Below are positions 1 through 36,825 of a stretch of DNA of 36,825 nt, piece after piece (within the stretch, counting starts at the first letter, position 1; each line of letters begins with the position of its first letter). The notes under the pieces are model-generated. The model was not told the origin of the DNA and did no database searches. It was given only the letters and a program-made list of their open reading frames with translations. Source of the stretch: Acidobacteriaceae bacterium (lineage in GTDB: Bacteria > Acidobacteriota > Terriglobia > Terriglobales > Acidobacteriaceae); NCBI GenBank assembly GCA_003140235.1, contig PLJN01000092.1:777-37601 (forward strand). Direction: 5' to 3'. The translations under genes and the position numbers were made by a program.

Positions 1-3000
1 CCGTGATGTTGCTGGTGACATTGTTCTTGAGTCCCGACGTGATACCGGTCACGTTCACGGAGAAAGAACAGGACGCCGAGCCGGGCAGGTTCAAAGTTGA
101 CAAGATAATGCTCGTGCTCCCCGGATTGGCGTTCACCGCTGCTCCGAAGTTCGTGACGCACGTGCCTGTCAACCCATTGGGTGACGCCACGATAAGGCCG
201 CTGGGCAGAAAGTCATCTAATTCGATGTTGACCAGTTCGGTTGTGGTATTCGGATTAGTAATGGTGAAATTCAACGACGTGGTGCCATTGACCGGAATGC
301 TGGTGGCCCCGAACGCCTTGGTGGCCGTCGGCGGCGACACGGGTGGTCCCGCGGTCACCGTCAGGGTGGCGGTATTGCTGACGGCGCCGGGACCGCTCTC
401 ATTCGAGGAGACCGCTCCGGTCGTATTGTTGAACACTCCGGTGGTGGTCGGCGTGACCGCCACTGAAATGAAGCATGAGCCTTGCGCCCGGGGGGTCGCT
501 TGCGTTAACCGCGGCGTTTTGGACTTCTTAACCGGGCGTAGCGAGGCGGGGGCCGGGTCAATGGACCCTCCCGACAGACTGATCGAAGATGAGCCCGGAG
601 TAGCCGTGACGGTGCCGCCACAGTCGCTAGTCACTTGGTTGGGCGATGCCACTTGCAGGCCCGCCGGCAGGTTGTCCGTGAACTGGACTCCGGTGATCGT
701 CACGCTGGGGTTCGGATCGCTATTTGGATTGTTAATCGAGAAGCTCAAGAAGGACAGCCCAGTCTGGGCAATCGTGTCGGGCAAGAACAGTTTGCTGATG
801 GTCGGCGGCAAAGCCCCCGCGACGATAAAGATGTTCGCGGTAACCGTTTGCTGGTCCACAGTGGCGTCGGCGGAGCCAGTCCCCGCAACAGCGCCCGCAT
901 TGTAAGTCGCGGTGGCCTGACCACTTGACGAGAGCGCTTCTGGCTGAGTTTCGGCGATGGTGCCAAGAACGGGGTTGTTGAAGGTAATCGGCACGCCGCT
1001 CAGCACATCCAAATTGCCGGCCAAAACTCCCGTAGTCCCGTTATTGTCTGCGCTCATGTCCCCGGTCAGCGTCGAGCTCTGATTCACGCCAATGTTCGCC
1101 GGGTTGGGAGTGTTTCTAAGGAAGATGAAGGGATCGAAACTGACCGCTCCGCTGGCATCGAAAATAGTGCCTGCGGGTGAATTTGTACCCCACCAGTTAT
1201 TGATGACATTGTCGGTGCTGTTCGCTGTGCCCAGGTTGGCAAGGTTGCTTCCGCTTGCCGCAGTATTGTTGGCCAGCCGGCTGAAATGCATTACCAGATG
1301 GCTGGTGTCTGCACCGGAGCTCGCCGCAAAAATGCCTCCGCCACAACTGTCAACGCAATTGGTGCCGTCGGCGCCGGTGGCCACGTTTCCGGTAATCGTC
1401 ACTTTGGAAAGCGTCGTGGTGTCGTTGGTAAGGCTGCTCCACAATCCGGCGCCCTGGTCTCCCTGGTTGGTGCTGATATTCATGGCTGCGCCCGCGTTGT
1501 CAATAAGCAAGCCCTGGCCGGTAAAGATTCCGCCGCCATGTCCGGCCGCAGTGTTCGCGGAGATGGTGGTGCCGTGAATCGCCGACTGCGTGGTGTTGTT
1601 GCTGGGAGAACGGAGGAAGACGCCTCCGCCCTGGCCGCCGACCCCGCCGGCTGTTTGCGTGGCCTGATTGCTGAGGACTTGAGAGCCGCTGATCACAATC
1701 GGCGTGCCGCCGGTGACCCATATGCCGCCACCCAAGCCGGGATTGCCCGTAGAACTTTCCTGGGCGGAATTGTTCTGAACGATGCTGCTGGTCAGAGTGA
1801 AAGTGCCTGTACCTGAGCCAATCGCCCCGGTGGCTGAGTTGTCCGCGGCAATTCCGCCACCGTCACCGTCGACGGTTGAATTGTTGGCGATGATGCAGTT
1901 GACGACGCTCATGTTCCCGGTCTGAGCGCCTTCCCAAAACAAGCCGCCGCCGAAGCCGTGAGGAAAAATGATCGTGGCGGGGCCACCGTTGAAGCTGCCG
2001 GGATTCTTGCCGAATTGGATCACCAGATTGGAAAAGTGCGTATCAAAACCAGGATCGGCATTGGGATTGACCGCGAATACCTTGTCGATTCCATTGGTAT
2101 TGTCGGTGCCCGCCTGGACGATGGTGGTCGGATTGCCGCCGCCGTCTACCGCGCCGTTGATGGTGAGTCCATGGAAGATATCCAGAGAACCGTACGCTGC
2201 GGTTGCGCCAGGTGTGGTCTCTTTGCTGGGTCCGGTCAGGGTCAGGGTATATGTCCCAGCGGGTACGTTGATGGTGTCATTCAGGTTGTCGGCGTTAGCT
2301 TCAATAATGGCTTCGCGCAAGCTGCAGCTATTGGCCACATTGTTCGCGCAGGCGTTGGCAACTACAACATCGTTCGTGGTATTGACATTGAACACCGGAT
2401 CCGGCAGCGGCATCATCACGCTGGGCACACTCTCGCCCTGATGAAGCGTGACGATTCCGGGGCGGCCGTCGATGTTGACGCGCATGGAAACTGCCGCTAC
2501 GGGGGATCCGGCATAAGGACGGGTCGCTACCAGTCCGGGCACGAACGTGCTTGCTCCTTGGGGCAAATTGGGATGGGAGATGACCACCATCTGGCCGGTA
2601 GATCCGTTCAGGACCATCACGTCATCGGCTGCGTTCGAGGAGATCCGGGTGCGGAGCAACACCGGCAACGGGCCGGGACCGGCTGAATCGAAACGTTCAA
2701 GGACCTTCCAACCTTCCTTCGGATTCGGCGCGGGAACCACGGGATTGGGCAGTCCGCGCGCGGCTGCCAGGAAAACTGCCTTGCGTTCCGCGGGCATCAT
2801 AGGGCGTGAATCAATTCCAGAGCGGACGCCGATATTGACGGAACCGTCCGGACTCAGGACCGCCATCTGCGTGCGGCCCTCACGATCGTAGACGAACGAA
2901 CCCAGCACGACCGCAGTCGCGGAAATCGGCAATGCAACTTTTTCCAATTGCATGGACGACGAACCCAGAATAAAGAGGTTGCCGTTGGCTACCACCGCGG

Positions 3001-3967
3001 CATCGGAGCCGGCGCCTCCGGTCAGGTTGCCAAAAGCGATGGAGGAAACGGGGCCGCCGAGAGGGAAGCTGGCCAGCAATTGCGGTCCCTGCGATGCCCC
3101 ACGATAAACCAGCAATGACGCGCCATCTGGACCGGATACACCCACAATCAGGTCACTGGAAAGGCTGGTGCGGCCAAGCTTTCCTCCGCTCAGGGCCGTA
3201 ACAGCGCCCGTCAGATTAACAGCCTGCGGTGCACGGAAGTTCCCTTTGCCGTCCGCGGGAAGGACGTACATAACACTTGCACCGCGCGTTGCCACAACGA
3301 GATCGTTGCTCCCTCGTTCGGTGAAATTTCCCACAGCCAGAAGATCTGGGGCGGCCGGTACTGAAAACACCCGGGCCTCTGGGAGGAAAGGCGCCGGAAA
3401 CTCGCCGCGGCCAATGGCCCGGAATGATGCGTCACTCTGCGGAGCGAGGGCATCCAGGCTGCCGTAGTGCACGGCGATAATTCCGCCACCGCCGGGCGCG
3501 GCGTAACCGGCCGCGAGATCGGCGATACCATCTCCGTTGAAATCGGCGGAAACGAGCGTGAGAGCGCTGGCCTGACGTGAAGCGAGAATTCGCGCGGGTG
3601 CCGCAGCTTGCTGACGCGAGCCGCGGTCCTGGCTTGGCGGCTTGGCGCTAGACGAGAACGAAGACGCAGCTCCGCCGGCATCGACATAGTTCGACGCAAT
3701 GGAATTGGGTTCTGCCAGCCAGATCCTGGCTCCCGCGCGCTGCGCGGATTGCTGCGCCGGCGCTGGAAGCGCACGTGCCGTTCTAGCGGGAGCGGGTGCA
3801 ACCGCCGGCGCCGCCGTCTTCGGCGCGCGCGAGGGCGCCTTGCCCGCCCGTGGGGTTATGCCAGGAAGAAACGGTGTGGCGACGAAAAGAACCAGGACAA
3901 AAATTACCAGCGCGGTGTGGCGACCTGCATTCGCGCCGGCCGGGGCAGAAGTTGGCCAACAGTTCAT
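1..3967 (-). CDS. Giant secreted/surface protein: FG-GAP-like, CSLREA, beta-helix and DUF11-type repeats (C-terminus beyond window)
   Basis: The minus-strand frame is open from ATG at 3967 to the left edge, 1,322 codons with no stop. The start is preceded by AAGGAG seven bases upstream. Residues about 17-38 form a hydrophobic signal or anchor segment, followed by a Pro/Ala-rich linker. FG-GAP/VCBS-like repeats follow (DFNGDG at 142-147) to about residue 440, then a CSLREAI motif near 548-554 of the CSLREA domain family. Residues about 560-930 are rich in Asn/Gly and GGGIF-type turns, as in right-handed parallel beta-helices. From about 1050 on there are at least two DUF11-like beta-sandwich repeats (NLPAGLQVASP, FLPSGLIVASP). 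By family analogy it is exported and exposed at the cell surface; the ligand is unknown. The second-to-last visible repeat carries a short palindromic insertion (485-538). Domain boundaries are read by eye. Confidence 0.85.
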   Translation of the reverse strand, partial: MNCWPTSAPAGANAGRHTALVIFVLVLFVATPFLPGITPRAGKAPSRAPKTAAPAVAPAPARTARALPAPAQQSAQRAGARIWLAEPNSIASNYVDAGGAASSFSSSAKPPSQDRGSRQQAAAPARILASRQASALTLVSADFNGDGIADLAAGYAAPGGGGIIAVHYGSLDALAPQSDASFRAIGRGEFPAPFLPEARVFSVPAAPDLLAVGNFTERGSNDLVVATRGASVMYVLPADGKGNFRAPQAVNLTGAVTALSGGKLGRTSLSSDLIVGVSGPDGASLLVYRGASQGPQLLASFPLGGPVSSIAFGNLTGGAGSDAAVVANGNLFILGSSSMQLEKVALPISATAVVLGSFVYDREGRTQMAVLSPDGSVNIGVRSGIDSRPMMPAERKAVFLAAARGLPNPVVPAPNPKEGWKVLERFDSAGPGPLPVLLRTRISSNAADDVMVLNGSTGQMVVISHPNLPQGASTFVPGLVATRPYAGSPVAAVSMRVNIDGRPGIVTLHQGESVPSVMMPLPDPVFNVNTTNDVVVANACANNVANSCSLREAIIEANADNLNDTINVPAGTYTLTLTGPSKETTPGATAAYGSLDIFHGLTINGAVDGGGNPTTIVQAGTDNTNGIDKVFAVNPNADPGFDTHFSNLVIQFGKNPGSFNGGPATIIFPHGFGGGLFWEGAQTGNMSVVNCIIANNSTVDGDGGGIAADNSATGAIGSGTGTFTLTSSIVQNNSAQESSTGNPGLGGGIWVTGGTPIVISGSQVLSNQATQTAGGVGGQGGGVFLRSPSNNTTQSAIHGTTISANTAAGHGGGIFTGQGLLIDNAGAAMNISTNQGDQGAGLWSSLTNDTTTLSKVTITGNVATGADGTNCVDSCGGGIFAASSGADTSHLVMHFSRLANNTAASGSNLANLGTANSTDNVINNWWGTNSPAGTIFDASGAVSFDPFIFLRNTPNPANIGVNQSSTLTGDMSADNNGTTGVLAGNLDVLSGVPITFNNPVLGTIAETQPEALSSSGQATATYNAGAVAGTGSADATVDQQTVTANIFIVAGALPPTISKLFLPDTIAQTGLSFLSFSINNPNSDPNPSVTITGVQFTDNLPAGLQVASPNQVTSDCGGTVTATPGSSSISLSGGSIDPAPASLRPVKKSKTPRLTQATPRAQGSCFISVAVTPTTTGVFNNTTGAVSSNESGPGAVSNTATLTVTAGPPVSPPTATKAFGATSIPVNGTTSLNFTITNPNTTTELVNIELDDFLPSGLIVASPNGLTGTCVTNFGAAVNANPGSTSIILSTLNLPGSASCSFSVNVTGITSGLKNNVTSNIT
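485..538. repeat. Small inverted-repeat-bounded insertion inside the giant gene
   Basis: CGCCCGG at 485-491 and its reverse complement CCGGGCG at 532-538 bound a 54-base block, a multiple of three. Inside are two copies of TTAACC (505-510 and 528-533). It encodes a basic stretch (SLRPVKKSKTPRLTQATPR, residues about 1143-1161) between the segments ISLSGGSI and GSCFISV of a DUF11-like repeat; the next repeat (LSTLNLPGSASCSFSV) has no such stretch. I infer an in-frame insertion of a small palindromic element; exact ends may lie some bases outside the inverted repeat. Confidence 0.45.
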
Positions 3968-4403
3968 CACGATACTCCTTCTTCGAGGTCGAAGAGTAGT
4001 TCAGCGTCCCGCTTAAGTGTTCCCGATGCAATAGCAGAACCTCAGGTGGGTCACGTGGTACACGCCTGTGCCGCGACTACTCTGCGAGTCTTGCTAAGCT
4101 TTGGGGGAGCTTGAACTGCCGGTCATTCTATATGTGTTTTTGCTTCCCTGAAGATTAAATTAGTGTTATCAGCACGCTGTTTCCATGCACACAAGATGGT
4201 GGCCGACTGGGCTCTACTTGTCCCATTTTGGGACAAGTTCCCAATTTGGAACAAACGATTGACTATTTAATACGGTCATACGGGAGAGAGCATCATCGGT
4301 GTTCTTGCAACGAGCGTAGAAAACCCGCCGACTTTATGCCCATGCTTCAACACAAAGAACAAACAGGAGTCATGGAGGTTTGCTCTTCGCTCGATAACAA
4401 TCG
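3968..4403. other. Intergenic region upstream of the giant surface-protein gene
   Basis: No convincing gene is seen in these 436 bases; the plus-strand frame that crosses it is antisense to the neighbouring reductase. It should hold the promoter of the giant gene starting at 3967, whose ribosome site (AAGGAG) is at about 3975-3980. I could not pick a convincing -35/-10 pair or a -24/-12 sigma-54 element with correct GG-N10-GC spacing. The notable content is the pair of dyads at 4216-4252. Confidence 0.5.
4216..4252. promoter_or_regulatory. Two adjacent operator-like dyads
   Basis: A perfect inverted repeat, ACTTGTCCCA (4216-4225) and TGGGACAAGT (4229-4238) with a three-base TTT centre, is directly followed by a related near-perfect dyad, GTTCC (4237-4241) and GGAAC (4248-4252), centred on AATT. 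Both fit a loose TCCCA-TTT-GGGA theme, suggesting two binding sites of one dimeric regulator on adjacent DNA faces. They lie about 250 bases upstream of the giant gene and about 150 bases downstream of the reductase stop, so the giant gene is the likelier target. No T-tract follows, so a terminator is less likely. The regulator is not identified. Confidence 0.5.
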
Positions 4404-5393
4404 TTATTTGTCCACAGTCGCCATGGAATTCTCCGGATACCGCATGCCCGCAGCCACGCCCTTTGGCGCAACCTTGTTAATGCTCGCCAGATCGTCCGGC
4501 GTTAGCTTGATGTTGATGGCCCCGAGGTTGTCTTCGAGATACTTGCGGCGCTTGGTTCCGGGAATCGGCACAATGTCCTCACCCTGAGCGAGCACCCAAG
4601 CCAGCGCGAGTTGGGCCGGCGTGCACTTCTTCTCGCGAGCAGTCTCCTCAATCCTGGCTACGAGATCGAGGTTCTTCTGGAAGTTCTCTCCCTGAAACCG
4701 CGGAGACAGGCGTCGGAAGTCGTCTGGGGCGAGGTCTTCGAAGCGCTTGAACTGTCCTGTGAGGAAGCCGCGTCCGAGCGGACTGTAAGGCACAAAGCCG
4801 ATACCGAGTTCGCGCACAGTGGTCAGGAGTTCGTCTTCGGGTGCGCGCTCCCAAAGCGAATACTCAGTTTGCAGCGCGGACACAGGATGGACCTGGTGAG
4901 CGCGGCGAATGGTCTTCGGTGACGCCTCCGAGAGTCCGATGTAGCGAACTTTACCCGCGCGCACCAATTCGGCCATGGCGCCCACCGTGTCTTCGATTGG
5001 TATCTTGAAGTCAACGCGGTGCTGGTAGTAAAGATCAATCACGTCCGTGTCGAGCCGCTTGAGACTGGCCTCGCAGGCCTGCTTCACGTACTCAGGACTG
5101 CCATTCACTCCGAGGAACTCGCCCTTGGGTCCGCGCATGTTGCCGAACTTGGTGGCCAGGGTCACCTGATCGCGGCGGCCTTTGATGGCGCGGCCCACCA
5201 GCTCTTCGTTCTTGCCCCAGCCGTACATATCGGCGGTGTCTAGAAAAGTGCAGCCGAGTTCAAGGGCGCGATGAATTGTGGCGACGGATTCCTGTTCGTC
5301 GGTGGCGCCATAGAACTCTGACATGCCCATGCAGCCGAGTCCGATAGCGGAAACCGTAAGACCTTGTGTGCCGAGTTTTCTTTTTCGAAGCAT
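4404..5393 (-). CDS. Aldo/keto reductase
   Basis: A 329-residue cytosolic NADPH-dependent oxidoreductase of the aldo/keto reductase superfamily, full length for the YakC/IolS-like (AKR13) branch. The (beta/alpha)8 barrel starts with [20 protein letters not shown]. The catalytic tetrad is visible: Asp52 and Tyr57 in LDTADMYG, Lys82 in LATKFG, His125 in LYYQHRVD. The C-terminal cofactor segment [13 protein letters not shown] is present. The physiological substrate (an aldehyde or ketone) cannot be told from sequence. The ATG at 5393 lacks an obvious Shine-Dalgarno sequence. The upstream 100 bases lie between this gene and the GNAT remnant and may represent its leader. It is alone in orientation with the remnant, so no operon role is inferred. 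Confidence 0.93.
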
Positions 5394-5490
5394 GCATGAT
5401 GTGATGAAGCGCAGACGGATCGAGACTCAGAAAGATTTGGTAAATGCGCTGGGATGACAGACTCGAGGAAATCCTGAAACTCGCGGGTGT

Positions 5491-5722
5491 TCCCGAAACC
5501 GTAGAAGCCTAGCTGTTCCCCCACAGCGCCGGGGTTCGCCTTGAAAAAACTAATCACCCAATTGAGCGAATCGTCGTCATTCAAAGGCGGAGGCCAGTTG
5601 GCAGGAACGTCGGCATCCAGCAACTCGGAGAATCTCTCGCGGTCATCGCGTTCGGCGAGTGCCAGTTCCAGATCTCCGGCCACCAGCAGTAGCCGTTCGG
5701 TTTGCCGACGAAGTTGGCTCAT
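5491..5722 (-). pseudogene. Truncated GNAT-family N-acetyltransferase (5' remnant)
   Basis: From ATG at 5722 the frame encodes about 75 residues that resemble the N-terminus of GNAT acetyltransferases: TERLLLVAGDLELALAE, then ADVPANWPPPLNDDDSLNW and FFKANPGAVG. In the family the chain goes on with a GWxxWYF strand, then the acetyl-CoA site (Q/R-x-x-G-x-G/A) and about 90 more residues. Here the similarity stops after PGAVG (about 5491). The frame then continues with unfamiliar sequence into the start of the aldo/keto reductase. Neither of the other two minus-strand frames up to 5394 restores the fold. I infer that the 3' half was deleted. The start lies 15 bases after the preceding gene's stop. 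It could still be translated as a short protein, but without an acetyl-CoA site. Confidence 0.55.
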
Positions 5723-5737
5723 CAGAGATGGTTGCCC

Positions 5738-6556
5738 TTATTGTGGGTCCCAGGATGCGCATTCCGCCGCCGTTACCGGAGCGTGTACCACGCGTTCCTT
5801 GACGCGGACAATTGAGTCAGCAGTCGAACAGTAACTCTTGTCGCCTTGGCCCGGGACAGGTGCGGCTGTAATCACGTAATCGGATGGCGTTGGAGAGCCG
5901 ACGCCAACAATGCTGTAATTGAATCCATCCTTTTCGCACCACAGCGTGCTTGTGCAGGCCAAAGTCCGGTCAACCAGGCAGGCGTGAGTTGCCGAAGCAC
6001 TTGTCGGACATGTTCCTCCGGCCCCGGGGCCCAGGGTGGCGAGATCGGGAGCATAACCTCGTGCCGGATAGGTCGTTGAGTAGGTGATCTGGACCGTATT
6101 TAGCGTGCGGACAGTGGCGGCAGCCGCCGCGTTATTCGCCGATATCTTTGCTTTTTGAAAATTAGGGATGGCGATGACCGCAATCAGAAGCAGGGGAAGC
6201 GCAGCAACGCTGATGTATCCCATCACCAGCCCTGCCGTGGCCATGCCGGCTCCCTTCAGGCGTCCCATGCTTTTGTGAATCTCAGATCGAGAGATGTGTC
6301 CCAGCACGATGGCCGGAACAGCGGCGGCCACTCCTAATATGCAAGTGATCGCGAGAGGGATAGACAGTATACCCAGCACCAGACTGAAGATCGCTTTTCC
6401 GCTGCTCTTAGGTTCCACGGGCACCGGCGGCTCCGTGGACGCTGCAGGTGAGAGCGACGACGTATTGCGCTGCGTGGCCGTCGCCGATGCGGCGCCGCAA
6501 TTCGCACAAAACTGGGCCTGGGGATCAATATTCTCACCACAATTGGAACAAAACAT
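5738..6556 (-). CDS. Zinc-ribbon / DUF4190-like membrane / pilin-like fusion protein (copy 2)
   Basis: A 272-residue protein starting at ATG 6556 with GAAGAGG upstream; the longer frame starting at 6607 is rejected because the paralogue at 7470 begins with the identical MFCSNCGENIDPQ. Residues 3-20 form a zinc ribbon (Cys3, Cys6, Cys17, Cys20), followed by a Pro/Ser linker. Hydrophobic segments at about 55-86, then a conserved KSMGRLKGAGMA turn and another helix, resemble DUF4190. The third hydrophobic helix (about 116-130) runs into AIPNFQKAKISANNAAAAATVRTLNT, which resembles the core helix and start of the globular domain of acidobacterial type IV pilins. Several cysteines in the C-terminal part suggest disulfides outside the membrane. 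There is no prepilin peptidase site (G-F-T-x-x-E). Function is unknown; an anchored, unprocessed pilin-like sensor or scaffold is a guess. Confidence 0.82.
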   Translation of the reverse strand: MFCSNCGENIDPQAQFCANCGAASATATQRNTSSLSPAASTEPPVPVEPKSSGKAIFSLVLGILSIPLAITCILGVAAAVPAIVLGHISRSEIHKSMGRLKGAGMATAGLVMGYISVAALPLLLIAVIAIPNFQKAKISANNAAAAATVRTLNTVQITYSTTYPARGYAPDLATLGPGAGGTCPTSASATHACLVDRTLACTSTLWCEKDGFNYSIVGVGSPTPSDYVITAAPVPGQGDKSYCSTADSIVRVKERVVHAPVTAAECASWDPQ

Positions 6557-6630
6557 TAGCGCCTCTTCGGGTTGAGAATGTCCTTCGATCTGCAAGCTAA
6601 AAAGCAATCATCGTGTACGGACCATGCTCG

Positions 6631-7470
6631 CTATTGGATTTCCCAGGATTGACACTCTACTTCTGTGGCTGGCTCTTCCACCGTGCCCAGCCTGTAGTGG
6701 ATCACGCTGTCGCCGGTCGAGCAGAAACTCTTGCTGCCTTGACCGGGGATCGGCGTAGCTGTGATTACGTAGTCGTCATGGCGAGGCGACTTTAGCGTGA
6801 TGTTGTATCTGAAGGAATCTTTGGCGCACCAAGTGCTTGCGCAGCTCAGGGGAGCGTCAATAATGCAAGCGTGACTTGAATCGGGGGAACTGCAGTTTCC
6901 GGCGGCTCCTGCTCCCAATGCGGCCAGGTCGGCGAAGCCCTGCGTCGGATAGTTGACTGTGTAAGTGGTCTCCGCAATATTGAGAGTGCGGACCGTTGTG
7001 GCCCCGACAATGTCGGTCGCCGAAATTTTCGCTCTCAGGATATTGGGAATGGCGACGGCAATGATAATGAGAATAATGGGAATCGAAGCAGCACAGCTGA
7101 TGTATCCCATGATCAGCCCGGCGATGGCCATGCCCTGGCCTTTCAATCGTCCCATGCTTTTGCGGATGCTGGACACGGACATATGTCCCAGGATGATGGC
7201 CGGAATACCGGCAATGACCCACAAGCATGTGACGGAGAGAATACCCAGCACCAGGCTGAAGATCGCTTTTCCGTCGTTCTGAGGTTGTACGGACGGGGGT
7301 GCTGGCACCGCAGACCTGACCTCGGACGGTGGTGAGAGCGTCGGCAGACTCGACGGAGTCACCGCAGGAGCCGGCGGATTGGCCTGTGTTGCCGTGGCCG
7401 ATGGAGTGCCGCAGCGCGCGCAAACCTGGGTCTGAGGATCAATATTCTCGCCACAATTCGAACAAAACAT
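6631..7470 (-). CDS. Zinc-ribbon / DUF4190-like membrane / pilin-like fusion protein (copy 1)
   Basis: A 279-residue paralogue of the gene just downstream, same order: zinc ribbon (Cys3, Cys6, Cys17, Cys20), longer Pro-rich linker (about 30-66), paired hydrophobic segments around FSLVLGILSVTCLWVIAGIP, the shared KSMGRLKGQGMAIAG turn, then a helix ending in VAIPNILRAKIS and a pilin-like domain with RTLNIAETTYTVNYPTQGFA. The C-termini are also alike (DYVITATPIPGQGSKSFCST). Start ATG 7470 is preceded by AAGAGG. The two copies share not only protein sequence but also a leader block (TTGCTTTTTAG ... TGCAGATC on the minus strand, at about 7501-7525 and 6588-6611), so the duplication included upstream DNA. 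It is divergent from rpsO. Cellular role unknown; the N-terminal ribbon should be cytosolic and the pilin-like part extracytoplasmic. Confidence 0.82.
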   Translation of the reverse strand: MFCSNCGENIDPQTQVCARCGTPSATATQANPPAPAVTPSSLPTLSPPSEVRSAVPAPPSVQPQNDGKAIFSLVLGILSVTCLWVIAGIPAIILGHMSVSSIRKSMGRLKGQGMAIAGLIMGYISCAASIPIILIIIAVAIPNILRAKISATDIVGATTVRTLNIAETTYTVNYPTQGFADLAALGAGAAGNCSSPDSSHACIIDAPLSCASTWCAKDSFRYNITLKSPRHDDYVITATPIPGQGSKSFCSTGDSVIHYRLGTVEEPATEVECQSWEIQ

Positions 7471-7628
7471 GAAAGCCTCTTTCCTGGACTAAGTTTCTTT
7501 GATCTGCACCTAAAAAGCAATTGTCGGGTCAGCCCAACTTGGGTGAGCTTTACAGGCCCATGCGTGCGTGTTAGTCTTTTCATGTCACTAAAAGGACAAG
7601 TATTTAGATCAGGAGTGCATCAGTTTCA

Positions 7629-7895
7629 GTGCTAGCGAGAGAACAAAAAACAGAAGTCATTCACCGCTACCGTAGGGATGACTCGGACACGGGCAGCCCG
7701 GAAGTGCAAATTGCAATTCTGAGTACCCGGATCGCCGAGCTAGCGGAACACTTCAAGAGCCACAAAAAAGACCATGCCTCCCGGCGTGGCCTTCTCATGA
7801 TGGTCAGCAAGCGGCGTCGCCTGCTGGACTATCTGAAAAAATACGACACTGAGCGCTATAAAGACGTCATTCAGAAACTTGGAATCCGTAAATAA
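7629..7895 (+). CDS. rpsO: 30S ribosomal protein S15
   Basis: An 88-residue protein with the standard S15 length and signatures: [50 protein letters not shown]15 binds the central domain of 16S rRNA early in assembly of the small subunit. The start is GTG at 7629; AGGAG lies at 7611-7615, a rather long spacing, and the upstream GTG at 7615 runs into a stop, so 7629 is the only workable start. It precedes pnp on the same strand, the classical rpsO-pnp arrangement, with a 128-base spacer that holds a long hairpin. Confidence 0.97.
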
Positions 7896-7928
7896 CCGAT
7901 TCTTTGCCGGTCAAGTGTGCCGGAGTTT

Positions 7929-7967
7929 CACGCGGTCAGGAAAAGTGTTTTCGCTGGCCGTCGCGTG
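7929..7967 (+). promoter_or_regulatory. Long imperfect hairpin in the rpsO-pnp spacer
   Basis: The RNA can fold into an extended stem: CACGCG (7929-7934) with CGCGTG (7962-7967), GTCAG (7935-7939) with CTGGC (7954-7958, one G-U pair), and GAAAA (7940-7944) with TTTTC (7948-7952) closing a GTG loop. A three-base bulge (CGT) and a single G interrupt it. It begins 34 bases after the rpsO stop and ends 56 bases before pnp, with no T-tract after it. In Escherichia coli a double-stranded element in this place is cut by RNase III and lets PNPase control its own mRNA. A similar role is inferred by position and shape only. Confidence 0.55.
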
Positions 7968-8023
7968 ACGACTTTCGCTCAAGCCCAGGGAATTGACGGG
8001 CCTCCTAAGAAAAGAGGAATTGC

Positions 8024-10474
8024 ATGAAACAAACAGCCACTGTCGAACTTGCAGGCGGCAAAACTCTCCATTTAGAAACCGGACATTGGGCCAAACAGGC
8101 CCAGGGCTCCGCAATCGTTCGGTTGGGCGAGAACGTCGTCCTCGGTACGGCTTGTTGCTCTCCTGAACCGCGCGTCGGCATTGATTTCTTTCCGCTGACC
8201 GTTGATTACCGGGAATACACATACGCCGGTGGACGCATCCCCGGTGGATTCATCAAACGCGAAGGCCGCCCCAGCGAACGTGAAGTGCTGACCTGCCGCC
8301 AGATTGACCGTCCCATTCGCCCGTTATTTCCTGAAGGCTTCAAGAACGAAACCCAGGTGATTGCCCTGGTCCTCTCCGCCGACAACGTAAACGACCCTGA
8401 TGTACTGGGCATTAACGCCGCGTCTTGTGCGTTGACGTTGTCTGACATTCCGTTTGCCGGTCCAGTCGGCGCCGTTCGCGTTGGTTTAATTAATGACGCG
8501 TTCGTCGTGAACCCCACGTACGCGGAAATGGCCGAGAGCAAGATGAACATCATGGTGGTCGGCACGGCCGAAGGCATCGTGATGGTCGAGTCCGGAGCCA
8601 AGGAAGTCTCAGAAGACCAGGTGCTCGGCGCCATTGAATTTGGCCACGAGCAAATCAAGAAAATCTGCGCGGCCATCAACGAACTTGCCGCCAAAGGTGG
8701 GAAGGCCAAGCGCGCCGTTCCTCCGGTGGAATTTGACCAGACCTACTATGACCAGCTCAAATCCAAAATCGGCGAGCAGCTTGCGGACGCACTCGATACC
8801 GCCAAGTATCCCAAGCTCGAGAGCTACGAAAAAGTTAAGAAGATCAAAGATGAGCTCAAAGCCGCACTTCCGGCGGACGATGCCACAGCAGGTCCCAAGC
8901 TCTCGCATTACTTTGAAGCTTTGCGCGAACGCATCTTCCGCGACCAGGTGACACACAAGAAACGCCGTCCGGACGCGCGCGAGTTTGACCAGATCCGTAA
9001 CATTTGGATCGAGGTCGGAGTATTGCCGCGCACGCACGGGTCAGCCATCTTTACACGCGGTGAAACCCAGGCACTGGTCACCACCACATTGGGTACGCCC
9101 GATGACTCGCAGCGCGTAGAGCGCTATGAAGGTGAGACCAAGAAGCGCTTCATGCTGCACTACAATTTCCCGCCGTTCTCGGTGGGCGAAGTGGGCCGCA
9201 TGACGGGAGTAGGCCGCCGCGAAATCGGCCACGGTGCATTGGCCGAACGCGCCATCTCCGCTGTGTTGCCGGACGTGGAAAAATGGCCGTACGCCATGCG
9301 CGTAGTCTCTGACATTCTGGAGTCGAACGGATCATCGTCGATGGCAACTGTTTGCGGAGCTTCGCTCTCGCTGATGGACGCTGGCGTTCCGCTTTCGTCC
9401 GCGGTTGCTGGTGGTGCCATGGGTCTGGTGAAAGAGCCGGACTCCTATGCGATTCTCACCGACATTGCCGGAGCGGAAGACCACTACGGCGACATGGATT
9501 TCAAAGTCGCCGGCACGCGGAAGGGAATTACCGCGCTGCAAATGGACATCAAGGTCAGCGGCATCACCTCGCAGATCATGCATGAGGCGATGGAGCAGGC
9601 CCGTCGCGGACGTTTGTTCATCCTCGACAAGATGGAAGAAATCATCACCGGCGGACGCGAGAACATTTCCACCTTCGCGCCGCGCATTTACACCCTGCAG
9701 ATTCCTACGGATAAGATCCGCGACCTGATTGGTCCGGGCGGCAAGATGATCCGCAGCATCATTGACCAGACCGGCGTAAAGATCGACGTGGACGATACCG
9801 GTAAAGTGAACGTGGCGTCCAACGATGGACCGTCCGCGCAACGCGCCATTCAGATGATCAACGATTTGACCGCTGTGCCGGAAGTCGGCAAGACTTATCT
9901 GGGCAAAGTTGTACGCTTGGCCGAGTTTGGCGCATTTGTGGAGATTTTCCCCGGCACCGACGGCCTGCTGCACATCAGCGAAATCGCCGAGCATCGCGTG
10001 AAAGAAGTAAAAGACGAGCTGAAAGAAGGCGATCAGGTCCTGGTGAAAGTTCTGGCGATGGAAGGCAATCGCATTAAGCTGTCACGCAAAGCGATCCTGC
10101 GCGAGCAACGCGCGAAAATGGCAGCCAGCGGTGAAGGTGGCGAAGGCGGCGAAGGTGGAGAAGGTGGCAGCGGTGATGGCGGGAGCGAATCACATGGCCA
10201 CGCTCCTGCGCCCCATTCCGGTAGTGAAGAGACCATCACCATCGAAGGCGGCGCCGACTTCTCCGATGCCGACCAGGAGCCAAACTTTAACCGCGAAGAA
10301 GCGAATCGCGATACAGTGAACACGTCCAGCATTCGGCCTGACCGCCCTCGTGGCGACCGGCCTCCGGGCGGCGGCGGTGGACGAGGACGTCCCCGGCGCG
10401 GTGGCAGCGGTGGTGGACGCGGCGGACGGCCTGGTGATCGCGGCCCACGCGGCGGCGGTGGCGGAGGTCACTAA
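8024..10474 (+). CDS. pnp: Polyribonucleotide nucleotidyltransferase (PNPase) with RGG-rich tail
   Basis: An 816-residue phosphorolytic 3'-5' exoribonuclease, a core member of RNA turnover and degradosome-like complexes. ATG 8024 follows AGAGGA. Two RNase PH-like cores flank a helical linker: the first carries YTYAGGRIPGGFIKREGRPS, the second MTGVGRREIGHGALAERA and the catalytic region around YGDMDFKVAGTRKGITALQMD. A KH domain follows (IGPGGK near 567) and an S1 domain (about 621-691, VGKTYLGKVVRLAEFGAFVE). Usual PNPases end soon after S1; here about 125 more residues form a low-complexity tail, first a Gly-Glu repeat, then an acidic middle, then a Gly/Arg-rich end (GGGRGRPRRGGSGGGRGG). Such RGG tails bind RNA or partner proteins in other enzymes; that role here is inferred. 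Confidence 0.97.
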   Translation: MKQTATVELAGGKTLHLETGHWAKQAQGSAIVRLGENVVLGTACCSPEPRVGIDFFPLTVDYREYTYAGGRIPGGFIKREGRPSEREVLTCRQIDRPIRPLFPEGFKNETQVIALVLSADNVNDPDVLGINAASCALTLSDIPFAGPVGAVRVGLINDAFVVNPTYAEMAESKMNIMVVGTAEGIVMVESGAKEVSEDQVLGAIEFGHEQIKKICAAINELAAKGGKAKRAVPPVEFDQTYYDQLKSKIGEQLADALDTAKYPKLESYEKVKKIKDELKAALPADDATAGPKLSHYFEALRERIFRDQVTHKKRRPDAREFDQIRNIWIEVGVLPRTHGSAIFTRGETQALVTTTLGTPDDSQRVERYEGETKKRFMLHYNFPPFSVGEVGRMTGVGRREIGHGALAERAISAVLPDVEKWPYAMRVVSDILESNGSSSMATVCGASLSLMDAGVPLSSAVAGGAMGLVKEPDSYAILTDIAGAEDHYGDMDFKVAGTRKGITALQMDIKVSGITSQIMHEAMEQARRGRLFILDKMEEIITGGRENISTFAPRIYTLQIPTDKIRDLIGPGGKMIRSIIDQTGVKIDVDDTGKVNVASNDGPSAQRAIQMINDLTAVPEVGKTYLGKVVRLAEFGAFVEIFPGTDGLLHISEIAEHRVKEVKDELKEGDQVLVKVLAMEGNRIKLSRKAILREQRAKMAASGEGGEGGEGGEGGSGDGGSESHGHAPAPHSGSEETITIEGGADFSDADQEPNFNREEANRDTVNTSSIRPDRPRGDRPPGGGGGRGRPRRGGSGGGRGGRPGDRGPRGGGGGGH

Positions 10475-10511
10475 GCACTCGCCGTAAGTTTCCGAGCACA
10501 TGAATATAGAC

Positions 10512-10540
10512 GAAGGTCACCCGCAAGGGTGGCCTTCTTT
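10512..10540 (+). terminator. Intrinsic terminator after pnp
   Basis: An 11-base-pair stem, GAAGGTCACCC (10512-10522) with GGGTGGCCTTC (10527-10537, one G-U pair), capped by a GCAA tetraloop and followed by TTTG. It lies 38 bases after the pnp stop codon and should end the rpsO-pnp transcript. Confidence 0.8.
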
Positions 10541-10561
10541 GTTGGGTTGGGAAAAGAGTCA

Positions 10562-10598
10562 CAACGTAGAGACGTGGCACTGCCACGTCTCTACGTTG
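10562..10598. repeat. Perfect 37-base palindrome (dispersed intergenic repeat type)
   Basis: CAACGTAGAGACGTGGCA (10562-10579) and its exact reverse complement (10581-10598) are separated by one base. A perfect 18-base-pair hairpin without T-tract, just after the pnp terminator, looks like a dispersed REP-type element rather than a second terminator. I recall similar GTAGAGACGTGGC palindromes as common intergenic repeats in acidobacterial genomes, but only one copy lies in this window. Confidence 0.7.
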
Positions 10599-10646
10599 AG
10601 ATCCTTCCGATGTCGGCTGTTTCGATCAGATACACTGTTTTATTCC

Positions 10647-11594
10647 ATGGGCCAAGCTGACCACGCGCGCGCATCGCTGACTCGTTTGCAGATTTCAGGT
10701 TACATTCTGCTTTGCCTGATCTGGGGAACTACGTGGCTGGCGATTCGTATTGTGGTCCATGATGTTCCACCGTTGAAGGCCGCTGCCATTCGTTTTCTGA
10801 TCGCGGCCATTCTTCTACTCAGTTCAATTCTTTTTCGTAAGACAAAATGGCCGCAAGGTGCGAGCCAATGGAACGCCATTCTCATACTGAGTGTGACTGT
10901 GATGGCGCTGCCGTACGCGCTCCTGTTCTGGGCCGAGCAATATGTGACTTCAGCAATGACGGCGCTTTTGTTTTCCGCCATGCCTCTGGCGGTGGCCATG
11001 TTCACGCCGCTGATGATGCATCGCAAAGTCCCGCGCGGCGCTGTCTATGCCCTGGTGGTTGCTTTCGGCGGCATCCTAGCGCTTTTTGTTGACGGATTGT
11101 CTGCAAACCGGCGCGGTCTTTGGGGCGGCATTGCCGTGCTGACCGCGGTGGTCCTGAGTTCCTGGTCTGTGATTTTCGCCAAGAAGAGATTGCAGGATGT
11201 TGCTCCCGTTATTTCCACTGGCTTGCAATTTCTGTTTGCCGCGGTGCTGCTGTTCTGGGGAACATGGGCGCTGGAATCGCATCGCCAGACCAACTGGAGT
11301 AAGCAGGCGATAGCGGCTTTGGCCTTTCTAGCGACCTTCGGATCGGCGGCAGCTTTTGCGATTTATTATTGGCTGCTGAAACAGATGCAGCCATATCAGC
11401 TTTCGACCATCAGTCTGGTTGTCCCGATCATTGCACTGATGGAAGGCTATTTGCTCGGGGGCGAGTCGATACGGCTGATAATGATTGTCTCAATGGTCGT
11501 GGTGCTGGGCGCTGTAGGAATGGTCTTGCGAGCGGAAGCGGCCGAAGCTCTTGTGGGCGATAGAATCTTATTTGCTCGCGGTGAGGCAGAATGA
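10647..11594 (+). CDS. EamA/DMT-family transporter
   Basis: A 315-residue polytopic inner-membrane protein of the drug/metabolite transporter superfamily, with two EamA repeats and about ten transmembrane helices. The first repeat starts ISGYILLCLIWGTTWLAIRIVV, the family's typical WGT motif in helix 1; the second begins at about LWGGIAVLTAVVLSSWSVIFAKK. Length is normal for the family. ATG 10647 is chosen because the in-frame extension upstream to 10500 would run through the terminator and the palindrome. No clear Shine-Dalgarno sequence precedes it; TACACT lies about 10 bases upstream, so a very short leader is possible. Substrate unknown (family members export amino acids, nucleosides or drugs). 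The stop overlaps the next start as ATGA. Confidence 0.9.
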   Translation: MGQADHARASLTRLQISGYILLCLIWGTTWLAIRIVVHDVPPLKAAAIRFLIAAILLLSSILFRKTKWPQGASQWNAILILSVTVMALPYALLFWAEQYVTSAMTALLFSAMPLAVAMFTPLMMHRKVPRGAVYALVVAFGGILALFVDGLSANRRGLWGGIAVLTAVVLSSWSVIFAKKRLQDVAPVISTGLQFLFAAVLLFWGTWALESHRQTNWSKQAIAALAFLATFGSAAAFAIYYWLLKQMQPYQLSTISLVVPIIALMEGYLLGGESIRLIMIVSMVVVLGAVGMVLRAEAAEALVGDRILFARGEAE

Positions 11595-12385
11595 CTTTAG
11601 GCGTTGCATTCTTGTTGGTGGTGCTCGGCTTTCTGGCCGGAGGCTTCGGCGCGCTCGCGGGCCTGGGCGGTGGCATTATCCTTACGCCGGTGCTGGCCAT
11701 TTATTTTCACCTGCCCATTCACCAGGCCATCGGTATTAGCTTGTTGTCGGTCATTGCGACGTCGACGGCAACTTCGTCTCAATACGTAGAGCATCATGTC
11801 ACCGATGTCCGACTGGGCATGACGCTCGAATTGGCAACCACCATGGGCGCATTGATCGCGGCCCTGGTGGCCCAGCACATGAATCGACGAACTCTTGCGG
11901 TCCTGTTCGTTTGCTTTCTTGCGTACAGTGCGGCTTCCATGGTCAAAAAAGCGTGGGGATCGCGGCAGGAAGAGCACCAGACAACCGTCCCCGACTACAA
12001 GGTGCGAAATTATCCACTCGGTCTTGGGGCATCGCTGATCGCTGGCGGCCTTTCCGGTCTGCTGGGAATCGGCGGCGGTCCAATCAAAGTGCCCGTGATG
12101 TATCTCTTCATGAAGGTACCGTTGCGTGTGGCCACAGCTACCAGCAACTTTATGATCGGAGTAACGGCCGCAACGAGCGCTTACATCTACTGGGGACGCG
12201 GAGACATGAAGACAAGCGTAGCGATCGCGGCCCCACTGGTGGGCGGCGTTTTTGCTGGGTCGCTTTTGGGCGCGCGCCTGGCGCCCAAGGTCAAGACGTT
12301 TTACATTCTGGTGCTGCTCATTGTTGTGATGGGATGGCTGGCGGCGGAGATGCTCTATAAGGTCGTTACGGGAGGTCTTTCATGA
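11591..12385 (+). CDS. TauE/SafE-family (UPF0721) membrane transporter
   Basis: A 264-residue membrane protein with the two Gly-rich repeats typical of TauE/SafE: GFGALAGLGGGIILTPVLAI near residues 18-38 and GGLSGLLGIGGGPIKVPVMY in the second half. Seven or eight transmembrane helices are expected. Characterised relatives export sulfite, sulfoacetate or other organosulfur anions; the substrate here is not known. The start overlaps the upstream exporter stop (ATGA) and the stop overlaps the next gene's start in the same way, so the three genes are translationally coupled. Confidence 0.9.
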   Translation: MTLGVAFLLVVLGFLAGGFGALAGLGGGIILTPVLAIYFHLPIHQAIGISLLSVIATSTATSSQYVEHHVTDVRLGMTLELATTMGALIAALVAQHMNRRTLAVLFVCFLAYSAASMVKKAWGSRQEEHQTTVPDYKVRNYPLGLGASLIAGGLSGLLGIGGGPIKVPVMYLFMKVPLRVATATSNFMIGVTAATSAYIYWGRGDMKTSVAIAAPLVGGVFAGSLLGARLAPKVKTFYILVLLIVVMGWLAAEMLYKVVTGGLS

Positions 12386-12669
12386 AGCAAGAACGGGCAG
12401 CCACAGACCATATTCTTGCTTTGACGCTTAAGATTGGGGCTTACACGGCGTTCGCGTTGATTGTTGCCGGAGTGTTATTGCAATTTGTGACTCCATTCGG
12501 GAGCAAGATTACTCTCGCCGGCGTGCTGGTTCTGCTGGCTACACCCGTACTGAGGATCATCGTGGCCGGAGTCCAGTTTGTGCGGGAGCGGGACATGAAA
12601 TACGCGCTGGTGTCGCTGGGTGTGCTGTGCATTGTGGTGCTGGCCTATTTCCTCGGCATTCAAACATAA
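12382..12669 (+). CDS. DUF1634 family small membrane protein
   Basis: A 95-residue protein with three hydrophobic helices: LKIGAYTAFALIVAGVLLQF, ITLAGVLVLLATPVLRIIVA and a C-terminal segment (about 75-92), with the conserved cytosolic-looking FVRERDMKYAL between the last two. This matches DUF1634, a family often encoded directly after a TauE/SafE transporter, as here with ATGA overlap. I infer it is an accessory subunit of the transporter; no biochemical role is known to me. Confidence 0.85.
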   Translation: MKQERAATDHILALTLKIGAYTAFALIVAGVLLQFVTPFGSKITLAGVLVLLATPVLRIIVAGVQFVRERDMKYALVSLGVLCIVVLAYFLGIQT

Positions 12670-12670
12670 G

Positions 12671-12697
12671 TTGCACGGTTATTCTTCCCAGTACAAT
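12671..12697 (+). promoter_or_regulatory. Possible promoter for a near-leaderless SDR mRNA
   Basis: TTGCAC (12671-12676) and TACAAT (12692-12697) are separated by 15 bases, short of the optimum. The GTG start of the next gene is only seven bases after the -10 hexamer, where transcription would begin, so the mRNA would have almost no leader. No Shine-Dalgarno sequence precedes that GTG, which agrees with leaderless translation. Confidence 0.4.
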
Positions 12698-12703
12698 GCA
12701 ATA

Positions 12704-13441
12704 GTGAACACCTTAAAAGGCAAGACCGTCATAGTCACCGGAGGAGCGCGTCGCCTGGGCAAAGCCATAGCGCTGGGCGCCGCGGACGCGGGCGCACAAG
12801 TCGCTTTCACTTATCTGAATTCCAGTGAAGAAGCCGACCGTATGTTGGCCGAAGTGAAAGCCAAGGGCGCTGACGCGCTCTCAGTGCGCTGTGACGTGCG
12901 CGATGTTCGCAGTGTAGCTAGCGCCGCAGAAACACTGCTGAAGAGATTCGGCAAACTTGATGTCCTGATCAACAACGCAGGGTTCTTTGAGACAGCTGCG
13001 TTTGAAGAGTTGACGCCAGAGCAGTGGGACAACATGTTTGCCGTCAACGTCCGTGGACCCATGCTGGTCTCCCAGCAGTGCATTCCCGCGCTGCGTAAAA
13101 GCAACGGACGCATCATCCATCTGGGATCATTGGGAGGCGAACGGCCGTGGGCTACGCATGCGCATTATTGTTCATCCAAAGCTGCACTCCATATGCTCAC
13201 CCGGGTGATGGCGAAAGCCCTGGCCCCGGATGTTGCGGTGAATTGCGTAGCGCCTGGCATGATCGATCTGCAGGACCAGACAGGCGACCTAGAGGCGTTC
13301 AGACGATTCGCTGCCCACACCCCCATGCGCAGAAATGGAACTGCAGACGAGATTGTCAGCGCCGTGATGTACTTTGCCACGGCGCCGCTGTTTGTTACCG
13401 GACAGGTCCTGGTTGTAGATGGAGGGCTAAGTCTTCGGTAG
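12704..13441 (+). CDS. Short-chain dehydrogenase/reductase, pteridine-reductase-like
   Basis: A 245-residue classical-type SDR. The dinucleotide motif is TGGARRLG (12-19), with the Arg-Arg typical of pteridine reductase/FolM-like NADPH enzymes. NNAG is at 90-93, the catalytic Ser142, Tyr155 and Lys159 (HYCSSKAA) are present, and the C-terminus FVTGQVLVVDGGLSLR is canonical. Likely a cytosolic NADPH reductase; substrate unproven. GTG 12704 is chosen because the fold starts within a few residues and the upstream extension would overlap the DUF1634 gene in another frame. The last 47 bases overlap the convergent response-regulator gene. Confidence 0.88.
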   Translation: MNTLKGKTVIVTGGARRLGKAIALGAADAGAQVAFTYLNSSEEADRMLAEVKAKGADALSVRCDVRDVRSVASAAETLLKRFGKLDVLINNAGFFETAAFEELTPEQWDNMFAVNVRGPMLVSQQCIPALRKSNGRIIHLGSLGGERPWATHAHYCSSKAALHMLTRVMAKALAPDVAVNCVAPGMIDLQDQTGDLEAFRRFAAHTPMRRNGTADEIVSAVMYFATAPLFVTGQVLVVDGGLSLR

Positions 13442-13874
13442 CTTTCGGAAGTCCGGAAGGTGGTTGCTGCATCACCTCAGCCAGCTTGCACCCGAGCTCG
13501 TCGCGACTGAAGGGCTTCTGCAGGAAGTTCATCGTCTGACCGTCAGGCAACGTTTCCGGGAGATTGCCCGACATAAAAATCACCTTCAGTCTTGGGCTGA
13601 TCTTGCAAATCATCTCTGCCAACTCTCGGCCATTTGCTGGAGGCATCAGCAGGTCCGTCAATACAATGTCAATGCGTTCCTGATGTTTTCGGAATTCGAT
13701 AACGGCGTCTCCCGCGCCGGTGGCAGAGAACACCTCATAACCCAAACTGACAATTAACTGGCACACGATTTCGCGGACCGTTGGGTCGTCTTCCACCAGC
13801 AAGATCGTGCCATGAAGGCTGGATGCACTGGCGGTCAAGCCCGCCGCCGGGTTGAGCGTGAGACTGTTGGTCAT
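13395..13874 (-). CDS. Single-domain response regulator (CheY-like receiver)
   Basis: A 159-residue protein holding one receiver domain after a short unstructured N-terminus. From ATG 13874, the acidic pair is Asp29/Asp30 (LVEDDPTV), the phosphoacceptor is Asp74 (IVLTDLLMP), followed by Ser102 (FMSGN) and Lys120 (LQKPFS). No output domain follows, so it should act through protein contacts in phosphorelay signalling. Such receivers in related bacteria are often related to the C-terminal receiver of hybrid histidine kinases. A TTG start at 13889 adds five residues and is less likely. Its C-terminal 15 codons lie opposite the end of the SDR gene. No kinase is nearby. Confidence 0.87.
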   Translation of the reverse strand: MTNSLTLNPAAGLTASASSLHGTILLVEDDPTVREIVCQLIVSLGYEVFSATGAGDAVIEFRKHQERIDIVLTDLLMPPANGRELAEMICKISPRLKVIFMSGNLPETLPDGQTMNFLQKPFSRDELGCKLAEVMQQPPSGLPKATEDLALHLQPGPVR

Positions 13875-13947
13875 GAGCAAGAGCGGCAAGTCGAACTGGG
13901 CCGCACTTACATCATCGGCGAATCCCAGATATTCTTAAGCGATTTTG

Positions 13948-15114
13948 CTACCGTTGGCTGACGAAAGCCTTTACAGCGATGGCGCGAGGATTCTTGCCGA
14001 GAGGGACAATGGTTGCCAAAGAAGGAGCCTCCGGACGCGGCTTGCCCTTGTGGCCGGTGAGTTCGAGCACGGAAAGGTCTCCGCTGCCGGTGTTGACGAC
14101 CAGCAGCCGGAGTTGATTGGGCGAGAGGGCCAGGGCTTCCGGATGGCTGCCCACGTCCACCGAGTTGGTCCAGCGACCGCGATCAATGTCGTAGACCGCG
14201 AGGGAGTCAGAGCCAAAATTGGTGACGTAGAGAAGAGCATTGTCGGGCGAAACCAAACCGCGCACCGGCTGTTTGCCGATCAGAAAAGTGTGGTTCACTT
14301 CGTTCAGGCTGGTAATAGCCTCGGAAATCGAGCTTGAATCGTAGTTGCAAACAAAAACCTCACCGCCGTCTGGTTTGAGAGCGATGTGGATCGGGGTCTT
14401 GCCCACATCCAGTAGAGTGAGAAGCTTGCTGCTGGTCACATCTTTGCCGTTTCCCAAATCAACGACGCCCACCTGATTGGACGCTGGACAAGTGACAAAA
14501 GCCTTGCTGGAGTCAGCCAGAATCACCAGTTCGCCGGGCTTGCCGCAGGTCTTGACCTTGTCCCGCAGCGTCAGAGTGCTTGCGTCGACGACGGCGACTG
14601 AGTCTTCGTCGCGTAGAGTAACCACGACCAGCTTTCCGTCTGGAGTCACGCGGGCCAGATTACTGCCGTTTCCAACCTGAATGGTCTTGATGATTTTTCG
14701 CGCCGCCAGATCAATGACCGAGAGGTTGGCCGATCCGGAATTAGCGACGTACGCTCGCTTGCCGTCGGCAGACACGCTGATGATATAGGGCGCGCGATGC
14801 ACTCCAATCGTCGCGACTACTTTATTACTCTCGGCGTCAATCACGCTGATGCTGTTGGACTCGGTATTGGCAACGTAAATTTCGTTGCGCGTGGGGCTTG
14901 CCGTCACGCCGGTCGGGCTTTTGCCTACCGGGACAGTGACCAGAATCCGCAGTGCGCGTAGGTCCACTACCGTTACGTTGTTGCTGCCGCCGTTGGAAAC
15001 ATACGCGTATTCACGATAGTTGGGGCCGGGTTCGGGAACGTCATTGCAGCCGCCGAAAAATAGCGCCAGCAAGCAGACCAGCAACGGCAGACACTGGGAA
15101 GCAAGGGAACGCAA
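13948..15114 (-). CDS. YncE-like beta-propeller lipoprotein
   Basis: A 388-residue protein with an N-terminal signal peptide (about 1-22, SQCLPLLVCLLALFFGG) and Cys23 as a likely lipidation site, although the residue at -3 is Phe rather than Leu. The rest is a seven-bladed propeller of YVTN-type repeats: AYVSNGGSNNVTVVDL, IYVANTESNSISVIDA, AYVANSGSANLSVIDL, LYVTNFGSDSLAVYDI. It should sit in the outer membrane or periplasm; binding partner unknown. The start is TTG at 15114, preceded by AGGA six bases upstream and only three bases after the aroF stop, so it is translationally coupled to DAHP synthase, an odd functional pairing. Confidence 0.85.
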   Translation of the reverse strand: MRSLASQCLPLLVCLLALFFGGCNDVPEPGPNYREYAYVSNGGSNNVTVVDLRALRILVTVPVGKSPTGVTASPTRNEIYVANTESNSISVIDAESNKVVATIGVHRAPYIISVSADGKRAYVANSGSANLSVIDLAARKIIKTIQVGNGSNLARVTPDGKLVVVTLRDEDSVAVVDASTLTLRDKVKTCGKPGELVILADSSKAFVTCPASNQVGVVDLGNGKDVTSSKLLTLLDVGKTPIHIALKPDGGEVFVCNYDSSSISEAITSLNEVNHTFLIGKQPVRGLVSPDNALLYVTNFGSDSLAVYDIDRGRWTNSVDVGSHPEALALSPNQLRLLVVNTGSGDLSVLELTGHKGKPRPEAPSLATIVPLGKNPRAIAVKAFVSQR

Positions 15115-15117
15115 CGA

Positions 15118-16179
15118 TTATCCTGCGGCCTGGGCCAGTTTAGGTTGAGGCAGCGGCTTCTGAACGTTGCGGTGCACCACCGCGGCAATGAGCCTGATCT
15201 CCGCCACCAGTTCATCGAATTGGTCGGGATAGATGGACTGCATTCCGTCAGAAAGCGCGTGGTCGGGATCGTGATGGACCTCGACGATCAATCCGTCCGC
15301 GCCCACCGCCACCGCCGCGCGTGACAGTGGCAGTACTTTGTTGCGCTTGCCGGTACCGTGACTGGGATCAACCAGAATCGGCAAATGGCTGAGGCGCTGC
15401 ACGGCGGGCACAATGCTCAGGTCCAGCGTGTTGCGCGTGTGGTCGGCGAAAGTCCGCACACCACGCTCGCACAGAATGACCTGGTAATTGCCTTCGCTCA
15501 TGATGTATTCCGCCGCCATCAGGAACTCTTCCAGCGTGGCGGACATGCCGCGTTTCAGCAGCACGGGCTTGCGCGTGCGTCCTGCTTTCTTCAGCAGGGA
15601 AAAATTCTGCATGTTGCGCGCGCCAATCTGGATTACGTCGGCGTACTCTTCCACCAGGTCCAGCGATTCATTGTCAATGGCCTCGGTGACGATCCTAAGG
15701 CCAAAGCGCTCGCGGATCTCGGCCATGATCTTCAGTGCCTCAAGGCCGAGCCCCTGAAAGGCATAAGGCGATGTGCGTGGTTTGTAAGCACCGCCGCGAA
15801 AGAAACGTGCTCCGGCTTTGGCCACACGTTCGGCCACAGTGAACGCCTGTTCGCGCGTTTCAATGCCGCAGGGACCGGCGATAATGCCCAGATCGGTTGC
15901 GCCAAAGCTGGCGTCCGTGCCGGGGAATCGAATAACAGAATCGTCTTCCTTTACGTCCCGGCTGACCAGCTTGTACGGCTTGGTGACGTAAATGACTTCC
16001 TGCACCCCGGTCATTTCTTCCAGGCTGCCTGGTTCCACCGCGCCGCGGTTGCCGGTAATGCCGATGGCCGTCCGCGATTCGCCGGGAATGGGATGGGCGC
16101 GATATCCCAGGGACTCGATTTTCTCGCAAACGGCGCGCACCTGCTCTTCGCTGGCGTGCGCCCGCATGACAACTAACAT
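15118..16179 (-). CDS. aroF: 3-deoxy-7-phosphoheptulonate (DAHP) synthase, type I-beta with N-terminal ferredoxin-like domain
   Basis: A 353-residue enzyme condensing phosphoenolpyruvate and erythrose 4-phosphate to DAHP, the first step of the shikimate pathway. The catalytic barrel carries AGPCGIE with metal ligand Cys104, and the [11 protein letters not shown] substrate loop at about 133-143; later signatures are [22 protein letters not shown] and EVHHDPDHA. Residues 1-70 ([14 protein letters not shown]...) form the small ferredoxin-like domain that gives feedback control by aromatic amino acids in Thermotoga-type enzymes. ATG 16179 is chosen because GAGGGG lies eight bases upstream and the domain starts there; an in-frame extension to 16254 has no support. 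It is divergent from leuS and heads a two-gene unit with the propeller lipoprotein. Confidence 0.95.
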
Positions 16180-16330
16180 GACACGTACCCCTCGTAAGAA
16201 GGTAGTGTACTTCGACCGAGGTCTCGCTAGCAACGGAGACCACGTAGCGCGCAATTTTTATCATGTTAAAATCGATTACTAAAGACCTGGAGCGGCCAAG
16301 GCCGAGCGTAACCCGATTTAAGCCAACATA

Positions 16331-18895
16331 ATGCCCAAAACACGAGACATCACGGTACCCCCGCCGGAACAGCGCGAGCTGCGCTACGATCCGCAGCAGA
16401 TCGAAGAGAAATGGCATGCGCGGTGGGAGGCTGACCCCGCGCTTTACGCCGCTGATCCGCCCACGAGTAAGCGCAAGAAGTTCTATGTGCTGGAAATGCT
16501 CCCGTATCCTTCCGGCGCGCTGCACATGGGCCACGTGCGGAATTACTCCATTGGCGACGCGTTGGCGCGGCACATGTGGATGCGTGGCCATAACGTGCTT
16601 CATCCCATGGGCTGGGACGCGTTCGGACTTCCCGCGGAAAACGCGGCCATCAAAAACCAGTTCCCACCCAAAGAATGGACACTTGGCAATATTGTCCACA
16701 TGAAGTCGCAGATGAAGCGGCTCGGCTTCGCTTACGATTGGTCGCGCGAAGTTACTACGTGTTTGCCGGAATATTACCGCTGGAACCAGTGGTTCTTTTT
16801 GAAGCTTTACGAGAAAGACCTGGCCTACCGCAAAAAGAGCAGAGTCAACTGGTGTCCGGAGTGCGCCACGGTGCTGGCCAACGAGCAGGTCGTCGCTGGC
16901 TGTTGCTGGCGGCATGAAGAAACCCAGGTGGAACAGCGCGAGTTGGAGCAATGGTTTGTCCGCACGACCAAATATGCGGAAGAGTTGCTGGCCGATATCG
17001 AGAAGCTGAAAGACTGGCCGGAAAAAGTCCGTACCATGCAGCGCAACTGGATCGGCCGCAGCGACGGTACACTGATAGATTTCGCCATTGACGGCGATGG
17101 CAAGATCACGGTCTTCACCACGCGCATCGACACCATCTTTGGCGCAACGTCCATTCAGCTTGCACCGGAGCACCCGGTGGTGGCGGACTTCATCAAAGTA
17201 GATCCGACGCTGAAAGACAAAGTCGACGATCTCATCAGCCAGCGGGAAAAATCCAAGGGATCGGACGACATTGGTGCCCACGACGTTGACAAACACGGCG
17301 TGTTCACCGGCCGTTACGTTTTCAATCCGTTCAACCAGGAAAAGATCCCTGTCTGGGTGGCGAACTACATCGTGATGGGTTACGGCACTGGAGCAATCAT
17401 GTCCGTGCCAGCGCATGATGATCGCGATTTTGAATTCGCGCAGAAGTACGGAATTGAGATCCGCGTGGTGATTCTGCCGCGGCGGAGCGCAGAGCCGCCG
17501 GAGTCTGGTCAGAAAGAGCAGCCGGTCCTTCCGTACACCGATACCGAGAGTCTGGTAATCAATTCCGGAGACTACAACGGTCTTTCCAATCAGGAAGCTA
17601 TTGAGAAGATGACCGCATTCGCCGAAGAGCACGGCTTTGGCAAGCAGACCGTTACGTTTCGGCTCAAGGACTGGGGAATTTCCCGCCAGCGGTACTGGGG
17701 CACGCCGATTCCCATTATCTATTGCGAGAAATGCGGCGCAGTGCCGTTGCCGGAGAACCAGCTGCCGGTGGTTTTGCCCGACAACATTGACATCACGTTG
17801 CAAGGCGGGTCACCGCTGGGACGCGTGCCGGAATTTGTGAACGTGAAGTGTCCCAAGTGCGATGGCGCGGCGCGCCGCGAGACCGACACCATGGACACCT
17901 TTGTGGATTCGTCGTGGTATTTCTATCGCTACACGAATCCGCAACTCACCGACCGCGCGCTCGACACCAAGACCGTGGAGTACTGGTTTCCCATCGATCA
18001 GTACATCGGCGGGGTGGAGCACGCCATCCTGCATCTTATTTATTCGCGCTTCTGGACCAAGTTCATGCGCGACATCGGCATCGTGAAGAACGATGAACCT
18101 GTGCTCCGCCTTTTCACCCAGGGCATGGTCATCAAAGATGGCGCGAAAATGTCGAAGAACAAGGGCAACGTAGTCTCGCCCGACGAGATGGTCGCTCGCT
18201 TCGGTGCCGATTCCACGCGCCTGTATTCGCTGTTTGCTGCGCCCCCGGACCGCGATCTTGACTGGCAGGAAAACGGGCTGGAAGGCGTGCATCGCTTCTT
18301 GAGCAGGGTGTACCGGTTTGTGATGCGAAATGCTAGCGTTGCCAAAGTATCTTCAAGCAAGACTTTAAGTTCTGATGGCAAGTCTCCGTCTAAAGCACGC
18401 GCCATCCAGCGCAAACTTCACCAGACCATCAAGCGCGTGACTGACGACTTTCAGGGACGCTGGCACTTCAACACCTGCGTGGCCGCGATCATGGAATTGG
18501 TCAATGAACTGTACGCTGCGGATGATGAGATCACCGCCGGAAAATTTCCGCCTGACGTGCTGGCAGACGCACAGCGCAAGCTGGTATTGCTGCTCGCGCC
18601 ATTCGCTCCCTATCTTGCTACCGAACTCTGGGAAGAGTTGGGAGAGAAAGACAGCTTGTTGCGTCATCCGTGGCCTGAGTACGATCGAGCTTTGGCAAAA
18701 GAAGATGAGATTACATATGCCATCCAGGTCAACGGCAAGCTCCGCAGCCACGTGGCCGTGCCTGCGGACAGTCCTGAAGACTTTGTGCGCGAACGCGCGC
18801 TGGCCGATGAGAAGGTGAAAGCATCTTTGGACGGCAAGCAAGTGGTCAAAACGATCTTTGTTCCCGGCAAGCTGGTCAATGTCGTAATTCGATAA
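16331..18895 (+). CDS. leuS: Leucyl-tRNA synthetase
   Basis: An 854-residue class Ia aminoacyl-tRNA synthetase that charges tRNA-Leu. The HIGH motif is HMGH at 65-68 within PYPSGALHMGHVRNYSIGD; the KMSKS motif is KMSKNKGN near 606, with Asn in place of the final Ser. The editing (CP1) domain lies between, with GTGAIMSVPAHDDRDFEFA, and the C-terminus has the anticodon-binding region and the small domain ending VPGKLVNVVI. Length is normal for bacteria. ATG 16331 has no strong Shine-Dalgarno sequence. The spacer to aroF holds a GGTCTC/GAGACC hairpin (16220-16241) and a TTAAAAT box near 16265; I do not see T-box elements. Confidence 0.97.
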   Translation: MPKTRDITVPPPEQRELRYDPQQIEEKWHARWEADPALYAADPPTSKRKKFYVLEMLPYPSGALHMGHVRNYSIGDALARHMWMRGHNVLHPMGWDAFGLPAENAAIKNQFPPKEWTLGNIVHMKSQMKRLGFAYDWSREVTTCLPEYYRWNQWFFLKLYEKDLAYRKKSRVNWCPECATVLANEQVVAGCCWRHEETQVEQRELEQWFVRTTKYAEELLADIEKLKDWPEKVRTMQRNWIGRSDGTLIDFAIDGDGKITVFTTRIDTIFGATSIQLAPEHPVVADFIKVDPTLKDKVDDLISQREKSKGSDDIGAHDVDKHGVFTGRYVFNPFNQEKIPVWVANYIVMGYGTGAIMSVPAHDDRDFEFAQKYGIEIRVVILPRRSAEPPESGQKEQPVLPYTDTESLVINSGDYNGLSNQEAIEKMTAFAEEHGFGKQTVTFRLKDWGISRQRYWGTPIPIIYCEKCGAVPLPENQLPVVLPDNIDITLQGGSPLGRVPEFVNVKCPKCDGAARRETDTMDTFVDSSWYFYRYTNPQLTDRALDTKTVEYWFPIDQYIGGVEHAILHLIYSRFWTKFMRDIGIVKNDEPVLRLFTQGMVIKDGAKMSKNKGNVVSPDEMVARFGADSTRLYSLFAAPPDRDLDWQENGLEGVHRFLSRVYRFVMRNASVAKVSSSKTLSSDGKSPSKARAIQRKLHQTIKRVTDDFQGRWHFNTCVAAIMELVNELYAADDEITAGKFPPDVLADAQRKLVLLLAPFAPYLATELWEELGEKDSLLRHPWPEYDRALAKEDEITYAIQVNGKLRSHVAVPADSPEDFVRERALADEKVKASLDGKQVVKTIFVPGKLVNVVIR

Positions 18896-18896
18896 C

Positions 18897-19000
18897 AAAA
18901 TCTTGAAACACAGAGGAAAGGAGTAAACAGAGGAAGGCTATGGGGTTTGTGTCCTTAGAAATCCTCTGTGTCCTCTGTTCCTCTGTGTTTCAAAGATTTT
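18897..19000. repeat. Long inverted repeat built of CCTCTGTG units
   Basis: The arm at 18897-18918 (AAAATCTTGAAACACAGAGG plus AA) pairs with 18978-19000 (TTCCTCTGTGTTTC, one extra A, AAGATTTT), giving about 22 base pairs. Inside, AACAGAGGA (18927-18935) can pair with TCCTCTGTT, which occurs next to a further TCCTCTGTG at 18962-18970. The 60-base loop is unremarkable. It fills almost the whole leuS-downstream spacer and ends in TTTTT, so it may also stop the leuS transcript. Runs of CCTCTGTG are a known sort of dispersed repeat in environmental bacterial genomes; origin is inferred. Confidence 0.7.
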
Positions 19001-19010
19001 TCACCTTTCC

Positions 19011-19922
19011 ATGAACAACCGCAACCCAGTCACCCACGGTTTTCGCGCAGTGCTGCGCGATCCGGTGCTTTTGATAGTGGAAGTGGCCTGGCGCTGGATC
19101 TTTGGTCTGGTCGCGTTTGCTTTGTTGTTCCACGCTTTTCATGTTTTGTCTCACGCTGTAGTCATCACTGGTGCTGACGCTGCTGCGTGGCGGAGCCGTG
19201 ATGCCACGGCGTTGTCCGCCTCGGTGGTGCGCATTGCGGATGAAAGCGGCGGTAAGATATTGTCCATGGCCAGTTTCATCTTGCCAGTGATCACTCTGCT
19301 CTGGGTGGTGCTGGGCGGACTTGGCCGAACGGTCACATTAAAGCGCCTTGCTCGCGGGGGCTACCAGGTCCGGTCTTTCACCATCTTTATGTTGCAGCTA
19401 TTGCGGGCGCTTTCCATGTGGTTGGGAAGTCTTGTTCTACTGGGCACGATTGCCATCGAAGGCCAGATTGCCACACGTGGAGATAAGCCTGATTTTTTTC
19501 TGTACTACCTGATGGTGCTGCCGTCTGTGATCATCATCGGAATCCTGTGGACGATGATGAACTGGTATCTGTCTCTCGCGCCGGTTTGCGCCTGCGATCA
19601 GGATACAGGCGCCTTCAAGGCAGTTCGCATCGCGAAGCGGATCGGCCGGTTGCGGCGTCCTGAACTCGGCAGTGTCAGTGTGCTTTCCGTATTTTTGCGG
19701 CTGGTGGGTCTGGCGATCGTGTTTGTGTTGTGCGTGGCTACTTCGGGATGGATGGGGCCGTCTCCCAATGCCTACGCCACATTGGTGGTCGCGGTCTCCC
19801 TGACGTATTTCGTTTTCGCTGATTTTCTTTACGCTGCGCGCCAGGCTTCTTTCGTGGAAATTGTCCTGCAATCCACCCAGCAGGCGCCCAATGAACTGGT
19901 CGATGGGGCCATCGTCCAGTGA
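19011..19922 (+). CDS. Polytopic membrane protein of unknown function
   Basis: A 303-residue protein I do not recognise. Hydrophobic segments lie at about residues 20-50 (VEVAWRWIFGLVAFALLFHA), 86-106 (SMASFILPVITLLWVVLGGL), 125-148, 163-192 (YLMVLPSVIIIGILWTMMNW), 222-245 and 255-275, i.e. about six transmembrane helices. The N-terminal part is preceded by a basic cytosolic stretch, and a conserved-looking KRIGRLRRPELGSVS loop occurs near 207-222. There is no signal peptide or enzyme motif. It starts ten bases after the inverted repeat, and guaA follows 40 bases later on the same strand. Confidence 0.75.
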   Translation: MNNRNPVTHGFRAVLRDPVLLIVEVAWRWIFGLVAFALLFHAFHVLSHAVVITGADAAAWRSRDATALSASVVRIADESGGKILSMASFILPVITLLWVVLGGLGRTVTLKRLARGGYQVRSFTIFMLQLLRALSMWLGSLVLLGTIAIEGQIATRGDKPDFFLYYLMVLPSVIIIGILWTMMNWYLSLAPVCACDQDTGAFKAVRIAKRIGRLRRPELGSVSVLSVFLRLVGLAIVFVLCVATSGWMGPSPNAYATLVVAVSLTYFVFADFLYAARQASFVEIVLQSTQQAPNELVDGAIVQ

Positions 19923-19962
19923 TTTTTCTTTACACAGCAACGCCAATCGAGGAAAATTGTTA

Positions 19963-21513
19963 GTGGAAGACCAATCGATTGTCATTCTTGACTTCGGCGC
20001 TCAGTACTCGCAGCTCATTGCGCGCCGCATACGCGAACTGAAAGTTTTCACTGCTGTGCTGCCTTGCACGGCCTCTCTCGAAGAAATCAAGAGCTATCAT
20101 CCGGTGGGTATTATTCTCAGCGGCGGGCCCTCGTCTGTTTATGATCCCGACGCGCCTCCCGCCGACGAGCGCGTGCTATCCCAGGGCGTGCCCGTGCTGG
20201 GTATCTGCTACGGACTGCAGTTCATCGTGCACAAGCTCGGCGGCAAAGTACGGCCTGCGCCCAAGCGCGAGTACGGCCACGCGGAAGTAAACGTCGCTGG
20301 CAAGTCGCGGTTGTTTCACGGGCTGCCGCCGACGCTCAGTGTCTGGATGTCACATGGCGATGAAGCGCTCGAACTTCCGCTCGGATTTCGCGAAGTGGCC
20401 CGCACCAGCAACGCACTGGCCGCGATCGAAGACGAAGCGCGTGGTATTTGGGCGGTGCAGTTCCATCCTGAGGTGCATCACACAAAACACGGTACAGGGT
20501 TGCTGCGCAATTTTGCGTTTGACATCTGCGGCGCGCGCGGTGACTGGACGCCACAGCACTTCATTGACGATACCATCCGTCAGGTAAAGCGGACGGTGGG
20601 AGACAAAGGCATGGCGATCTGCGGTCTTTCCGGCGGTGTGGATTCCGCCGTGGCCGCCGTACTGGTGCATCGCGCCATGGGCGAGCGGCTGACCTGCGTC
20701 TTTGTGAACAACGGCGTGCTGCGCAAGAACGAATTTCAGAAAGTCCAGGCCAGCCTGCGCGACAAGCTGGGACTGAATGTCGTCGCCGTGGACGCCGGGG
20801 AACGTTTCCTGAAGAAGCTTGCCGGAGTGACCGACCCGGAGCAGAAGCGCAAGATTATTGGCAATGAGTTCATTTATGTTTTCGATGAAGAAGCCCATCG
20901 CATCGAACAGAAGATCGGCAAAGTCGAATGGCTGGTGCAGGGCACTCTGTATCCGGACGTGATTGAGTCGCGTAGCGTGCGCGGTCCATCGCAAACCATC
21001 AAGACCCACCATAACGTGGGCGGCCTTCCGGACAAGATGAAGCTCAAGCTCATTGAGCCGCTCAAAGATTTATTCAAAGATGAAGCCCGGCGCATTGGCC
21101 GTGAAATGGAAATGCCGGAAGAGATTATTCAGCGCCAACCTTTCCCCGGCCCGGGATTGGCCGTGAGAATTCTGGGCGAGGTCACACCAGAACGCATTGC
21201 CATGTTGCAAGAAGCCGACGACATAGTCGTGAACGAAGTGCGGCGCGCCGGATTGTACACGCAGATATGGCAGTCGTTTGCGGTGTTGCTGCCGGTGATG
21301 TCCGTGGGCGTGATGGGCGACCAGCGAACCTACGCTTACACTTGCGCTGTTCGCGCAGTACATTCGGAAGACGGCATGACCGCTGACTGGACGCCACTGC
21401 CGTACGATGTGCTGAAAATGATCTCTAGCCGTATCGTGAACGAAGTGAGGGGCATCAACCGCGTGGTGTACGACATTACGTCCAAACCGCCCGGAACGAT
21501 CGAGTGGGAGTAG
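19963..21513 (+). CDS. guaA: GMP synthase (glutamine-hydrolysing)
   Basis: A 516-residue enzyme that aminates XMP to GMP with glutamine and ATP. The class I glutaminase domain has Cys82 (GICYGLQ), His168 and Glu170 (QFHPEVHHT). The ATP-pyrophosphatase domain has the P-loop GLSGGVDSAV (Ser223-Ser228 region), and the C-terminal dimerisation domain ends with the conserved KPPGTIEWE. GTG 19963 is chosen: GAGGA lies nine bases upstream and the chain then starts VEDQSIVILDFGAQYSQ; the frame to 19861 overlaps the preceding gene and is rejected. The DinB-family gene follows after four bases. Confidence 0.97.
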   Translation: MEDQSIVILDFGAQYSQLIARRIRELKVFTAVLPCTASLEEIKSYHPVGIILSGGPSSVYDPDAPPADERVLSQGVPVLGICYGLQFIVHKLGGKVRPAPKREYGHAEVNVAGKSRLFHGLPPTLSVWMSHGDEALELPLGFREVARTSNALAAIEDEARGIWAVQFHPEVHHTKHGTGLLRNFAFDICGARGDWTPQHFIDDTIRQVKRTVGDKGMAICGLSGGVDSAVAAVLVHRAMGERLTCVFVNNGVLRKNEFQKVQASLRDKLGLNVVAVDAGERFLKKLAGVTDPEQKRKIIGNEFIYVFDEEAHRIEQKIGKVEWLVQGTLYPDVIESRSVRGPSQTIKTHHNVGGLPDKMKLKLIEPLKDLFKDEARRIGREMEMPEEIIQRQPFPGPGLAVRILGEVTPERIAMLQEADDIVVNEVRRAGLYTQIWQSFAVLLPVMSVGVMGDQRTYAYTCAVRAVHSEDGMTADWTPLPYDVLKMISSRIVNEVRGINRVVYDITSKPPGTIEWE

Positions 21514-21517
21514 GTCT

Positions 21518-22069
21518 ATGACATCTGGTCCGGAACAATGGACGATCGGAATCAATGACGCAAGAAAGCGCGCCCAGGAACTGGTCAGCGGCCTGACGGC
21601 GGAGCAGTTAACGCATCGTCCTGACCCCAAAAAGTGGGGGATTGCGGAGTGCATTGTTCACTTGAACATGACGGCGGCAGATCATCAACTTCGGATAGCG
21701 GCTGCGCTGCAGCGGGCAAGGGACCGCAAGCTGTTTGGGCAAGGGCCATACGACCTCGGGATATTGGGACCGCTGCTGATGCGTGCGACGGCGGATATCA
21801 AGGTTCCTGCTCCGAGGAAAGTCGCTTATCCCGTGCCCACGGGAGACGCGTCGAGCTTGCTTTCTGACTTTATGCGCGTGCAAGACGAATGGGCGCGCCT
21901 GATCCAGGCAGCGGAAGGACTGGACCTCGAAAAGACCAAGATCCGTTCTCCCTACTATTTTGGATTGTTACGTACACGCGCGTGTGCGACTTTTTCGTGG
22001 CTTATCGCCCATCAGCGCCGGCATCTCTTGCAGGCGGAAAGCATTAAGAAACAACTCACGCCAGCTTGA
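21518..22069 (+). CDS. DinB-family (DinB_2) four-helix protein
   Basis: A 183-residue protein with the DinB-like four-helix bundle layout. The metal-binding histidine triad is visible: His48 (CIVHLNMT) and His164/His168 (LIAHQRRHLLQ), with the typical W-x-I-x-E-C-I-x-H-L helix (KKWGIAECIVHLN). Members of the family include thiol-dependent S-transferases such as bacillithiol and mycothiol transferases, but most are uncharacterised, so no substrate is given. ATG 21518 lies four bases after the guaA stop with GGAG just upstream, so it is likely co-transcribed with guaA. It converges on the SDR gene at 22076, with a six-base gap. Confidence 0.86.
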   Translation: MTSGPEQWTIGINDARKRAQELVSGLTAEQLTHRPDPKKWGIAECIVHLNMTAADHQLRIAAALQRARDRKLFGQGPYDLGILGPLLMRATADIKVPAPRKVAYPVPTGDASSLLSDFMRVQDEWARLIQAAEGLDLEKTKIRSPYYFGLLRTRACATFSWLIAHQRRHLLQAESIKKQLTPA

Positions 22070-22075
22070 ACCCAG

Positions 22076-22894
22076 CTATCCTGTGCTCTCCAGGATTTTT
22101 CTGGAAATTGCGGTGACCAGCTTGCGCGGGGCGAAGCGCGCAGACTGGGCCACCACCTTGTTCCTTGCGCCGGGGATGACGAGTGTTTTGCCACGCAACA
22201 TGCCTTCGAGGCCGGCCCGAGCTACTATCAGGGAACTCATGGCCACCCGTTTGAATAGCTGGCTCTTATCCACTTTCGCGTGTGAGGCGAACTCAGTCGC
22301 GGTTGGTCCGGGACACAGGCAAGTCACGCTCACACCCGAACCTTTGAGTTCATTGGCAATCGCTTCGGAAAAAGAAATCACGTACGCCTTGGTGGCATAG
22401 TACACCGCCATCAGCGGGCCAGGCTGGAACCCGGCGGTGGAGGCAACATTCAGTATCCTGCCGTGCTTTCGCTCCAGCATTCCCGGAAGCGCGAGCTTGG
22501 TCAGATGAGTCAGCGTAGTGATGTTTAGCTGGATCATACGCAACTCATCCGGCGACTTGGTCGCACTGAAACGGCCGTAGACACCGAAGCCCGCGTTGTT
22601 GATCAAAATGTCCACTTGCAACCCGCGGCGCGTGATCTCGGCAAAGAGTCCGTCAGGCGCTTCCGCACGGGAGAGGTCCGCGGGCATAACGTGAACACGT
22701 GTGCTGTGCTGGGACTCAAGTTCCTTGCGCAGTTCTCCCAGTTGGTCGCGGCCGCGGGCCACCAGGATCAAATCAAAGTCGGCCGCCATCAGCCGCGCCA
22801 GGTCGCGACCGATCCCGGAAGACGCGCCGGTAATGAGAGCGGTCTCACGCTGGGTCCTGGTATTGAGTGCGCCTGCGTATGCGGGGATGACCAT
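22076..22894 (-). CDS. Short-chain dehydrogenase/reductase
   Basis: A 272-residue classical SDR, NAD(P)-dependent and soluble. The nucleotide motif is TGASSGIG (22-29), Arg47 in LVARGRDQL suggests NADP preference, NNAG is near 99-102, and the catalytic residues are Ser152, Tyr165 and Lys169 (YYATKAY). The C-terminal half with VSVTCLCPGPTATEF and ISRKILESTG resembles the DltE/YqjQ-like SDR group acting on lipophilic or unknown carbonyls. The start ATG 22894 is strongly supported by GGGAGGAA two bases upstream. Substrate unknown. It is divergent from the toxin-antitoxin-like pair. Confidence 0.92.
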   Translation of the reverse strand: MVIPAYAGALNTRTQRETALITGASSGIGRDLARLMAADFDLILVARGRDQLGELRKELESQHSTRVHVMPADLSRAEAPDGLFAEITRRGLQVDILINNAGFGVYGRFSATKSPDELRMIQLNITTLTHLTKLALPGMLERKHGRILNVASTAGFQPGPLMAVYYATKAYVISFSEAIANELKGSGVSVTCLCPGPTATEFASHAKVDKSQLFKRVAMSSLIVARAGLEGMLRGKTLVIPGARNKVVAQSARFAPRKLVTAISRKILESTG

Positions 22895-23010
22895 GGTTCC
22901 TCCCGAAAATCGTTCGGTGTCTTGGAACTATAGGTGGAACGAAACCCAGAGTAAAACCAAACAGGGAAGACATCGGAAGTACAGGCTCACGGTTGATTTT
23001 TATGAAATAC

Positions 23011-23043
23011 TTGACAATTCTTTATTACATTGTATTATTGTAA
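23011..23043 (+). promoter_or_regulatory. Promoter with overlapping operator-like dyad of the PIN-toxin pair
   Basis: TTGACA (23011-23016) and TATTAT (23033-23038) are 16 bases apart, a good vegetative promoter in AT-rich DNA that contrasts with the GC-rich surroundings. A dyad TTACA-N9-TGTAA (23025-23029 and 23039-23043) covers the -10 region, as expected for autorepression of a toxin-antitoxin operon. GGAGG at 23050-23054 serves the first gene. Confidence 0.65.
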
Positions 23044-23061
23044 GTTAATGGAGGCAAGGCA

Positions 23062-23562
23062 ATGGCGACGGTTTCCAGCAAGACCCAGTTAAAGGTGGCA
23101 GATGAAGTTTGGATTGCCACAGCATTACTTCATCGGGAACGTCCAGAGGAGGCTGATTTTACCGTGGACGCAATCGTTGAGCGCGCAAAGAAGGCAGGCC
23201 TGTGCAGGCCCCTTCGTCCGGGTGTTTATGTACATGTGGTGCAGCATTGCGTTGCCAACCGTGCTCCCAACCCCGGTCGATACCGGATGCTCATTGAAAC
23301 AGCGCCCGGACGGAGGCGCCTCTTCCGCAATGGCGATTCCTACCATCCGGCGCGGGAAGAGGGCAAGATCACTCCTCGTCGGGAGGACATGCCACACGGG
23401 TACGATGGCCTGCTCGGCTGGTATAAAGACTGGAACTCGGCAGCTTCGGTCAAGGCGCTGGAATCGGACCCTTTGCTTTCATTACGTGGCTCAGGGAAAG
23501 CCCTCTGGGCTGATGAGCACGCCGACGAGTACGTGCGCCGTTTGCGGGAGGGCTGGGAGTGA
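23062..23562 (+). CDS. Putative antitoxin, long atypical type, partner of PIN protein
   Basis: A 166-residue protein with GGAGG seven bases before ATG 23062. The N-terminal two thirds (WIATALLHRERPEEADFTV, IVERAKKAGL, LRPGVYVHVVQHCVANRAP, GRYRMLIETAPGRRRLFRNG) look like a compact, possibly winged-helix DNA-binding or related domain that I cannot name with certainty. The last 25 residues carry the pattern LRGSGKALW...DEYVRRLREGW, typical of the toxin-binding tail of short VapB-type antitoxins. The stop overlaps the PIN gene start (GTGA). I infer an antitoxin that is about twice the usual VapB length, with autoregulation through the upstream dyad. Confidence 0.65.
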   Translation: MATVSSKTQLKVADEVWIATALLHRERPEEADFTVDAIVERAKKAGLCRPLRPGVYVHVVQHCVANRAPNPGRYRMLIETAPGRRRLFRNGDSYHPAREEGKITPRREDMPHGYDGLLGWYKDWNSAASVKALESDPLLSLRGSGKALWADEHADEYVRRLREGWE

Positions 23563-23981
23563 GCCGAATATTCTGGGACACCAACCTCTTCATTTACCTC
23601 TTTGAAAACTATGGGCCTTTGTCCCAAGCCACCGCAGCCCTGCGAAAAAAAATGCTGACGCGCGGCGACCAGTTGTTGACGTCAACTCTCGCGCTGGGAG
23701 AGTTACTGGTGAAACCCATGGAGCAAGGGAACTCTCAGCTTTGCACTAAGTACGAGGCAGCGCTGGCAACGGCATCCATCATGCTTCCTTTCGACGTGAA
23801 AGCCGCAAAGATATACGCCTCGCTCCGGTCAGATCGGGCGCTGCGCGCCCCCGATGCAATTCACCTCGCCTGCGCCGCGAGTGGCGGAGTGGATTTGTTC
23901 GTAACGAACGACGCCAGACTGCAAGGCAAACAATTGCAGGGGATACAGTTCATTGTTAGCTTGGATCGCGTGCCTATCTAG
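23559..23981 (+). CDS. PIN-domain toxin (VapC-like ribonuclease)
   Basis: A 140-residue PIN-domain protein of normal VapC length. The four acidic metal ligands can be placed: Asp7 (IFWDTNLFIY), Glu48 (STLALGELL), Asp99 (RAPDAIHLA) and Asp118 (LFVTNDARL). VapC toxins cut tRNA or rRNA and are kept inactive by their cognate antitoxin. The GTG start overlaps the upstream stop codon by four bases, so translation is coupled, as in most vapBC-type operons. It converges on the aldolase gene with 43 bases between. The RNA target is not predictable. Confidence 0.85.
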   Translation: MSRIFWDTNLFIYLFENYGPLSQATAALRKKMLTRGDQLLTSTLALGELLVKPMEQGNSQLCTKYEAALATASIMLPFDVKAAKIYASLRSDRALRAPDAIHLACAASGGVDLFVTNDARLQGKQLQGIQFIVSLDRVPI

Positions 23982-24024
23982 GGGATCAATGTTGGAGATG
24001 CTCCATTTGCCACGATGGCCAGTT

Positions 24025-25011
24025 CTAAACGCCGTAGAGTGGAAACCACGAAGTTGCTGCTTTCAGACTTTCATTTACGTTGTTGATGTTTTTCACGCCT
24101 TCAGTCTGCAACCACTGTTCAAACGCTTTGGCGCCCTGTTTGCCGTAGATCGGGATGCCGTCTTTCCAGGTAGCGCGGCCGCAGAGTACGCCGTTGAACT
24201 TGACGCCGGCTTCAGTTGCCAGGGCCAGCCCTTCGTTGAATTCGGCGTTGCTCACACCGGCGGAGAGATAGATGAAAGGCTTAGTAGCAACCGCCGCGGC
24301 TTTGCGGAAGTGGTCCATGGCTTCCTGTTTGGAGTAGGCCTTTTGGCCTCCGAAGGATTTGGCGCCTTCCACAAATTTCATATTCACCGGGACTTCCACT
24401 TTGAGCACGTCAACTCCATATTTGTCTTTGGAAAACTCGGCCATCGATCCGGTGACGATTTCTGGTTTCTTCTTCGCGTACTCCAATCCTTTTTCATCCG
24501 CACCTTCGTCGTAGCCGACAAACTCCAGGAAGAAGGGAACATCGTTGGCGCGGCATTCGTCGCCAATGCGCTCGACCCAGGCGTGTTTGATGTCATTGAT
24601 CGCAACGCTGTCGGTGGGTGTGTAATAAAGGAGGACCTTCACGCAGTCCGCGCCGGCTTCTTTTAAGCGGCGGGCAGACCAATTGTCGAGCAGGTCGGGC
24701 AGGCGACCGGGGCCGGTCTTGTCATAGCCGGTCTTCTCATATGCCAGCAGCAGGCCCGCATTGCTTGAGCGGCGTTTGGACGCCGGTAAACCAAATTCCG
24801 GATCCAGCAGGATCGCGCTGGCGTGCGGGGTGAGCACTTCCGTGACGATGGACTTGAATTCCTCCATCATCGCGCTGTCAACGTCAGAGCCCTTTTCCTT
24901 GGCCAACGATTTCTGCAGAGAGCCGCGCTGGTCCATGGCAGCGGCGGCAATCACGCCCTTACTATTGGAGACGGCCTTCATTCCAGCCAGTTTTCCCGGA
25001 GTAAGCTTCAT
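24025..25011 (-). CDS. lacD: Tagatose 1,6-bisphosphate aldolase (LacD-like)
   Basis: A 328-residue class I aldolase of the LacD/DeoC-type family, splitting tagatose 1,6-bisphosphate to dihydroxyacetone phosphate and glyceraldehyde 3-phosphate; some relatives act on sulfoquinovose-pathway or other ketose phosphates. Typical segments are AAAAMDQRGSLQK, ASAILLDPEFGLPA, ADCVKVLLYY (Lys125), VDVLKVEVPVN with the likely Schiff-base Lys204, PFIYLSAGVSNAEF, and GVLCGRATWKDGI. The start ATG 25011 has AAAGGAGA upstream. No lac or tag genes lie nearby, so a role in general sugar-phosphate metabolism is possible. Expressed from its own region between 25012 and 25126, where only a TACAAT box (25104-25109, minus strand) is seen. 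Confidence 0.88.
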   Translation of the reverse strand: MKLTPGKLAGMKAVSNSKGVIAAAAMDQRGSLQKSLAKEKGSDVDSAMMEEFKSIVTEVLTPHASAILLDPEFGLPASKRRSSNAGLLLAYEKTGYDKTGPGRLPDLLDNWSARRLKEAGADCVKVLLYYTPTDSVAINDIKHAWVERIGDECRANDVPFFLEFVGYDEGADEKGLEYAKKKPEIVTGSMAEFSKDKYGVDVLKVEVPVNMKFVEGAKSFGGQKAYSKQEAMDHFRKAAAVATKPFIYLSAGVSNAEFNEGLALATEAGVKFNGVLCGRATWKDGIPIYGKQGAKAFEQWLQTEGVKNINNVNESLKAATSWFPLYGV

Positions 25012-25126
25012 GGTCTTTCTCCTTTATCTCGTCTTCGATAAGTGTCAGCAACGCGTCACCAAACCGCTGCATGGCGGTCTGTGAAAGAGCCAAAACGCAA
25101 ATCATTGTACTAAATCCAGTTTGTGG

Positions 25127-25864
25127 TTACTGCCTGAGTGGCAACTTGTGCAAGACGCTACGCTGCTTGGAGATCAGCGACTCGATTCCTTTGGAAGCCA
25201 GGTCCATCATCTTTGTCAGCTGTGCCTGTTCGAACGGATGTTGCTCGGCGGTGGCTTGCACTTCGATGATCTTGTGGGCGCTGGTCATGACAAAGTTTAA
25301 GTCCACGTCGGCGCGGGAGTCTTCTTCATAACAGAGATCCAGAAGAATGGCGCCTTCCACAATTCCCACGCTGATCGCCGCGACAAAATCGCGGATGGGC
25401 GCTGCAGACAGCGTCCCGGCTTCCACCAGCTTTTCCATGGCCAGCCCCAGCGCCACGAACGCGCCGGTGATCGACGCTGTTCGCGTGCCGCCGTCGGCCT
25501 GAATCACATCGCAGTCCAGAGTGATGGTGCGTTCTCCGAGTTGCTGCAAGTCGACTGCCGCTCGCAGTGCGCGCCCGATCAGGCGTTGGATTTCATGGGT
25601 GCGTCCACTTTGGCGTCCGCGGCTGGCTTCGCGCGGTGTGCGGGTGAGAGTGGAACGCGGCAACATGCTGTACTCAGCCGTGATCCAGCCTTTGCCTGCG
25701 CCTTTCAGGAAGCCTGGCACGGATTCCTCTATAGACGCGGTGCAGATGACCCTGGTGTTGCCGATTTCAACCAGCGCGGAGCCTTCCGCTGTGGAAATGA
25801 AGTCGGGAATAATGTTGACCGGACGCATTTGCTCCGGAGTGCGGTTGTCGGAGCGAAAAACCAT
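25127..25864 (-). CDS. rph: Ribonuclease PH
   Basis: A 245-residue phosphorolytic exoribonuclease that trims tRNA 3' ends. Family signatures: [10 protein letters not shown] at the N-terminus, [16 protein letters not shown], the phosphate-binding [17 protein letters not shown], and [23 protein letters not shown]; Asp residues for metal binding lie in [18 protein letters not shown] 25864 fits the family length; a TTG at 25894 would add ten residues and overlap the murI stop. No Shine-Dalgarno sequence is evident for either, and the gene starts 13 bases after murI, so coupling to murI is likely. Confidence 0.95.
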
Positions 25865-25877
25865 GTCGTTGCTGCTG

Positions 25878-26672
25878 TTATTTTTCAATGTCAATCAACT
25901 CGATGTCTTGGATTGGACGGCCCAGGAACGGCCCGCCGAGTTTCCGGAATTTTTCTACTGAATCGGTGGTGAAGCACCGCAAAAGGCCGCCGTCACCGGC
26001 TGCGGTATCCGGTGGCATCAATTCTAGAACCTTAGCCGCGATTGATTCCGCGGAATCAACGATTTGTACCGCGGGCGGCGTCAGACGGCGCAGCAGCGGA
26101 CGAATCAGCGGATAGTGCGTACAAGCCAGCACCAGCACATCGGCCCCCTGAGCGTTGTTACTAAAAATGTCGTCCAGATAAATGTGGGCAACCTGTTCGG
26201 TCACCGGGTGTTCCACCCAGCCCTCTTCTATCAATGGCACAAACAGCGGGCAGGCTTTTTCGATGGCGCTGACGCCAAGGCGACGCAGGGCTTTTTCGTA
26301 AGCATGGCTGCTGATCGTAGCTTCCGTGGCGATCACAGCTACCTTGCCGGTCTTGGAAATTTCTTTCGCTGTCTGCGCTCCGGGTTCGATCACGCCAATC
26401 ACCGGGATGGTTACAGCGCGACAAATGTCGTCCAAGGCCAGTGCGCTGGCAGTGTTGCAAGCGACCACCAGCATCTCGGCACCCTGGTCTTCAAGAAAAC
26501 TGGCGCTGGCCGTTGCATATTTCGCTACCGTCCGCACGGACTTTGCGCCATAGGGAAGGTGGGCAGTGTCACCAAAATAAAGATAATCGGCATCCGGCAA
26601 GACTTTGAGCAACTCGCGCAACACGGTTAGTCCGCCAAAGCCGGAGTCAAATACTCCTATGGTGGGTGGCAT
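25878..26672 (-). CDS. murI: Glutamate racemase
   Basis: A 264-residue cofactor-independent racemase supplying D-glutamate for peptidoglycan. The catalytic cysteines are Cys72 (VACNTAS) and Cys184 (LACTHYP); Asp9-Ser10 (VFDSGFGG) and the [11 protein letters not shown] loop are in place, as is the PVIGVIEPG segment. It follows the GerMN gene with two bases between stop and start, and precedes rph. Together with the amidase it makes this a cell-wall gene cluster. Confidence 0.96.
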
Positions 26673-26674
26673 GT

Positions 26675-27265
26675 CTATTCGAACTCCTTGGTCAATTCGT
26701 GCACCGCCGTGACTTCATAATAAGACATAAGATCGGCGTGGCCGGCCAAGGTCTCGCGTTCTTTGCCGTCGACCAGGAACTTTACCCGCGCAATGCCGGG
26801 GACATTCGCGGTCAGCGTCTCGATCAGCGACGTAATCGTCATTTCTTCCAGCAGGATTCCGGATGGATGTCCTTCCGCGAATTCGGGCGTTGTGTCCACG
26901 ACCAGCGTGTCTGGTGTGATCAGGAACACGTCCCGGATGCCGGCTCCCTTGGCCAAACGATGCGGTGACGGCCGTTGCAGATATTGCGCAAGCACGGCCC
27001 GCAACGACTCGCGCGCGCGCAGGCTGCGCTCGGTGGGCATGAAGACGTCGGTCTCGCGCCAGCGGAGCGCGCGTTCTTCGTCATAGGCCACCAAAATGCG
27101 AATGTGTTCCTGCTTGCCCTCGACCGGGGGCGCAAGGAGACGATCTTCCGCGGCCTGGAGGGTCTTGGCTTCTTCTCTATGGGTGATCGTGATGATGAAG
27201 ACGCCGCTGATCAGAATACTGACCAGGAGCAGCGCAATCGTGATCTGAAAGTGGCGCGGGATCAT
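26675..27265 (-). CDS. Membrane-anchored GerMN-domain protein
   Basis: A 196-residue protein with one N-terminal transmembrane helix (about 8-28, ITIALLLVSILISGVFIITI) and an extracytoplasmic domain. The region VFLITPDTLVVDTTPEF followed by EEMTITSLIETLTANVPGIARVKFLVDGKERETLAGH matches the GerMN domain of spore germination protein GerM and of LpqB, which sits in cell-wall-linked proteins of non-sporing bacteria too. The start overlaps the amidase stop (ATGA), and murI follows after two bases. I infer a role in peptidoglycan turnover or outer-layer assembly beside the amidase; unproven. Confidence 0.83.
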   Translation of the reverse strand: MIPRHFQITIALLLVSILISGVFIITITHREEAKTLQAAEDRLLAPPVEGKQEHIRILVAYDEERALRWRETDVFMPTERSLRARESLRAVLAQYLQRPSPHRLAKGAGIRDVFLITPDTLVVDTTPEFAEGHPSGILLEEMTITSLIETLTANVPGIARVKFLVDGKERETLAGHADLMSYYEVTAVHELTKEFE

Positions 27266-27996
27266 GGCTGCGTACCCATTTGTGCCCGGCTCTTTGCAAT
27301 TCCGGTGGCAACAGCGGACGCTACCGAGTTTTGCAATTTAGCGCTGTATAACACGTGGATTTCGTTTGGGTCCGCAGCCAGTTCTACCGCGATCGCGGGC
27401 GCCACAATATTGTTCAACGGACGCAACGGAGAATTCAATCGCGCCACGGGCAGGGTCGTCTTCTGCAATTCCTTCGCAACCGCGTCGGCGATGGCTTTGC
27501 TGCGCTCCAAAGAGTTGGATTGCGCGGCTTCCCAGGGCAGAAAGCGTCCCGCAGCCGGCGCTGACGGGAGCAGGGCAGCGTAGACGCGCACTCCCGATCC
27601 CGGCGCACCGGCATGGATGGCGACGTAGACCCCAGTGCGCTGGGCGTTGGCAACATCCGCTCGGTGCTCCAGACTGACGGTGCTATCCGCTTCTCGGATC
27701 AACCGCGCGCTGATCCCGCGATTCTCCAACTCTGATCGAAGTTGCCGGGCCAGGCTGAGCGTTACATCTTTTTCCTGAAGCTTGCCGCCAAAGACTGCTC
27801 CGCGATCATCGCCACCGTGGCCTGCGTCAATCAGGACAAAAAACTCAGGCTGGGCCGGTCTGGGTTTTTCTCCAGTTTGCGGAGCGGGTTGTGGCCGGGG
27901 CGTGGTTTGCGACGGCGTGGTGCCAGGTTGTTGGTGGGTCGGGCTCGCTGAAACAGTCAGCCACGCGCAGCAAAGCAATAGGAGCAGGCCGCGCAT
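27262..27996 (-). CDS. N-acetylmuramoyl-L-alanine amidase (Amidase_3)
   Basis: A 244-residue periplasmic zinc amidase that cleaves the bond between muramic acid and the stem peptide. Signal peptide about 1-18 (MRGLLLLLCCAWLTVSAS), a Pro/Gln-rich linker to about 50, then the catalytic domain: zinc ligands His60 (IDAGHGG), Glu75 (LQEKD) and His128 (VAIHAGA), and the catalytic Glu205 (AIAVELA). VAIHAGA replaces the more common VSIHANA, and the stretch after Glu205 is shorter than the usual GFLSN segment. ATG 27996 gives a clean signal peptide; an ATG at 28029 would overlap the upstream gene's end by 14 bases. It is coupled to the GerMN gene by ATGA. Confidence 0.9.
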   Translation of the reverse strand: MRGLLLLLCCAWLTVSASPTHQQPGTTPSQTTPRPQPAPQTGEKPRPAQPEFFVLIDAGHGGDDRGAVFGGKLQEKDVTLSLARQLRSELENRGISARLIREADSTVSLEHRADVANAQRTGVYVAIHAGAPGSGVRVYAALLPSAPAAGRFLPWEAAQSNSLERSKAIADAVAKELQKTTLPVARLNSPLRPLNNIVAPAIAVELAADPNEIHVLYSAKLQNSVASAVATGIAKSRAQMGTQP

Positions 27997-28015
27997 AGGT
28001 GTTCCACTCGTGAAG

Positions 28016-29314
28016 TTAGTCCAGCGCATAAATCGCGAGTCCGCTCAGCAATTTGGGGTAGAAATCAGTGGACTTCTGCGGCAGCACTTCGCCCGCAAAA
28101 GCAACGTCGCGGACCTGCTCGATGCGCGCCGGATTCATCAGGAAGGCTACATTTGCGCCCTGGCGCACTTCGGAGATCGCCTCAAACGCGTCGCGTTCGT
28201 ACTTTACGTTCGTCTGCTCGCGGATGGCTTCCTCGGAAATGCCCAGGACCTGTTCCAGCATAATCTTGTGTAACTGCACCACATCCAGGCTGCGCTGCCT
28301 GGCCGAGATGTCTTTCAATGCCGCCTGCACGGCGCGTTTCTTGGCGCGCAGCAAATAGGGTCCCTGACGCGTGACCGCAACAAAGGCTGTTCCGTTTTCG
28401 CCGGCCTCTTGCAGCATCGTGGTGGCGCTGCGGTTTTCCGTTTTCAGATCGATGCGGGAAATGTCGAAAAAGCGGCGCGCGGCCTCCAGCATGCGCTCGC
28501 GGTCAAAGTCGGGAAGGCCGTGCACGATGCGATGTGTTGGCAGAATCACCAAACCGCGGTCTTCCATGCGGACCAGCGTCATCATAACGAACTCATGCGG
28601 CGAGCTGGAGTCGGTGCTTCCGGCTGCCGTCCGGCGGGCATTCCTGTATGCCAGGGAAGTTTCGTAGCGATGATGACCATCGGCAATCAATAGCTTCTTG
28701 TCGCGTAAGTGCTGCTGGATGGCGTGGATCACGGCAGAGTCATGGATACGCCACACCCGATGCAGCACCTCATACTCATCCAGCACGGAGATGTCCGGTT
28801 CTTCCTCGGTCTTTAATAGCGCGTCGATTTCCGCTTTCGGATCGTTGTACAACATAAAGATCTGGCCAAAGTGCGCGCGGGTGGCCCGCAGAAGATTCAG
28901 GCGGTCCTCACGTGGCTTGGAAAGAGTTTGTTCGTGGCGGAAGACCACGCCGTCAGAATAGTCGTGGATCCGGCCTGCGACCACAAGACCGCGTCGCTCC
29001 GTCAGGTCACGGGTGCCGGGAATCGTGAACGTTTGTGAGTAGAGGTAGAGGGAAGGCTCGCCGTCCTGTTTCAAGATGCCGCCCGCCCGCCAATCGTGCA
29101 GGTATTCGGCCGCCCGGGTATAGACGTTAAAAGCAGGGGTGTCTGTCTCGCCGGCTTTTCCGAGGATGATGCGCACCAGGTTGTGCGCGCTTCGCTCGTA
29201 GTACTTCGTCTGCATCTCCGGAGTGATTTTGTCGTACGGTTGGGTGACAACGTCTTCCAGGCGGACCTGGTGCGGATCGTAGCGAACAGCTTTAAAGGGG
29301 AGAATTTCTGCCAT
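28016..29314 (-). CDS. DUF1015 family protein
   Basis: A 432-residue protein of the DUF1015 family, full length. Typical segments: LPFKAVRYDP at the start, VTQPYDKITPEMQTKYYERS, VRIILGK, the conserved IADGHHRYETSLAYRN and VMMTLVRMEDRGLVILPTHR, and FLMNPARIEQVRDVA near the end. Relatives of this fold include ParB-like free-serine kinases (SerK/SbnI), and HHRYE-type motifs agree with nucleotide chemistry, but the reaction here is not established. It is the first gene of the minus-strand cluster; the spacer to the VWA gene (29315-29511) holds the divergent promoters, which I could not pin down. Confidence 0.88.
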   Translation of the reverse strand: MAEILPFKAVRYDPHQVRLEDVVTQPYDKITPEMQTKYYERSAHNLVRIILGKAGETDTPAFNVYTRAAEYLHDWRAGGILKQDGEPSLYLYSQTFTIPGTRDLTERRGLVVAGRIHDYSDGVVFRHEQTLSKPREDRLNLLRATRAHFGQIFMLYNDPKAEIDALLKTEEEPDISVLDEYEVLHRVWRIHDSAVIHAIQQHLRDKKLLIADGHHRYETSLAYRNARRTAAGSTDSSSPHEFVMMTLVRMEDRGLVILPTHRIVHGLPDFDRERMLEAARRFFDISRIDLKTENRSATTMLQEAGENGTAFVAVTRQGPYLLRAKKRAVQAALKDISARQRSLDVVQLHKIMLEQVLGISEEAIREQTNVKYERDAFEAISEVRQGANVAFLMNPARIEQVRDVAFAGEVLPQKSTDFYPKLLSGLAIYALD

Positions 29315-29511
29315 GGCATGGGTAACCGCGAGCGACCTGCGCCGGTAGCGGCCTGCTACAGCATTCTAGCGGAAACCGCTAAACAGTGGTTGACTTGGGC
29401 GATTCGCGATATTGAGGAACCGGCACACGGGCATCTGCGCTCAGACGCGAAAAAACTTCACATTTTAAAGTGGGTGTGGCTATGTTAATATCGGCGAGTA
29501 AGAGGTTCCCT

Positions 29512-30639
29512 ATGGCCCGCTTGGAGCGTCGCGGCGCATCTCGTTCCCTCGGACTTTGGCAGTCCGCGTCCCCACTGGCGATGCTGCGTTGTGCGACTGC
29601 GCTGGCGGTTGTCCTTGGTTTCGCGCTCGTAGCCCGCGGGCAGGACGACAACGTCCACATTGAGCCCCGAACCAAGACCGATCCCGCCAAGACTGATACC
29701 GTAAAGATCGTTTCCACAACAGACACCAAAGATCCCAACGGCGCCGCAGCCGCCAATTCTCCTGGCAAAGGCACCGGCCTTACCAGCGAGCAGGCATTTA
29801 AGAGTCATAGAGTTTCGATACCGGTGGATTTGGTGCTGGTCAACGTTACCGTCACCGACGACTGGAACCGGATCGTGACCGGTTTGGAAAAAGAAAACTT
29901 TGCCATCATGGAAGGCAACGAGGTCCAGCAGGTGCGGCATTTTGCCACCGAAGACGCGCCAATCTCGCTGGGCGTGATTTTCGACATGAGCGGCAGCATG
30001 TCCGACAAGATCGAAAAGGCGCGCAACGCCGTGGTTGAGTTTTTTAAGACAGCTAACCCGCAGGACGAATTTTTTATGGTCGCATTCTCTGACCGCCCGG
30101 AACTCCTTGCCGATTTCACCAAGTCGATTGAAGAGATTCAGGGAAAGCTGGTGTATACCGTGCCCCACGGAGAGACTGCGCTACTCGACGCCGTCTACAT
30201 GGGCGTGAGCAAGATGAAAGACGCGCGCAATACCAAGAAGGCATTGCTCATCATCTCCGATGGAGGCGACAATCACAGCCGTTACACTGAGGGTGAGATC
30301 AGGTCCATGGTCAAGGAAGCCGATGTGCAGATTTACGCGATCGGCGTCTTCAGCCTCAACCCCATCCAGCCCGAGGAGAAGGCCGGTCCCGAGTTGCTGA
30401 AGGACGTTGCTGAAGTCACCGGTGGCCGAATGTTCACGATCAATAATCCCAACGATCTTTCGGATGTGGCCACCAAGATTGGAATCGAGCTGCGTAACCA
30501 ATATGTGCTCGGCTATCGCCCCAATAATAAGAATCGGGACGGTCACTGGCGCAAGATTAAAGTAAAATTGATTCCGCCCAAGGGCCTGCCTCACATGAAT
30601 GTTTATTCCAGAACCGGATACTATGCGCCTGCGCAATAA
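29512..30639 (+). CDS. Secreted VWA-domain protein (VWFA-related acidobacterial type), first of tandem pair
   Basis: A 375-residue protein with an N-terminal signal sequence (ATALAVVLGFALVARGQ, about 28-44), then a linker and a short beta region (IPVDLVLVNVTVTDDWNRIV) typical of this acidobacterial family. The von Willebrand A domain has the MIDAS motif DMSGSM with Asp158, the second loop near HGETALLDAVYMG, and IISDGGDNHSR. The C-terminal part (NQYVLGYRPNNKNRDGHWRKIKVKL) is the conserved beta tail. It should bind a partner through a divalent metal outside the cytoplasm. ATG 29512 is chosen because AAGAGG precedes it by seven bases and the signal peptide follows. Confidence 0.88.
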   Translation: MARLERRGASRSLGLWQSASPLAMLRCATALAVVLGFALVARGQDDNVHIEPRTKTDPAKTDTVKIVSTTDTKDPNGAAAANSPGKGTGLTSEQAFKSHRVSIPVDLVLVNVTVTDDWNRIVTGLEKENFAIMEGNEVQQVRHFATEDAPISLGVIFDMSGSMSDKIEKARNAVVEFFKTANPQDEFFMVAFSDRPELLADFTKSIEEIQGKLVYTVPHGETALLDAVYMGVSKMKDARNTKKALLIISDGGDNHSRYTEGEIRSMVKEADVQIYAIGVFSLNPIQPEEKAGPELLKDVAEVTGGRMFTINNPNDLSDVATKIGIELRNQYVLGYRPNNKNRDGHWRKIKVKLIPPKGLPHMNVYSRTGYYAPAQ

Positions 30640-31768
30640 AGCGGCCTTTGCGCTCGTGGTTTTCTGCCTGCTCAACATAACCCTTTCGCTGGGCGTTGCC
30701 AGCCAACAAGACCAGCCAAAACGCCCAGACCAGCAGAGCGTACAGCCGTCGCCGTTACCGGCGGACGTAGACCCGGCTGATCCCGCAGTCCCGGTCTGGA
30801 TGCGTCCGGCCCGCACGGCCCCTCCGAGCGGCAACTCGGCCGCGAAGCCGGCTGCCGACGTTCCCGCCAATCAGCCGCCGAAAAAGGTGGGAGAAGTCAC
30901 GAAAGACCGCACCGGTTTTGTGATCCGCACACGAGTGGACGAAGTCAGTCTGGCCGTGACCGTGGTCGACCAAAAACAACATCTGGTGACTACGCTCGGC
31001 CAAAATGATTTCCTGATTTACGAGGACGAGCAGCAGCAGAAGGTGACCATGTTCCGCAGGGAAGACATTCCAGTGTCCATCGCGATTGTGGTGGACAACT
31101 CGGGCTCCATGCGCGAAAAACGCGCCGCCGTTACCAAGGCAGTTGTGAATCTGGTGAAGGCCAGCAATCCTCACGATGAGGTCTTCATCGTGAACTTCAA
31201 TGACGAACCTTATCTCGACCAGGACTTCACCAGCGATGTGGGCCTGCTGCGTGAGGCCCTGGACCGTCTGGACTCCAGAGGTGGTACCGCGCTCTACGAC
31301 GCCCTGATCGCCGCCGCCGACCATTTGACCAAGGGAGCCAAGCTGGAAAAGAAGGTCATTCTGGTGATTACCGACGGCGAGGACAACGAGAGCCGCATGT
31401 CCCTGGAGCAGGCCATACGGACCGTGCAGGAAGATAGCGGCCCGACTATCTATTCCATCGGAATCCTGGGCAGCGACGGCAGAGAGCGGCGTGCCCGGCG
31501 GGCGCTTGAGGCGCTCTCCTTCCAGACCGGCGGCCTGGCCTTTTTCCCAAAGAACCTCGAAGAGGTCGATGAACTCAGCCAGCAAGTGGCGCGCGACATC
31601 CGCAACGGGTATACCATCACTTACAAACCCAGCAACCCGCAAGCCAACGGCGGCTATCGCAAGGTCAAAGTCACGGTCCGGGCCTCAGGTTATAAAGATC
31701 TGCAAGTCCGCACCAAGAGCGGCTACTTCGCCGGGCAGCAACAGTCGACGACCTCCGCAGGAAGATAG
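30623..31768 (+). CDS. Secreted VWA-domain protein, second of tandem pair
   Basis: A 381-residue paralogue of the previous gene with the same plan. Signal peptide about 1-27 (FALVVFCLLNITLSLGVAS), a long Pro/Ala/Gln-rich linker to about 90, then TRVDEVSLAVTVVDQKQHLV, the MIDAS motif VDNSGSM with Asp158 (the same position as in its neighbour), GGTALYDALIAAADH and VITDGEDNESR, and the tail GYTITYKPSNPQANGGYRKVKV. It starts 17 bases inside the end of the upstream gene, in another frame, so the two are translationally coupled. Tandem VWA proteins of this sort are typical of acidobacteria; the ligand is unknown. Confidence 0.88.
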   Translation: MRLRNKAAFALVVFCLLNITLSLGVASQQDQPKRPDQQSVQPSPLPADVDPADPAVPVWMRPARTAPPSGNSAAKPAADVPANQPPKKVGEVTKDRTGFVIRTRVDEVSLAVTVVDQKQHLVTTLGQNDFLIYEDEQQQKVTMFRREDIPVSIAIVVDNSGSMREKRAAVTKAVVNLVKASNPHDEVFIVNFNDEPYLDQDFTSDVGLLREALDRLDSRGGTALYDALIAAADHLTKGAKLEKKVILVITDGEDNESRMSLEQAIRTVQEDSGPTIYSIGILGSDGRERRARRALEALSFQTGGLAFFPKNLEEVDELSQQVARDIRNGYTITYKPSNPQANGGYRKVKVTVRASGYKDLQVRTKSGYFAGQQQSTTSAGR

Positions 31769-31801
31769 CACTTGAGAATCCGCAAGCGCACCGCGCCCTG
31801 A

Positions 31802-31832
31802 TCAAGGTCATCAAAATTTGTAATGACCTCGA
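31802..31832. promoter_or_regulatory. Dyad upstream of the LysR gene
   Basis: TCAAGGTCAT (31802-31811) and ATGACCTCGA (31823-31832) form ten-base arms with one mismatch around an 11-base AT-rich centre. It lies 33 bases after the VWA stop and 76 bases before the LysR start. No T-tract follows, so an operator, perhaps the LysR protein's own site, is as likely as a terminator. Confidence 0.4.
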
Positions 31833-31908
31833 TTAAGAAATTTGATTCTCTGCAAAGCCTCAGATCACCAGTTCATGCGCTATGGTACGAAGAGGATCTT
31901 TTCAGCGC

Positions 31909-32814
31909 ATGGATTTCGACCAGCTCAAAACGTTCATCGAAGTGGCCAAACTCCGGAGCTTTTCCCGCGCCGCCGAGAGAGTGCTGCGTTCGCAGCCGGC
32001 GGTGAGCGCGCAAATCCGCCAACTGGAAGAAGAATACGGGCATAGGCTGTTTGACCGGACAGCGAAGGCCGTGCGGCTGACTCCCGCCGGCGAAGTTGTA
32101 TTGGAATATGCGCAACAGCTGCTGAACCTGAAGACCGATTCGGCGCGGGCGATCTCCGAATGGAACGGTATCCTGAACGGGACGCTTTCCATTGGGGCCA
32201 ACGAAGGTACTTTTCTGTACGTGCTGCCCAAGGTGTTTGCCAAGTATCACCGCAAATTTCCCCGAGTGAGGATCAGCGTATATCGCAGTTTTACCCACAA
32301 GGTGAGTGAAAAAGTGGAAGAAGGAGCACTGGATATTGGAGTGCTGACCATGCCGGTCAAATCTCCCAGCCTGAAAGTTGTTCCCGTATTTCGCGACCGG
32401 ATCCTGCTGATGGTCGGGACCGGCAGTCCGCTGTTCAGTAAGCGCTCGGCCACGCTGGAGGAAATCGCCCGGCAACCGCTGATTATCCCCAAGACGGGAT
32501 CGATCAGAAAGCTGATGGAAAAGAACCTCCGGCCGCATCGTGAGCACCTGAACATCACCATGGAACTGACCAGCCTGACCATGATCAAACAGTTCGTGGC
32601 TACAGGGTTCGGCGTGTCGTTGATCTGCGCAAGCTTTGCCAAAGACAATGTGCGCTCCGGGGAAGTTAAGCTGCTGCCGATTGAAGGCCTTGATCTATGG
32701 CGCGAATTGGCGTTGGTCTATCGCCGAGACCGCAGCCTGCCGCGGGTGGCCTCGTCGTTTTTGGAAATTGCCAACCACGAACTGCGACCGGAAAAATCAG
32801 TCGCCAGTAGTTAG
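31909..32814 (+). CDS. LysR-type transcriptional regulator
   Basis: A 301-residue LTTR of normal length. The N-terminal winged helix is clear (MDFDQLKTFIEVAKLRSFSRAAERV, then RSQPAVSAQIRQLEEEYGHRLFDR), followed by the periplasmic-binding-protein-like effector domain (NGTLSIGANEGTFLYVLPKV, LDIGVLTMPV, FVATGFGVSLICASF). ATG 31909 is chosen since the family always begins with a few residues before LxTF; AGAGGA lies 13 bases upstream. It sits directly before gltB on the same strand, recalling GltC, the LysR activator of gltAB in Bacillus subtilis. Control of gltB in response to a nitrogen/carbon metabolite is inferred from position only. Confidence 0.92.
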   Translation: MDFDQLKTFIEVAKLRSFSRAAERVLRSQPAVSAQIRQLEEEYGHRLFDRTAKAVRLTPAGEVVLEYAQQLLNLKTDSARAISEWNGILNGTLSIGANEGTFLYVLPKVFAKYHRKFPRVRISVYRSFTHKVSEKVEEGALDIGVLTMPVKSPSLKVVPVFRDRILLMVGTGSPLFSKRSATLEEIARQPLIIPKTGSIRKLMEKNLRPHREHLNITMELTSLTMIKQFVATGFGVSLICASFAKDNVRSGEVKLLPIEGLDLWRELALVYRRDRSLPRVASSFLEIANHELRPEKSVASS

Positions 32815-32926
32815 TCTGTTGCCATTGACTCGCTAAATCCGCTACTTTGTGGGCAGCGATAACGCAAATCTGGCCTATCCAAATTCCTGATTGTACTTTT
32901 TTCTTCCCGCCAGTTAACACAGAAGG

Positions 32927-35900
32927 ATGATGAATCGTGTCGCTCTCGGACATCCCGACCACGACTCGTGTGGCACTGGCTTCATCACGCGGCTCGGCAA
33001 GCTCGCCACACATGAAGTGATTGATCGCAATGGCCTGCGTCCTTTGCGCTACCAAAGGACTTCCGATGGCTGGCTCGTAGCCGGATCAGAAGCCGGCATT
33101 GCGGACTTCAGCCGAAGAGAAATTGTGGAGCGCCAGCGTCTGGGACCGGGAGAGATGTTGATGGTAGAACTCGCATCCGGCCAGGTCTATCGCAACGGAG
33201 AGCTGCTGCGATCAATCGCCGGTCAAAAAATACGAGGACCGCGCTCGGCGGTGCTCCCCTTGCGCCCGGCCACTGCCGAAACCACCCGCACAGTGGCTCA
33301 CCCGAAGCAGCTTGCGGCTGCGGTTGGCTGGAGTGAAGACCAGCTTCGCCTGTTGTTGCAACCGTTGGCAGAAGGCGGAGAGCCGATCTGGAGCATGGGC
33401 GACGATACGCCGCCGGCGTTCATGTCCAAATTCCGCCGCACGTTGTGGGACTACTGCAAGCAGCGTTTTGCGCAGGTGACAAACCCTGCAATCGATCCAT
33501 TGCGCGAATCGCATGTAATGTCGCTGCGTACGCGTATCGGGCCAGAGTTCATAAGCGACTCGCCTGTATTCAGCGGATCGCAATTACTGTTCCTGCGGGG
33601 ATGCTTCGCGCCTTGCCGCGTGACCGACGTGACGTTTCCTGTCGTTGAAGGAATCCGCGGTGCCCGCGAGGCGCTGGAGCGCATTCGCAGCGAGGTCCGG
33701 AGCCAGAAGTTGATTGTTTTAAGCGACCGCGGCACAAACCAGGAGCGCGCTGCGTTGCCGATCTTGCTGGCAGCGTCCGCGGTGTGGCGCACTATGGTGG
33801 AAGCCGACAAATTCAATGTGCCGTTGGTTGTGGAAATAGCACAGGTCGTGGACACTCACCACGTTGCGCTGTTGATCTCTGTGGGAGCCACAGGTGTGTG
33901 TCCGTTTCTGGCCATGCAACTGGCGGAAGAGACATGCCTCAAAGGCGCGGAAAACCTTAACAAGGGGATCAACGCGGGATTACGAAAAGTTCTCTCACGC
34001 ATGGGCATTTCCACCCTCGCCAGCTATCGCAACAGCCAATTATTTGAAACTGTTGGTCTGGATCGCGCGCTTTGTGAAGAGTTCTTCGAAAGTGCCACGT
34101 CCGTGGCAGAAGAAAAGTCGCTCGACGAGATTCTTGACGACTATCTGCAAAATCATCAAGCGGCTTTCACTGCTGAGTCGGTGCCGCTCAAGGACCTGGG
34201 GCTGTATCGTTTTCGCAAAGGGGGCGAGCGTCACGGGACTTCCCCTGAGCTGATGCGGAAGATGCAGGCCCACGTGAAGGCACATAGTTTGGCGAGCTAT
34301 CAGGAAATCGAAGACCTGGGACAAAAGCGCGAGCCGCTGGCAATTCGAGACATGCTCGAATTGTTACCAACAGAGCCAGTCGATCTCGACACAGTCGAAA
34401 GCGAAGCCGCGATTCTTCGGCGATTCAGCACGCAGGCCATGTCCCTGGGGGCGATCAGTCCGGAAGCGCACCGCACGCTGGCGCAGGCCATGAATTCGCT
34501 GGGTGCGCGCAGCAATACCGGCGAAGGCGGCGAAGATCCCGACCTGTACGCGATGGACCCGCAGTCCTGCAACAAGATCAAGCAGGTCGCGTCCGCCCGG
34601 TTTGGAGTTACCACGGAATACCTGGTGCATGCCCAGGAAATCGAAATCAAGATTGCGCAGGGATCTAAGCCCGGTGAAGGCGGACAACTCCCCGCGACCA
34701 AGGTGAGCCCGTACATTGCACGCTTGCGTCATGCCGTTCCCGGAATGGCGCTGATCTCGCCACCGCCGCACCACGATATCTACAGCATCGAGGACCTGGG
34801 ACAACTGATCCACGATTTGCGCGAAGTGAATCCCAAGGCGCGCATTGGCGTGAAGCTGGTGGCGGGTGCCGGAGTGGGGATCATCGCGGCGGGCGTAGCC
34901 AAGGCTGGCGCGGACGTGATCACTATCAGCGGGCATGACGGCGGTACGGGCGCTTCTCCGCTGAGTTCCATCAAGAATACCGGACTGCCGTGGGAGTTCG
35001 GTCTGCGCGATGCACATCGTACGCTGACGCAATGCGGATTGCGTGGACGCGTACGCTTGCGCGTGGACGGCGGCTTGAAGTTCGCGCGCGACATTTTGGT
35101 TGCGGCCCTTCTTGGTGCGGACGAATTCGGGTTTGGCACCGCAGCGTTGCTGGCAATGGGCTGCGTCATGGCGCGGCAATGTCATCTGAACACTTGCCCG
35201 GTTGGGATTGCCACTCAAGATGAAACATTGCGTATGCGCTTTACCGGCAAGCCGGAGATGGTGATCGCCTACTTCCGGGGCGTTGCGTCCGAAGTGCGGG
35301 CGTGGCTCTCCCGCGCCGGTGCGCGCAGCATCGATGAAATTGTTGGCCACGCGGAGTACCTCAAAGCATCCGGCGCAGACCAGCCGTGGGTAAGGGAACT
35401 GCTGGATCCTATCCCAGCTGTCGAACAGACGCCGCGGCCCGCGCGCCATCGCAACGCATTGGCCAAAGAGATATTGCATACAGCCAAGACCAATCGCTTT
35501 GGCACTTTTCGCATCACGAACCAGGACCGCAGCATCGGTGCTGGTTTGAGTGGTGAGATGTTTCGGTGTCTGACCAAGAACAAGTCGGCAGATCTCATGC
35601 TTGAAGGCGTTGCCGGACAGAGCTTCGGTGCCTTTCTCGTCCCTGGAATCAGCTTGCACCTGTTGGGCGAGGCCAACGACTACGTAGGCAAAGGCCTGAG
35701 CGGAGGCGTCATCGCGATCAGCGCCGGCGCGAAAGCTTCGCTTCGTGGGGACGTGGTGGCGGGCAACACTGTTCTGTATGGCGCGACCTCGGGCGAGCTT
35801 TACATGGCTGGTGCCGCCGGAGAACGCTTTGCTGTACGCAACAGCGGCGCTTTTGCCGTGGTGGAAGGCGTAGGCGACCACGGGTGCGAATACATGACCG

Positions 35901-36331
35901 GAGGAGTCGCCGTGATTCTGGGGCCTGCGGGAATCAACCTGGGATCAGGAATGACCGGCGGGCTTTTGTATATGCTGACCAATCAGTTCGCTGACAGTAT
36001 CTGCAACCTTAACTTCGTGCAGGCCGCCGCTTGCACTGGTGACGAAGAATCGCACCTGCGTTTGGCCCTGGCCCGGCACTTGGAGTTAACAGGAAGCCCC
36101 CGGGCGGAAGCGTTGCTCGATTCGTACCGCGGGCTTTCGTTCACGCGAGTACAGCCCGTGCAACTGCCATGTCCTGTGTCTCAAACCTGGGCGCCGATTC
36201 TGGAACGTCTCAAGCGGTTTGGCGAAAGCGAGACTATCCGTTCAAGAGTCTTCGAATCGCCCGTGCTCGCCAGTCTGACGATGCGATCGAATCAGCCGCG
36301 CAACCGGCCACAACGCTTGCGCGAGTACTGA
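32927..36331 (+). CDS. gltB: Glutamate synthase large subunit with internal deletion in the glutaminase domain
   Basis: A 1,134-residue GltB-type protein; full-length bacterial subunits have about 1,480-1,530. Normal GltB turns 2-oxoglutarate and glutamine into two glutamates. The N-terminus keeps the class II amidotransferase start HDSCGTGFITRLGKLATHEV with nucleophile Cys15, but then jumps at about residue 31 (base 33020) to IDRNGLRPLRY, which normally lies some 330-350 residues later. The intervening core, with its HRG and NGEIN-type substrate residues, is absent. Everything after is intact: central domain (about 120-400), FMN/synthase domain (SLGAISPEAHRTLAQAMNSLG, SGHDGGTGASP), the 3Fe-4S cysteines Cys746, Cys752 and Cys757, and the GXGXG domain. 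ATG 32927 or 32930 could be the start. No gltD lies in the window. The product may use ammonia, need another glutaminase, or be a broken gene; an assembly error is possible. Confidence 0.9.
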   Translation: MMNRVALGHPDHDSCGTGFITRLGKLATHEVIDRNGLRPLRYQRTSDGWLVAGSEAGIADFSRREIVERQRLGPGEMLMVELASGQVYRNGELLRSIAGQKIRGPRSAVLPLRPATAETTRTVAHPKQLAAAVGWSEDQLRLLLQPLAEGGEPIWSMGDDTPPAFMSKFRRTLWDYCKQRFAQVTNPAIDPLRESHVMSLRTRIGPEFISDSPVFSGSQLLFLRGCFAPCRVTDVTFPVVEGIRGAREALERIRSEVRSQKLIVLSDRGTNQERAALPILLAASAVWRTMVEADKFNVPLVVEIAQVVDTHHVALLISVGATGVCPFLAMQLAEETCLKGAENLNKGINAGLRKVLSRMGISTLASYRNSQLFETVGLDRALCEEFFESATSVAEEKSLDEILDDYLQNHQAAFTAESVPLKDLGLYRFRKGGERHGTSPELMRKMQAHVKAHSLASYQEIEDLGQKREPLAIRDMLELLPTEPVDLDTVESEAAILRRFSTQAMSLGAISPEAHRTLAQAMNSLGARSNTGEGGEDPDLYAMDPQSCNKIKQVASARFGVTTEYLVHAQEIEIKIAQGSKPGEGGQLPATKVSPYIARLRHAVPGMALISPPPHHDIYSIEDLGQLIHDLREVNPKARIGVKLVAGAGVGIIAAGVAKAGADVITISGHDGGTGASPLSSIKNTGLPWEFGLRDAHRTLTQCGLRGRVRLRVDGGLKFARDILVAALLGADEFGFGTAALLAMGCVMARQCHLNTCPVGIATQDETLRMRFTGKPEMVIAYFRGVASEVRAWLSRAGARSIDEIVGHAEYLKASGADQPWVRELLDPIPAVEQTPRPARHRNALAKEILHTAKTNRFGTFRITNQDRSIGAGLSGEMFRCLTKNKSADLMLEGVAGQSFGAFLVPGISLHLLGEANDYVGKGLSGGVIAISAGAKASLRGDVVAGNTVLYGATSGELYMAGAAGERFAVRNSGAFAVVEGVGDHGCEYMTGGVAVILGPAGINLGSGMTGGLLYMLTNQFADSICNLNFVQAAACTGDEESHLRLALARHLELTGSPRAEALLDSYRGLSFTRVQPVQLPCPVSQTWAPILERLKRFGESETIRSRVFESPVLASLTMRSNQPRNRPQRLREY

Positions 36332-36416
36332 GAGCGCTCAGGGAAGCAGAGAATCTCGGTACAAAGCCGGCGTTACCTGCGCCAAACACCGCCAATCCAG
36401 ATTTTCCGCCCGCGCG

Positions 36417-36433
36417 ATACAGTTCTGCTGTAT
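36417..36433. promoter_or_regulatory. Dyad before the nitrilase-family gene
   Basis: ATACAG (36417-36422) and CTGTAT (36428-36433) form a perfect inverted repeat around five bases, and TATATT (36431-36436) beside it may be a -10 element 28 bases before the ATG. No matching -35 box is clear. It is not a LexA box, which has the opposite half-site order. Candidate operator only. Confidence 0.35.
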
Positions 36434-36464
36434 ATTGGCGCAACTTTGTTCCTGTGAGGTGTAA

Positions 36465-36825
36465 ATGCCCAGAATTGTTCGCTGCGGCCTCATCCAGGCC
36501 AGCAACGCGCGGAGCGCAACCGAACCTTTGGAAAAGGTCAAAGAGGCAATGATCGAGAAGCACCTGAAGCTGATTGATCAGGCGGCCAAAAAAAAAGCCC
36601 AGGTGCTTTGCCTGCAAGAGTTGTTTTACGGCCCGTATTTTTGCGCCGAGCAGAGCACACGCTGGTACGCTCTTACCGAGCCGGTGCCCGACGGTCCCAC
36701 CACCAAACTGATGCAGAAACTGGCCGCCAAACATCGTATGGTGATCGTGATCCCGGTTTACGAGAAAGAAATGACCGGGCTTTACTACAACACGGCCGCA
36801 GTCATCGACGCGGACGGGAAATATC
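36465..36825 (+). CDS. Carbon-nitrogen hydrolase, nitrilase superfamily (3' end beyond window)
   Basis: The frame is open from ATG 36465 to the right edge, 120 codons, with GAGGT five bases upstream. The start MPRIVRCGLIQASNARSA and the segment AQVLCLQELFYGPYFC, with the catalytic Glu52, match the N-carbamoyl-beta-alanine/N-carbamoylputrescine amidohydrolase branch of the nitrilase superfamily; AKHRMVIVIPVYEKE and YYNTAAVIDADGKY follow as expected. The catalytic Lys and Cys lie beyond the window. Such enzymes hydrolyse carbamoyl amides in pyrimidine or polyamine breakdown. It is 133 bases after gltB on the same strand and probably has its own promoter. Confidence 0.87.
   Translation, partial: MPRIVRCGLIQASNARSATEPLEKVKEAMIEKHLKLIDQAAKKKAQVLCLQELFYGPYFCAEQSTRWYALTEPVPDGPTTKLMQKLAAKHRMVIVIPVYEKEMTGLYYNTAAVIDADGKY

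Follow-up and report, generated by a model that had tools for sequence, protein, structure and literature searches.

An acidobacterial gltB frame joined in frame across its glutaminase domain: a probable recent deletion or an assembly error

Has a glutamate synthase gene, gltB, lost most of its glutaminase domain in a living bacterium, or was the domain lost in the assembly of its genome? The window analysed here is a stretch of 36,825 nt from an Acidobacteriaceae bacterium (GCA_003140235.1, contig PLJN01000092.1, 777 to 37,601 of the forward strand), and is exactly the N-free block between the NN at contig positions 775-776 and the NN at 37602-37603. The draft assembly that contains it (G000; 4.9 Mb, 204 contigs, 89% complete) was likely assembled from a mixed sample. 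An open reading frame of 1134 aa on the plus strand (32927..36331) encodes GltB, the large subunit of glutamate synthase, and a LysR-type regulator gene adjoins it on the same strand (31882..32814; PF00126, PF03466). An earlier note on this DNA had claimed that the Cys-bearing N-terminus is joined within one codon to the IDRNGLRP motif, an in-frame deletion having cleanly taken out most of the glutaminase domain. The assembly indeed reads GHPDHDSCGTGFITRLGKLATHEV-I-DRNGLRPLRY across the junction, and the 1134 codons contain no stop or frameshift.

Only positions 345-414 of the 420 in the GATase_2 profile (Pfam PF00310) are matched, by residues 31-100 of the product. The remnant starts with an N-terminal scrap of residues 1-32 (32927..33022, plus strand, as are all features below), delimited by alignment with full-length relatives and carrying the nucleophile Cys at residue 15. 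It is followed by the junction codons Ile-Asp-Arg (33020..33028) and by the retained end of the domain, residues 33-100 (33023..33226). The remaining domains, described earlier as intact, are nearly whole: the central domain (33317..34063, residues 131-379; PF04898, positions 4-277 of 277), the FMN/synthase domain (34241..35323, residues 439-799; PF01645, positions 4-368 of 369) and the C-terminal GXGXG or beta-helix domain (35510..36043, residues 862-1039; PF01493, positions 2-186 of 190). Cysteines 746, 752 and 757 (35162..35197), which we take to be the ligands of the 3Fe-4S cluster, are invariant in 21 aligned sequences. The product scores just above the cut-off of the NCBIfam equivalog NF008730 (1057.9 vs 1047 bits). 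The HRG, HQRxSTN and HNGEINT stretches, present in the congener G008 and in the A. brasilense protein (1ea0), are absent; thus, the Cys is kept and the rest of a GltB-type glutaminase site, including its HNGEINT part, is gone. The Asn-Gly of HNGEINT presumably forms the oxyanion hole, and with these residues missing glutamine hydrolysis should be lost.

G008 is the only other genus member in which a gltB was found. Its product has 1495 aa and is 68% identical over the common part, and a LysR gene likewise lies upstream. Relative to G008, the net loss in the window is 314 codons (942 bp). Of 30 same-type loci, a script could read 26 at both sites (the other 4 were unreadable to it), and compared with these 26 the loss comes to 313-324 codons. 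In the numbering of 1ea0, about 327 residues are missing, 18-344 of the mature protein: residue 32 of the product aligns to residue 345, and the scrap represents mature residues 1-17, as transferred via the alignment of the full-length congener. The displacement of 330-350 residues first proposed was therefore slightly too high.

In G008, the 5' site reads HEV-V-DR-ALVAL and the 3' site GAK-L-DR-NGLRP; the corresponding sequence in the window is HEV-I-DR-NGLRP. Both of these (V/I/L)-Asp-Arg sites of G008 contain the identical 7-mer TGGACCG, in register and with the same codon phase; among the other 25 readable relatives, the two sites have only 2-5 bases in common in register. The ancestor of the window's own gene likely carried a repeat of (T)TGATCG(C), roughly 6-9 bases long and covering the Asp-Arg codons, and the probable shared copy now lies at 33022-33028. 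Recombination at a short repeat had been suggested before, with TGATTGA (33018-33024) as the candidate. The idea of a repeat at the breakpoints has held up as likely, but TGATTGA is merely local sequence at the junction. Since the repeats are in the same codon phase, an in-frame junction needs no selection.

On balance we favour, though by no means firmly, a private and probably recent in-frame deletion by microhomology, with an allele that is tolerated or dying. A join between two short repeats that both encode (V/I/L)-Asp-Arg and have a common codon phase, one of them early in the glutaminase domain and the other at the DRNGLRP motif, would have cost the gene about 942 bp. Most of the class II glutaminase domain would have gone with this piece, the phase of the repeats alone being enough to keep the frame. 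Of the glutamine site, the product retains only the nucleophile Cys; it should therefore be unable to hydrolyse glutamine and could at most make glutamate from free ammonia. The allele is most likely a tolerated first step towards the loss of gltB, as the genus appears to manage without this gene.

There are several data that bear on the private nature of the junction. The same-type set comprises 30 loci (L035, L004-L009, L042 and L126-L147), of which 29 are distinct: L042, from a Candidatus Sulfotelmatobacter draft and the nearest named match, and L137, from a genome of the window's family (G290), represent a single gene. The glutaminase domain is retained in all 30, in one case (L136) interrupted by NN. 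A family search covering 398 genomes gave matches in 338, and among the matches listed only the window's own starts at residue 1. From these listed matches, 13 stretches whose frames were short or odd were examined, and the junction of the window was found in none of them; a further stretch, L194, of 100 bases, was uninformative. Those at or near a contig end (L151, L153, L155, L156, L158, L192 and L193) do not show the whole domain, and gltB is broken at N runs in L149, L150, L152 and L154. In L157 (G022:C178), gltB is split mid-gene by a frame change around 3846, and its glutaminase part is present. In L191 (G175:C215), about 37 codons are missing from within gltB without any mark, together with a frame change, around 3593; this loss ends just before the DRNGLRP motif, near the motif at the window's junction. 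The earlier note had proposed looking for the same junction in related genomes, and neither the 30 loci nor the 13 odd stretches show it. It had also proposed alignment with the GltB of close relatives, which gave full-length genes in the relatives examined. Such full-length genes had been expected to tell against a deletion; they do exist, but in other species, which makes the junction private and does not refute it.

The remaining protein is as well conserved as that of the full-length congener. Of 332 columns that do not vary among 26 relatives (a count that omits the N-interrupted L136, L144, which is cut by a contig end, and L137, the same gene as L042), 11 are changed in the window and 15 in the full-length congener. 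The changes in the window include Ala to Ser just before the Cys and Leu to Ile at the junction. Decay of the remaining protein was considered and rejected, there being no excess of changes at invariant columns. The dN values to two outgroups are nearly equal for the window and the congener (0.371 v 0.364 and 0.351 v 0.339). A dN/dS test on these domains, as previously advised, is less helpful: dS to the congener is about 1.8, and pairwise dN/dS is little informative because synonymous sites are near saturation. Equal conservation fits a recent event and an assembly error equally well. An AlphaFold2 model based on 21 sequences has a mean pLDDT of 75.6, with most of the body at 70 or above and residues 1-37 and 1081-1134 below 50. 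Foldseek aligned it to 1ofd, 7mfm, 1ofe, 2vdc, 1ea0, 6s6s and 1llw with TM-scores of 0.83-0.87 by query length. The model thus predicts a preserved fold for the body and gives no confident structure for the scrap; a model of a deletion product is no proof of its stability.

Is gltB needed in this genus? The genus set has 9 members, namely G000 and its congeners G001-G008, and in 7 of the 8 congeners searched (G001-G007, completeness 81-100%, E 0.001) gltB was not found. A full-domain match to PF00208, the glutamate-dehydrogenase type, is present in 9 of 9. These genes likely encode glutamate dehydrogenase, in a family that also includes other amino-acid dehydrogenases. The pattern suggests that gltB is dispensable in the genus, where a glutamate-dehydrogenase-type gene is present. 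Because the genus apparently has no need of gltB and has such genes, the allele is most likely on its way to loss.

The small subunit GltD, as the partner of GltB, was sought with TIGR01317 in 61 genomes and scored above cut-off in 19 of them. None of the 9 genus members is among these, nor is any of the 7 genomes in that sample whose gltB is at least 59% identical (G008, G055, G011, G034, G017, G014 and G012). The best TIGR01317 match in G000 (E 2e-48; C89:45149-46456, on the same contig as gltB) is below the cut-off. As full-length relatives of the same type are without GltD too, its absence does not distinguish the window. In the GltB of G008, there is a gap relative to the ferredoxin-dependent 1llw after the GEGGED motif, and the spacing in the window's GEGGEDPDLYAM is similar. 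The FMN-domain insertion typical of ferredoxin-dependent glutamate synthases, known as the ferredoxin loop, is therefore not seen. This acidobacterial gltB type (L035-L042 and the window, 31882-36331) is linked to a LysR gene, which a motif search placed next to gltB in 7 of 8 loci inspected. In one relative (L039:4574-13093, G017:C43), the gltB region also adjoins frames resembling, by eye, sulfate/sulfite assimilation genes, a hint that bears on the regulator and the electron donor.

An error of assembly is possible, and we take it seriously without expecting it to be true. Under this explanation, the organism has a full-length gltB, two pieces of which the assembler or a gap closer joined over a short shared sequence, and about 942 bp were dropped unmarked. 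The fragmentary state of the 204-contig draft is in its favour, as are the frequent N runs, nearly all of 2 bases (35 in 324 kb sampled; 102 in 1.05 Mb). Moreover, joins with lost sequence are close by. The gene after gltB is short by a net 126 bp (42 codons) at an NN join that follows the gltB stop by 495 bp, and comparison with G004/G001 indicates net losses of 126, 61, 0 and 18 bp at four joins 0.5-1.7 kb past the stop. The frame-changing gltB loss in G175 means that unmarked losses occur in drafts of the window's family, and gltB breaks at N runs in G268, G336, G357 and G185. These joins and the G175 case count against a real deletion, as does the sharing of no more than 2-5 bases in register between the two sites of the other 25 readable relatives; the repeat of the window's own ancestor is a reconstruction. 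On the other hand, the window is N-free, and NN was written even at the join with nothing missing, where the flanks abut, so that the assembly would seem to mark its joins. Skipping about 942 bp over 6-9 bases would also far exceed the net losses at the four scars.

A survey for unmarked losses points the same way. It compared 1.05 of the 4.9 Mb of G000 with 800 kb of G008, using 568 G008 frames and the G008 gltB as queries; 129 had a match, and 53, including gltB, were orthologue-like. Four cases were flagged: two losses at N runs (60 and 129 bp), both interpretable; a 20-residue gap near a contig start, with no N; and a 2500-residue query with overlapping matches, which is not interpretable. 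Among the 53 genes, the two interpretable losses of at least 60 bp within paired matches are thus both at N runs. The survey passed over gltB itself, whose short 5' flank cannot reach the E-value used, and is blind to such events. Taking together a tolerated or dying allele and one kept for function, we judge, rather than compute, a real deletion to be more likely than not.

The gene cut by the nearest join is the next one downstream of gltB. It encodes a carbon-nitrogen hydrolase, begins inside the window and has its NN join just outside it (36465-36825 and L032:1242-1991); it is 42 codons short relative to its G001 orthologue, with the frame still open. Past the window on contig C89, L032:1242-11994 contains frames that resemble, by eye, pyrimidine-degradation genes, namely the carbon-nitrogen hydrolase, a dihydropyrimidine-dehydrogenase-like frame and a hydantoinase-like frame, and similar DNA is present in G001 and G004.

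Might the truncated protein be supplied by a separate glutaminase? No second GATase_2 (PF00310) was found in G000, where the sole match is the remnant itself; the same search matched in 12 of 14 control genomes. A search of G000 with the piece missing relative to G008, run without a positive control, was empty, and no second GltB was found in the assembly. The separate GATase_2 gene of a split glutamate synthase is thus not seen in G000, and the stand-alone partner glutaminase previously envisaged did not materialise. This absence is weak evidence, as an assembly 89% complete could omit a piece of about 1 kb.

It is unlikely that the deletion is real and that its product is selectively kept as an ammonia-using glutamate synthase without a glutaminase. 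In favour of such an enzyme are the 1134 codons free of stops and frameshifts, the conserved FMN domain, cluster cysteines and central domain, and the match of the model to solved glutamate synthases; the downstream carbon-nitrogen hydrolase is also a kind of enzyme able to release ammonia. However, the form is absent from all 30 homologous loci, PF00208 genes are present in the genus, and no GltD is above the family cut-off there. Moreover, the presumably useless N-terminal scrap is still recognisable, suggesting youth, and the hydrolase is not beside gltB in G008 and is present without any gltB in G001 and G004. A fixed deletion giving a glutaminase-free, ammonia-using enzyme of the GltD-less, LysR-linked type, perhaps fed with ammonia by nearby catabolism, is very improbable; if true, it would amount to a domain removal made by nature in an enzyme that tunnels ammonia. 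The ammonia-using enzyme, the dying gene and the misassembly had all been listed as outcomes at the start, and the list was well drawn. It is most likely that the junction stems either from a recent deletion private to this genome or from misassembly, and that no new kind of enzyme is involved.

If the deletion is real, nature has produced a GltB stripped of most of its glutaminase but with an untouched synthase half, in which one could ask whether the tunnel and the FMN half function by themselves. Should the junction instead be an artefact of assembly, it cautions against inferring domain losses from fragmentary drafts. Either way, judging from this genus, gltB may be dispensable in the presence of a glutamate-dehydrogenase-type gene.

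Comparison with known systems may help to place the truncated protein. It resembles A. brasilense GltB (1ea0, 2vdc, 6s6s; E about 1e-258) in its central, FMN/synthase and beta-helix domains and in the cluster cysteines, and differs from it in being without residues 18-344 of the mature protein and in coming from a genome with no GltD above cut-off. It is of the same type as the acidobacterial LysR-linked, GltD-less gltB products of G008 and its relatives (56-68% identical), all of which, unlike the window, keep the glutaminase domain in 30 of 30 loci. GltB mutants with an inactive glutaminase can use ammonia, and they carry point changes in a whole protein. By analogy, the activity predicted for the window's product would be ammonia-dependent only, but here most of the domain is gone. 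Among open-licence papers, we found no report of a GltB that is without its glutaminase or has ammonia-dependent activity. In passages of PMC8097209, the glutaminase domain is given as residues 1-422, the ammonia tunnel is said to be lined by the central and FMN domains, and Archaea are noted to have single-domain relatives; a passage of PMC5775586 puts one archaeal frame at one third of the length of the large subunit. As far as these passages describe them, the archaeal single-domain frames are like the window in having a synthase part without a fused glutaminase (PMC8097209, PMC5775586). They differ from it in being separate single-domain frames, whereas the window keeps the central and beta-helix domains, and its glutaminase appears to have been cut from a fused gene.
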